Part shown: positions 1-64,000 of the stretch, piece after piece
Layout: each line of letters begins with the position of its first letter
How positions within the stretch are numbered: position 1 is the stretch's first letter
Source: Polytrichum commune
Lineage: Eukaryota; Streptophyta; Polytrichopsida; Polytrichales; Polytrichaceae
Assembly: GCA_950295325.1 (NCBI GenBank)
Contig: OX485807.1
Coordinates: 51,738,440-51,802,439, forward strand
Length of the DNA stretch: 64,000 nucleotides
Direction: 5' to 3'
Position numbers and translations under genes: made by a program
Notes under the pieces: model-generated
What the model saw: only the letters and a program-made list of their open reading frames with translations
What the model was told of the DNA's origin: nothing
Database searches by the model: none

Positions 1-479
1 ATATAAGACTTTCAACATACAATTTCACAACAAAAGCCAAGGTATCACTCCTTGTTGGTTTTATAACTTAAGTCACAATCCAACTTCTACACAAGAAATT
101 AAACACAACAATTTGTAATCTAGTACAATCACCTTGAATACGATTTAATTCGCTCAAGGCATCAGACAATTGCCCTCTCGGAAATACCATAAAGTTTACC
201 TTTTACAACTATGACACGAAGTTATAATAAAATATAATGCACTCTCTCTAACTTCATGTCCAGAGTATATCTATTTTTCTAGGGTTGCAACTAAACAACC
301 TTTCTTAACAAACCATAGCCTTTGTAAATCTCCCCTTTCCTTATCTCCTAAGCTATGGTCCTCAATTTAGCACATGAAAATTACTTATTTGGCTACATTT
401 ATTATATTTTTCCATTGTCTCTCTATTTGTAACAAAAAATCTAATAAATTGGTTGTACAACCCACATGGGTGCACAAAA
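1..479. other. AT-rich sequence without a supported gene
   Basis: Only short chance reading frames are present. From about position 135 the sequence is paralogous to the start of block B (about 42545). Both copies share the run from the Asn/His-rich leader (CTCAAGGCATC) through the GTTGTACAACCCACATGGG stretch just before position 472. Nothing else is visible. Confidence 0.6.
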
Positions 480-887
480 CACGGGTAGATCACTCCATTG
501 TCAAGTTGAACACCACGTGGGACCAAAAAAAATCTTCTTTTGGTAAGTTGCACCACCAAAATGGGTCAAAATTTTATCAAATGTTTTTCATGAGTAGATA
601 TACACAGTACCTATGACATAGGTAAAAGTGGTAACTCAATTTGTTGATTTTTTTTTCATAAAACATACCGTTTCTAACTAGAATGATACATAATTGAACT
701 AAAACATTTATTAAAAAAACAAAGATGACTAAAAAATTCAAAAAATATATACAAAAGATACTATCAATGGTTATGTATATGTAGAAAAAATATCATAAAT
801 TTTAAAATTATATATGGCATGTAATATAGGGGTACCAAACTTTGTCCGCACGTGGTGTCAACTTGACAATGAAGTGACCTCCCCGTG
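480..887. mobile_element. 408-bp non-autonomous DNA transposon (8-bp target duplication, long terminal inverted repeats)
   Basis: The ends are inverted repeats of about 42 bp. The left end starts CACGGGTAGATCACTCC and the right end, on the other strand, starts CACGGGGAGGTCACTTC; both continue with CATTGTCAAGTTGA. The element is flanked by perfect 8-bp direct repeats, GCACAAAA (472-479 and 888-895). Block B preserves the empty site with a single GCACAAAA near 42878, so this is a real insertion after the blocks separated. It has no coding capacity. Eight-bp duplications suit hAT elements, but the long terminal repeats also resemble mutator-like MITEs, so the superfamily is open. Confidence 0.85.
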
Positions 888-1081
888 GCACAAAAGGGGT
901 ATTAATTGTGCCTAGGGGTTACAAAATATACATAAAGTATGGGTATTACTTATTCTAGCTTTGGAGATTTACTAGGCATATTATTCATACACACCTAGTT
1001 GTATTTCTACCTTTAGGCTTATAGTCAATTATATTGAAGTGGGTAATCTACAAGAGGTTCAAATTAATATTTCATCCACTA

Positions 1082-2023
1082 CCGTACGTTAAGGGCAGCT
1101 TCGGCACAAAATAATTCTAAAAATAGACGCCGAAACTTTTGGAATATTATTGGCATTTTTTGCCGAATATAAAATTAATTATTTTTCAAAATTGCCAAAA
1201 AGTAACAAGTTTTTACTTCTCACTAGAGTTTTACTTACAGTGGAAGCATATGTGAATTTTGAAAGAGAGAAGGTGCTCCTTTTGTAATCAAGCTCACTTA
1301 CATTAGTCCACAAAGAATATGGGTTAAGAAGTAGCAAGACTCTAAGTGAGGCTTTTCAAATGTGTTGTACACAAATTTTTGGAGTCCAATTGAGCATAGA
1401 AGATGAAGTTTTATAGAATTTTGTCCAACTAACAAAAGTTGAGAAATCAATCCTTCTTCCACCTCCAATAAGTTTTGTGTCAAAATAAGTCTTTATGCAA
1501 AAGATATGGACAAAACATTGCAGCCGTGTGAAGATCAAAAAATTAAAATGCGTTCATAACAGTTTTTCGGAGCTCATTTGTGCATAGAAGATCAACTTTT
1601 TTGGAATTTTGTTGGTCTAAGAAAAGTTTAGAAATCAAGTAATCTTTCACCTCCAACAAATTTTATGTCATTTGAAGACTCTATGCAAAAGTTATGTGTG
1701 TTATAAAAATGAAGTCTAACTCGGTGCTTCACCTCAAAGTTTACATATCCCATATGCATTGTTGAACACAACTCCACTCTACTTGCATAAAGCACAGAGC
1801 ATTCTCTACTCTTCACTCACATCTTACTTGTCATTCAATGCAAGAGAGATGTACAAGATATAAGCTTAAATAGAAAATTAAGAATGAACTTAAGCTGAAT
1901 TTTAAAAATTAAAAGAGAAAATGGCCGAAAATATGAATATACTATTTCTAGGTGCCGAACACTATTTTTTTACTTTTAATAATTATTCGGCAAGAGAGCG
2001 CCGAAGCTGCCCTTAACGTACGG
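1082..2023. mobile_element. 942-bp non-autonomous element with TA target duplication
   Basis: Perfect 24-bp terminal inverted repeats (1082-1105 and 2000-2023) begin CCGTACGTTAAGGGCAGC. The element is flanked by TA on both sides (1080-1081 and 2024-2025). Block B near 43070 has the uninterrupted sequence TTCATCCAATATGTGAG, an empty site with a single TA. The TA duplication points to a Tc1/mariner-like mobiliser. Several GCCGAA/TTCGGC hexamers lie near both ends. No transposase is encoded. Confidence 0.85.
1381..1740 (+). repeat. Diverged internal tandem duplication inside the TA element
   Basis: Two units of roughly 185-190 bp, starting near 1381 and 1569, share the order GCATAGAAGAT, GAATTTTGT, AGAAATCAA, CACCTCCAA and TATGCAAAAG with many substitutions. 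They make up much of the interior of the element. Confidence 0.55.
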
Positions 2024-2093
2024 TATGTGAGTTGAATGGTGTTCCCACATTGTCCAAGATAAGTTCACTAGAGTCAAGTATGGTATGTAGTAT

Positions 2094-2303
2094 GTGAAAC
2101 CTAAAGTTCGACTATCTAGAGATGGGGATAATTATTACTCATTGAAATTGAGATGTGACGGTATCATTTGTTCTCAAGCAGTAGTTGAAGGAGAGAAGGA
2201 AAAAGGGATAAAAAAGCCAGGTGGCTTAATCATTGACCGCCAAGACTTGGTATTTAGGAAGGATCTAGAGGATGCTTTGGAAAATTGGCCACATGTGGAT
2301 TGA
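2094..2303 (+). other. Short reading frame shared with block B, function unknown
   Basis: A 69-codon frame contains KPKVRLSRDGDNYYSLKLRC, followed by a hydrophilic tail. The same peptide occurs in block B at about 43132-43267, within a slightly longer frame that ends at a different stop. In A the upstream part is separated by the 942-bp transposon. I recognise no domain. The shared frame may be a relic of a gene present in the ancestral block, but conservation here may only reflect the recent duplication. Confidence 0.2.
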
Positions 2304-5300
2304 GAATCGACAATTAATTCACCTCTAGAACCGGCCTTTTGATATGGAAATAAGGTTTTGTGGTATCAAAATGAGACTGGGTCAATGTGGACTTATGATA
2401 AAACAAATCATTTGATAGTAGAGTAGAAACCATCATTGCATTGGCTACAATGGGTTTTTTTTGTTTTTTTATTGTAGAAACAAATTTTGATGAGTTACAT
2501 CCAACGGATGCAATGATTTCATCAACGATAAATAAATATGTCTTGCTAAGAGTATTTTAGCCATATTTTCCATATGCTCTTTCCAACATATACATATGAT
2601 TGGGATCTACATGATTTATTTATTTCTCACTTGTGTATGTATTCAAGGGGATTTTTCTAGCTACACATCGTACTTATATCATTTTTAAGAGGGGAATCTT
2701 GTGTATTAGGGCTATTAATTTTAGGGTCATGCACGCACGTGGTTCCTAGTTCTAAAAATGAGTGAACCCCCATGGGGAGTAGTGGAAGGGGATGAGGTTA
2801 TACCACATATACAAGTTTCAAGCTGCAATTTCTCTGCTCTAGCAATTCTTTGCATGCTTAGTTTGCTCCTCGCTGTATGTAGCGCTCAACGATTTCTCCA
2901 CTAGAATCAAGGTTCACTCGTTGTTGAAAAGTCGGGTGAAACTCCTTTGACTTCCTCTTGCAATCCCAATTGTATTATAGAAAACCTCAGGATCTAAAGT
3001 GAGGTCCGCCCATGGGACCCATCATCATAAATCCCGGATTGGCCTATCCAAGGCTTCCTCGGTCCACCAATCCTAGTATGATAACCTATTAAAGAACTAT
3101 TTGAATATTTTACTTTATTTGGGCTTTAAGAGAAATTGGGTGAATTTATGAACATGGTCTCAAACTCGCCTCTTAACCAACTCATCTGGAGCTTGATCCC
3201 AACACTTTACATAAATTATATTCTAACATGTTTACGTGTCTTTTTGGTGTCAATTTGTCATATAGGTACCATTCAAATATAAGTGTCCATTTGACCCCTT
3301 AAATTCCTAAGAGCTTTTTCCACCCCCGAATATTCAATATGAAGACACATTCATCTTTGAAGAATACATGGTATGAGATGTGCAATACATTTGAGGTAGA
3401 TGTGTCTAATTTGGTTACATTTTGGCTTCATTGGATACCTATGTTTGAATGGTGTGTGGTTTCCTGTGGCTCCAAGAATGGATACCAAAAAGAAATGAGA
3501 TTGGACTGCATGATCCAATTACAATTGGAGCACTCAAAATAAAATAATAAATGAATACAAGATAGACAATAAGTGATTTTGAATGCCAATTTCGTCTCTT
3601 CTCTTGATTGAGTTAGTCACAAAATGACATACACGAATTCTAAATATTTTGGTTTCTAATTAGTCAAATGTTAGAGGTTAAAGTTGGCAAGAAATATTTG
3701 AATGGTTGGTGGTAAATCACAGGGACTTGGAGCTAGCATGCTGGTTGAGATTTTAATAACTAAGTGCATTGGCTTAGGCCCGTGTTGGATTAGACCTGAC
3801 AACATCTATGACTATGTCGTTGTTAACTATTCTCGGAGTGCATGTAACCCCTAATTGGATTAGTAATGAGCTCTTGGTGTTGCTTGTTAACTCGTGAACA
3901 ATACTTAAGCTTAAGTATACCCATAATGTGAGGGAGGCCCAAAAGAAAAGGGGCATAAAAATAGGCAGATTCTCGGCCCCACAAAATTGATACATAGGTA
4001 AGCAATGGTGCAAAGATGATCTCCAAACAACTCTTGTAAATGTATCTAAGGTATGTGGGTGTTATTTGGTCACGTTTCTTCATCAGACACTTATGTTTGG
4101 TTGATGTGTGTTAAGGTGAGGATCAAAGCACAAACATGATAAAGACACATGTTTAAAAGAGATTGGATAACGTCTTCAAATATTAATAACTACTCCACAC
4201 TCAATAGCGACACACGATTGGAAGCTTGACTTGTATATTTAGTTAAGAAATTAACAAACGTGCACTATTTATAATCATAACTAAATAAGGACAATCCAAT
4301 TGTTGATCCAAATTTTTAAAGATGCCTTATTGTGCACTTCCTAATGCAGCACAAGTTTTATTGTGTAAATCTAATTTGTAGAAGATCAAGAACATGGAAA
4401 CGAATCGAATACCAACCACATACCTTAAATGCAATTTCAAATTTTACTTGGGAAAGATGGCATTTTGAGTCTCAACAAGCTAGATCTACATGTAGATAAG
4501 TACTTACCCGAATTTGCTTAGCAAAGCTACAACACAGGAGATTCACTTGCAGAATAATATTTACATTGCTTCTCTCCGGAAACTCCTCTGCCTACCAAGG
4601 CTTTTTGTTTTGTTTTTGTTTTTGCACCTGTCACACACCAAAAGAAAGGCATATGGAGTTTTAAATTAATCTTGCCCGTTGAAACAAAAGCGAAAATGAA
4701 AAATACTCGTCACATGGAAAGGCAAAAATAAATAAATAAAACCAACCTGTCAAAATAATGGTCTTCTTAACCACTACCCATCACCCTATCCAAGCTAGTA
4801 ACTTACTAGTAGGTTGTATGACAAGGTTTGCCATACTGGCATTTTTCTCCCTTAACCTTAATCTTCTCTCCCTCTTTCTTGAGTGCTCACTCTTAGAGTC
4901 GCCATCATTTGCAAATGTTACGGTACTTCTTCTCTCCATATGTTGTATATTGTATGAAGATATTGTGGATGTTGTACATTTGACCATGGTCACGCATGTA
5001 TGGGGCAAACAAAATATAAATACATTATGGCAAACATAGCAAGCAAAGCATCATGCATTATTAATATGTCGGGTCAAACTAGATGGGAGCAAATAATTGT
5101 GTCATTGTTGCGCTTCACAAAAATACAACAAACTTGTATATTCTACTTGTGTGGGCACCTTAGATTAGCTAGGAGGTTGGCACTGTTGAACTTCACATGT
5201 TTGCAAGAAGCATTGCTTAACAAAAGTTGTCATTATCAGAGTTTGATAGAGCAAAGTTTAATACATTAATAATTTGTGATTGCCTCAAAGCAACAACTAA

Positions 5301-5908
5301 TCGGGAGTTGCCGAGTCTCATAGTTGATTAGTTGATGATCATTTTTTTAAATTTATTTATAAAATTGATGAGTGGGATCTCTTGAGTTTGATGTTGTATT
5401 GCATTTGAGGATGTTTGACTCCGGATTTGGATTTGGATTGAGAATTGATAATGTTTAACTCTTGATTTGAAACCCTAATTTGTGCAACATTGTCACAAGT
5501 TGGTGCTGTTTTTTTGAGGTTGGAAAAACCATTTAAAGGTCAACTTTGAGGTGTTAGCTTCTTTGACATACAAAACTAGCTACAACTCAAATTGGACTTG
5601 GAATGTTTTTTAACCCCCCAAAAAGGGGGACCAACTTGTGACATGGCTCTATAAAGATAGGGTCCAATATGATGCCTCGATCCACCACATTTAAGGGTTG
5701 ATGAGGTGGTGCTTCAACTATGTGTGGGCATGTCCTTCACAATTGTTTTTTGAATTTGGGTAATGTGCCAAGTTGTGAAGGAATTCATATTTTGAATGTG
5801 TTTTAAATATGATACTCAAACATATTTGAAGTTCATAAGATTATGAAACTAGATCAAACTTTGGTATGATCTTCTAACTATTGTTGCAACACACAACATA
5901 GGTGGATG
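2304..5908. other. Non-coding part of block A
   Basis: No gene is supported. The sequence is matched by B about 43280-46975 and in part by C (34028-34852, 35838-36372 and 36925-37488). Reading frames here shift or stop between copies, which argues against coding. Confidence 0.6.
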
Positions 5909-6444
5909 CTAACCCTCCCCCTATGAACTTTTCAGGGGGAGGTGGATAGGGACTGGGGCCCGGGATCCGGCACTTCTCGGCACCCCCCGCAAAAAAATGT
6001 CAAATTTTTCAAATCCCAACCAAAAACTAATGCCCACTATGCCCGATTTTGGAAAAAAATTGCCCTTCCATTCTTCAAGGCCACTTGTCCATATAGCCCA
6101 TATTGAGTGCACTTCATCTTCAAGGTCTAAAGCCGAATATGTATGTTCACTTCCATTAAGAAAATAAGAAATTGATTGGGCTTTCACTTTTTAAGTAAAT
6201 CCATCAATAAAGCATGTGATTAACTTGGAAGTTAAAAACATTACAAAACCCTCATTAGCACAGAGGTTATAGTTTTTGAAACTTGCCATTGGAAGGGTCT
6301 TTGTCATTCAAAATGAAACTAAAATGAGTGTTTTATTTTTAGTAGGTTTCTTTCATAATATTTTAGTTAATGCCTTCTATTTTCACAAGTATTTATACAC
6401 ATTCAAACTAATAAAATGTGATTGATTTGTAAGGGGAGGGATAG
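5909..6444. mobile_element. Non-autonomous element, family with CTAACCCTCCCC ends (copy in A)
   Basis: The left end CTAACCCTCCCC (5909-5920) is matched inverted at the right end (6433-6444, one mismatch). The orthologous copy in B (46976-47511) has perfect 12-bp inverted ends. The segment is absent at the corresponding place in block C near 37490, so it inserted before A and B split, or was lost from C. The interior is shared in reverse orientation with 39394-40306. No coding capacity is seen and no clear target duplication could be defined. Confidence 0.65.
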
Positions 6445-6724
6445 GCGTGAAGAATATAGAAGGGAGGGCAATATTTGAGTTATGTTGCAACACAAGGAAT
6501 TGGAGCATTTTGGAAAAAATATTGTAAGAAGTTTAAACATCTTTACATTTTTATATGAAAGAGTATGATTTACTTTTGCACGAAAGATTTAGATTTTGTC
6601 TACCTGTCATTTGAAACGTAATTTTTGATGTTGTCCATCACATTGAAAGGCCACAAAATGAAGTAACCCATCCAAAATTCTAAATAAGCCACTTGCTACC
6701 TACTCACCCATTCTTGTAACGAAA

Positions 6725-6870
6725 CTTGCTCCACCCATTCCACTTGCGAAGGGATGTCGCTCATCGACGTGCTACGTGGAGATTCAATGCCATCAACCTT
6801 GCTCCACCCATTCCACTTGCAAAGGGATGTCGCTCATTGACGTGCTACGTGGAGATTCAATGCCATCAAC
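6725..6870 (+). repeat. Two tandem 73-bp units
   Basis: The units at 6725-6797 and 6798-6870 both start CTTGCTCCACCCATTCCACT and differ at only a few bases. This stretch has no counterpart in blocks B or C. Confidence 0.85.
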
Positions 6871-7957
6871 ATACAAGAAATCTCAATATGAAGACCATCA
6901 TAGCAATTCATCACCAATGCTGCTCTGCTCTCAGAAAGAGTTGCAAGAAAATAAAAGAATCAAAGTGCAAGAATATCATTGCTATGGCCACAACAAGCGA
7001 TTGCACCTGCACTGGCTTGCGAGAAGCAAAAATCGAATTCACTTGTGCTTCCACTTGCACCTCATCGCCTACCACCGCCCTCACTATCTCCGATGATTCT
7101 GTGAGCTGTTTTAAGTCAATCTTGTGATGAATAAGACATAACTCAGGTGCAGACAATATTTGCGATGTGAGAGAGGCCTTGACAAACCATCCGCAATGGT
7201 AAGTGGAGCGACCCGCCAAGAGGTCTTCGCAATTCTGATTGTCCACACCAAGGGTTTACTGTCTCCGAGGACCAACGAACCCTAACCCTAACAGGTGACG
7301 TGGCCGCCCCAGAGAGGGCGGCATTTCGGGAAGAGGCTATAAGCGGATTTGTCTAAATACCCCCATATCGAGTGGCTCGGATGCCAGGTTCGGGAGGGGG
7401 TGGCAGGGGTGGGGTAAAACTTGCCCCCTATTTTTTTAATTGAGTGGGGCCTTACTTGATCTCATAGGGGGCTTCCTAGAGTAATTTGGGGCCGTAGGAC
7501 CCAAATTTAGCAAAAAAAAAACCAAAAAAAGTCCCCAAGAGGCCAAAACGGGGAGGGCCAGAAAAATGAACTCCACCGAACCTGGCCTCCGAGCCACGCT
7601 CGATGGGGGTATTTAGACCCACCCGCTTTAAGGGGCGGTTTACACTATGGACCATGAAGTCGTCCCACGTAAGAGGCCTATTTTGTGTGGGACGACTTCC
7701 ATGGTCCGAGTTACTAAAATATTAGTTGTAATGGTTCATGGGCCCTTCACTAGGTGTAAACCGAATGTGGACCATGAAGAATGACCATGCACCAAAAAGT
7801 GGAGGTGCGGATTTTTTTAATAATAAAAAAGGCAGTTTTTGGAAAAAATCAAGTTTGACCATTCTCTTCACTTCTATTGACTTCTCTTCTCTTCATTTCT
7901 TTTCTCTTCATTTGTCTTGTAGTTTTCGCTTGCTTGAACCTAAAATTCCAGCAAGCA

Positions 7958-9469
7958 ATGAAGGAGAGGAGGAGGACATTTGTTTTGCTTTCAGGATTGT
8001 ACATGCTTTTGTACATGCTCGTAAAGCATGTGGTAGACATTCAAACGCTGATTTTGCAAGGAGAATGGGAGAAGTTAGCAATTTTGAGCTTGGTTTATGA
8101 GAATATGGGATATAGAGAGAGGAGTATATGGAATCAAGAACGGATGATTGGATTTGTAGACCGCTTATTGTTGGGTTCGTGGACGGAGAATGAATTTAGA
8201 AAGCGAACTCGAGTGACACACAATACATTCAAATTTTTGTGTGAGAGGTTAGGTCCTCGGGGGGGTAGTGTGTTAAAAAGTTAAGGATATAGGTGCGAAC
8301 AACCACTATTTTATAGGGGGGTATTACTTTCAATTTTTTTTTTCACATGCTATCATTATGTAAATTTCTACTTTGGGTTAATAGAAAAATGGCTTGCATT
8401 ACTTATAATTTCAAATTACCTATTATTCCATACCCTATAGTACTTTAAAGATGTCCAGTGCCATTTTTGATACCCTATATTACTCTTAAGCCCAATTATA
8501 AAATTTTGCTCCTATGTTTTTAAAATACCCTATCATTTGTTCGCACGTATATTGCTACTCCAACCAATGACTACCCCCCCCGAGGTTAGGTCCGTATTTG
8601 AAAAAAGAAATACTCAATTTAGGGTTACGGTGCCGGTGCAAGAGAAGATAGCAATGTTATTGCATCGATTGGGAAGTGGTGATGGATTGCAAACTATAGG
8701 CGACTTGTATGGAGTGTACAAAAGTACATTATCAATCGTAGTGAGGGAGTTTTGTAAAGCGGTTAGAAAACATCTACAACCGGTTTTTGTACAAACTCCG
8801 AGCGAATCACAGTTTAGAATTTTAGCTTCGAGGTTTGAAAAATTACATGGCATTCTTTATATTATAGGTGCAATAGATGGATCACATATTCTTGTTTTAG
8901 CCTCTCGAATTGGCGGACAAGATTATTACTGCAGAAAGTCATTTCATTCAGCAATTCTGCAAGGAATAGTCAGACCAGATTGTATGTTTTGGGATTATGA
9001 GTTTGGGTGGGCAGGAAGTCTTTACGACTGAAGCGTATTTCAAGTTACAAGAATCGGACGTGGATGTATAGAAGGTAAATTTCAGCCGTACAAACTTATA
9101 GGGGATGCGGCATATCCGGTTCGGCCATGGATGTATTGTCCGTTTAAGGGCGGGAAGACAACACTATCCGGGAAGAAGGCTAATTGAAATTTCATTCAAT
9201 CTTCAACTAGGATGTGTGTAGAGAGGGCATTTGGGATATTGAAGGGTAGGTGAAGGGTGATAATGAAGCGATGCGAAGTGCCTTTGCGGAATATGCCGGA
9301 TATTGTAGCCACTTGTATAGTGTTGCACAATTTGTGCATTGTGAACAATGAATGCATAGAAGAAGATTGGATAGTAGAGGCAGAAAATAAATCGAGTAGA
9401 AGGATTGGTGAGGGAGAAATACGAGAAGGTAGTGAATTACGGGGCGAAAGGCTGGAATTGTTGAAGTGA
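7958..9469 (+). pseudogene. HARBI1-like nuclease/transposase, disrupted
   Basis: The probable start is the ATG at 7958, after a leader with no clear signal. The N-terminal part contains RKRTRVTHNTFKFLCERLGP and is broken at 8256 by a 328-bp MITE. Beyond it the frame resumes with the helix-turn-helix-like GSGDGLQTIGDLYGVYKSTL, then the catalytic-core motifs GAIDGSHI (first Asp), DYYCRKSFHSAILQGIV and DYEFGWAGSLYD. Further on, in other frames or after stops, come KLIGDAAYPVRPWMYCPF (second Asp), ERAFGILKGR and CIVLHNLC (region of the final acidic residue). At least two in-frame stops and a frameshift follow 9031. The family cleaves and joins DNA using a DDE-type active site together with the Myb-like partner; this copy cannot make a full protein. 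Confidence 0.85.
8257..8584. mobile_element. 328-bp G-ended MITE inside the Harbinger transposase
   Basis: The ends are TCGGGGGGGTAGT and CTACCCCCCCCGAG, with a second inverted motif TGCGAACAA/TTGTTCGCAC further in. The element is flanked by perfect 9-bp direct repeats GTTAGGTCC (8248-8256 and 8585-8593). Nine-bp duplications are characteristic of mutator-like elements. A nearly identical second copy lies at 28717-29064. No coding capacity. Confidence 0.88.
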
Positions 9470-9672
9470 AGAGGAGGATGTTAGCCACCGAAGATGCTCC
9501 AATTGCAGATGAAGTAAATGATGAAGAAACAAAATTTTTTTTATTAAAAGAAACCAAGAAGGCAAATGATCTTCTGTGCGAAGCCGAGTAATGCATGAAT
9601 TGATGGCAAAAAAATTGTGGCAATACAAACTGAAACAGAAATCAACTACAGTACACAGTAATAGTGATAGTA

Positions 9673-10905
9673 ATTAGAATTTTTCTAGGAGGGCAGCAAA
9701 ATTTCTGTCCATGTTCTTCAGAATATTTGTGGATTTCTGGAATGAAGAAAGAAGAGCCCCTGAATTACCAACAACATGTTCTAGCAAAAGTTCTATCTTC
9801 TCTTGAGTTTTCTTCTTCTTGTCTTGTGTGGAAGTTGTTGTTGAGTTTGGTGTTGTAGCAGTTGTTGTCTGAGATGAAGGAGTAGATGGAATGAAATCTT
9901 CAAGAATTGTTTCTGTAGCAATTGCTGGAATCTAGTTGCGTATACTTGCAATGCTGCCATGCCATTTATCCATTTCAGTGAACCACCTGCATTCTTGATG
10001 TCTGTCTGCACCTGAAATTTCATTAGCCCTTTTATCATTTCTGTAATCACTTAGAATGGATTTGTATTTTTTCTTACAGGACAACCAGGACCTATTGAAC
10101 CCTTTGATTGCAGCTACCATCCGAATTTGCAGTTTGATACATGCATTAACACATGTAAAAATCCAATCAGAAATATTAAAGAAGAATGTCAAACTGAAAT
10201 GTCAAAACAGCATAAACTAAGTTAGTAAGTGATGTATATGAACGAAGTAATTGAAAGCAATGTCGAATGAATTGGATTGGAGTAGTGGTAGGTGAGTGAG
10301 GGACGGAAGGCTTTGATCGAAAGTGAGTCGGGTTCGATTCCTCCCGCGCGCGAGGCATCCGCCAAGGCCTTCTACGGCCCATCATACGGCATCATATAAA
10401 ACATTCAAGGTTTTCAAGGTTTTAGTTTTTGCTCAAACAAATTGTACTTCTTTGAAAATTTACCTTGTTTGTTTGCCGATTTTGCAAACTCTTCTTCCAT
10501 TTCTTCTCGAATAGCAATGAGCTGATGAACCTCAAAGTCCTTCTACTTCACTCTTTCCATTTCCTCTTCATCTGATTCTCCAACTTTTATAATATCCGCT
10601 TTCTTCACCTTCTTTGATATTTCTTCTGTTATGCGCGTCCTTTTCTTTCCAACCATTCTCTTTTTTCCTACTTCTTCCTTGCATTCAAAAATTCCAACTT
10701 CAATAGTGGAAAGAGAAAGAAGAGGAGGAGGAGGAGGAAATGCTCTCAAAGAAGATGGAAGCAAACTAGGTCTCTGTAGCATTTCTGAAATTGAATAATG
10801 AGGTCTGAAAATTGGAGCTACCATTTCTTGCATCCACTCTGAATTTTGTGACCACTCTCCTTGTGACTCTCTTTGTGATCCCCCATCACCGCCATAACCC
10901 TTCAT
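9673..10905 (-). pseudogene. Harbinger Myb/SANT-like DNA-binding protein, degenerate
   Basis: Exon 1 starts at ATG 10905 (MKGYGGDGGSQRESQGEW) and is acidic and Lys-rich downstream. After an in-frame TAG near 10544 it continues as KDFEVHQLIAIREEMEEEFA up to a splice-donor-like AACAAG|GTAAAT near 10465. The next exon carries a trihelix/SANT-type stretch, NRSWLSCKKKYKSILSDYRN and DRHQECRWFTEMDKW (about 9950-10120). After another stop near 9935 there is a Thr-rich linker and a coiled-coil tail ending at TAA 9675-9673. In Harbinger elements this partner protein binds the transposon ends and carries the nuclease to the nucleus. The two stops and an inserted SINE-like sequence make this copy non-functional. 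Confidence 0.75.
10271..10400 (+). mobile_element. tRNA-related SINE-like sequence
   Basis: GGAGTAGTGGTA (10279-10290) resembles an RNA polymerase III A box. GGGTTCGATTCC (10330-10341) matches a B box at normal tRNA spacing. A non-tRNA body with CGCGCGAGGCATCC follows. A tRNA cloverleaf with acceptor stem is not obvious, so a SINE head is likelier than a tRNA gene. It lies between the two exons of the Harbinger Myb-like gene. Target duplications and a 3' tail were not resolved. Confidence 0.4.
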
Positions 10906-11402
10906 TTTCTACCTCAAAAATATCACACACTACTAGTTGAAGCACACCAAAACAGTGATGAAACGAACAAATACAAACGATCCATTTCTTGCAAAAAAAA
11001 TGGGCATTTTCTACTATGCTTTCAACCATAACGGAAATATGTATTTACAATATTACAGCCTTCTAACTGTAGCCGAAGAAAATCATTAATTAAGTCGGAA
11101 AAAATCATTAAAAAATCATTAAAAAAATCATTAAAACGGCATTTTTCTGACATGGGCCCTTGTTGTTTTTCCCAGACCACCTCTTTTGCTTGTCCCAACG
11201 GAAAACCCGTTGAACCATGGCAGTGGATAGAGTAGGCTTAAAAAATATGTTTTGTGGACCTCAACCTCCGTGGTCACTCTGCCATTTTTTCCTTGGTGTA
11301 AACCCAAGTCGACCCAGGACGACTTCGACGTCCAATCACATCGCTTAGACGGCCGTGGGACGACTTCATGGTCCATAGTGTATGATGCCCCTAAGCCTCC
11401 TC

Positions 11403-11983
11403 CTCCAAGATTCCTGCAAATTGGGAGGTTTTTGTGTGCAGCCCGTTTCCACGAAGGTAACCATCCCCAATTTCCAAGGTCCTCGCATTATTTTGTATTC
11501 ATCTCCAGCTGGAAAGGCCGCCGAATCGATGGGCAAGTTGTACATTATTTCTGTGACTGGACCACAAGCTGAAGCTGCCACGAATCCGTAGAGGGTTTTA
11601 TTTGTCGATGCTTGCGGTGGCACTTGCACTGATGTATGCGAACTTGGGGGTTCACGGCGCCAAGTCTTAGGAAATTTCGGGTTTGTTGCATGTGAGCAAA
11701 TCCGCTCCTCCTAGAACCTGCAGATTACAGGAATCCACCTGCAGTAATCGTGAGCTGAGTGCTTGAGTTCCTTGTATGGAATATTCTTCATCTTCAGCCA
11801 TCAACAATCGACGCTTGCTGCGTAGAGACAGTATCATCCATTGACCGCAAGGTTGAAGCGGGAGGGCGGGGGTTAGGTGGGTGCTGACCATCACGATCCT
11901 CAAGCTGTGAGTCCCTCCTTCGTCTCAGATTTGCATTTTATCTCTATTTTTTTCTTCTCTATTTGGTGTAGGTAGTTGTTGTG
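11403..11983 (+). promoter_or_regulatory. Leader region upstream of kinase exon 1, block A
   Basis: This stretch is conserved in B (about 47815-48391) and C (about 37788-38385). It contains a donor-like AAGCT|GTGAGTCC near 11905 and a pyrimidine-rich tract ending TTGGTGTAG just before the leader exon, so a short intron of about 70 bp in a 5' untranslated region is plausible. The protein frames do not stay open across all three copies, which argues for an untranslated leader. Block C has lost the GT of the donor (CTCCGAGTCC). Confidence 0.4.
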
Positions 11984-13836
11984 ATGAGACCTGCACCAAG
12001 TCCTGTACCGGGCCTAGCCGATGACCGAATTGCTCGAATCACGAAATCAACCAGAAATCATCCACGATGGGGTCGAAGGTCGAATACGATCCGTAAGGCG
12101 ACATCTTGGATAGGAAACCGAGTCCCACTGATTTCAAATTTGCTTGGAGGTTAGAAAGACTGCCTGTGGTGCATCCATTAACCATGGACCCTGGAACCTG
12201 GAAGAAAGTTTTGGGATTGCTCACCCAATTGCCAAATATCTTTCGTAAGGGCAGTGCACAAGCTGGAACCAAACCGGCAGAGTGGTACTTAGACCTCACA
12301 GCAGAGTGTTTGGTGCAAGCACAACAGACGATTTCAGGAAATCGGTCCCCTTCATTGAAATTTAACTACAAACAGCGGAGTACAAAACTACCGAGTTTGG
12401 CAGAAAATGGATGTACAGGAGTGAAACTGTACAAGTTTCAGTGTGAATACCTAGTGAACAAATTGGCAACGGCCGCCCTTAACAGCAGAGAGACATACCA
12501 CAATACTGCTGCTTGTTCTGCACAACAATCAACGTACCACAAAATTTTGAAGCTTCTCTACAGGTTGGCGACAAATGTGCAAGGTTTCGTGCACAGTTGT
12601 TGCAAAGAGGGTGGGATGCAAGTTGCCCTGACAGCGGCAAGTGTACCTATGTATGTGTGTTCATTGGGTTTTTATTCGGAGGTATGCACTAAGCTTTTGC
12701 ACCACAGCAAGAGTTTGGGAGTCGCATCGCCAAAAAACTTAGAGCTTGAGAGGCTGAGGGAGGCTGAAAAGAATGAAGTTGAAAGACTGGCTTTATTTGA
12801 TGAAGCCACTTTGATGGATACAATCAATTCTGTGATTCTACATGGGGAGTCAAGTAGTACATCTGTTCAATTACAGTTGGCCACCATTGTTCAGAAGAGA
12901 TTGGCAGCAAGCCAGGGTGCGTCAACTTCGGGCGCATCCAAAGTGTCATATTTGGAGGCTTGGCAAGTAGATGGCAAAAGTCTCCGTCGACTAGCACAGT
13001 TGGGTACGGGTAGTAGTGCTGCAGTTCACAAGGCAAAGTGGTTCGGAGCGATAGATGTTGCTGAAAAGGAGTTCGGAGTAGCGAGAAATGATAGTTTTGA
13101 CAAAGAAATGTCCTTATTAGCAGAGTTGTCTCATCCCAATATTGTATCAACCCTTGGGTATTGGGCGGATGAGCACTCATGTTCAATTGTCACGGAGTTG
13201 ATGGATGGAGATCTTTACCGCCTAATGGAAAAACTACCGCCTCAAGATGGGATGGGCCCTTTTAGCATCTCGGTAGCATGTGACATCATGCTTCAAGTAG
13301 CACAAGGCATGGCTTACATCCATGACAAAGGGGTTGTGGACCGAGATCTGAAGTCGCACAACATTCTATTCAAGCGGTCACAAGATGATGACATTGAGTA
13401 TATTTGTGTGAAAGTGGGTGACTTTGGGATTTCTAAGACCAAGGAGAGGAGCCATCTTTGTACCCACCAGACATCCAATACAGGTCCGGACAGATCCATG
13501 GCTCCAGAATTGATAGAATTGGCAGGGGTAAAGAAAAAGGCGCAAAGTGCATTTCATCCATACAAAAGTGATGTTTACAGTTTTGGGATGCTCTGTTTTG
13601 AAATCTTGACCGGGGAGGTGCCATTTTCAGCAATAAAGAACCCCCGAGAAGTGAAGAAGAATGTATTGGCTGGCATTCGTCTAGTGCTACCACTTCAATG
13701 TCCCCAGGAGCTCAAGAGGCTGATTGAATCATGTTGGGACTCTGATCCCACTCAACGACCGGATTTCCCAAAAATTTGTGAAGCACTGATGAGTTTATAT
13801 TTCTCCCTCTTGATTGGTACGTTTTTCTTCCACTGA
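11984..13836 (+). pseudogene. MLKL-like HeLo + kinase 1, block A (probably decaying)
   Basis: An open frame runs from 12106 to 13836, with its first ATG at 12184. The leader exon (ATG 11984, MRPAPSPVPGLADDRIARIT) is identical in B up to its start of divergence. In B it joins the kinase frame through an intron. In A almost all of that intron is deleted, so the leader runs out of frame and stops near 12151. About codons 60-210 form a helical, Cys-rich region with LYKFQCEYLVNKL and LLYRLATNVQGFVHSCC, resembling the DUF1221/HeLo-like domain of plant MLKL proteins. The kinase follows: LGTGSSAAVHKAKW (glycine loop), VAEK (Lys), FDKEMSLL (helix C Glu), VGDFGIS and MAPEL. The catalytic HRD is DRD (codon 412, 13339-13341) where B has HRD. 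The frame passes a donor-like ATTG|GTACGT at 13816/13817. Plant MLKL proteins act in resistance and cell death at membranes; that role is inferred here. Confidence 0.7.
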
Positions 13837-14459
13837 ATTTAGACTAATTTGTACTCACCTCCTGTTTTGTGTAAGATATTATGATGAAAGTGTGAGGGTC
13901 AGGTTGTCGCATTGGCCCAGTGTGTGTTTGGGTGTTTAAGTGGGCACATTGACATTAAGGTACATATCCAAGTCAAATGTACATTTAAGAAAAGAAACCG
14001 TTTAGGAAATTTTGAGTAGCACTTGAAAACCCCAAAATGATTCATATTGACTCCAAATATAGCTCAGATACCTCTCAAATTCTAAATACAAACTTCTATA
14101 ATCAATTGAGCACTAAAACATATCACTTTCTTACATATTACATTGAAAAGTATAATTAGAATAGTAAAGAAGATACCTTTCATTCTTGTCACATTGACAC
14201 TTGTATATGTTTGTTCAAAAGTTAAGAAATATGATTGTTGTCTACATCTAAACACAAGTTTAATTCATAAACATAACCCTTTAAATTTTTTTAGTAACTT
14301 ATGGTTAGCTTATTGGCGATGTTTGTTGTTTCTCATAGATACCATTTAATTAGAAATGAATATGAAAATCATTGTTTATATTGGATTTGCAATTGTGTTT
14401 TGTTCAAGATTAATGTGTATGTAACATTTATTTGACATTTTTATTTATGTGGTTATCAG
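13817..14459 (+). other. Probable intron between kinase 1 and kinase 2, block A
   Basis: It begins GTACGTTT and ends TTATTTATGTGGTTATCAG with a pyrimidine-rich 3' region. Both flanks are phase 1, giving an in-frame join that replaces Gly by Glu before YPDFSKEKLE. The orthologous stretch in B is 51385-52032. No AATAAA is seen after the kinase 1 frame. It may alternatively be intergenic, with kinase 2 starting from its own ATG. Confidence 0.5.
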
Positions 14460-16073
14460 AGTATCCTGATTTTTCAAAAGAGAAGTTGGAAACTATGGTT
14501 TTCAGACAAAGTTTACATGCAAATCATTCCGCCAGTGAACCACAATGGTATCTAGACCGTGCAAGACAATCCATGGAGCATGTGCAATTGATGACTTCCA
14601 CTAAGGTGAAAATACACTACAATCAATGTCAATATCTTGCAGATGCATTGAAAACGGTTGTTGAGATCAGCTCCCGAGATTTAGGCCCACTGTATGCCGG
14701 CACTCAATCCCGGAGTGATACCAAATTGGCGATGAATTCTTCTTCTGCACGCAAAACAAAATTAATGTACCAACTTGAACTCCTCATGCTTCTTTGGTAG
14801 TCTGCGACGGAAATAGAGCACTTTATAAAATATTGTTGTAGTCTCAGCTGGTTGAAAATTGCTGTCACATCGGGAAGTGTGGCACAATCTCCATTGGTGA
14901 GTGTGTCTTCATGGGGGTATCATTTGAAGTTGTGCAAATTTGTGCTCCTGCGCAACAACAGTTTGGGTGCAACATCACTAACAATGAATGATATTGAGAG
15001 CATGAAGGAGGCTGAACTGCTTGCTGTAAAAGGGAGAGCTTCAGTTGATGATGCCACTTTGTGGAAAACATTATCTCTGATACTGTCAAGCAGCTCTTGC
15101 AAAACAGATGAATTTCAATTGGCCACCATCCTTTGTAAGAGATTGGAAGTGAAGCAGGCTATGCTGACAACTAATGGCCGCGTAGAAACACCTGATGACC
15201 GTTTAAAGATAGACTCAAGGGCTTTGGGGAAGAGGGTGATGTTGGCAAGAGGACCATCTGGTCATGTATACAAATGTACATGGTATGGGGCAAAGGTTGC
15301 TATCAAGGTCATCCGTCATCATGGGAAATTTAATGATATTTCAAACTCAAGCGGTCTCAGCCATCCAAACATTGTGCATATGCTAGGATATTCGGACGAT
15401 GAGAGCGAATGTATCATTAATGTGATGGAATTGATGGACATGACTCTTTCTTCTCTTATAGAAGAGAGGCTACAAAATCTACCAAAGAACTCGACTCCGT
15501 TCAACATCCAAGAGGTTGTGGACCTTATGCTTCAAGTAGCAGATGGCATGAACTACCTTCACCAACTCAAAGTAGTTCACCGAGACTTGGCACCATCAAA
15601 TATTCTAGTGAAACGTGTGAGGGTAACCAATTTGAACCACAACGTTCCGGAGTTGTTTTATGCCAAAGTGGCTGACTTTCAGGCTTCTGTGACAAAGCTA
15701 AGAAGCATGACTTATTCCGACCAGCCCAAGATAGGAACATTAAGATATGTGGCTCCTGAGGTGATGAGAAGAAAAGGTGATGAACGGGATGAACATAAAT
15801 CCGCAAAATATCCATTCAAAAGTGATATTTTTAGTTTCGGGATGCTTTGCTACAACATCATAACTGGAAACATTCCTTTTTCAACTCTTGGTGGTCGCGC
15901 AATAACGGAAAGAGTATTGAATGGTGATCGCCCGAGTTTGCCAAAACGATGCCCCCAAGAATTAAAGACATTGATTGAAGCTTGTTGGCACCTAGATCCT
16001 ACTTCTCGTCCATCTTCTACTCAAATTTGTCAAACACTAAGGTGTCTCAAATATGCACCACTACTTTGGACAT
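14460..16073 (+). pseudogene. MLKL-like HeLo + kinase 2, block A (nonsense and lost motifs)
   Basis: The frame matches the intact kinase 2 of block B but has TAG at 14798-14800 where B has CAG (LLW*SATEIEHF against LLWQSVTEIEHF). It also has an 18-bp in-frame deletion of SSGKNV near 14598. The HeLo-like part retains YNQCQYLADALKTVVEISS and the kinase retains VAIK. The glycine loop is altered (LARGPSGHV) and the helix C segment is shortened (FNDISNSSGLSHPN). The catalytic loop is HRDLAPSN, with Ala for Lys (15590-15592), and DFG is DFQ (15680-15682). It could not be an active kinase even if read through. The frame ends at a donor-like ACAT|GTATGT (16073/16074). Confidence 0.8.
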
Positions 16074-16657
16074 GTATGTTACTTATTATCCCACATTATG
16101 TGACTATTGCATCATAATTTTTGTTAATTATTGCATCATAATTGACTATCTACTACCCCTCAACGTTCAAAAACACTACAAGTTTCTTGTTGATAGTGAA
16201 ACTACTCTGAGATTTGACCAAATTGATTGATTTCTCTTGGAATATGGTATGATTGGCTTAAATTCATTAAAATTGGATTTCCTTGAAAATTTCAAAAGGA
16301 AGATAAATTGCTCTATTCTCAACACTTTATTAAGGATTGAAGGCCACTAGATGCATGCAACATGCATACTTATTTCAAAATAAAAATATGTTTTCAAATA
16401 ACCTAAAGTGCTAGTCAACCACCAACTTGTGAGATTAGAATACTTATAGTATCGAATATCTTTTTGAAGTATGATGATAATATGAAATTCATGTGTAATT
16501 GCATCATTGTTTCCATAGCTATTTGTAGCATAAAATGGATTTTTGTTGGTCATGTGAATATCAGACAACGAAGGTGAAAGCCAAGCCCAACAATGGTTTC
16601 AAGAAGGCCACCTTGTTCTAGAGACCCAACATATTGCAAAAAAAATTGATTTTTCAA
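16074..16657 (+). other. Probable intron between kinase 2 and kinase 3, block A
   Basis: It starts GTATGTTACTT. The best phase-1 acceptor that keeps the frame open into kinase 3 is TTTTTCAAG|AC at 16657/16658. The equivalent B region is 53677-54286. The exact acceptor differs between copies, because the A acceptor would read into a TGA in B. The call is therefore tentative. Confidence 0.4.
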
Positions 16658-17832
16658 GACTATCAGTTACGAAAATAGAAAATTCGTGTCTGCACCGCGG
16701 ATTTCAGTTGGGAAAAGGTGGGCAAGAGACATATGTGTACGAGACAATCCATCGTCAAAGCAAAGCGGCTCACAACCGTGTTGCTCAAAAACGTTTTGTT
16801 CCAGCATACAATGAAGACTTCCAAAATGAAATTACGATCTTATCATATTTGAAGCATCCCAATATTGTATCCTTGGTTGGCTATGCAGTGGACAATCGTT
16901 CATGCTCCATTATTATGGAATTGATGGATGGCGATCTTCACGATCACATGTGTAGAAAGATGCGTAGGATGACTCCCGGGGGGGCTTTCACCATTGATGA
17001 TGCAATTCGTGTTATGTTGCAAATAGCAGAGGGCATGGATTATGTCCACGGGAAGAATGTGGTGCACAGGGATTTGAAATCATACAACATTCTAGTAAGG
17101 GAAACAAATGTCAAGGGAAAGCATTTGGATGTTAAACTAATTGATTTTGGCCTCTCCAAACAAATGAAACCAGGCAGCGATTTGCACTTCAATGTTGGTA
17201 CTCTCAGTTGGATGGCTCCGGAAGTGATGAGGCCCAAAAGCATGTCAAGAAGGAGAACCTCAAAAAATTTCTATCTCTCGAATGCAATGGGGAATATTCC
17301 ATTAATGTCACAAAAACGCATGAAGAAGTTTCCTGACCGATTCAAGAGCGACATCTATAGCTTTGGGATAGTTTGCTTCGAGATCTTAACCGGAAACTCA
17401 CCGACTTTCCACTTGAAGAATGGAAGTGGCAATGCATTTCAAAGAGAGCCTGAGAAAGCAGCCATGTTTCTTCTTTTCCTTTTTCTTGAAGGTCTGATTA
17501 AACTTGAGGAGGACCCTCAAAAGACGACCTGTGTTGTTCTTCTTCTTCTCAAAGGCCTCAATTTTAAGAGGGATCCTCACAGAGCAATTATAATTCTTAC
17601 GATTCTTCATTTGAAGTTCAAGATGAAGAGGGATCAAAACGAAGTACTGAAGGAAAAAGTGATGTCTGGTCTTAGGCCGATTCTACCAGATTATTGTCCT
17701 CCTAAACTCAAGGCTCTTATTGAAAGTTGTTGGGACAAAGATGCTAGTACACGCCCTACTTTTGCTCAAATTATCATGGTCTTGAAAGGTCTTCTCTTGC
17801 AATACAAATTTTCCCAGGCCCTAGCCTTTTAG
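16658..17832 (+). CDS. Kinase 3 with hydrophobic C-lobe repeat, block A
   Basis: The kinase domain lacks the HeLo-like region. Motifs in order: LGKGGQETYVYE (glycine-rich loop), VAQK (Lys), FQNEITIL (helix C Glu), MELMDGDLHDHM, VVHRDLKSYNILV with intact HRD (about 17065-17073), LIDFGLSKQ, GTLSWMAPEV, KSDIYSFGIVCFEILTG and LIESCW near the end. All residues needed for catalysis appear present. Between subdomains X and XI an extra segment of about 70 residues contains three consecutive 20-22-residue units (17446-17628), each a charged DP/EP start, a hydrophobic run and a KxxRD-type end. No ATG precedes the glycine loop in this exon, so the start must come from an upstream exon. It is probably the third domain of a tandem-kinase protein. 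The stop TAG is at 17830. Confidence 0.75.
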
Positions 17833-17878
17833 CAAGTAGTGAAGATGCTCAGTAGATGATAGATTAGACTCAAAACTT

Positions 17879-17884
17879 AATAAA
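17879..17884 (+). promoter_or_regulatory. AATAAA poly(A) signal-like motif after kinase 3 (A)
   Basis: AATAAA lies about 47 bp after the kinase 3 stop and is conserved in B at 55486-55491. Plant poly(A) signals are loose, so this is suggestive only. No such hexamer was noticed directly after kinase 1 or kinase 2. Confidence 0.4.
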
Positions 17885-18364
17885 AGTCCATTTGATGCAA
17901 ACTACATCGATCATCTCATTTAGTGGGTGTGGGCTGATAGTGTGTGTGGGAAATCAGTGAAGGTGATACTAAACTTCTTTATTCTATGAAATTAGTGCCA
18001 ACCAAAAGATCTGGGGTTTCGGGGGTCCAAAGTGTGTCGGCGCTCATTTGGTTTTCACGCATCTCTGGTTTCATGCATCTCTTCTAGTAATTGAGCACCC
18101 ATCACTCAGGTCTTGTGGTTTTGGCAATATAAATATACACAAAGAAACCGTGCTTTGGGAATCTCATTTGTTCGTACTTATTTCTTGGTGCATGAGGATC
18201 TAGTAGATCTAGTTTTCATGGTTGCTGGTTCCATGTTCATGACTTAAAACTTAGGTTCATCACTTTGATAGTACATACATCCAAGAGGGATTCTGCTGTG
18301 AAGGTTTGGTGTTAGGAGTTGTTTTGGGAAATGGGAATTTGGGATTCTAAATTTCTAGATTCCT

Positions 18365-18880
18365 AGAGACCTACTTAACATTGGGGGTTGAAAGTGCTCT
18401 CATCCAATCAAGCATTCTACCTCCTATTCCGCATGCATTTGAGCGATGTGAACCTATGGCGCAAGGCTTCTTAAGTGAGGTTGAGGCACCAGCTATGTCA
18501 GTTCCAAAGTTGGTTTCCACATTTCTTTCGGTGCAAGTAAGAATTCAAAAATTTGATGAGGTGAGGCTTGGAGTTACCAACAAAAGGTCAAGAAATTTTT
18601 GGAAATTATAATTAAGTTCACATTGTGCACAACCTCTTCAATTCCGCCATGCATGGCAAGGATGTGTATCTATAGCTCAAGACTCCTTGAAAGAAGTTGA
18701 GGCACCAACACTAGTCATTTCGGAAGCATCAATGATGCAACTTCTTATGATGCAAGTAAAATCTCACAAGCTTATGAGACTAGAATTGGAGGTCAAGGGT
18801 CCCAACACAAGGCCAAGCGGATTTTTGAAATTACAAAATCTCTCAAATTGTGCAAATTGCTTGGAGATTCTTTGAGTGTT
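18365..18880 (+). other. Region with two related peptide-like units, function unknown
   Basis: Frames at 18381-18611 and 18687-18875 share the pattern GFLSEVEAPAMSVPKL / SLKEVEAPTLVISEA, suggesting an ancient duplication of a unit of about 75 residues. In B the same region forms one 150-codon frame (56055-56507), and C has a partial copy (40868-41213) with disruptions. I recognise no domain. It may be non-coding DNA whose frame is open by chance. Confidence 0.2.
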
Positions 18881-20294
18881 GGTTATTGAGGGTAATAGGT
18901 AATGTGGTCTAACCCTTATGTGAATGTTGTGTGTGGTGAGTTTAGGATTATTACAAAATTATTGGAGTGGAGGATATGCAATGGAGAACCATGGAACGCA
19001 ACGATTCCTCATTTCTTCAATTCCATTCACCGTTTGATGGAGGTTTGTGCCTTTTCAAATCCCTCAATTCTCATTTACTTGGAGATTCTTGTAAATCGGT
19101 TCTTAAGAAAATAAATCCAGCGGTCCTCCAAAAATAGGTATATTAGCAGATTGTGAACCCAAAAAATGTAGCTCGATTGACATTGTACTCGATGCAGATC
19201 ATATGTATTGTTTTACGTGGTGATGGTGAACCCTAACATTTTGGGTGAGTGGTAATAATATTTCCTGACATTTGAGCAAATTATTTTGTGTCCACCTGTC
19301 CTTCGAACCAGTGATTGAAGTCAGTGAGGTAAAATGACATTCTTAGACTTGATGAAGTGTACATTGATGTGTGATGCTGTGAGTCAGGGGATGAGAAAGG
19401 GAGTGGGCAGATTTGTGCTTCTATTTTGGGAAGAACTCCCATTTAGTTACTTTACATAATTTTTTGGGGTTCTGTATTCAATACATAAGTACTAAAAATT
19501 GTCCAAGTTATTATCCTTCAATTGACCTACACAATTTGCAACTATACGTGTCACCAAAGGCACGATCATTTGACATGGATAATAACGTATACTCGGATTT
19601 TGAGGCAGGTTTGAATATGGCGATAGGCCTATGAGAGTTGGTTTTAGAAGTTTTGAAGGTTTGGGGTTTAGGAAAAATGGTGATGTCGTAGATTTTAACC
19701 TGAAAATTCCATTTAACCACAACCAACAACATCAGCCATGTATGAAGCATTCGTAAAGTGGATTCCCTTATTTTAACATCATGATCGCCCAAGTTGATCA
19801 CAATAGTCTTAGCTATAAAAGTTATGATTTAGTGTAGTGTGGCTCTAGATATTGTTGGAATATGAAAAAACAATTGTCTAAGCGGTTACAAAGCATTGTA
19901 GTTGAGTATGGAGCGATTTGAATGAGAAATCTGTACTGCTATACCAACAAGCTTATATGTGATTGCAATCATATTTGCAACAAATAGAGCACATCATTCT
20001 ATATGAGATTAGAAGTTGCTTATGAGTAGGTTTAACACGAGTTAGGGAGCATGCACAATCAAGAATACAAAATAAGTGTTCCGTTTACTAAAATTGTAAT
20101 TATTCTGGTCAAACGCCCAAGAGTAGTAGCAAAGTGTTGTTTAAATTGGATTTCTTTTCATATTGCCCTTTATTGTTGTGTTAGGTACACAAATATAGAA
20201 TATCAACATGAGATCTTCAAAAAGTATCATTTAAAGCACTATTCAAAAGGTAATGGCTAATTGGTTTTGGACGTAGATTTCATGGCCATAAGTA

Positions 20295-20329
<35 letters not shown>

Positions 20330-21462
20330 TCTTTTCTTTTTTTTCCCCTTATTCCTTGAATTCATTAAAAACTTTAGGGTACCATTACAAAACATTCTAG
20401 GAAAACAACAATTTAGTGTTCAATATATCTACTTGCACACTACTTGCACCGTCTTCGAAAATATGTAGATTTCTCCTAAAGTTTTATTTGGCAACATAAA
20501 TTGCTTGACTTTGTACATCAATGTGTTTTTTAAATGTTTGTGATTTTTTCCTTCACAAAACTCAAAGGTAGTATTTAGTTTTCAATCACTTTCACTTTAC
20601 CTATGCAAGGTAATGGAGTTGTGTACTTGACCGTGCTTGTACCCTTCAACTTCTACATGCATTTGAATATACTAATGTTGATGCACGTAGGTGCATGCAG
20701 GTGAATATGGTGTACGGTGCATGAGGACTGGTTTGTTTTTGAATTCAAAAGAAAGGCATTGAAAAGTGAGGAATTTACTTCTTGCAAGGTTTTCATACAC
20801 TGTGAGAAGCTTTACAACAACAATATTTTTTGAGGGGGGAGGGCATTGATTCATTATTGTGATGAACATACACTTTAGTCACGTTGCCTTTGAAAGAGAT
20901 CCAAACTTCCTATTGATCGTTCTTTTAGTTCATTCATAGGTCACGGTCATTGTCATCTCATATTGCCTTCTAGAAATAATTATGTTCACATTCTTGGTGA
21001 CACTTGATGAGTTCAAGAGGATAACTTAAAATACAACTTGGGTTTTGTTCCTTTTTCTTGTTATGTGTCGAACAAATTTGCAAAGGTTTAAATTTGGTTT
21101 TACGTCCACATCAATGCAAAAGCAATGGTGCAAAGGGTTTGGTTTAGTACTATGTATGCCTTGGTTTCAGCGAGCATATTTGACGATGTCCACCAAGCAC
21201 TTAGTCTACTTCACTCATGCGAACAAGCCTAGGTTTTCATGTAATCTATTTGTGGTGATTTGAGAATATATTTATTGCTACTCTCTATATTGACAAGCAT
21301 GTGCTTGCATGAGAATTTTTTATCACTCTTAAGACACCTTAGAGCACGCAATAATTTCCTTAAAATCTATGACAAATGAGCATGTATTCATAGATTAAGT
21401 ATCACTTAGTAAAAATTTCAGACCTCGCTTATCTTTTAAGATCTGGCAAAATAGTGTGCGTC
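18881..21462. other. Non-coding part of block A
   Basis: No gene is supported. Positions up to about 19236 match B to about 56845. Positions 19605-21025 match C 41214-42528. A GTT microsatellite is inserted at 20295-20328. Confidence 0.6.
20295..20328 (+). repeat. (GTT)n microsatellite
   Basis: About eleven GTT/TGT triplets. Absent from the matching position in block C (about 41780), so it expanded after duplication. Confidence 0.95.
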
Positions 21463-22400
21463 TTAGGAATTGGTACCACACGCACTAAATGGGATAATCA
21501 ATGTAGCATCTCTTGATACCCCAAATACCTTTTCTGCGACCTCTGCTACTCCGAACCACTTAAATACTTTGTACACTTTGGCAGCGGCACACGCACCCAA
21601 CTCTTCTCGTCGCAGGAGAGTTTGACCTCTAGTTTGATCTGTTAGCCAAGCTTCTGAATATGACAATCAAGACAAGCCCGAAGTTCGACATAGCTTGGCT
21701 TACTTCCAATCTCTTCTGAACAATGGTGGCCACTTGTAATTGACCAGATTTACTACTTGACTGTGTGTGTAGGATCAGAGATTTGATTGTATCCATCAAA
21801 GTGGCTTCGTCAAGTGAAGCCTGTCTTTTAACTTCATACATTTCAGCCTCCCTTGGCCTCTCGAGCTCCGTCTGTGTAGCATTTTGGCTCCCAAATTGTT
21901 GTTGTGGCACAAAAGCTCAGTGCATGCCTCCAAATGAAAAGCCAATGAACACACTCGCCGCTGTGAGGGCAACTTGCATCCCACCCTCTATGGCATAGCA
22001 ACCGTGCACGAAACCTTGGGCATTTGACGCCAATCTGTAGAGGAGCTTCAAAAGTTTGTTGTCCCTTGAAGTATTGAGGTTTGTCTGTCTGCCTGCTGTT
22101 AAAGATGGCCAATGTAAATTATTTCACTTGGTAATCACACTGACTGGTACAATTTCACTTCAGTGGATATATTTTCTAGCCAATCTAGGTAGTTTTTTTT
22201 TTTATAGAATGTTGACGTTGATTGTGGTTGAATTTCATTGGAGGGGAACCATTTTCTGAAACCATACGTTGTGCTTGCTCCATACACTACTCTGTTGGTG
22301 AGGGCTAAGTACCAACCACTCCACTGGTTTGGCTAACTCAACAGCTTGTGAACCAAGTCTGGAGTCCCACTTTGCAAAATTCCAACTTCATGGGTCCTAG
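21463..22400 (-). pseudogene. Antisense fragment of the MLKL-like kinase 1 gene
   Basis: Read on the minus strand, the fragment runs from the WYLDL-like region (near 22350, frameshifted) through the HeLo-like region to the start of the kinase domain. Recognisable pieces are AIFNSRQT, ELERPREAEMYEVKRQASLD, EATLMDTIKSLILHTQSSSK, QVATIVQKRLEVSQAMSN, and KWFGVAEVAEKVFGVSRDAT next to the kinase Lys. Kinase 1 of A and B has the same order (ELERLREAEKNEVERLALFD, EATLMDTINSVILHGESSS). Several frameshifts and stops break it, and it ends before HRD. It lies in the opposite orientation, 8 kb downstream of the intact paralogue. Confidence 0.85.
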
Positions 22401-22703
22401 AAGTGATTAGAATATGGGCAAAAACAACAACAACAACAACATCGACAACACAACAACAATACTTCTTGAGATTTGCATTGTCATATTTTGCAGGGCAAAG
22501 TTTCAAGTGCAAGTCTTAAGTCCATACATTTTGCAAAGTCCTAGGCCTTACGTACTCCACTTGACCACTTAAATGTTCAAAAATAATTGATATGCATGTG
22601 AAGTTCTTGTGCCCATGCAAATTGGGATACTTGCAAAATTAGCATGTCGACACATGACGATCGATGCATATCAAACCTTGAAATTGAGCTTGGATACAAT
22701 TGT

Positions 22704-22924
22704 ACTCCCTCTGTTTCACAATAAAACCATGGTTTCTGCATAAACTCCGTGCCAGAATAAAACCATGGTTTCGTTATGGACCTCCTCCGGGCATGACAGA
22801 GACGTCGGCAACTTTTCGGCAACTCCCAATTTTGGTTAAAAAGCGCATTGTGGTTCAAATCCGGTCACTGTTCTTAATCCCGCACTGAAATAGAAACCAC
22901 AATTTTATTTTGAAACAGAGGGAG
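22704..22924. mobile_element. Stowaway-like MITE, 221 bp
   Basis: The ends CTCCCTCTGTTTCACAATAA and, inverted, CTCCCTCTGTTTCAAAATAA match the Stowaway consensus style (CTCCCTCCGT...). They are flanked by TA (22702-22703 and 22925-22926). An internal AAACCATGGTTTC palindrome occurs twice. Stowaway elements are mobilised by mariner-like transposases. No coding capacity. Confidence 0.92.
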
Positions 22925-23415
22925 TAAGTTTTTTGGCAGCTAGAAATGGCAACTATTTGTAGCACTCACATGCTTCAACGTCTTAAGAGCCTAGTTCATG
23001 TAAGAGGATTCTAATCCCAAGCTCTCTGAAATTAGCTCGAGTAATATCTTTGCAAGTTTGTTTTGCTTCTCACTATATCGCTTAATAACTTTTGTGCAGG
23101 AATTAGAGATTCTCGTTGTTGAAGGTTGCATGAGATAAGTATTTCTTTACAAACTGAAGTGGTGGAAATCTACGACTACACTAGCAAAACACTTTTAAAA
23201 ATGATCTTAGTCTGAAACTCAATATGCAATCAATATTCACTTGTTTCACAAACATTAAGGTCCGATTTACATGAGGAGTTGAGGCCTTCAAAATGTGAAG
23301 CCAATTCACATGAAATGTAAACTTGGATTAAGCCCGGGAACGCAACTCCCATATTATACGCAGGGGGCATCGTACTTAAAACGGCTTAAAGGACGGCTTT
23401 TGTAAAAATTATATC

Positions 23416-24260
23416 CAGGGTTGTCTATTGTGTCGTGACGGAGGCTAATCCCGACATAATGTCGTGGCGTCATGACACGTATCTGTCACGACATTATGCC
23501 GGATGCCGTCTTTATCATGATGAACTTGAATTTTACCGTATTTTTTTGTGTAATTACATTACTCCAATCAGGACACGTAGGATTTACGATGTCCACGTAT
23601 GGTGCCATGTCAGCAAAGTAGAGGTAAAGTGGGAAAAAAATTACTAGCGCCCGTCCCCCCCCCCCCCGTTCCCCCCGCTCCCTACGTTCCCCTCCCCCAT
23701 CCGGCACCCCATCCGGCCCTCATCCGGCCTCCATCCGCCCCCCCCCCCCCCCCAATCCGGCACCCGCCCCCACCCATCCGAACCCCCCCCCCCCCCCCCA
23801 CCCATCCGAACCCGGTCCCCCCAAATCCGAACCCGCCCCCCCCCCCCCCCAAATCCGAACCCCCCCCCCAATCCGAACCCCAATCCGGCCCCCATCCGGC
23901 CCTCCATCCGGCGTTCCCCCCGTCCGCATCCGTTCCCGCCCCCGTTCCCGTCCCCGTCCGCTCCGTTCCCCTCCCCCCCCCACACCCTCATTTGTCATAT
24001 TTTACTACTTTGATTTTAACAGAATGATAAACACAAAGGCAAAATGATTTACCTGGCAAGGGAAATATGCACATCCACGTCGGATTTTTCTGCCACATTG
24101 GATGCCACCTTGGCAAGAAGGTAAGTATTTTACCCACCCTACTAGCTTCCCCCTAGTATGACCCTACGTGGACCCTATTATGTCGTGACGGAGGGGTCCG
24201 CCCCGACACGACACGTCATGACGTCATGACGGTGGCAGGACGTCGCGATAGACAACCCTG
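23416..24260. mobile_element. hAT-type non-autonomous element with a C-rich core
   Basis: The ends CAGGGTTGTCTAT and, inverted, CAGGGTTGTCTAT are perfect for 13 bp and continue with imperfect GTCGTGACG-type subterminal repeats. The flanks are perfect 8-bp direct repeats ATTATATC (23408-23415 and 24261-24268). This combination fits the hAT superfamily. The interior holds a C-rich satellite (23655-23986) and no transposase. Confidence 0.9.
23655..23986 (+). repeat. C-rich degenerate satellite (CCATCCGGC / AATCCGAACC units)
   Basis: Irregular repeats of CCATCCG, AATCCGAACC and CCGTTCCCG are separated by C runs of 8 to 18 bases. Composition is extremely different from the AT-rich surroundings. 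Long Pro/Gly-rich reading frames on both strands come from this composition and are not genes. Confidence 0.9.
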
Positions 24261-24295
24261 ATTATATCAAATTATATCAAATTAAAATGATCAGA

Positions 24296-24428
24296 AAGTT
24301 GGGTGAAGACCAAATTAAATAAAATGAGATGAAAAAAAAGTTGGGTAAAGACCAAATTAAATAAAATGAGATGAAAAAAAGTTGGGTAAAGACCAAATTA
24401 AATAAATGAGATGAAAAAAAAGTTGGGT
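24296..24428 (+). repeat. Tandem repeat, about 3 copies of 42-44 bp
   Basis: Units start AAGTTGGGTGAAGACC or AGTTGGGTAAAGACC and end GAGATGAAAAAA. A further partial unit follows at 24421. It directly adjoins the right flank of the hAT element. Confidence 0.9.
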
Positions 24429-24429
24429 T

Positions 24430-26000
24430 GCATATTTATTAAGCCTCCCATTAAAAGTATAAGCCACAAATAGTTGCCTCCCATTAAAATTATAATTCAT
24501 TCACAACGTTAAAATTTTATTAAAAAGTCCAAAAAGTTGGGTAGTTTGACCTATGGTACATGTATTAAAAAATCATATAATTAGGTTTTTAATGCAAGTA
24601 TATGCTTCAAAATATATTCATTTCCTATATATAATTACATTTTTGGATTCCTTGTTAGAAGGGCTACAAGGGTTTCCTACATTAAAACAAAATTGTATCA
24701 CTCAATATTGGACTAAAACGCATTATAAGTGATTATAATCAAGACCATATAATACGGGAGTTGCGTACCCGAGGGATTAAGAAGGGGGGAAGTTCTAACA
24801 CGGTCCTAAAGAAGCATTTTGATTTTTTTCATTTTGGTCCAACCCAATTCTATTCCCTTGGGTTGTGTTAGATTTTCTCTTTGGTGCATTTAAGTATAAT
24901 TCACCTCGTTAGAATATGAATTACAGGGAATGGCCTTGACTCCTCATATAAAGCAACCCCAAGTATACATAGAATAAAGTTATGATTAACTTGATCCCAA
25001 TTACCCACAAAACTACCAAGTAAATCCCCCCCCACACACTATATATATATATATGCTAGTCAACTTTATATGAATCAATGGACTTTGTTTTAATCAAACT
25101 AGATTTTAGCTTCATATGTACATGGCTAATTTACATACAGATCATGTTTGTACAAGTTTAGAGAAGCTCTTGTAGGCACCAATTCTTGCAAAGACTCCTA
25201 CACATTGGCTCTTTATACCTAAACGAGTATCCTAGTTTTCTACCCATCTATGGTCTACATACATTAAAGGGTTGTTTACACTCCAATGGTGGTTGTAGTT
25301 GTGGTCGTGATAGTGGTTAACCACCACAATCAACCTGGCACAACTACTATTCAATTTTATTTACACTTGTGCAAATCTTTGTGCTCCGGTTGATGGTGGG
25401 GTCAATATTCTAAATCGCAATTTATCGTTGGCTTAGTTTGGGCTTGAGAGGAAATTGAAGTGATGACTATTCTTGATGGCCTTAGAGTGTAGCGTTAAGT
25501 GGTCAAGTCCTCTTAACTTTCTCTCTAGACCTTGACCTTGGAGCTCTTCATTAGATGCCACATGAGCATGAACAACCACCCCAAGGTACTTAACCATTTG
25601 AAATAGGGGGTTGATGGGATAAAAGGTGGTCGTGGGAGAGATTAGCATTTTTCATGCCTATTCCTTGAAAATAGAACCAAAGAAAGTAAACCACTACCAC
25701 AACCACAACCACCCCTAGTGTAAATGACCCTTGAGTTAGACCTAAATTGTTGTTCAACCTTTGCTTTTTGTTCATTAAACATATTTGTTTGTGGAGTCTC
25801 CAACTGACACTTGATGTAAGTTATATGTCTCACTTTACGGCTTCACCTATGCAAAATTAGGCAATACTCCAACCCCCGCTTACATTTCCAAGCAGACAAG
25901 TTACGAGGATGGCTAACAGACCATCAACACACTGGTCACCCAACATTTTTCTTCTTCGTTTTTCTTTTCTTGTAGGTCCCTCTGAAACACAAGAGTAAGT
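24430..26000. other. AT-rich DNA without a supported gene
   Basis: An ATATAT run lies at about 25042-25053. From about 25110 the sequence again matches block B (from about 57556). Nothing coding could be supported. Confidence 0.6.
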
Positions 26001-26139
26001 TGTCACTGATCCATACGGGACACTTTCAGGCTTGTTGTGGCACTTGCACTTGCCACCTGCTGAAGTTCGAGGTTAGCATTTGGCCCTCTATACGGCATAT
26101 TACGAATGCTTGCTTGAGGTTATGGAAACAAACCGGTTT

Positions 26140-26410
26140 GGAATGGCACCGAAATATTGTGTGCTCTGAAGGACAAGAGTTACGCAGAAGGTTGTTCGAC
26201 TCAGAGCTATTCACTAAACCTTCAGATATATACAATTCCGTGATGACATGTTATGAATTTCTACTCGGAGAATTCCCATTCATAGTTCTTAGTGCAAGCA
26301 ATTACGAGGTAGTTTCAAGCAGTCGGGAAAGACGGCTTATTGATCTGATGTTGGACAATAGATGGAATCATAGGCGAGTCTACGAGATTACCCAAAGACC
26401 CTGGGGTTGA
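26140..26410 (+). pseudogene. Relic of a kinase C-lobe (block A)
   Basis: The frame contains LFTKPSDIYNSVMTCYEFLL followed by GEFPF, equivalent to subdomain IX (xSDVYSFxMxCYEILTGxxPF), then SASNYEVV and LIDLMLDNRW, equivalent to the LIxxCW region. No HRD or DFG precedes it. It resembles a plant kinase of the same broad family as kinases 1-3 but is not a simple copy of them. The block B copy at 58590-58814 shows the same decay, so the fragment predates the duplication. Confidence 0.6.
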
Positions 26411-28170
26411 TATGTAATGTGACTTACGGGAACCATGTGTGGCAAGAATATAATTGTTTGGGAGGTATTATCTTGGTGACAAGCAAGCACATGATTCATA
26501 AATTTTCTTGTTGCGCATATTTTGTTGTACCTTTCACTTCCTTTGAGAGGTTGGGTGAGTCATATTCATGTAACATATGCTTATTATAAATCAACAAGTG
26601 GCTTGTTACAAGAGTGCTATGCCCTATGATTATTCTCCACACGTGGCCAATTCTAGTAGATTATTTGACTGAGGCCAAGCTTTGGCTCAATTCAAAAATC
26701 ATCTGAAAAGGTAGAGCTTATTGTTCAATGCAATGCGATTTAGCCTCAAATTAATTTCAAAGATCCACAATACAAATACAAACATACACAAAACAGATAT
26801 GCACTCAAGAACAACATGAATTTATTTTATTGCAAAACCATAAACCAATAATATATGATTCATATCATGATATCTTGGAAATAATATATGATTAATTTCA
26901 TGGAATTTATGTCAACCTACATTATTTTGAACTCAAAGTCAAGATAGTGTGGGTCTGCTTTATTTTGAAATTGTTTCAAATTTTTGAGACTATGAATTGA
27001 AAAAATACTCTATCATTGGCTGCATGTAGTTTCTTATTTTTTGGAAGTGTCAACCATGGGCCAAAGACACTACATGTCCACCAAGTGTGGCATTTGAAGT
27101 CAACGTATGCTCAAAAATCATGAGACTTTCAGTTAATTTCCCATAGGATGGCAATCCATGTCCGATTCCAAGGTGGGCATTGCCTCTAAGGTTCTCAAAA
27201 GCGATCATTTGAACCGTACATACCTTATACCCTCCAAAAGTTTACATGCTTTCATCTATGAAGCAATATTTCTCATCCCCATGTCATACTCCAAAGTGGG
27301 TAACCCCCTTCATTATGGCCAAGTTTTAAAGGCATATATTGCATTATAGTGCAATACCAAGTTATGTAATTTGCTTTAGTGTAAGAAATTCTTGTAGCCA
27401 TTCAGTAGAGGAATCCAAGAACAAAATTTCCAAACAAAACTAATCTTCTTTTGATATGGTAAGATGGTATTATAACCTAATTATGAGATTTGATTTAATT
27501 TAGGTGTCTAATAAGGGTAGACTAGACAACTTTTGGGTCCTTATATTCAAGTTACAATACCTTCATTTTAAATATTATATCCATGAAAACAACACATTCA
27601 CATGTGACATTTTTTTTGAAGGGTGACTCGGTTTCTAGTCTTGTAGAGTGCACTTTGACCTTGGAATAAATTGTATTTTGAAACTACTTTTGTATGGGCA
27701 CCTATGGTACAAGTTTATAGAGTAAGAAGAAACTCTTTTATATCTCGATTGTCAAGTTTTGATTGCTATCAAGAGTGTTTGAAGGAACAATGAAGAACAT
27801 AACATTCATGATGTAAAAAGATTTCTTCCCTTGTTATCACTTGCACATGCTACTAGCATTTTGTAAATACATCCGGATGTGGTTGGCAAAAGTTGCCTTT
27901 AAAGACCAATTGAAGCCAACCTTCGTTGTATTCAAGAAAGTTGCATTCATGGCATTTTTTGCAAGCCATGTGTCATTTTCACGAATACCATATATTAAAA
28001 ATAAAATCACTCTAGTGTGGGCTTTTATTTTTATTGGAAGGCATTTTGTCAAAGGGGTTTACAACCACTTTCATGCCACTTTCACAGTGATTTTTGGGGC
28101 AAGTGGCCAAGGTTGGACTAATCTTTTATACATTCACAATTTTCAATGATAGATTAAACTCACCAGCTGT
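26411..28170. other. Non-coding end of block A
   Basis: No gene is supported. It matches B about 58850-60595 closely, including AT-rich stretches. Similarity stops near 28170 (GTGTTTGAAAAAAAC in A against GTGATGGGGATATT in B). Confidence 0.6.
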
Positions 28171-28716
28171 GTTTGAAAAAAACAATTACTTTCAGTTTAA
28201 TAAAAATTGTAGGCAATTTTTTGGTGTTCTTATTTTTGTATATTATGATTTTAAAATACACCAAACCCATCAAGTATCCCATGTTTTAATGCTAAACACC
28301 CTTGAATTATTACATGGGAGTTGGCTATCCGGGGTCGTACTTCAATGACTGCCCCAGGGGGTGGACTCTTCACACCACGCTCAAACTAACGTGAGTGTAA
28401 GGGCCTTGTTGCATTGCAAGGTCATGTAACCAAATTAGGCTTGAACCGGCCCTTTTGGCCTGACAAGGCTTGCATCTGGTGGTCGAAACACTCAAGCCTT
28501 GCAAATGTGTTAGCTCTTTGGTCCGGTGGCCCTCGACCAAATCCTGAGGCGGTTTAACCTCGCCTCTAGGAGCATGAATCAAGCTCAATTTGACTATTCT
28601 TGCTGATGACCACCCATAGAGGTTGGACCAAAAATGGGCCTTATTTAGGCAATGGGTCCTTTTGCAATGTTGTTCTTTTATCCAAGGAGCTTCTAGGGGC
28701 AGGTGAGCAAATTGTC

Positions 28717-29064
28717 TCGGGGGGGGGGGGGGGCAGTGTGTTAAAAAGTTAAGGATATAGGTGCAAACAACCACTAGTTTATAGGGGGGTATTACTTTCA
28801 ATTCTGAGTCTTCTTTTTTTCACATGCTATCATTATGTAAATTTCTACTTTGGGTTAATAGAAAAATGGCTTGCATTACTTATAATTCCAAATTACTTAT
28901 TATTCCATACCCTATAGTACTTTAAAGATGTCCAGTGTCATTTTTGATACCCTATATTACTTTTAAGTCCATTTATAATTTTTTGCCCCCATGTTTTTAA
29001 AATACCCTATCATTTGTTCGCACGTATATTGCTACTCCAACCAATGACTACCCCCCCCCCCGAG
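28717..29064. mobile_element. Second copy of the G-ended MITE
   Basis: About 348 bp, nearly identical to 8257-8584 but with longer terminal G/C runs (about 15 G on the left, 12 C on the right). The imperfect 9-bp flanks CAAATTGTC and AAAATTGTA agree at 7 of 9 positions. The shared interior (AAAAAGTTAAGGATATAGGT...) indicates recent mobility. Confidence 0.88.
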
Positions 29065-29638
29065 AAAATTGTACGGGAGTGGTGTTGTTCTTAAGTGCCT
29101 AGTTAATGTGGCAAGAGCTTTGTGGCGTTAGTGCATCTCTTGCGTAAGAGTGTTGGGCGAGGTTGGCGCATTGGAAGCATTGGGTGGAGCGAGGCAAAAC
29201 TGCAGCCAAATATGCCCCCAACTTGGGAATTGGTTTGTTATGATGATGTCACTTTGCATGCTTTGATGTCACTTTGTGACACATTAGCATCTCAACTTGA
29301 ATATTGAAGCCCTCAAACATTTCGGAGCGTTTGGTTTGGATTTTGATGGCAACAAGTAGGTGATTTCAATGCTAGCAAGTAATTCATTTCGATGCTTGAA
29401 GGTACACCCACATTCTAGTTTAGTTTTTGGGCACTTTTGAAGATAGACTTCAGATACTCTAAAGTTATGTTTGTGCAAAATTGGAGACCCTATGGGGATT
29501 TTGGCATCCATGTGTCAATTATGAAATACATGTGTAATGTGTTGATTTCAACATCCGTGGGGCAGTAATGGGTAATTATGGGAGCTATATGTGCTAATTT
29601 GAATTTGACGTTGAAATTTGAATACATTCATTCATTCC

Positions 29639-29664
29639 TTGGTTGGTTGGTTGGTTGGTTGGTT
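29639..29664 (+). repeat. (GGTT)n microsatellite
   Basis: Six and a half TTGG units, followed by degenerate GGTTGAATG motifs. Confidence 0.95.
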
Positions 29665-32600
29665 GAATATTTAATTGATTCAATGATTGGTTGAATGGTT
29701 GAAGGAATTGGAAATTGAGGAGGAATTTGGATTCAAATGTCTTGAAGTTTAATTTGAGTTTAGTCTTGAGTTATTGACTTTTGGGTGTTTGGTTGCAATG
29801 ACTTGACTAGTTGCCAATATTAATCCCAGTCATTTAAGATGAGAACCAACCTTCATGCCGTTCATAATACTCTTTCCTCATTTGATTTCATGCTAGTCTC
29901 TATTCAATAGGCAATCATGGTTTTCATATTGTGATTGTGAGTGTTTTGAATACAAGGTCCTCTCATTTTAAGATATCCTCTTCATTGTTGAACTTATGCT
30001 CTTTTGCTTTAATTCAAGCTATGTTCTCATTTGAATCCAAAATATAACACTATATGATGTAATTTGAAAATTTTCTACCATTTTGAGACATATTTACATA
30101 TATAAGAACATAGAAAATGTTATATAAATATTAGGGAAAGGTGTGTGAAACTCAAACATGCAAACATTTAAGAGTGGTAATCTGCATCAATCCATGCACA
30201 AATGAAGACATAACTTGATCAAAAACTCATGTTAGGATGGTTTTGGTGAGACAACTCAAACATGTGACAATATTGGAAAAGAAAGGAGATATTCATACTA
30301 CAAAAAATATAATTTACAAGGTATGGTCATTGAAATTAAGTAGCAAACGAGAGCCACATAACCATTATTGGATAGTGCAACCTAAACTAAGCCTAGTACA
30401 AGGTCTTATACCAATGGTGGCCTTTCTAACTTTTGGTTGCCGCTTCTTTTTCTTTTACTGCCATTTTTTTGCTTGCATGGCCTCATGTTTTGGAAAATCT
30501 TTGTTCCACAACTGTAGCCAAGGTTGGGACAAGGGGCCACTATGATACATTTAGGAGGCCAACAAGGGCTTGAATTGTAGGAGGATGAATTCAAATGGGA
30601 TGTCATTTTGGAAGACAATTGCCTTGCACTTCTACCTAGGGCATAGAAACTCTCCGATTCAACAAATTAGGTGCCTTTGGAATAGGTTGGTACCGGATTG
30701 GACGTAACCTACAAACTGATGGAACAAGGCGGGGTTAGTTTGAGGAGGAAGGCCGAAAACTATGACTAACGAAGGAACCTTGAGACTTGAGACTTGTGAT
30801 GGTCAGGGCAAGGTCGGCATGGGTGGGCAATGTGTCATGGGGAGGAATGGGGACAACCGCATTCGATGTTGGTTGAACATCCAATCGCAACCGATGGTGA
30901 GGTGCCATTTTACCGCCAGAGGGATAGGGGAGTCCCGGCCACAATCGTGCGGACATGTGACCATTTTGAGTGGTGACGGCGATGGCGAGGGGCAAAATGT
31001 TTGCTTGGGTGGGGGGTTGTCCACAACATTGGCATCTAGAGGGTCCTTGGAATAGTCGATCGTGGACGCCGCATTGTAGAAGAGGCTTTGCAAATTGGAG
31101 TCACTAATAACTTGGACCAAATCCTCGAAAAATTGGTTGACAAGAAGTAACCCAAAACACAAGGATGAGGAGGAGAAGCGGGGAATATGTGGAAACCAAT
31201 ATACATTCAAAACACAACTACACACGACCAAGAAAATTATCTCAAATAAGTTTAAAATATTTTGTGTGAGCGTACAAAACTCTATACATGTAATCCTTGG
31301 GATCCATGTATTTATCGCATAATGGATTACTCCGTACGAATTGGGGACAAGGAGTTTGTGCCCTATGAGCGCATGAAAGTATATCCCAAGGTTCATAAAA
31401 AACCAGTCTTGGATCTACCCGACTGTCCACGTGGGACACACTATGTAGTTGGAGGTGGGGTTCAAGATATTCTAGGAAAGGGTTGTTGTCACATGTGGGC
31501 CGCAAATAATGGGGACGTCCTATCATGGGGGGGGGGGTGTTGGTCCCAAAATATGGTTTCAACACCTTCAAGTATTGGTTGACAGGGGGTTTCCCCATCT
31601 TCCTAACAACCCTCCCCTCCAAGGTCAACAATGTCATGCACGACTCTTGTCCTAGGACCATGCAAGGGGGGGTTGATCCTCTTCAATATAAATTCTACAA
31701 AGGCCTAGATGTTCTCCGATTTCATGGAGCTCGAGACGGTTACCCATCATTTGGACTGTATAATATGAAGGAAACGGCGGAGTCTGGGCCAAAGGTGGAC
31801 ACGCTTGCTCTTGGTGTATGTTGGGAGCTTGTCATGGTCCATGTTCTCAGGCCTAGAGAAGGGGACCATGGGGGCCCTAGGACAATGTACACATTGGACC
31901 AAGTTGTTGAGGTCCAGAATCAGGAACCGCCGCTTGACCGCCATGGTAGGGGTTGGCAAAATTGGGGGAGCGGCCGTGCTGTTCTCCATGCAATGCGGAG
32001 ATGAGCAAAGGGGACGGCTACATTATGCTAAGTCCATTTGAAGCATTGTTTAAACACGACTTGAGCATGTGAAATATTGCCAAGGAAGACAAACCGGATT
32101 GCATGTCAAGAAGCATTCAACGGGGCAAACAAATCAACAAAGATATTCCAACATGGCCTTATATAGGGAGGCCAAAATGAATGAATTACTTCTAAAATCT
32201 CTATGCACAATTTCTCTAGAATCCAGTTTGAATGAGGAATTCAACATTTCCTAAGACATGATCTACAAAAATGATATTGCACTGCAAAGGTCAACCCTCA
32301 ACCTTGGATGGTATGACCCTTTGTTGACCTGGTTACATGAACATCACACCTGTAAGAATTAGACTTTGAAACAATCCTGAGAATCTAAATAATGTGAAAG
32401 TGGAAATTCCCATGTTAGTCTTGACTTTAGGTATCTTATGGTAACCTAAAGTTGAATAGAAATACCTTCCTCTAGGTATATTTTAAACTCCTCCGAGGTT
32501 CAAACGATCATCTAATTATAACACTTAATCTCCCAACACTATTTCTTAATCTTGATCCATCAATTGGATTCCTTAAACCATTTTGATATTATGATTGCAT

Positions 32601-33714
32601 TTTAACACTTGTTTCCTTTTTAGCAAAGGTTTCTTCAAGATCTCTTAGGATTTTTCCTATATTAGGTGCTCAAAGTTCGTGCAAGCTTATGTTCTCCTAA
32701 AACCTTGATGTCAAGGTTAGGTGCCTTTAGAATAGAACCAATATTATGTCTTCCAATATTATTACCAAGTTGTAATGTTAAGATTAAGTGATTTATCACC
32801 TCTTTACAACTTGTACACATAAAGTAGAAAATCCTCTTATTTTAATTCCAAGTCCGTTGGTCAAAGATTTTCTTTAAATTCTCTCATGAGTTATCATATT
32901 TAATTGATAAGTTTATTCATATATTTATTAATGCTTGATTCTACCTGATTTGATTGAAGACCCTAAGCTTATGATGTGAAATCTTAGCCTAAAACTTGAG
33001 AATGAGGTGATGGTTGGTTTTGGCCTACTTGGCGGCCTTGTATGAATCATCTCCCAACCTTGAATCTCCTTTCAATTGATGTCTTATACTTTGCCCAAAT
33101 TAGATCCCCTATATCATTCTCCAAGTACGATTTGTCAATGAGACCTAAGACATCCAATATTTCTTTGAGTCACACCTTCACTTCGGGTAGTGACTTACCT
33201 TAGTTCCGTATTCTTAAATTAGTGCAATTTCTTCTAAGTAGAATTTTAGTAGTTATTTGATCTTATTTTGCTTCACCGCAGCGCTTCGCGAGTTTCAACC
33301 ATGTAGAATAAAAACTTTATGCAGCTTTTCCTTTTGAAAATTGAATGGCCCGTCGAATATCTTCGAGAAATCTCTGCGGTCTGGTGCTCTCAGTGTTATT
33401 AAAGCCATCAGCAGGCCCCCGTCAAATCCTTTGAGTTCTTGTGTAAAAGTCATGTGTAAATCTTGAATTAATCAACTTCAAATGCTAGGTGAATTCGGAT
33501 GTGAGCTCATTTTATGTGTTTATATTCAACAACTTTATTTATTTTTTCTAAATCTGAATGACTCAAAATGTTCTTCTATCTACATACCTTTTGGTATCAA
33601 AAATCACCTCGTGGTTGAATACCCATTTCAGCCTCATTCATCGACCAATTAATCTAATCACATGTTCCTATAAATAAGAATCTCAATCCTTGTTTTTATG
33701 TTTTGTGGGTTCTT

Positions 33715-33915
33715 GAGCATGGCTCACGTTCCCATGGTCTCGTGGGCGTTTCTGATGGCTTAGTAGCATTTCCGATGGCTAGTTGTGTTCCCATGGTCCA
33801 CTGCCATGGTCTCACAAGCGTTCCCAATGGCTAGTTGCACTCCAAATGGCTCCATGCGTTCCCATGGTCTCACGGGAGTTCCCAATGGCTTAATTGTGTT
33901 CCCTTGGCTTCACAT
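33715..33915 (+). repeat. Degenerate tandem repeat with GTTCCCATGGTCTCACGGG motif
   Basis: GTTCCCATGG, GGTCTCAC/GTGGGCGTT and CCAATGGCT recur with a spacing of about 20-40 bp. No coding role is apparent. Confidence 0.7.
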
Positions 33916-34852
33916 GCGTTCACTTTTGTCTTTCTCTCAAGACCTTCCCAATTTTTTTCCTTCGCCAAGCTCGTTGCCCTTCTCACATGCCCCCATTGAT
34001 CTACATGAATGCAAGGTGTCTCTACAATTTTGTAGCTACATCTTGTACTTATATCATTTTTAAGAGGGGGAATTCTTGTGTATTAGGGGTATCAATTTCA
34101 AGGTCATGCACGCACACGGTTCCCGGTTTGAACAATGAGTGCACCCCCTATGGGGAGCAGTGGAAGAGGGATGAGGTTATATCACCTACACAAGTTTCAA
34201 ATTGCAATTCCTCTGCTCTTGTGATTCTTTGCATGCTTACTTTGCTCCTCATTGTATGAAGTGGTCAACGATTTCTCTTAAATTCAAGGTTCACTCGTTA
34301 TTGAAAAGTTGGGTGTCACCATAAAAAACCGGTTGGCCTATCCAAGGCTACCTTGGTCCACCAATCCTAGTATGGTAACCTAGAAAGCAACTTGTAATAT
34401 CTTGACACCACCTTTTGAACATTCTACTTAATATAGGCCTTAAGAAAAATTGGGTGACCTTATAGATATACTCTCAAACTCACCTTTTAGCCAACTCATA
34501 TGGAGTTTCATCCCAACACTTTACAAAAATTCTATTGTAACATGTTTACGTGTCTTTTTGGTGTCAATTTTTAAATTCTTGCAATATAGGTACCACTTAG
34601 ATATAAGTTTCCATTTGACCCTTCAATTCCTAAGAGTCATTTCCACCCCAAAATATTCAACATGAAGACATATTCATCTTTGAAGACACTTGGTAAGAGA
34701 TGTGCAATACATCAAGGTAGACATGCAAGACATTCTAATTTGGTTAACAATTTGTCTTGATCGAATACCTATGTTTGAATGGTGTGTGGTTTGCAATGAC
34801 TCCAAGAATGGATACCGAACATACATGAGATTGGATCGCATGCTTAGAATAT

Positions 34853-35837
34853 GATAGCCATTCGAGGCCCAATAGTCAACATGGTTAGGTGCGCGCTCGT
34901 GTGCAGGGGACCTGTATAATCATTGAATGAGCATGGGAATAATCTCTTTGACAATGAATAAGATAATTATACGAGCTCCAAAAACTATGAGAAAGTGGCT
35001 ATAGCCTTGATTTGGGTTTGCTAACCATAGCACATGTTTCAATTCCTAGAAGAAGTGGACTAGTTGAATCAGTAACCATTTGAGACCCATCATGGTAGGA
35101 ATATATATATATAATGGTTGAAAGCATTATAGCTTGGCCACATACCTTAATTCTCATTATGAAACTTGTCGTCACTCTAAAAAAGTTTTCCATAAAATAT
35201 TACATAACATTACTCAAGTTTTTATTTATGCTCCCTTTCTAAAAGAAGAAATGTTACACTTATGATAACTTTTAAATTACTTAAGTTATTCTTACATTAA
35301 TTACATATAACTTCGGGTAGTAAATCCGTAGAATGTTGCTATTGGCCTTTTGGATCTTCAAGATGAGGGTGAAACCGTATATAAACATGTTGGTCATGCT
35401 TAGTTAGCAACTTGAAAGACCACACATGGTGGTTTTGATTGTACTATTGATTGGCTTTTGTGAGGAGTAGTCCACAACGTGTTTGATCACCCCCAACTCA
35501 CTATTAGGAATATAAAGGGCTTGAGGCAACTTTGTGTAGAATACTTTGGTTTTGCTTAAACATTGATTGTGTGATTTGCTCATCTTTTGTCTAGCTTAGC
35601 CCACACTAGGGTTAACAAGAAAGGATGAATGTCTTGCTATATTTTTGGATTTTTTACTCAATTTCATACAAAGGCCACCTAGTTCCACCAATACAATTTT
35701 AGCCACAAGCTAATAATTATTTTATAACATATTATAAATCAAGACAAGAGTAATACATTCAATGTATCAATCCTTCACAAATAGAAGACAAACTTGGACC
35801 CAACAAAACTTAGTACAAACTTTCAATATTGGCTTGT
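34853..35837. other. About 985 bp present only in block C
   Basis: A and B run uninterrupted from GATTGGA(C/T)TGCATGAT into CCAATTACAATTGG. C is opened here by unrelated AT-rich DNA. No convincing terminal repeats or target duplication were found, so the mechanism is unknown. Confidence 0.6.
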
Positions 35838-36372
35838 AGCTGATCCAATTACAATTGGAGCACTCAAAATAGAAATAATAATTGAATACAAGATAGACAA
35901 TAAGTGTTTTTCAATGCCAATTTCTTCTCTTCTCTTGATTGAGTTAGTCACAAAATGACATATAGGAATTCTAAATGTTTTGGTTTCTAATTAATCAAAT
36001 GTTAGAGGTTAGAATTGACAAGAATTATTTGAATGGTTGGTGGTAAATTACAGGGACTTGAAGCTAGCATGCTAGTTGAGATTTCAATAACTAAGTGCAC
36101 TGCCTTAGGTGGTGTTGGATTAGTCTTGACAACATCTAATGACCATGTCGTTGTTCATTATTCTCGGAGTGCCTGTAACCCCTAATTGGTGGATTAATGA
36201 CCTCATGGTGTTGCTTGTTAGCTCGTGAACAATACTTAAGCTTAAGTATACTCGAAATGTGAGGGAAGCCCAAAATAAAAAAGGGCATAAAGCTCGGCAG
36301 ATTCCCGACCCCATGGAATTGATACATAACTAAACAATGGTGCAAGAATGATCTTTTGTAAATGTATCTAAG

Positions 36373-36924
36373 AAATGTGGTTGTATGAACCCCTAGAGTG
36401 GTCCACCACTAAGTGGAGTCACTTTAGTTAGGATTTTAATATTAATATTTATAATTGATAAAGAATTCGGGGAAATTTACTATATTTAGTATTTAGCCCA
36501 AAAAGGGGAAAGTGAATCACCGAGAACTTCGGGCCGTGACCCGTGAAGGGAAAAAACTAGTTAAGATAGGGTTAGTCAAAAGGAAAACTAATTAGTAGTA
36601 GAAACTAACTAAGTTAGAAAAAATGACTAGCTAGGAAAGAAAAATTGCTAGCTAGTAAAAACAAATAGCTAAGAGGTCAAGTAAGTAAAGGCTAGTTAAG
36701 CAAGTATTAGTTTATTAGTTAGTGTGGGCCACACAAGACAAATGGAGGTATTTGGCGTAAGAAGGCGAAATCGGCATAAAGAATTTTTTTTTAAAAAGGA
36801 AAGAAAACAAAGGGGACACTTTACCCTTTGCCAACCCGATGGCGAAAAATTAGAAAGAATTTGAAGGACTCCCGTCAGAGCCACCTTGGCGAGAAGGTGA
36901 CAACATATATATATATATATATAA
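36373..36924. other. Block C-specific segment rich in CTAGCTAG/ACTAG motifs
   Basis: It replaces A 4040-5355. It contains many ACTAG/TAGCTAG/TTAGTTAG motifs and an (AT)n run at 36904-36922. No gene is seen. Confidence 0.6.
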
Positions 36925-38385
36925 ATTAATGAGTGGGATCTCTTCAATTTGAGGGTGAATTGCATTTGATGATGTTTGACTAGGGATTTGGATTTGGATT
37001 TGATAGTGTTTAACTTTGGATTTGGATTAAGAATTGATAGTGTTTAACTCTGGATTTGAACCCATGATTTGTGCAACATTGTCACAAGTTCGTATTCTTT
37101 TTTTGAGGTTGGAAAAATGATTTGAAGGTCAACTTTGAGGTGTCAGCTTCTTTGACACACCAAAACTAGCTACAACTCAAATTGGATTTGGAATGTTTTT
37201 CAACCTCCCTGAAAGGGACCCCATCTTGTGACAAGGCTCTATAAAAATAGGGTCCAAATTTTTATGCCTTGATCCATCATATTTAAGTCTTGATGAGATG
37301 GCGCTTCAACAATGTGTGGGCAAGTCCTTCATAATTGTTTTTTGAACTGGCTATTGCCCCAAGTTGTGAAGGATTTATTTTTTGAATGTGTTTTAAATGT
37401 GATGCTCAAAAATTATTTGAAGTTGAGGAGATTGTGAAACTAAATCAAACTTTGGCATGATCTTCTAACTATTGTTGCAACACACAACATCTCATCTTGA
37501 TACTAAAGATTTGAGTTGGAGAATATAGAAGGGAGGGCAATATTTGTGTTACACCACAACACGAGAATTTGGAGGATTCTTAACTAAATATTGTAAGAAG
37601 TTCATACATCTTTATATTTTTATATGAATGAGTATGATTTAATTTTGCACGAAAGATTAAGATTTTGTCTACGTGTCATTTGAAACGTAATTTTGATGTT
37701 GTCCGTCACATTGAAAGGCCACAAAATGAAGTAACCCATCCAAATAAGCAACTTGCTTCCCCCTAAACCCATTCTTGCAAAGATTCCTGCAAATTGCGAG
37801 GTTTTGTGTGCAACCCGTTTCCACGAAGATAACCAACCCCCAACTTCCAAGGTCCTCACATTATTTTGTTTTCATCTCCAGCTGCAAAGGCCGCTGAATC
37901 GATGGGCAAGTTGTACATTATTTCTGTGACTGGAACACAAGCTGAAGCTGCCATGAATCCGTAGTCGGTTTTACTTGTTGATGCTTGCGGTGGCACTTGC
38001 ACTGATATATGCGAACTTGGGGATTCACGGCGCCAAGTCTGAGGAAATTTTGGGTTTGTTGCATGTGAGCAAATCGGGTCCTCCGAAGAACCTGCAGATT
38101 ACTGGAATCCACCTGCAGTAATCGTGAGCTGAGTGCTTGAGTTCCTTGTATGGAATGTTCTTCATCTTCAGCCATCAACAATCGACGCTTGCTGCGTAAA
38201 GACATTATTATTCATTGACCGCAAGGTTGAAGCGGGAGGGTGGGGGTTAGGTGCGTGCTGACCATCACGATCTCCAAGCTCCGAGTCCCTCCTTCGTCTC
38301 GGATTTGCGTTTTTCTCTATTATTCTGTCGACAAGTAGTAGCGAGGGATCTTTGGACTAGGTGTTTGGTGTAGGTAGTTGTTGTG

Positions 38386-38486
38386 ATGAGACCTGCACCA
38401 AGTCCTGTACCGGATACAGCAGATGATCGAACGCTCGAATCACGATATCAACCAGACATGATGGGGTCGAAGGTCGAATACGATCC
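38386..38486 (+). pseudogene. Relic of the kinase leader exon in block C
   Basis: ATG 38386 begins MRPAPSPVP as in A and B, then an indel shifts the frame (TADDRTLESRYQP). The donor-like ATCC|GTAAGG at 38486/38487 and the first 290 bp of the intron remain. The kinase exons it once preceded are missing, so it cannot encode the original protein. Confidence 0.7.
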
Positions 38487-38775
38487 GTAAGGAACAAATG
38501 GAAGGTAAGAAAGTGAAAGTCGATGTTGAAGCGGATATTACGAAAATGCGGCGATGATAACCTATACGCTACTGGCGTCAGATTTGACCTGAAAGGCCTC
38601 CTTCGATGCTGAACAGACTATGTCGGACGCACATGTTTCTAATCCATGACCCTCCTCTCGGTAACCTCACTCCCAAATCCTCGAGTAGTTGGCCGCATCA
38701 CTTAAGTTATACACCACCAGCATTCTCTATAAGTGATTGATTGATCCATATTTTTGGTGGCAGGGGCATCTGTGG

Positions 38776-39393
38776 TCTTGATTGCTCCTTGAATTGTTGG
38801 GTGCACAAGCTCCCTAGGAACAACCATTACTGAACTAAACAACAAGGGAGCCTAGTTTCTTCATTGAACAACCACCAATACATGTGATCCACAAAGAGGA
38901 GTGCAAGTAAATAGGAAGCAACCTACATGTGAAGCAGATTAGCTCCTCTCTACGATTCTATTTGAATGACAAATACCCACCTCAATAGCAAGTTGTTGAT
39001 ATGTGTGGAAGAAACAAAGGAAACAAACAAACAAAATGTGGGCTATTGATAGAACCACCGTGCCGGGTTGCACACAAAATCATCGAGCCAAGCGATTTTG
39101 CGGACAGTTGCGTACCTGTTGTTTGTCGTTGTGGAGTGGTTTCCCAACAACAGGGAGGGGAGTTACCCAAGCTTCATCAAAACATCACGGCCGTTGCGAG
39201 CCACGAGCCACCATCAACAAGAGACACATGGAAATTAAGTTATGGGAGTTGGTTGATCGTGACAGCCAAGGTGGTGAACAAGGGCCAACATGAGGACACA
39301 AAGTTGGCTATGGCGCATGGGGAGGTGAAAAAGGCGGTTTCATGGAAAGGATCGTGGTTGGCCGAGTCCATGTCCATACTTCAATGGGCGGGG
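38776..39393. other. Block C-specific sequence, no supported gene
   Basis: A 139-codon frame (39001-39420) overlaps another in a different frame. No domain is recognised and it runs into the foldback arm, so I do not call it a gene. Confidence 0.5.
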
Positions 39394-40006
39394 AAATCCT
39401 CATTAGCATTGAGGTTATAATTTTTGTGACTTACAATAGAATGGGACTTTGTCATTCTAAAATGGAACTAAAATTAATGACTTATTTTAATATTTTAGAA
39501 TATTTTCGTTAATACCTTTTACTTTCATAAAGTATTCATTCGCATTTAAATTAGTTAAGTGTGATTGAATGCAACTAAGTCTAATTAATTCTGTTTAATC
39601 TTGATTAATTCTAATTAATCCCAATTCAAATAGAAAGCATGCTAACCACAATAATTAAGCCTAATTAATTATAAAATGTACTTACTGGAATTAATCTTGA
39701 TTTAATGGAATTAACTCCAGTAAGTATAATTTATAATTTATTAGGCTTAATTAATTCGGTAAGCTTATTTTATAATTTAATAAGTATTAATTAGGATTAA
39801 TCATAATTAATTAGACTTAGTTACATTCAATCACACTTAATTAATTTAACTGCATATGAATACTTTATGAAAGTAGAAGGTATTAACTAGATTATAATTT
39901 TTAACATATAAAAAATAAGTCATTAATTTTATTTTCATTTTAGAATGACAAAGTCCCATTCAATCGTAAGTCACAAAAATTATAATCTCAGTGCTAATGA
40001 GGATTT
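39394..40006. repeat. Long foldback (inverted repeat, arms about 300 bp, almost no loop)
   Basis: The left arm starts AAATCCTCATTAGCATTGAG and the right arm ends with its inverse CAGTGCTAATGAGGATTT. Pairing continues through GGGACTTTGTCATTCTA, GTGTGATTGAATG, TAATTAAGCCTAAT and ACTTACTGGA to a centre near 39695. Each arm corresponds to the right half of the CTAACCCTCCCC element, so two halves are joined head to head. A transcript through it would form a hairpin of about 300 bp. Confidence 0.9.
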
Positions 40007-40306
40007 CGTAATATTTTTAACTTCCAAGTTAATTACATGCTTTATTGGCGGTTTCACTTTGAAAATGAAATCCATTCAATTGCTAATCTACTCAATGGAA
40101 GCGAACATATATATATTGAATTTAGAACTTTGAAAATGAAGTGCACTCAATATGAGATTTGTGGATAAGTGGCCTTCAAGAATGCAAAGACAATAATTTT
40201 TTCGAAGTCGGGCGGGCGGACAGCAGTTTTCGGTCAAGTCCCAAAAAATTGACGGGCAACTGCCCCTGCCCAAATATTCTCCCCTGAAAAGTTCGTGGGG
40301 GGGAAC
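40007..40306 (-). mobile_element. Left half of a CTAACCCTCCCC-family element, reverse orientation
   Basis: On the minus strand it runs from CCCCCCCACGAACTTTTCAG (40306) through ATTCTTGAAGGCCACTT and CATATTGAGTGCACTTCAT into the foldback. It matches A 5915-6260 in order. Together with the foldback it forms one rearranged copy. Confidence 0.75.
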
Positions 40307-40867
40307 TTAACGTTCGCCAATGTGGACTTGGGCGGGCATCTTGGGTCACCTATTGTACATCTCCCACAGGACCCACTGGCCAAAGTGTCTGTACTCACTG
40401 GAGATTTCTGCTGGTTGTATTATTGTCCTGGGTTCAAGAGGCGCACAGTCGGAAGCAATGATCGGGGTGAACCGGCAGTCAGTTACAAATGAACCAGTTG
40501 AGTTTGAAAAATAACCGGTTGAAGATCAAGACTTCAGGAAAATTACCGATCATTTTAGAGGAATTTATAAAATATACCCCAATTTAATAAAGGAAAACTG
40601 GAGGATGTCAACATGTAACCGGTTGGACTTGCAAACACTAACATCTCAACCGATTATGTCCAAAAATCTCCCCGATCACTGGTCGGAAGCCTGGAATGCT
40701 TGAATATGATAATGTTTCATGCCTTGCGGATTCCAAGGGTGTGTTGGGGCATGAGCAACACTGGAACTGTAACTGTGACCCATTCTTGGGTTTCCCTCCC
40801 TGCAGCTTTCCTGGCAGGCTAGCCAGAGTGTCTGTATTTATGTTTCTCGAAGCGACAGTGATCAATG
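40307..40867. other. Unassigned sequence with AACCGGTTG motifs
   Basis: TAACCGGTTG occurs near 40512 and 40615, with diverged copies nearby. No gene or mobile-element end was recognised. Confidence 0.5.
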
Positions 40868-42524
40868 TTAAGTGAAACCTACTTAACATTGGGAGTTGAA
40901 AGTGCTTTCATCCAATCAAGCATTCTACCTCCTATTCTGCATGCATTTGAGCGATGTGTATCTATGGCTCAAGACTTCTTCAGTGAGGTTGAGGCACCAA
41001 CTATGTCAATTCCAAAGTTAGTTTGCACATTTCTTCCGGTGTGAGTAAGATTTCATAAGTATGATGAGGTGAGGCTTGGAGTTTCCAACAGAAAGTTTAA
41101 ATTTTTTTGAAAATTAATGTTAAGTTCACATTGTGCACAACCTCTTCAATTATGCCATGCATCGCAAGGATGTGTATCTATAGCTCAAGACTTCTTGAAA
41201 GAAGTTGAGACAACATGTTTGAATATGGCCATAAGCCTGTGAGAGTTGTTTTTGAATTTTGAAGGTTTGGGGTTTACGAAAATTGATGATGTTCTAAACT
41301 TTCAACCCGAAATTTCCATTTAAGCACAAGTACCAACATCAGCCATGTATGAAGCATTCGTAAAGTGGATCCCCTTATTTTAGCATCATGATGCCCACGT
41401 TGATCACAATAGTTTTATCTATGTATGGAAAGCTATGATTTAGTGTGGTGCATGTGGCTCTAGATACGTATGGAATATGAAAATTGTCTAAGGAGCTGAA
41501 AAGCATTGTAGTTGAGCATGGACCGTATTGAACGGGAAATCTGTACTGCCATACCAACAAGCTTATATGTGATTGCAATTGTATTTGCAACAAATAGAGC
41601 ACATCCATTCTATATGAGGATTAGAAGTTGTATTGGAATTGTTTTCATAGTACCCTTTATTGTTGTGTTAGGTACTCAAATATGGAATATCAAGATGAGA
41701 TCTTCAAAAAGTATCATTAAAAACACTATTTGAAAGGTAATGGCTAATTGGTTTTGGACGTAGATTTCATGACCTTAAGTATTTTGATGTTTGGATTTTT
41801 TGTTTCATGTTCCTTGAATTCATTAAGAACTTTAGGGTACCATTACAAAAAAAATTAGGAAAAAATAAATTTAATAAATTTTTATCATGTCTTAAACAAA
41901 TTTTAGACAATTGTGTGTTCAATATATCTACTTGCACACTACTTGCACCATCTTCTAAAATATGAAGATTTCTCTCGGAATTTTATTTGGCAACATAAAT
42001 TGCTTGGCTTTGTAGATCAATGTGTTTTTCAAATGTTTATGATTTTTTCCTTCACAAATCACAAAGGTAGTATATAGTTGAATCACTTTCACTTTACCTA
42101 TGCAAGGTAGTGGAGGTGTGTACTTGACCGTGCTTGTGCCCTCCAACTTCTACATGCATTTGAATATACTAATGTTGATGCACGTATATGCATGTAGGTG
42201 AATATGGTGTACGGTGCATGAGGACTAGTTTGTTTCTTAATTCAAAAGAAAGGCATTGAAGAGTGAGGAATTTACTTGTTGCAAGGTTTTCATACACTGT
42301 GAGAAGCTTTACAACAACGGTTTTTTTTTAGGGGGGAGGGCATTGATTCATTATTGAGATGAACATACACTTAGGTCACGTTGGCTTTGAAAGAGATCCA
42401 AACTTCCTATTGATCATTCTTTTAGTTCATTCATATTTCAGGGTCATTGTAATCTCATGTTGCATTTTAGACATAATTTTGTTCATGCTCTTGGTGACAC
42501 TTGATGAGTTCAAGAGGATAACCT

Positions 42525-42546
42525 AAAAGGGGTTTAGGGTTTAGGA
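42525..42546 (+). repeat. Telomere-type repeats at the block C/B junction
   Basis: GGGGTTTAGGGTTTAGGA contains two plant-type TTTAGGG units exactly where similarity to the end of block C stops and similarity to the start of block B begins. Confidence 0.7.
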
Positions 42547-45500
42547 TACAACTTAATTCACTCAAGGCATCAAACAATTGCCCCCTTGGCAACACCATAA
42601 AGTTTAATTTTACAACTATGACATGAAGTTCTAATAAAATATAATGCACTCTCTCTAACTTCATGTCCAGATTATATCTATTTTTCTAGGGTTGCAACTT
42701 AACAACCTTTCTTAACAAACCACAACCTTTGTAAATCTCCCCTTTCCTTATTTCCTAAGCTATGGTCCTCAATTTAGCACATGAGAATTACTTATTTGGC
42801 TACATTTATTTGATTTTCCCATTGTCTCTTTATTTGTAACAAAAAATGTAATAAATTGGTTGTACAACCCACATGGGTGCACAAAAGGGGTATTAATTGT
42901 GCCTAGGGGTTACAAAATATACATAAAGTATGGGTTTTACTAATTCTAGCTTTGTAGATTTACTAGGCATATTATTCATACACACCTAGTTGTATTTCTA
43001 CCTTTAGGCTCATAGTCAATTATATTGAAGTGGGTAATCTACAAGAGGTTCAAATTAATATTTCATCCAATATGTGAGTTGAATGCTAATCCCACAATGT
43101 CCAAGGATATCAAGTGTAGTATGGCATATGACAAACCTAAAGTTCGACTATCTAGAGATGGGGATAATTATTACTCATTGAAATTGAGATGTGACGGTAT
43201 CATTTGTTCTCAAGCAGTAGTTGAAGGAGAGAAGAAAAAAGGGATAATCATTGACAAGTTGGCTTAATCATTGACGACCAAGACTTGCTATATAGGAAGG
43301 GTCTAGAGAATGCTTTGGAAAATTGGCAACATGTGGATTGAGAATCGACAATTAATTCACCTCTAGAACCGGCCTTCTAATATGATAATAAGGTTTTTTT
43401 CGTATCAAAATGAGAATAGATCAATGTGGACTTATGATAAAACAAATCATTTGATAGTAGAGTAGAAACCATCATTGCATTGGCTACAATGGGTTTTTCT
43501 TATTTGTAGAAACAAATTTTTATGAGTTACATACAATGGATGAATGAGTGTGCAATGATTTCATCAACGATAAATAAATATGTCTTGCTAAGAGTATTCT
43601 AGCCATATTTTCCATATGCTCTTTCCAGCATATACATATGATTGGGATCTACATGATTTATTTATTTCTCACTTGTGTATGCATTCAAGGGGATTTTCTA
43701 GCTACACATCGTACTTATATCATTTTTAAGAGGGGGGGGGGGGGGGGAATCTTGTGTAATAGGGGTATTTATTTTAGGGTCATGCACGCACGTGGTTCCT
43801 AGTTCTAACAATGAGTGCACCCCTCATGGGGAGCAGTGGAAGGGGATGAGGTTATACCACCTACACAAGTTTCAAGCTACAATTTCTCTACTCTAGCAAT
43901 TCTTTGCATGCTTAGTTTGCTCCTTGTAGTATGTAGCGCTCAATGATTTTTTCGCTAGAATCAAGGTTCACTCGTTGTTGAAAAGTCGGGTGAAACTCCT
44001 TTGACTTCCTCTTGCAATCCCAATTGTATTATAGAAAACTTTAGGATCTAAAACGATGTCCGCCCATGGAACCCATTATCATAAATCCCAGATTGGCCTA
44101 TCCAAGGCTACCTTGGTCCACCAATCCTAGTATGATAACTTATAAAAGAATTATTTGAATATTTTACTCAATTTGGGCCTAAAGAGAAATTGGGTGAATG
44201 TATGAACATGCTCTCAAACTCGTCTCTTAGCCAACTCGTCTGGAGTTTGATCCCAACACTTTACATAAATTATATTCTAACATGTTTACATGTCTTTTTG
44301 GTGTCAATTTTAAAATTCTTGTCATATAGGTACCATTCAAATATAAGTGTCCAATTGACTTTTGAATTCCTAAGGCTTTTTCCACCCCCAAATATTCAAT
44401 ATGAAGACACATTCATCTTTGAAGAATACATGGTATGAGATGTGCAATACATTTGAGGTAGATGTGTCTAATGTGGTTACATTTTGGCTTCATTGGATAC
44501 CTATGTTTGAATGGTGTGTGGTTTTCTGTGGCTCCAAGAATGAATACCAAAAAGGAATAAGATTGGATTGCATGATCTAATTACAATTGGAGCACTCAAA
44601 ATAAAATAATAAATGAATACAAGATACACAATAAGTGATTTTAAATGCCAATTTCTTCTCTTCTCTTGATTGAGTTAGTCACAAGATGACATACACGAAT
44701 TCTAAATATTTTGGTTTCTAATTAGTCAAATGTTAGAGGTTAAAGTTGACAAGAAATATTTGAATGGTTGGTGGTAAATCACATGTACTTGGAGCTAGCA
44801 TGCTAGTTGAGATTTCAATAACTAAGTACATTGGCTTAGGCCGTGTTGGATTAGACTTGACGACATCTATGACTATGTCGTTCATTATTCTTGGAGTGTC
44901 TGTAACCCTAATTGGATTATTAATGAGCTCTTGGTGTTGCTTGTTAACTCGTGAACAATACTTAAACTTAGGTATACCCATAATGTGAGGCCCAAAAGTA
45001 AAGGAGCATAAAACTAGGTAGATTCTTGGCCCCACAAAATTGATACATTGGTAAGCAATGGTGCAAAGATGATTTCCAAACAACTCTTGTAAGAGTATTT
45101 AAGGTATGTGAGTGTTATTTGATCACTTTTCTTCATCGGACACTTATATTATTTGGTTGATGTGTGTTAAGGTGAGGATCAAAGAACATACATTATAAAG
45201 ACACATGTTTAGAAGAGATTGGATAACGTCTTCAAATATTAATAACTACTCCACACTCAATAGCGACACACGATTGGAAGCTTGACTTATATATTTAGTT
45301 AAGAAATCAACAAACATACACTTTTGATAATCATAACTAATTAAGAACAATCCAATTGTTGATCCAAATTTTTAAAGATGCCTTATTGTGTACTTCCTAA
45401 TGCAGCACAAGTTTTATTGTGTAAATCTAATTTGTAGAAGTTCAAGAGCATGGAAACGAACCGTACACCACCCACATACCTTAAATGCAATTTCAAAGTT

Positions 45501-46975
45501 TACTTGGGAAAGATGCCATTTTGAGTCTCAACAAGCTAGATCTACATGTAGATAAGCTTAAGTACTTACCCGAATTTGCTTAGCAAAGCTACAACACAGG
45601 AGATTCACTTGCAGAATAATAATTACATTGCTTCTCTCCGGAAACTCCTCTAGCTACCAAGGCCTTTTTTCTTTTTTCTTTTTTCTTTTTTCTTTTTTGC
45701 ACCTGTCACACACCAAAAGAAAGGCATATGGAGTTTGAAATTAATCTTGCCCGTCGAAACAAAAGCGAAAATGAAAAATGCCCTTCACATGGAAAGGCAA
45801 AAATAAATAAATAAAACCAACCCGTCGAAATAATGGTCTTCTTAACCACTACCCATCACCCTATCCAAGCTAGTAACTTACTAGTAGGTTGTAGGACAGG
45901 GTTGCCACACTGGCATTTTTCTCCCTTAATCTTAATCCTCTCTCCCTCTTTCTTGAGTGCTCACTCTTAGAGTCGCCATCATTTGCAAATGTTACGGTAC
46001 ATCTTCTCTCCATATGTTGTATATTGTATGAAGACATTGTGAATGTTGTACATTTGACCACAGTCACACATGTGTGGGGCAAACAAAATATAAATACATT
46101 ATGGCAAACATAGCAAGCATCGATCATACATTATTAATATGTTGGGTCAAACTAGATGGGAGCAAATAATTATGTCATTGTTGCGATTCACAAAAATACA
46201 ACAAACTTGTATATTCTACTTGTGTGGACACCTTAGAATAGCTAGGAGGTTGGCACTGTTGAACATCACATTTTTGCAAGAAGCATGGTTTAACAAAATT
46301 TGTCATTATCAGAGTTTGATAGAGAAAAGTTTAATATATTAATAATTTGTGGTTGCCTCAAAGCAACAACTAATTAGGAGTTGCCGAGTCTCGTAGTTGA
46401 TTAGTTGACGATCCTTTTTTATATATATAAAATTGATGAGTGGGATCTCTTGAGTTTGATGTTGTATTGCAGTTGAGGATGTTTGACTCCGGATTTGGAT
46501 TGAGAATTGATAATGTTTTACTTTTGATTTGAAACCCTAATTTGTGCAACATTGTCACAAGTTGGTGTTCTTTTTTTGAGGTTGGAAAACCGTTTAAAGG
46601 TCAACTTTGAGATGTTAGCTTCTTGACATACAAAACTAGCTAGCTACAACTCAAATTGGACTTGGAATGTTTTTTAACCCCCCAAAAAGGGGGACCAACT
46701 TGTGACATGGCTCTATAAAGATAGGGTCCAAGTTATTATGCCTTGATCCACCACATTTAAGGCTCGATGAGGTGGTGCTTCAACTATGTGTGGGCATGTC
46801 CTTCACAATTGTTTTTTTGAATTCGGGAAATGTGCCAAGTTGTGAAGGAATTCATATTTTGAATGTGTTTTAAATGTGATACTCAAACATATTTGAAGTT
46901 GAGAAGATTATGAAACTAAATCAAACTTTGGTATGATCTTCTAACTATTGTTGCAACACACAACATAGGTAGACT
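42547..46975. other. Non-coding part of block B
   Basis: No gene is supported. A G run of 16 bases lies at 43732-43747. The short KPKVRLSRDG frame shared with A lies at 43132-43267. Confidence 0.6.
45664..45698 (+). repeat. (CTTTTTT)5 minisatellite
   Basis: Five 7-bp units. Block A has TTTTGTTTTGTTTTTGTTTTT at the matching place (about 4605), so both copies expanded differently. Confidence 0.9.
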
Positions 46976-47511
46976 CTAACCCTCCCCCTATTAACTTTTT
47001 AGGGGGAGGTGGATAGGGGTTGGGGCCCGGGATCCGGCACTTCTCGGCACCCCCCGCAAAAAAATGGCAAAGTTTTCAGATCCCGACCAAAAACTAATGC
47101 CCACTATGCCCAACTTTGAGTTAAAAATTTCCCTTCCATTCTTCAAGGCCACTGGTCCATATAGCCCATATTGAGTGCACTTCATCTTCAAGGTCCAAAG
47201 TCGAATATATATGTTCACTTCCATTAAGAAAATAAGAAATTGATTGGGCTATTACTTTTTAAGTAAATCCATCAATAAAGCATGTAATTAAATTGGAAGT
47301 TAAAAACATTACAAAACCCTCATTAGCACAAAGGTTATACTTTTTGAAACTTGCCATTGAAAGGGTCTTTGTCATTCAAAATGGAACTAGAATTAGAGTT
47401 TTATTTTTAGTAGGTTTATTTCATAATATCTTAGTTAATGCCTTCTATTTTCGTAAGTATTTACACACATCAAACTAATAAGATGTGATTGATTTGTAAG
47501 GGGAGGGTTAG
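46976..47511. mobile_element. CTAACCCTCCCC-family element (copy in B)
   Basis: Perfect 12-bp inverted ends CTAACCCTCCCC (46976-46987) and GGGGAGGGTTAG (47500-47511). It is orthologous to A 5909-6444 and retains about 37 bp of right flank that A has lost. No coding capacity. Confidence 0.75.
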
Positions 47512-47814
47512 CACAACCCAACATTTATCATGTTGATATTATGGACAAACTTGAAGAATATAGAAAAGAGGGTAATATTTGAGTTATGTTGCAACACAAG
47601 GAATTGGAGCATTTTGGGAAAAATATTGTAAGAAGTTTAAACATCTTTAAATTTTTATATGAAAGAATATGATTTAATTTTGCATGAAAGATTAAGATTT
47701 TGTTTACCTGTCATTTGAAAGGTAGTTTTTGATGTTGTCTGTCACATTGAAAGGCCACGAAATAAAGTAACCCATCCAAATAAGCCACTTGCTACCTACT
47801 CGCCCATTCTTGCA

Positions 47815-48391
47815 AAGATTCCTGCAAAGTGCGAGGTTTTGTGTGCAACCCGTTTCCACGAAGGTAACCAACCCCCAATTTCCAAGGTCCTCGCATTATT
47901 TTATATTCATCTCCAGCTGCAAAGGCCGCCGAGTCGATGGGCAAGTTGTACGTTATTTCTCTGACTGGAACACAGGCTGAAGCTGCCGCGAATCCGTAGA
48001 GGGTTTATTTGTCGATGCTTGCGGTGGCACTTGCACTGATGTATGCGAACTTGGGGGTTCAGGGCGCCAGGTCTGTGGAAATTTCGCGTTTGTTGCATTT
48101 GAGCAAATCGGGTCCTCCGAAGAGCCTGCAGATTACTGGAATCCACCTGCAGTAATCGTGAGCTGAGTGCTTGAGTTCCTTGTATGGAATGTTCTTCATG
48201 TTCAGCCATCAACAATCGACGCTTGCTGCGTAGAGACAGTATCATCCATTGAGCGCAAGGTTGAAGCGGGAGGGCGGGGGTTAGGTGCGTGCTGACCATC
48301 ACGATCACCAAGCTGTGAGTCCCTCCTTCGTCTCAGATTTGCGTTTTTTCTCTATTTTTTTCTTCTCTATTTGGTGTAGGTAGTTGTTGTG
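47815..48391 (+). promoter_or_regulatory. Leader region upstream of kinase exon 1, block B
   Basis: It corresponds to A 11403-11983. A donor-like AAGCT|GTGAGTCC (near 48313) and a pyrimidine-rich tract ending GGTGTAG (near 48380) may bound a short untranslated-leader intron. The promoter itself is not identifiable by eye. Confidence 0.4.
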
Positions 48392-48500
48392 ATGAGACCT
48401 GCACCAAGTCCTGTACCGGGCCTAGCCGATGACCGAATTGCTCGAATCACGAAATCAACCAGAAATCATCCACGACGAGGCGGAAGGTCGAATACTATTC
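48392..48500 (+). CDS. Leader exon of the MLKL-like kinase gene, block B
   Basis: ATG 48392 encodes 36 residues, a Pro-rich start (MRPAPSPVPG) and a basic tail (TRNHPRRGGRSNTI). The exon ends in phase 1 at ATTC|GTAAGG. Joining to GG|GAT at 49682 gives Arg and then the kinase 1 frame without a stop. Without splicing the frame ends after 39 codons. The basic tail could serve in localisation, but no defined signal is seen. Confidence 0.55.
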
Positions 48501-49681
48501 GTAAGGCCTAAATGGAAGGCAGGAAATCAAAATTCGATGTTCAAGCTGATATTACGAAAATGCGGCGATGATAACCTATGAGCTACTGGCGTCAGATTTG
48601 ACCTGAAAGGCCTCCTTCGATGCTCTACAGTCTATGTCGGGTGCATATGTTTCCAACCCCTAAATCTCCTGTCGGTAACCTCATTCCCAAACCCTCGAGT
48701 AGTTGGCCGCATCACTTAAATTATACACCACCAGTATTCTCTATAATTGAATGATCGATCCATATCTTTTGTGGCAGGGGCATCGTCGATCTATCTTCCG
48801 TAGTTTGAGTAGCAGACTCGTGACAATCTGCAACTGTTATGATCGAGTTTGGATAAGTCCAGCTTGACTTCATCTGCTAAGGATTGTGGACCCATTTACG
48901 AGCGAATTTCACTTGTCTTGATTCTTGCTACTGACATCAAAGGGCCTTGATAGGACCACACCACAACGGTGGAATCTTTGCTGGGCTCACATACGGGTAG
49001 TGACAATGCCCAAGGTTGAAGCCTCTCTTCTTCTTGCGTAGACATGGTCGGCGTCATATCTCGTTCTCTCATTGGAATCTTCGTCCAACTGTAGCAAGCT
49101 ATTGTGAAGAAGCGTCGCCGCCGATACAGCAGGGAGCTCTGCATACGCCACACCAGTCAAGTTTGAAGATGAAACGAGTCACGGCTCCTACTATGCTTAT
49201 ATTCCAGCAGAGATAGAAGCTTCCATCATTGGAGCATTGGAATGAAGAGTGGTGTGTCGAGGGAGAGGAAGAAGAGCGACCTAGCCACGACGAAAATTTT
49301 GAGACTCTGAGAAGAGAAGTGGCCGAACTCACTGTTCTTCATTTAAAATCTGTAGTGTAGAGTTTACGGGAAGCTTAGCACGATGAATTACAAGCTCTTC
49401 TTTGCATGATCCGAATGCAGGGTTAAGGGAAATTGAGATCCAAAGGTTGTCACGAAACTTAACCTTAAGCTGTATTTCAAGAGTATTGTGCTGGTATTGA
49501 ATCGTACTCTTCGGCTGCAGTGTTTCGGGGTTCAGGCCCCAATCAACTTTTGGGCACGGAGTGATCTCACTCAATTGCATATATAGATGATCACTTCGGG
49601 AATCCTTATGTTTGTAGTGCAGTTATAGTACATGTACATAATGAGTCTTTGGATTTTTTCTGCAATCACCATCCGTTGAAG
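48501..49681 (+). other. Leader intron, block B
   Basis: 1181 bp from GTAAGGCC to ATCCGTTGAAG, with TTGGATTTTTTCTGC upstream of the acceptor. Block C keeps its first about 290 bp. Block A lost nearly all of it. Reading frames inside are short and not conserved. Confidence 0.55.
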
Positions 49682-51357
49682 GGGATATCTTGGATAGGAA
49701 ACCGAGTCCCACTGATTTCAAATTTGCTTGGAGGTTAGAAAGACTGCCTGTGGTGCATCCATTAAGCATGGACCCTGGAACCTGGAAGAAAGTTTTGGGA
49801 TTGCTCACCCAATTGCAAAATATCTTTCGTAAGGGCAGTCCACAAGCTGGAACCAAACCGGCAGAGTGGTACTTAGACCTCACAGCAGAGTGTTTGGAGC
49901 AAGCACAACAGACGATTTCAGGAAATGGGTCCCCTGCAGTGAAATTTAACTACAAGCAGCGGAGTACAAAATTACCGAGTTTGGCAGAAAATGAATGTAC
50001 AGGAGTGAAACTGTACAAGCGTCAGTGTGAATACCTAGTGGAAAAATTGGCAATGGCCGCCCTTAACAGCAGAGCGACACACCTTTATACTGCTGCTTGT
50101 TCTGCACAACAATCAACGTACCACAAAATTTTGAAGCTCCTTTACAGATTGGCGACAAATGTGCAAGGTTTCGTGCACAGTTGTTGCAAAGAGGGTGGGA
50201 TGCAAGTTGCCCTGACAGCGGCAAGTGTACCTATGTATGTGTGTTCATTGGGTTTCTATTTGGAGGTATGCACTAAGCTTTTGCACCACATTCATTTGGG
50301 AGTCGCATCGCCACCAAGCTTAGAGCTTGAGAGGCTGAGGGAGGCTGAAAAGAATGAAGTTGAAAGACTGGCTTTATTTGATGAAGCCGTTTTGATGGAT
50401 ACAATCAATTCTGTGATTCTACATGGGGAGTCAAGTAGTACATCTGTTGAATTACAGTTGGCCACCATTGTTCAGAAGAGATTGGCAGCAAGCCAGGGTA
50501 CGTCATCTTCGGGCGCATCCAAAGTGTCATATTTGGAGGCTTGGCAAGTAGATGGTAAAAGTCTCACTCAACTAGCACAGTTGGGTACGGGTAGTAGTGC
50601 TGCAGTTCACAAGGCAAAGTGGTTCGAAGCGATAGATGTTGCTGAAAAGGTGTTCGGAGTACCGAGAAATGATAGTTTTGACAAAGAAATGTCCTTATTA
50701 GCAGAGTTGTCTCATCCCAATATTGTATCAACCCTTGGGTATTGGGCGGATGAGCACTCATGTTCAATTGTCACGGAGTTGATGGATGGAGATCTTTACC
50801 GCCTAATGGAAAAACTACCGCCTCAAGATGGGATGGGCCCTTTTAGCATCTCGGTAGCATGTGACATCATGCTTCAAGTAGGACAAGGCATGGCTTACAT
50901 CCATGACAAAGGGGTTGTGCACCGAGATCTGAAGTCGCACAACATTCTATTCAAGCGGTCACAAGATGATGACATTGAGTATATTTGTGTGAAAGTGGGT
51001 GACTTTGGGATTTCTAAGACCAAGGAGAGGAGCTTTCTTTGTACCCACCAGACATCCAATACAGGTCCGGACAGATCCATGGCTCCAGAATTGATAGAAT
51101 TGCCAGGGGTAAAGAAAAAGGTGCAAAGTTCATTTCATCCATACAAAAGTGATGTTTACAGTTTTGGGATGCTCTGTTTTGAAATCTTGACCGGGAAGCT
51201 GCCATTTTCAACAATAAAGAACCCCCGAGAAGTGAAGGAGAAAGTATTGGCTGGCATTCGTCCAGTGCTACCACTTAAATGTCCTCAGGAGCTGAATCAT
51301 GTTGGGACTCTGATCCCACTAAACGACCGGATTTCCCAAAAATTTGTGAAGCGCTGA
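49682..51357 (+). pseudogene. MLKL-like HeLo + kinase 1, block B (C-lobe frameshift)
   Basis: The exon frame continues from the leader exon. The HeLo-like region contains LYKRQCEYLVEKLAMAAL, then LLYRLATNVQGFVHSCC. The kinase has LGTGSSAAVHKAKW, VAEK, FDKEMSLLAELSHPNIV, an intact VVHRDLKSHNILF (HRD at 50920-50928), VGDFGISK, MAPELIELPG and SDVYSFGMLCFEILTG. A 13-bp deletion near 51293, relative to A (where GAGCTCAAGAGGCTGATTG stands), shifts the frame. The protein therefore ends VGTLIPLNDRISQKFVKR at 51357 and lacks the last helices of the C-lobe. The DNA beyond still carries the ancestral donor ATTG|GTACGT at 51384/51385. Kinase function is doubtful, although all catalytic motifs upstream are present. 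Confidence 0.75.
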
Positions 51358-51384
51358 TGGGTTTATATTTCTCCCTCTTGATTG

Positions 51385-52032
51385 GTACGTTTTTCTTCCA
51401 CTGAATTTAGACTAATTTGTACTCACCTCCTGTTTTGTGTAAGATATTATGATGAAAGTGTGAGGGTCAGGTTGTCACATTGGCCCAGTGTGTGTTTGGG
51501 TGTTTAAGTGGGCACATTGACATTAAGGTACATATCCAAGTCAAATGTATATTAAAGAAAAGAAACCGTTTAGGAAATTTTGAGTAGCACTTCAAAACCC
51601 CAAAATGATTCATATTGACTCCAAATATAGCTTAGATACCTCTCAAATTCTAAATACAAACTTCTATAATCAATTGAGCACTAAAACATATCACTTTCTT
51701 ACATATTACATCGAAAAGTATAATTAGAATAGTAAAGAAGATACCTTTCATTCTTGTCACATTGACACTTCTATCTGTTTGTTCAAAAGTTAAGAAATTT
51801 GATTGTTGTCTACATGTAAACACAAGTTGAATTCATAAACATAACCCTTTTAATTTTTTTTAGTAACTTATGCATGTTTAGCTTATTGGCGATGTTTGTT
51901 GTTTCTCATAGATACCATTTAATTAGAAATGAATATGAAAATCATTGTTTATATTGGATTTGCAATTGTGTTTTGTTCAAGATTAATGTGTATGTAACAT
52001 TTATTTGACATTTTTATTTATGTGGTTTTCAG
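51385..52032 (+). other. Probable intron between kinase 1 and kinase 2, block B
   Basis: It starts GTACGTTT and ends TTATTTATGTGGTTTTCAG, a better pyrimidine tract than in A. Because kinase 1 is frameshifted here, it may now act as upstream DNA or a leader intron of kinase 2. Confidence 0.5.
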
Positions 52033-53676
52033 AGTATCTTGATCTTTCAAAAGAGAAGTTGGAAACTATGGTTTTCAGACAAAGTTTACATGCAAATCAT
52101 TCCACTGGTGAACCACAATGGTATCTAGACCGTGCAAGACAATGCATGGAGTATGTGCAATTGATGACTTCAAGTGGAAAAAATGTTTCCACTAAGGTGA
52201 AAATACACTACAATCAATGTCAATATCTTGCAGATGCATTGAAAATGGTTGTTGAGATCAGCTCCCGAGGTTTAGGCCCACTGTATGCCCGCACTCAATC
52301 CCGGAGTGATACCAAATTGGCGATGAATTCTTCTTCTGCAAGCAAAACAAAATCAATGTACCAACTTGAAATCCTCATGCTTCTTTGGCAGTCTGTGACG
52401 GAGATAGAGCACTTTATAAAAGATTGTTGTAGTCTCAGCTGGTTGAAAATTTCTGTCACATCGGGAAGTGTGGTACAATCTCCATTGGTGAGTGTGTCTT
52501 CATGGGGGTATCATTTGAAGTTGTGCAAATTTGTGCTCCTGCACAGCGACACTTTGGGTGCAACATCACTAACAATGAATGATATTGAGAGCATGAAGGA
52601 GGCTGAAGTGCTTGCTGTAAAAGAGAAAGCTACAGTTGATGATGCCACTTTGTGGAAAACATTATCTTTGATACTGTCAAGCAGCTCTAGCAAAACAGAT
52701 GAATTTCAGTTGGCCACCATCCTTTATAAGAGATTGGAAGTGAAGCAGGCTATGCTGACAACTAGTGGCCGCTTAAAAACACTTGATGAACGTTTAAAGA
52801 TAGACTCAAGGGCTTTGAGGAAGAGGGTGACATTGGGAACAGGATCATTTGGTAGTGTACACGCAGGTACATGGTATGGGGCAAAAGTTGCTATCAAGAC
52901 CATCCTTTATAGGCCGTATACTGATGTACTTCAAGGAATTTCAATCTTAAGCGGTCTCAGCCATCCAAACATTGTGCACATGCTAGGATATTCGGACGAC
53001 GAGAGCGAATGTATCATCCTTGTGATGGAATTAATGGACATGAATCTTTCTTCTCTTATACACAAGAGGCTACAAAATCTACCAAATAACTCAACTCCGT
53101 TCAACATCCAAGAGGTTGTGGACCTTATGCTTCAAGTAGCAGATGGCATGAACTACCTTCACCAACTCAAAGTAGTTCACCGAGACTTAAAACCATCAAA
53201 TATTCTAGTGAAACGTGTGAGGGTAACCAATTTGAACCACAACGTTCCGGAGTTGTTTTATGTCACAGTGGCTGACTTCGGGGTTTCTGTGACAAAGATA
53301 AGAAGCATGACTTATTCCCACCAGACCAAGGATGTAGGAACAACAAGGTATATGGCTCCTGAGGTGATTCGACAAAAAGGTGATGAATGGGATCAACATG
53401 ATTCCGCAAAATATCCATTCAAAAGTGATATTTTTAGTTTCGGGATGCTTTGCTACAACATCATAACTGGAAACATTCCTTTTTCAACTCTTGGTATTAG
53501 TGCAATGAAGAATGCAATATTGAATGGTGATCGCCCGAGTTTGCCAAAACGATGCCCCCAACAGTTAAAGACATTGATCGAAGCTTGTTGGCATCCAAAT
53601 CCTACTTCTCGTCCATCTTCTATTCAAATTTGTCAAACACTAAGGTGTCTCAAATATACACCACTACTTTGGACAG
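52033..53676 (+). CDS. MLKL-like HeLo + kinase 2, block B (best preserved copy)
   Basis: The exon is open throughout, with its first ATG at 52068 (MVFRQSLHANHSTGEPQWYLD). The N-terminal helical region contains IHYNQCQYLADALKMVVEIS and LEILMLLWQSVTEIEHFIKD, then CCSLSWLK. This matches the order NQ.QC..L - LE.PL.EL..IF...E..I..C - .W..K of plant MLKL/DUF1221 proteins. The kinase has LGTGSFGSV (glycine loop), VAIK, VVHRDLKPSNILV (HRD at 53178-53186), VADFGVS, GTTRYMAPEV and SDIFSFGMLCYNIITG. The helix C position usually held by Glu reads QGISIL (Gly at 52935-52937), unlike kinases 1 and 3, so it may be an unusual or weak kinase. It ends at a strong phase-1 donor ACAG|GTATGT; without splicing it would stop at 53720. 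It is likely spliced to kinase 3 to give a tandem-kinase protein. Confidence 0.8.
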
Positions 53677-54286
53677 GTATGTTGCTTATTATCCCACATT
53701 ATGTGACTATTGCATCATAATTTTTGTTAATTATTGCATCATAATTGACCATCTACTACCCCTCAAGGTTCAAAAACACTATAAGTATCTTATTGACAAT
53801 CAAACTACTCTGAGATTTGAGCAAATTAAATGATTTCTCTTGAAATATGGTATGCTTGGCTTAAGTTCTTTAAATTTGGATTTCCCTGAAAATCTTAAAA
53901 ATGAAGATAAATTGCTCTATTCTCAACACTTTATTAAAGATTGAAGGCCACTAGATGCATGCAACATGCATACTTATTTCAACATAAACATATGTTTTCA
54001 AATAATCTAAAGTGCTAGTCAACCACCAACTTGTGAGATTAGAATACTTATAGTATCGAATATCTTTTTGAAGTATGATGATAATATGAAATTCATGTGT
54101 AATTGCATCATTGTTTACATAGCTATTTGTAGCATAAAATGGATTTTGTTGGTCATGTGAATATCAGACAAGAAACTTAAGGTGAAAGCCAAGCCCAACA
54201 ATGGTTTCAAGAAGCCCACCTTGTTCTAGAGACCCAACATATTGCAAAAAAATTAGATTTTTCAAGACTATCAGTTATGAAAATAG
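53677..54286 (+). other. Probable intron between kinase 2 and kinase 3, block B
   Basis: It starts GTATGTTGC and ends ATGAAAATAG. Joining gives GAA TAT TCA, in frame with YSCLHRGIQLGKGG. An alternative is that kinase 3 starts independently at ATG 54277, which is inside this interval. Confidence 0.45.
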
Positions 54287-55410
54287 AATATTCATGTTTG
54301 CACCGCGGAATTCAGTTGGGAAAAGGTGGGCAAGAGACATATGTGTACGAGACAATCCATTGTAAAAGCAAAGCGGCTCACAACCGTGTTGCTCAAAAAC
54401 GTTTTGTTCCAGCATACAATGAAGACTTCCAAAATGAAATTACAATCTTATCATATTTGAAGCATCCCAATATTGTATCCTTGGTTGGCTATGCAGTGGA
54501 CAATCGTTCATGTTCCATTATTATGGAATTGATGGATGGCGATCTTCACGATCACATGTGTAGAAAGATGCGAAGGATGACTCCCAGGGGGCCTTTCAGC
54601 ATTGATGATGCAATTCGTGTTATGTTGCAAATAGCAGAGGGCATGGATTATGTCCACGGGAAGAATGTGGTGCACATGGATTTGAAATCATACAACATTT
54701 TGGTTAGGCAAATTAATGTTAAGGGAAAGCATTTGAATGTCAAAGTGGCTGATTTTGGCCTCTCCAAACAAATGAAACTAGGTAGCGATTTGCACTTCAA
54801 TGTTGGTACTCTCAGTTGGATGGCTCCGGAGGTGATGAGACTCAAAGGCATGTCTAGAAGGAGAACCTCAAAATTTGTCTATTTCTCGAATGCAATGGGG
54901 AATATTCCATTAATGTCACAAAAACGCATGAAGAAGTTTCCTGACCGATTCAAGAGTGACATCTATAGCTTTGGGATAGTTTGCTTCGAGATCTTAACCG
55001 GAAACTCACCGACTTTCCACTTGAAGAATAGAAGTGGCAATGCATTTCAAAGAGAGCCTGAAAAAGCAGCCATGTTTCTTCTTTTCCTTTTTCTTGAAGG
55101 TCTGATTAAACTTGAGGAGGACCCTCAAAAGACGACATGTGTTGTTCTTCTTCTTCTCAAAGGCCTCAATTTTAAGAGGGATCCTCACAGAGCAATTATA
55201 ATTCTTACGATTCTTCATTTGAAGTTCAAGATGAAGAGGGATCAAAACGAAGTACTGAAGGAAAAAGTGATGTCTGGTCTTAGGCCGATTCTACCAGATT
55301 ATTGTCCTCCTAAACTCAAGGCTCTTATTGAAAGTTGTTGGGACAAAGATGCTAGTACACGCCCTACTTTTGCTCAAATTATCATGGTCTTAAAAGGTCT
55401 TCTCTTGTAA
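54277..55410 (+). CDS. Kinase 3 with hydrophobic C-lobe repeat, block B (HMD pseudokinase)
   Basis: 377 residues if started at ATG 54277, or an exon from 54287 if spliced to kinase 2. Motifs: LGKGG (14-18), VAQK (38-41), helix C Glu in FQNEITIL (Glu 54), MELMDGDLHDHM (83-94), VVHMDLKSYNILV with HRD changed to HMD (133-135; Met codon 54676-54678), ADFG (158-161), GTLSWMAPEV and SDIYSFGIVCFEILTG. A C-lobe insert (about 252-323) holds three units at 260-281, 282-301 and 302-321, with hydrophobic runs FLLFLFLEGLI, VVLLLLKGL and AIIILTILHL. The LIESCW region follows. Loss of the catalytic-loop Arg alone does not prove inactivity. In a tandem arrangement a pseudokinase next to kinase 2 would be expected to be regulatory. 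Confidence 0.75.
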   Translation: MKIEYSCLHRGIQLGKGGQETYVYETIHCKSKAAHNRVAQKRFVPAYNEDFQNEITILSYLKHPNIVSLVGYAVDNRSCSIIMELMDGDLHDHMCRKMRRMTPRGPFSIDDAIRVMLQIAEGMDYVHGKNVVHMDLKSYNILVRQINVKGKHLNVKVADFGLSKQMKLGSDLHFNVGTLSWMAPEVMRLKGMSRRRTSKFVYFSNAMGNIPLMSQKRMKKFPDRFKSDIYSFGIVCFEILTGNSPTFHLKNRSGNAFQREPEKAAMFLLFLFLEGLIKLEEDPQKTTCVVLLLLKGLNFKRDPHRAIIILTILHLKFKMKRDQNEVLKEKVMSGLRPILPDYCPPKLKALIESCWDKDASTRPTFAQIIMVLKGLLL

Positions 55411-55485
55411 TACAAACTTTTCCAGACCATAGCCTTAAGCAAATAGTGAAGATTCTCAGTAGATGATAGATTAGACTCAAAAGTG

Positions 55486-55491
55486 AATAAA
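55486..55491 (+). promoter_or_regulatory. AATAAA poly(A) signal-like motif after kinase 3 (B)
   Basis: It lies 76 bp downstream of the stop and is conserved with A 17879-17884. Confidence 0.4.
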
Positions 55492-55499
55492 AGTCCATT

Positions 55500-56849
55500 T
55501 GATGCAAACTACATCGATCATCTCATTTAGTGGGTGTGGGCTGATAGTGTGTGGGAAATCAGTGAAGGTGATACTAGATTTCTTTAAGATATGAAATTAG
55601 TGCCACCAAAAGATGCAAGGTTTTGGGGTCCAAAGTGTGTCGGCGCTCATTTGGTTCTCACCCTTCAGGTTGGTTCCATGCATTTCTTCTAGTAATTCAG
55701 CACCCATCACTTAGGTCTTGTGGTTTTGGCAATATTAGTATACACAAAGAAACCGTGCTTTGGGAATCTCATCTTTTCATACTTATTTCTTGGTGCATGA
55801 GGATTTGGTAGATCTAGTTTTCATGCTTGCTGGTTCCATGTTCATGACTTAAAACTTAGGTTCATCACTTTGATAGTACACACATATATCCAAGAGGGAT
55901 TGTGCTGTGAAGTTTTGGTGTTTGGAATTGTTTTGGAAAATGGGAATTTGGGATTTTAAATTTCTAGATTCCTAGAGACCTACTTAACATTGGGGGTTGA
56001 AAGTGCTCTCATCCAATCAAGCATTCTACCTCCTATTCTGCATGCATTTGAGCAATGTGTACCTATGGCCAAGGCTTCTTAAGTGAGGTTGAGGCTCTAG
56101 CTATGTCAATTCCAAAGTTGGTTTCCACATTTCTTTCGGTGCGAGTAAGATTTCATAAATTTGATGAGGTGAGGCTTGGAGTCACCAACAAAAGGTCAAA
56201 AAAATTTTGGAAATTAAAATTAAGTTCACATTGTGCACAACCTCTTCAATTCCGCCATGCATGGCAAGGATGTGTATCTATAGCTCAAGACTTCTTGAAA
56301 GAAGTTGAGGCACCAACCCTAGTCATTTTGGAAGTGTCTATGCTTAGTTTGCAGCTTCTTATGATGCAAGTAAAATCCCACAAACTTATGAGATTGGAAT
56401 CGGAGGTCAGGTTCCCAACACAAGGCTCAAAAGGATTCGGAATTACAATTTCTCTCACATTGTACAAATTGCTTGGAGATGCTTTGAGTGTTGGGTACTG
56501 TGGGTAGTAGGTAATGTAGTCTAATCCTTGTGTGAATGTTGTGTGTGGTGAATTTAGGATTATTACAAAATTCTTGGAGTGGAGGATAAGCAATGGAGAA
56601 CCATAGAACGCAACGATTCCTCATTTCTTCAATTCCAGTCACCGTTTGATGGAGGTTTGTGCCTTCTCAAATCCCTCAATTCTCATTCACTTGGAGATTC
56701 TCATAAATTGGTTCTTAAGAATATAAACCCAGGAGTCCTCCAAAAAAGAGGTATATTAGCAGATTGTGAACCCAAATAATGTAGCTCGATTGACATTGTA
56801 CTTGATGTAGCTCATATGTATTGTTTTACGTGGTGATGGTCATAGAGCT
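55500..56849. other. Downstream region of block B, including a 150-codon frame of unknown nature
   Basis: It matches A 17890-19236. Frame 56055-56507 contains two related units around FLSEVEALAMSIPKLVSTFL and FLKEVEAPTLVILEVS. The same region in A is broken by stops. No domain is recognised, so coding status is doubtful. Confidence 0.3.
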
Positions 56850-57377
56850 CAACTACCTGAGTCCAGTTGTTTCTAAGGTTGACCATATCGTAGTGACTTA
56901 AAACATCGTCCGGATTATGATGATTAAACTACTTATTCTCCTCGTCGTTTGTTGTTTTTGGTTCTTGGTTGTCTTTTCTTGTTTATTGGCAGAGGCCTTC
57001 GTTCTTCTTTTAAAAGCTCGTCTACCTTGTATTCAACATGATAGACTTTTAATTAAGTAACTTAAAAGTCCTCTTTTGTTGTAAGGAATTATTTCTTCAG
57101 TGATATTTCTTCAAGTAGTCTCATACGACCAAGTGTTGTTTCTATTCTTTCAACTCGTTCGTTTGTAACTTTCTTTTTGTGTTGAACTTCTTCATGTGCC
57201 GCCATAGTCTTTTGAGCTCAAATGTTACTTCTAAGTGTTGCGCTGCAACATCTTCATGTGCCGTAGTTGTTTCCACAAACAACGAGTTATCTTTTCTTCA
57301 AGGAATTAAGTAATTTAAGTATCCAAGTGTCCAAGTAATAAGTTCAACTCTTCTTCCAAATTGCTTAGTAGCCAAGT
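56850..57377. other. Block B-specific sequence, nothing recognised
   Basis: T-rich on the plus strand. No long frame and no repeat ends. It stands where A has 19240-25110. Confidence 0.5.
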
Positions 57378-57557
57378 ATGGGGATATTAACTAAAATGAG
57401 CCAATTGGACCATTATGAGACAATTCGTACCGATGGAAACGTGCATTGGGAAAGTGCTTCACGGGTAAATACCCGTGAATTGCCATCATTGACAAGGTTT
57501 AGAACAAGAGGAAGGTCATTGAGATAGACTAACACACTATTTCATGCACATTGGTGT
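57378..57557 (+). repeat. 180-bp direct repeat, copy 1
   Basis: It runs from GGGGATATTAACTAAAATGA to ATGCACATTGGTG and is about 90% identical by eye to 60597-60775. It contains one of the palindromes (57458-57479). Confidence 0.9.
57458..57479. repeat. Palindrome TTCACGGGTA-AA-TACCCGTGAA
   Basis: Perfect 10-bp arms around AA. A variant of the CACGGGTG palindrome family clustered at 57-64 kb. Confidence 0.85.
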
Positions 57558-58589
57558 ATGTACATGGCTAATTTACATACAGATCATGTTTGTACAAGTT
57601 TAGAGAAGCTCTTGTAGGCACCAATTCTTGCAAAGACTCCTACACATTGGCTCCTTATACCTAAATGAGTATCCTAGTTTTCTACCCATCTATGATACAT
57701 TAAAGGGTTGTTTACACTCCAATGGTGGTTGTAGTTGTGGTCGTGATAGTGGTTAACCACCACAATCAACCGGGCACGACTACTATTCAATTTTATTTAC
57801 ACTTGTGCAAATCCTTGTGCTCCGGTTGATGGTGGGGTCAGTCTTCAAAATCGCAATTTATCGTTGGCTTAGCTTGGGCTCGAGAGGAAATTAAATGATG
57901 ACTATTCTTGATGGCCTTAGAGTGTAGCGTTAAGTGGTCATGTCCTCATAACTTTCTCTCTAGACCTTGACCTTGAAGCTCTTCATTAGATGCCACATGA
58001 CAACCATGAACAACCACCCCAAGGGTATTTAACCATTCGAAGTAGGGGGTTGATGGGATAAAAGGTGGTCTTGGGAGGGACTAGCATTTATTATGCCTAT
58101 TCTTTGAAAATAGAACCAAAGAAAGTAAACCACTACCGCAACCACAATCACCCCTATTCTAAATGACCCTTGAATTAGGTCTAAACTATTGTTCAAACTT
58201 AACTTTTGTTCATTAAACTTATTTGTTTGTGGAGTCTCCAACTGACACTTGATGTAACTAATATGTCTCACTTTACGGCTTCACCTATGGAAAAATAGGC
58301 AATACCCCAACCCCCGCTTACATTTCCAAGCAGACATGTTACGAGGATGGCCAACAGACCACTACACACTGGTCAACCCACATTTTTCTTCTTCATTTTT
58401 CTTTTCTTCTAGGTCCCTCTGAAACACAATTGTAAGTTGTCACTGATCCATACGGGACACTTTCAGGCTTGCTGTGGCACTTGCACTTGCCACTTGCTGA
58501 AGTTCAAGGTTAGCATTTGGCCCTCTATACGGCAAATTACAAATGCTTGCTTGAGGTTATGGAAATAGGCCGGTTGGGAATGGCACCGA

Positions 58590-58814
58590 AATATTGTGTG
58601 CTCTGAAGGACAAGAGTCACGCAGAAGGTTGTTCGACTCGGCGCTATTCACGAAACCTTCAGATGTATACAGTTCCGTGATGACATGTTATGAATTTCTA
58701 CTCAGAAAATTCCCATTCATAGTTCTTAGTGCAAGCAATTACGAGGTAGTTTCAAGCAGTCGGGAAAGACGGCTTATTGATCTGATGTTGGACAATAGAT
58801 GGAATCATAGGTGA
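58590..58814 (+). pseudogene. Relic of a kinase C-lobe (block B)
   Basis: Copy of A 26140-26410, with LFTKPSDVYSSVMTCYEFLL, RKFPF, SASNYEVV and LIDLMLDNRW. It has the same truncation and no catalytic motifs. A few residues (SDVYSS) are closer to the kinase consensus than in A. Confidence 0.6.
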
Positions 58815-60596
58815 GTCTACGGGATTACCCAAAGACCCTTAGGTTGATATGTAATGTGACTTACGGGAACCACGTGTGGCAAGAATATAATTGTTTTGGG
58901 GGTATTATCCTGGTGACAAGCAAGTACATGATTCATAAATTTTCTTGTTGTGCATACTTTGTTGTATCTTTCACTTTCTTTGAGAGGTTGGGGTGAGTCA
59001 TATTCATGTAACATGTGTTGATTATAAATCAATAGATGGCTTGTTACAAGAGTGTCATGCCCTATGATTATCCTCCACACGTGGCCAATTCTAGTGAATT
59101 ATTTGACTGAGGCCAAGCTTTGGTTCAGTTCAAAAATCATCTGAAAAGGTAGAGCTTATTGTTCAATACAATGTGATTTAGCCTCAAATTAATTTCAAAG
59201 ATCCACAATACAAATACAAACATACACAAAATAGATATGCACTCAAGAACAACATGAATTTATTTTATTGCATAACCATAAACCAATAATATATGATTCT
59301 AATCATGATATCTTAGAAATAATATATGATTAATTTCATGGAATTTATGTCAACCTACATCATTTTGAACTCAAAGTCAAGATAGTGTGGGCATGCTTTA
59401 TTTTGAAATTGTTTCAAATTTTTGAGACTATGAATTGAAAAAATACTCTATCATTGGTTGCATGTAGTTTCTAATTTTTTGGAAGTGTCAACCATGGGCC
59501 AAAGACATAACATGTCCACCAACTCTGGCATTTGAAGTCAACTTATGCTCAAAAATCATGAGACTTTCGGTTAAGGTCCCACAGGATGGCAATCCATGTC
59601 CAAGGTGGCCATTGCCTCTAAGTTGCGATCATTTCATCTGTACATACCTTATACCCTTCAAAAGTTTACATGCTTTCATCTATGAAGCAATATTTCTCAT
59701 CACCGTGCCATACTCCAAAGTGGGTAACCCCCTTCTTTCTGGCCAAGTTTAAAAGGCATATATTGCATTATAGTACAATACCAACTCATGTAATTTTCTT
59801 TAGTGTAAGAAACTCTTGTAACCATTCAGTAGAGGAATCCAAGAACAAAATTTCCAAACAAAACTAACCTTCTTTTGATATGGTAAGATGGTATTATAAC
59901 CTAATTATAGGATTTGATTCAATTTAGGTGTCTTATAAGGGTAGACTAGACAACTTTTGGGTCCTTATATTCAAGTTATAATACCTTCATTTTGAATATT
60001 ATATCCATGAAAACAACACATTCACATGTGACATTTTATTTGAAGGCTGACTCGGTTTCTAGTCTTGTAGAGTGCACTTCGACTTTGGAATAAATTGTAT
60101 TTTGAAACTACTTTTGTATGGGCACCTATGGTACAAGTTTATAGAGTAAGAAGAAACTCTTTTATATCTTGATTGTCAAGTTTTGATTGCTATCAAGAGT
60201 GTTTGAAAGAACAATGAAGAACATAACATTCATGATATAAAAAGACTTCTTCCCTTATTATCACTTGCACATGCTACTAGCATTTTGTAAATACGTCCGG
60301 ATGTGGTTGGCAAAAGTTACCTTTAAAGACTGATTGAAGCCAACCTTTCTTATATTCAAGAAAATTGCATTCATAGCATTTTTTGCAAGCCATGTGTCAT
60401 TTTCACAAATACCATATTTTTAAAATAAAATCACTCTAATGTGGGCTTTCATTTTGATTGAAAGGCATTTTGTCAAAGGGGTTTACAACCACTTTTATGC
60501 CACTTTCACAATGATTTTAGGGCCAAGTGGCCAAGGTTGGACTAATCTTTTATACATTCACAATTTTCAAAGATAGATTTAACTCACCAGGTGTGA
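58815..60596. other. Non-coding end of block B
   Basis: It matches A 26411-28170. No gene is supported. Confidence 0.6.
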
Positions 60597-60775
60597 TGGG
60601 GATATTAACTAAAATGAGCCAATTGGGCCATTATGAGACAATTCGTACCAATGGGAACGTGCATTGGGAACGTGGTTCACGAGTAAATACCCGTGAATTG
60701 CCATCATTGACAAGGATTAGAACAAGAGGAAGGTCATCACCATAGACTAACACACTATTTCATGCACATTGGTGT
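60597..60775 (+). repeat. 180-bp direct repeat, copy 2
   Basis: Same orientation as 57378-57557. The two copies bracket exactly the last 3.04 kb of block B. It contains palindrome 60676-60697 (one arm mismatch). Confidence 0.9.
60676..60697. repeat. Palindrome TTCACGAGTA-AA-TACCCGTGAA
   Basis: Same as 57458-57479 with one G-to-A change in the left arm. Confidence 0.8.
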
Positions 60776-60836
60776 GTATTTATAAGCTACAATAATGCAT
60801 ATTCTTGCCCACATTAAAACTTAGCCCAGCTGTCAC

Positions 60837-60854
60837 CACGGGTGTTCACTCGTG
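60837..60854. repeat. Palindrome CACGGGTG-TT-CACTCGTG
   Basis: One mismatch between the arms. A weaker relic (CCACGAGTGAACGGCCATG) lies at 61024-61042. Confidence 0.75.
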
Positions 60855-61205
60855 ACCAACCAACACCCCGCAACAGATGAGCCTATATCCATAATACAAC
60901 ATAAGTCGACACCACTAAGGAACAACCATGCGCATGTCAACAAATGTATGCAAATATAATGGGTCTAATCATAAAAGCTATCATGGGCACTTAATACTAC
61001 TCAGAGAATATAAATACATCTAACCACGAGTGAACGGCCATGACAAATCAACACCATGCAACACACGATGCAAGATCCATAACACATGAAGGAAGGTCTA
61101 CATGTCATATCCGACTACACTACTGAGGGTCAAAAAATCATTTGAATGAATCATAGATGCCACAGTGGGCACAAAAAATGTGAACAAAGTATATGAATTG
61201 TTGTA

Positions 61206-61227
61206 TCCACGGGTGAACACCCGTGGA
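61206..61227. repeat. Palindrome TCCACGGGTG-AA-CACCCGTGGA
   Basis: Perfect 10-bp arms. It lies 25 bp beyond the stop of the minus-strand frame ending at 61252. Confidence 0.9.
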
Positions 61228-61251
61228 AAATCTATCACCATAAAGGTCCGG

Positions 61252-61626
61252 CTATCTACAAGAGGAGTATGAATCCTTAATCATTTTCAACATTTTGTCA
61301 TGAGGTTGTCTTTGAGCTATACTACATTGCTTGCGCTTGACTTCTTCAAGCCGTTTCTTCTCCTCCATCAAACCTGTAGCTTCTCGAAGTTGTTTCACCC
61401 TTGCAGCCACGTAATCAGACATGGATGAGGTGGTATTGGGTGAACTACACCTCCAACATCTAGAACTATTTCCCGAGCCCGTGGGCTCACTAGGGTGAAT
61501 GGTTTGGAGAGAAAGGTGTCTCTTCACCCGAGCGCGTGTGACCGGAGCCGCAACAGCGACCGGAACAGCCACCTCAATCGCGACTGGAACAGCCACCGCA
61601 ACATCGCGTGTTTGGAGCATATGTGT
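61252..61626 (-). CDS. Last exon of a minus-strand gene, function unknown
   Basis: The exon starts after acceptor-like TTTGTTAG and reads THMLQTRDVAVAVPV, with alternating AVPVA stretches. A Ser-rich part follows, then a charged, probably coiled-coil C-terminus (VKQLREATGLMEEKKRLEEV) and a stop at 61252. It joins in phase 0 to an upstream exon (61824-61714). I recognise no family. Confidence 0.45.
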   Translation of the reverse strand, partial: THMLQTRDVAVAVPVAIEVAVPVAVAAPVTRARVKRHLSLQTIHPSEPTGSGNSSRCWRCSSPNTTSSMSDYVAARVKQLREATGLMEEKKRLEEVKRKQCSIAQRQPHDKMLKMIKDSYSSCR

Positions 61627-61713
61627 CTAACAAAACAAACGACAAAATGATATTAGAATCCCTGGGATGAAACACAACTAAAAAAATTGGGATTCATGTG
61701 GAAAATGAATTAC

Positions 61714-61824
61714 CTTAGGGCATGGAGATGTCACTTCGGCGAAGTCGGCGTTAGCATCCGGAAGACGTTGTCGACGAGGTGGACTAGCAATATAGTTCTT
61801 AGGTCGCGTTTGGAATGGGGAATG
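61714..61824 (-). CDS. Internal exon of the minus-strand gene
   Basis: 37 codons between ATCCTAACAG| and CCTAAG|GTAATT, reading HSPFQTRPKNYIASPPRRQR, with donor and acceptor both phase 0. Other frames in this stretch lack splice sites. Low-complexity and of unknown function. Confidence 0.4.
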
Positions 61825-62045
61825 CTGTTAGGATACAAGAACATAAGAGTCCATGGAAGAAGGACATTATGTGCAAGAGGAGCCCGTCCGTTGCCCCGTA
61901 GTAAAGATGAACATGTTCAAAACATATGAATTATAGCCGACTAAGTCCTACATATTAAAATTCGCTATAACAACCATAATTCCCAAAAACACAACTAACA
62001 CTGTCCAAGTGGTCTGATACATTCATTGAATCAACTACCACATTG

Positions 62046-62065
62046 CCACGGGTGAACACCCGTGG
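62046..62065. repeat. Palindrome CCACGGGTG-AA-CACCCGTGG
   Basis: Perfect 9-bp arms. It lies between the FCP1-like exon and the downstream exon at 61824. Confidence 0.9.
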
Positions 62066-62308
62066 GACAATGCCAGACGTTCACTGTGGTTGGAAATAGT
62101 CGGGTATTCTCTAACACCGCAGTGTTGCAAAGTAGTAGATTCCCAGTGAGATACATTCATGACCATGACATGTTTGCAAGAGGAAAATCCACAAAACCAA
62201 AACAAGTTTCAAATGAAGTTGAAAGGCAACAAAGTTTCAGATCCACTTATTTCAAATACAATGTACCGATAGTGCAAATGTGCACTGTAGGCGGCCCCAA
62301 TAGGAAAT

Positions 62309-63091
62309 CTACATTGACATCTGCGCCTCTGGAACCATACGAGCAGAAGTCAGTATTTTATGTCTAGCTAATGATTGCTTATAAATCTGAGAACTTGGCA
62401 GCTCTAGATTGAAGGGTCCCTGTCCTGATGGATAAGGGTTGCTCCCCAAAAAATCTGGCACATACTGTTGAGAACTCAAGAGCCTTTGCAGGTAACTATG
62501 CAGAGTATCCAAGCTTTGGGTTGACATAAATGGGGGAGGGTTAATGTAGCTCCCAGGAGGGTTTGGGATGCATTTGTAAGGGGAGTCATCAACAAGTAAT
62601 GTAGTTCTATGACTGGGTTGCTTCGTATGCGGCATTGGATGCGTCCGGCTCCACTCAAAAAATGCGCACAGGTCTTTCATGAAGAAGCTTGAATCAGCAT
62701 TCATAGGACTAGGAAGAATTTGTCCTCTCTCATCCTTCAGAGTGTGACACAATTCTTGCCCAAACACATACTCTGGCTGTCTACAACCATTGAAGAAGTG
62801 TTGGACAATTGGCTGAAGATTCTTCATAAGCTTCGACGACCAGATGACAACATGGAAGTTTGCAAGAACAAAACGCAGAAAGCGCCCCAGTCCTTTCCTA
62901 GGTATGAGGGCACTATATGGGAGAAAGAGTGGAGCCAACTTCCCAGTTATCTGAGGGCTATATTGTGATTCAAGAGTCTTCCTGGTGTTGACATTGTCGC
63001 ACTTTGTTGACCTCACCAGGATCCCGTTTACATCCAGCACTAACCATATCTTCTCTCTCCGATGGACAACAGTGGTTGGAGAGGTGAGGAT
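62309..63091 (-). CDS. FCP1/NLI-interacting-factor-like phosphatase domain
   Basis: Read from the acceptor-like CATCGCCAG| at 63092: ILTSPTTVVHRREKIWLVLD leads into VNGILV, the position of the catalytic DxDxT loop. The nucleophile Asp is present but the second Asp is Asn (DVNGI). Then come RKGLGRFLRFVLANFHVVIW and SSKLMKN, equivalent to the RPGLxxFL...xVxIWSS block. LLVDDSPYKCIPNPPGSY carries the conserved late acidic motif, and a tail rich in Leu/Ser/Pro follows with a stop at 62309. FCP1-type enzymes remove phosphate from Ser in proteins such as the RNA polymerase II tail. The changed second Asp makes activity uncertain. It may be one exon of a larger minus-strand gene with the exons at 63998-63511 and 61824-61252. 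Confidence 0.7.
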   Translation of the reverse strand: MLTSPTTVVHRREKIWLVLDVNGILVRSTKCDNVNTRKTLESQYSPQITGKLAPLFLPYSALIPRKGLGRFLRFVLANFHVVIWSSKLMKNLQPIVQHFFNGCRQPEYVFGQELCHTLKDERGQILPSPMNADSSFFMKDLCAFFEWSRTHPMPHTKQPSHRTTLLVDDSPYKCIPNPPGSYINPPPFMSTQSLDTLHSYLQRLLSSQQYVPDFLGSNPYPSGQGPFNLELPSSQIYKQSLARHKILTSARMVPEAQMSM

Positions 63092-63351
63092 CTGGCGATG
63101 ACAAAATTGAAAGTCATTGTAAAGGATTTCTATCTAAGGAAACAATAGATTCTACATGATTTTTATCGAATGAATCAACATGTTGGGTACACATGAGTAT
63201 GCAAGATAAAAGAATGCCTGCACATTTATTGATTAGTTTTGCGAGATCGGGTAAAATATCGTACCGAAGGTGGTATTCCGGCAGTGGCTGTATGACCTGT
63301 GACCACATGCACACACGACATATGAGATCCACACGCTCAAACCCATACTCT

Positions 63352-63373
63352 CCCACGGGTGAACACCCGTGGG
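63352..63373. repeat. Palindrome CCCACGGGTG-AA-CACCCGTGGG
   Basis: Perfect 10-bp arms, in a predicted intron. Confidence 0.92.
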
Positions 63374-63451
63374 CACAATATCAAAAAACCTTTATATAAA
63401 TAATACTCGAGAGATAACAAATTGTATGGAAATTGAAAAGTATACACAGGT

Positions 63452-63479
63452 GGTCCCACGGGTGTTCACCCGTGGGACC
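63452..63479. repeat. 28-bp perfect palindrome, the longest of the family
   Basis: 13-bp arms (GGTCCCACGGGTG and its inverse) around TT. It lies 79 bp from 63352-63373 in the same predicted intron. Confidence 0.92.
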
Positions 63480-63510
63480 AATTGCATTCAAATAACACTA
63501 TATATGATAC

Positions 63511-63601
63511 CTTGAGCTTGGCTTAGGGGGGGATCCCCAGCATGTGCAGGGTCGTCATGAGAACTCCGTGGGATGACAATCCGTTCTGCCGCAACCAACA
63601 C
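63511..63601 (-). CDS. Internal exon of the minus-strand gene
   Basis: It lies between TTGCAACAG| and CTCAAG|GTATCA and reads VLVAAERIVIPRSSHDDPAH, then AGDPPLSQAQ. It joins in phase 0 to the exon upstream. No domain is recognised. Confidence 0.45.
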
Positions 63602-63686
63602 CTGTTGCAAAGACACTTTTAGAAATCTTGACGACTTTGCTTCCAAGATGAACACAATATTGAATTGGGAAGGAAGTATGTATTAC

Positions 63687-63998
63687 CATTTCGGACGATG
63701 CCGGTTGACCCTCAGCATACCGGTCGACATGAGGGCTTGAGGACTCCGCAACTGGAACATTGACTTCCCTCCTTGGAGACTCTGGCACTCCACTAATGTC
63801 AATGATCTCCAACGTCGAGTCCACAACACTGCCGGCTTGAGCGGCCGAGGACCCCGCGAATTGACCTCGTTCTTCACGATGTTTCGGAGCTTCGAACGTT
63901 GTCCATCTCTTTCTCATTTTCTTTAATGCAGCGGCATGAAGAATATGTTTCACCTTCACTGCTGCACAAAACGCTGGTGTGGAGAGATAAGCGAACAT
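63687..63998 (-). CDS. Exon of the minus-strand gene, cut by the window edge
   Basis: Reads MFAYLSTPAFCAAVKVKHIL, then a basic stretch (KKMRKRWTTFEAPKH) and an acidic/Ser-rich tail ending SSEM at donor-like GAAATG|GTAATA. The true start may lie outside the window. The basic stretch could be a nuclear signal. No family is recognised. Confidence 0.45.
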
Positions 63999-64000
63999 CT

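Follow-up and report, generated by a model that had tools for sequence, protein, structure and literature searches.

A cluster of four related triplets of kinase exons on one chromosome of Polytrichum commune probably encodes an MLKL-like tandem-kinase protein, consisting of HeLo-kinase 1, HeLo-kinase 2 and kinase 3 joined across two phase-1 introns, that would act as an intracellular immune receptor with a sensing half and an output kinase. The three exons would be spliced into one transcript; in the encoded receptor, the two HeLo-kinase modules would form the variable sensing or bait half, while kinase 3 would provide the conserved catalytic output. This reading is carried by the domain order of the triplets, the intact frames of copies C and D, the conserved junctions, the constraint on kinase 3 and the opposite selection regimes acting on the parts. 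The window, i.e. the complete 64,000-nucleotide stretch analysed, contains copies A and B; copies C and D are located about 65 and 155-160 kb downstream of these.

Four triplets and their integrity

The preliminary description placed three tandem kinase domains in each of blocks A and B, and Pfam matches bear this out. Two exons containing a HeLo-like region and a kinase are followed by a kinase exon, with the triplet spanning 49768-55410 in B and 12184-17832 in A (Table 1). Order, orientation and splice sites are kept in all four triplets found, two of which read through as one frame, a recurrence that exceeds chance. When spliced at the conserved phase-1 junctions, the three exons form one continuous frame in each of the other two copies, of 1513 aa in C and 1504 aa in D. 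The introns of A-D display 83-98% pairwise identity. In a tree of 29 kinase sequences, from which the incomplete P5 and N14 were left out, kinases 1, 2 and 3 each form one clade of four, the mutual order of the clades being unsettled.

Neither A nor B is an intact triple gene, and a full-length frame is found in C and D only. In block B, a 13-base deletion shifts the frame of kinase 1, leading to a stop at 51355-51357 upstream of the donor, and 5 extra bases are present right after the ancestral acceptor of kinase 3. In block A, kinase 2 carries a nonsense codon. The window copies are decaying, and C and D are intact. Block B had served as the original example, and a full triple protein is impossible from its present sequence; there is nevertheless good support for the HeLo-kinase/HeLo-kinase/kinase architecture at the genomic level, and, judged from sequence, it probably corresponds to one gene in C and D only. 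A 5' exon from 48392 was considered as coding sequence and rejected upon inspection of A and C, as C lacks the donor and A has a deletion; the ATG common to all four copies corresponds to 49768 in B. A scan of the window for bacterial promoters and terminators was uninformative for plant DNA.

Table 1. Coordinates of the triplet exons and introns. Positions refer to the window, except for copies C and D.
Feature	Position	Strand	Remarks or basis
Block B kinase 1 exon, HeLo-like region and kinase	49768..51384	+	Frame broken; Pfam, frame reading
Block B intron 1	51385..52032	+	GT..AG; phase 1 in A, C, D; alignment of A-D
Block B kinase 2 exon, HeLo-like region and kinase	52033..53676	+	Open; Pfam, frame reading
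Block B intron 2	53677..54167	+	Phase 1 in A, C, D; alignment of A-D
Block B kinase 3 exon, kinase without HeLo	54168..55410	+	Hydrophobic extra segment of ~75 aa
Block A kinase 1 exon	12184..13816	+	Open
Block A kinase 2 exon	14460..16073	+	In-frame TAG at 14798-14800; motifs HRDLA, DFQ
Block A kinase 3 exon	16565..17832	+	Open; ATG-free before glycine loop
Relic of a kinase 1 HeLo region	21674..22295	-	Decayed, internal stops
Copy C	C5:51867577-51874610		
Copy D	about C5:51956046-51963107	-	

Splice junctions and start codons

The phase-1 donor proposed after kinase 1 (ATTG/GTACGT) is present, with its last exon base at 51384 in B and 13816 in A, and is phase 1 in A, C and D, but the frame of B stops before reaching it. 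The kinase 2 acceptor was confirmed as TTTCAG/AG at 52033 in B and TATCAG/AG at 14460 in A, as was the kinase 2 donor, which reads ACAG/GTATGT in B (last exon base 53676) and ACAT/GTATGT in A (16073). Copies A, C and D have phase 1 at both junctions. An acceptor ahead of kinase 3 is conserved in A-D, but is located at 54168 in B and 16565 in A rather than at 54287 and 16658 as first suggested. In B it is out of frame because of the 5 extra bases that follow, and phase 1 would be obtained with an alternative AG in this block, giving an exon that starts at 54182. Across the introns of A-D, splice-end sequence is conserved above the intron background: 55 of the last 60 columns of intron 1 are invariant (p=0.0005); at the beginning of intron 2, the test was applied to a stretch of 24 columns picked after inspection.

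The link between kinases 2 and 3 is strong, because the kinase 3 frame opens 7 bases ahead of the acceptor and is free of ATG up to the glycine loop in three of four copies. The missing ATG had been described for block A and was found likewise in C and D, with only block B containing a Met upstream of the glycine loop. The link between kinases 1 and 2 is weaker, because the kinase 1 donor also follows the kinase of single-kinase relatives and kinase 2 keeps a well-placed Met. This Met is located 12 residues into the exon (split codon included) in all four copies, within the context ACTATGG (A at -3, G at +4). A GT donor was observed at the same post-kinase place in 17/17 HeLo-kinase exons tested, using patterns picked by eye and not including L018; it is reached in frame, at phase 1, in 14 of them, while in block B kinase 1, P3 and P5 frame damage precedes it. 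Four of the 17 are single HeLo-kinase relatives, with no second kinase nearby among the matches listed. Hence, the matching splice phases put forward as evidence for one gene do hold in A, C and D, but constitute a weak argument given that all 17 exons share the donor.

A poly(A)-like hexamer was originally noted only after kinase 3. On the plus strand, the introns of B are indeed free of AATAAA and one copy follows kinase 3 (55486), but another is present in the kinase 1 exon (51213). In block A, AATAAA occurs on this strand in the kinase 1 exon (13632), in intron 2 (16379) and after kinase 3 (17879). The pattern carries little weight because the window count is at chance (107 found vs 103.7 expected).

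Selection on the kinases and rival gene models

The overall omega is 1.22 for kinase 1 and 1.20 for kinase 2, neither of which differs from 1 (p=0.34 and 0.18), whereas that of kinase 3 is 0.35 (p=2.9e-8). These tests used four sequences only and purpose-written code, leaving out block B kinase 1 past the frameshift as well as codons with gaps or stops, and the omega of the kinase domain of kinase 1 depends on unusually low dS (0.019-0.028). Comparison of M2a over M1a gave p=0.0069 for kinase 1, 3.7e-9 for kinase 2 and 0.26 for kinase 3, with a positively selected site class in kinases 1 and 2. The N:S contrast with kinase 3, determined for two independent pairs, has a combined p of 7.5e-4 (kinase 1) and 5.0e-5 (kinase 2). 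Some constraint does act on kinases 1 and 2, for which 7.4 and 15.2 nonsense changes were expected and 0 and 1 were seen, kinase 1 of B being also frameshifted. In kinase 3, purifying selection acts on the 45 codons from the GESQ start to the glycine loop (omega 0.30, p=0.018), and coding constraint starts three codons past the acceptor. The contrast of fast kinases 1 and 2 with a constrained kinase 3 is a new observation, and is the pattern expected of bait and executor in a tandem-kinase receptor. The HeLo regions evolve at the same pace as their own kinases, and a conserved executor role for HeLo is therefore not favoured.

As assigned by eye, the HxD aspartate and DFG are kept in kinases 1 and 3 of all four copies, with variation in the residues preceding the aspartate (DRD in A kinase 1; HMD and HKD in kinase 3 of B and C, respectively). 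Kinase 2 motifs vary; in addition to the block A changes (Table 1), the alphaC Glu is replaced by Gly in B, copy D contains HRDLR, and C is intact.

It is conceivable, if unlikely, that the triplet represents two adjacent genes, with kinase 1 a single MLKL-like gene that has a small last exon and kinases 2 and 3 a separate gene starting at the conserved Met. A last exon of its own is conceivable for kinase 1 because four single HeLo-kinase relatives have a donor at the same place after the kinase, and kinases 2 and 3 could be a separate gene because the kinase 2 Met stands in good context in every copy; furthermore, five HeLo-kinase plus kinase pairs on C6 lack a third member. Against such a division, the kinase 2 frame is in phase with kinase 1 in A, C and D, kinase 1 lies directly upstream in all four copies, and conservation at the acceptor end of intron 1 exceeds the background, though a kinase 2 5' leader could also explain the latter. 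Three separate neighbouring kinase genes that were duplicated together are a very unlikely arrangement. An accidental phase match at two introns would occur in about 1/9 cases, but kinase 3 of A, C and D has no start codon before the glycine loop, with both the open frame and the coding constraint beginning at the acceptor.

The single-gene model also has to be weighed against a dying cluster, composed of triplets that are pseudogenes or were functional until recently only. The family may be decaying because both window copies are broken, A and B each having at least one disabling change, and the omega of kinases 1 and 2 is compatible with this. Given that C and D are intact, that kinase 3 is constrained and that stops in kinases 1 and 2 are far below the unconstrained expectation, we consider this highly unlikely.

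Resemblance to MLKL and comparison with known systems

The regions ahead of kinases 1 and 2 had been called MLKL-like HeLo, which holds at the family level. A HeLo family profile of 10 sequences, 2 of which are from triplets, matches the plant MLKL structures 6lba (E=1.2e-7) and 6ka4 (E=3.6e-4), and the triplet HeLo regions match other family members by sequence; profiles built from window sequences alone, or from kinase 2 alone, gave no MLKL match, and the Pfam HeLo/DUF1221 family was not found at E<=1. The best PDB matches are 6ka4 and 6lba for the kinases of modules 1 and 2 and 6lba for kinase 3, with a small margin over RAF kinases (kinase 1) and roco4 (kinase 3). We take these entries, titled 'Protein kinase family protein' (6lba) and 'F22L4.1 protein' (6ka4), to be Arabidopsis MLKLs. 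AlphaFold models from window-only alignments were too poor to use (mean pLDDT of 40.8 for the HeLo region and 34.8 for kinase 3).

Modules 1 and 2 thus resemble plant MLKLs in having an N-terminal HeLo/4HB-like region (by profile) followed by an MLKL-like kinase (by PDB match), but in the triplet there are two of these modules in a row, followed by a third kinase. The available text of PMC10951266 describes wheat Pm13 as MLKL_NTD plus kinase and AtMLKLs as pseudokinases. The triplet departs from this single HeLo-kinase layout in its tandem exons and in the catalytic residues kept by kinases 1 and 3. The predicted protein shares with WTK1/Yr15, Sr62 and RWT4 the presence of several kinase domains, some variable or degenerate, but a HeLo region is unmentioned for these in the available portions of the respective papers (PMC6170490, PMC8956640, PMC12830362). 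Three kinases in one protein are alone not new; the Sr62 paper, in its accessible part, sorts tandem kinases into two- or three-domain (PMC8956640). According to the accessible Yr15 survey text, 175/184 kinase domains are RLK-related, and one tandem kinase protein is counted in the moss Physcomitrella (PMC6170490). In contrast to the mostly RLK-related kinases of that survey, the triplet kinases score best against plant MLKL and RAF.

Cell death triggered by Sr62 and RWT4, two tandem kinases of cereals, depends on a helper NLR, as stated in the text available of PMC12830362. We tentatively suggest that the triplet may be a bryophyte-type receptor of ~1500 aa, in which two MLKL-like HeLo-kinase modules (fast bait) and a conserved output kinase are combined in cis. 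It would have arisen within the MLKL-like family, separately from the tandem kinases of cereals, and its HeLo bundles might themselves act on membranes, making a helper NLR unnecessary. If true, a HeLo-bearing tandem kinase beyond flowering plants would suggest repeated origin of the sensor-plus-executor kinase design, and would link the MLKL family with that design. As selection acts in opposite ways on the parts of the four copies, they would also offer a natural test for telling the bait kinase from the executor.

Related loci occur elsewhere in the Polytrichum commune genome. Viewed as putative two-kinase genes, the five C6 pairs have a candidate phase-1 acceptor before the second kinase, 15 residues ahead of its KEDISN motif in 4/5 and 40 in L003, but alternative phase-1 AGs and possible start codons are numerous. 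L003 and L005 have a first kinase that is either truncated or out of frame, and in L003 a stop also precedes the second kinase. The single kinase S9 is followed by a 302-aa open frame, helical-looking and with no notable Pfam or PDB match. Similarity between S10 and S11 fades within about 250 bases past the stop, and no conserved downstream exon was seen there.

The genes L012-L015, of the moss PK-NBS-LRR (PNL) type, contain an N-terminal helical region and kinase of the same kind as the triplets, and a profile of four sequences (three PNL-type genes and L018, a related kinase in which no NB-ARC was seen) matches 6lba (E=0.0014). In PNLs, according to the available text of PMC3352924, NB-ARC and LRR follow the kinase after a phase-0 intron, and the L012 sequence fits such an intron. 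The triplet differs in lacking this PK-NBS-LRR arrangement, its introns being phase 1. No NB-ARC match was found in the window among 126 scored of 466 first-look candidates, a screen in which weak ones could be missed. An origin of the triplets by exon shuffling from PNLs was rejected, as the kinase exon, in those of the PNLs examined that have it in full, extends well past the kinase, and a phase-0 intron separates kinase and NBS (PMC3352924). PNLs are not stated to be MLKL-NLR fusions in the available parts of PMC11218826, where the terms 4HB and HeLo are absent, or of PMC3352924. The same HeLo-kinase module at the PNL front in the Polytrichum commune genome suggests that PNLs may be fusions of this kind.

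Copies of the K1-K2-K3 unit and their exon junctions

Whole-genome protein searches of the assembly (408 Mb, 64 contigs) containing the window, which spans C5:51738440-51802439, found four copies of the K1-K2-K3 unit, all on contig C5, although these searches scored only the best candidates and weaker copies could escape. Two are the near-identical blocks A and B within the window, and the others are copy C (L001) and copy D (L002, minus strand). In every copy K1 and K2 are exons of the HeLo-kinase type and K3 is a kinase exon that lacks HeLo; exon order and orientation are identical in all four. When exons are joined at the conserved junctions, copies C and D each read through in one frame to the only stop, at its end (1513 and 1504 aa, respectively). 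The copy A gene model is interrupted at residue 658, while copy B has lost 13 bases towards the end of K1, which leads to a stop, and carries five extra bases directly behind the K3 acceptor. The preliminary description had proposed 48392-55410, which covers block B, as a candidate tandem triple-kinase gene with matching splice phases; with these lesions B itself is not an intact gene, but it has intact siblings in C and D.

Location of features
Feature	Location	Strand	Basis or score
Block A	window 12184-17832
Stop (TAG) in copy A gene model	window 14798-14800
K3, block A	window 16565-17832
Decayed K1 relic	window 21674-22295		whole-genome protein searches
Block B	window 49768-55410
Stop after 13-base deletion, copy B	window 51355-51357
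K3, block B	window 54168-55410
Open frame, NLI-interacting-factor-like phosphatase match	window 62309-63133	-	E=2.5e-11
Weak DDE transposase match	window 8471-9031		E=0.0069, below curated cut-off
PK-NBS-LRR gene L012	C5:1.99 Mb
PK-NBS-LRR gene L013	C6:36.75 Mb
PK-NBS-LRR gene L014	C7:22.54 Mb
PK-NBS-LRR gene L015	C5:1.03 Mb
Tandem kinase pairs L003-L007	C6:37.89-39.08 Mb
302-aa open frame	L009:5399-6307

In copies A, C and D the K3 open frame starts 7 bases upstream of the acceptor and holds no ATG ahead of the glycine loop, confirming for block A, and extending to C and D, the earlier remark that K3 lacks its own start there. Yet the stretch between GESQ and the K3 glycine loop (45 codons) is constrained (omega 0.30, p=0.018), which means that K3 depends on an exon upstream of it. 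The phase of the K2 donor matches K3 in A, C and D, and 49 of the final 60 columns of intron 2 are invariant across A-D (p=0.014). We consider a K2-K3 fusion highly probable.

The K1 donor (TTG ATT G/GTACG) is invariant across A-D, as are 55/60 of the final columns of intron 1 (74% overall, p=0.0005) and 35 of its first 40 (p=0.03). However, a GT donor occupies the equivalent place in all 17 HeLo-kinase exons tested, four of them single kinases, and is in frame in 14; in the single HeLo-kinases S10 and S11 it is a weak donor, GTCAAT. Furthermore, a Met in the context ACTATGG soon after the K2 acceptor is kept in 4/4 copies. Both the donor in single kinases and the conserved Met count against joining K1 to K2. 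On balance we lean towards K1, K2 and K3 forming one triple-kinase gene.

Domain identity

A HeLo profile was built from ten HeLo-like regions: the triplets contributed two, a C6 pair one, single kinases three and PNL-type (PK-NBS-LRR) genes three, and the last came from the related kinase L018, in which no NB-ARC was seen. In the PDB it matched 6lba (E=1.2e-7) and 6ka4 (E=3.6e-4), which we take to be Arabidopsis MLKLs, and nothing else below E 0.3. A four-region profile (the three PNL-type regions and L018) matched 6lba at E 0.0014, and profiles from K2 alone or window sequences alone matched nothing relevant. The best PDB matches of the K1 and K2 kinase domains are 6ka4 and 6lba; for K3 the top match is 6lba, narrowly above roco4. 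K3 also has a conserved insertion of ~75 aa, missing from K1 and K2, with hydrophobic stretches (e.g. AAMFLLFLFLEGLIKL) that by eye resemble three degenerate repeats, although a DNA tandem-repeat search found none.

Selection and a possible division of roles

Selection was analysed by maximum likelihood, using our own implementation of codon models, on the tree pairing A with B and C with D, which is backed by 25/28 (K1), 78/84 (K2) and 20/27 (K3) informative sites. K1 and K2 have omega values of 1.22 and 1.20, neither of which differs from 1, and K3 has one of 0.35 (p=2.9e-8). A site class with omega>1 is favoured in K2 (p=3.7e-9) and K1 (p=0.0069) and is not favoured in K3 (p=0.26). The two independent pairs A-B and C-D, compared by a simpler test, give the same picture (combined p 7.5e-4 for K1 and 5.0e-5 for K2). 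The weaker half of these results is that for the K1 kinase, which rests on low dS (0.019-0.028). Nonsense changes numbered 0 in K1, 1 in K2 and 0 in K3 against 7.4, 15.2 and 5.3 expected; so large a shortfall indicates that some constraint acts on K1 and K2. In K2, 36 positions show at least three residues among the four copies, ten of them within one stretch of 36 residues that runs from the glycine loop to helix alphaC; the alphaC glutamate and catalytic-loop lysine (motifs assigned by eye) are among the 36.

A decoy role has been proposed for the pseudokinase of tandem kinases (PMC6170490), and Sr62 and RWT4 depend on a helper NLR (PMC12830362). By analogy, the HeLo-kinase modules K1 and K2 may act as bait and K3 as output; the contrast in selection between K1/K2 on one side and K3 on the other fits this division. 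As the HeLo regions evolve at the pace of their own kinases (omega 1.10 and 1.08), we do not claim them as a conserved executor; a membrane role for them is possible.

Related architectures

Three kinases within one protein are already known from the Sr62 paper (PMC8956640), HeLo plus kinase in resistance from Pm13 (PMC10951266) and kinase-NLRs from mosses (PNL, PMC3352924), while the Yr15 paper (PMC6170490) counts one Physcomitrella tandem kinase protein. Two HeLo-kinases followed by a third kinase were not met in the portions of the literature searched; the main tandem-kinase survey, Reveguk et al. 2025, may list this arrangement.

Downstream of a single HeLo-kinase, by ~620 bases, lies a helical-looking open frame of 302 aa with no notable Pfam or PDB match. 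The four PK-NBS-LRR genes look like MLKL-NLR fusions, because they start with an MLKL-like helical region and a kinase. Genes of the PNL type also point to a moss as the source of this genome. Five tandem pairs on C6 combine a HeLo-kinase with a second kinase ~0.5-3 kb away; several members are damaged, and the pairs may be genes with two kinases joined in phase 1.
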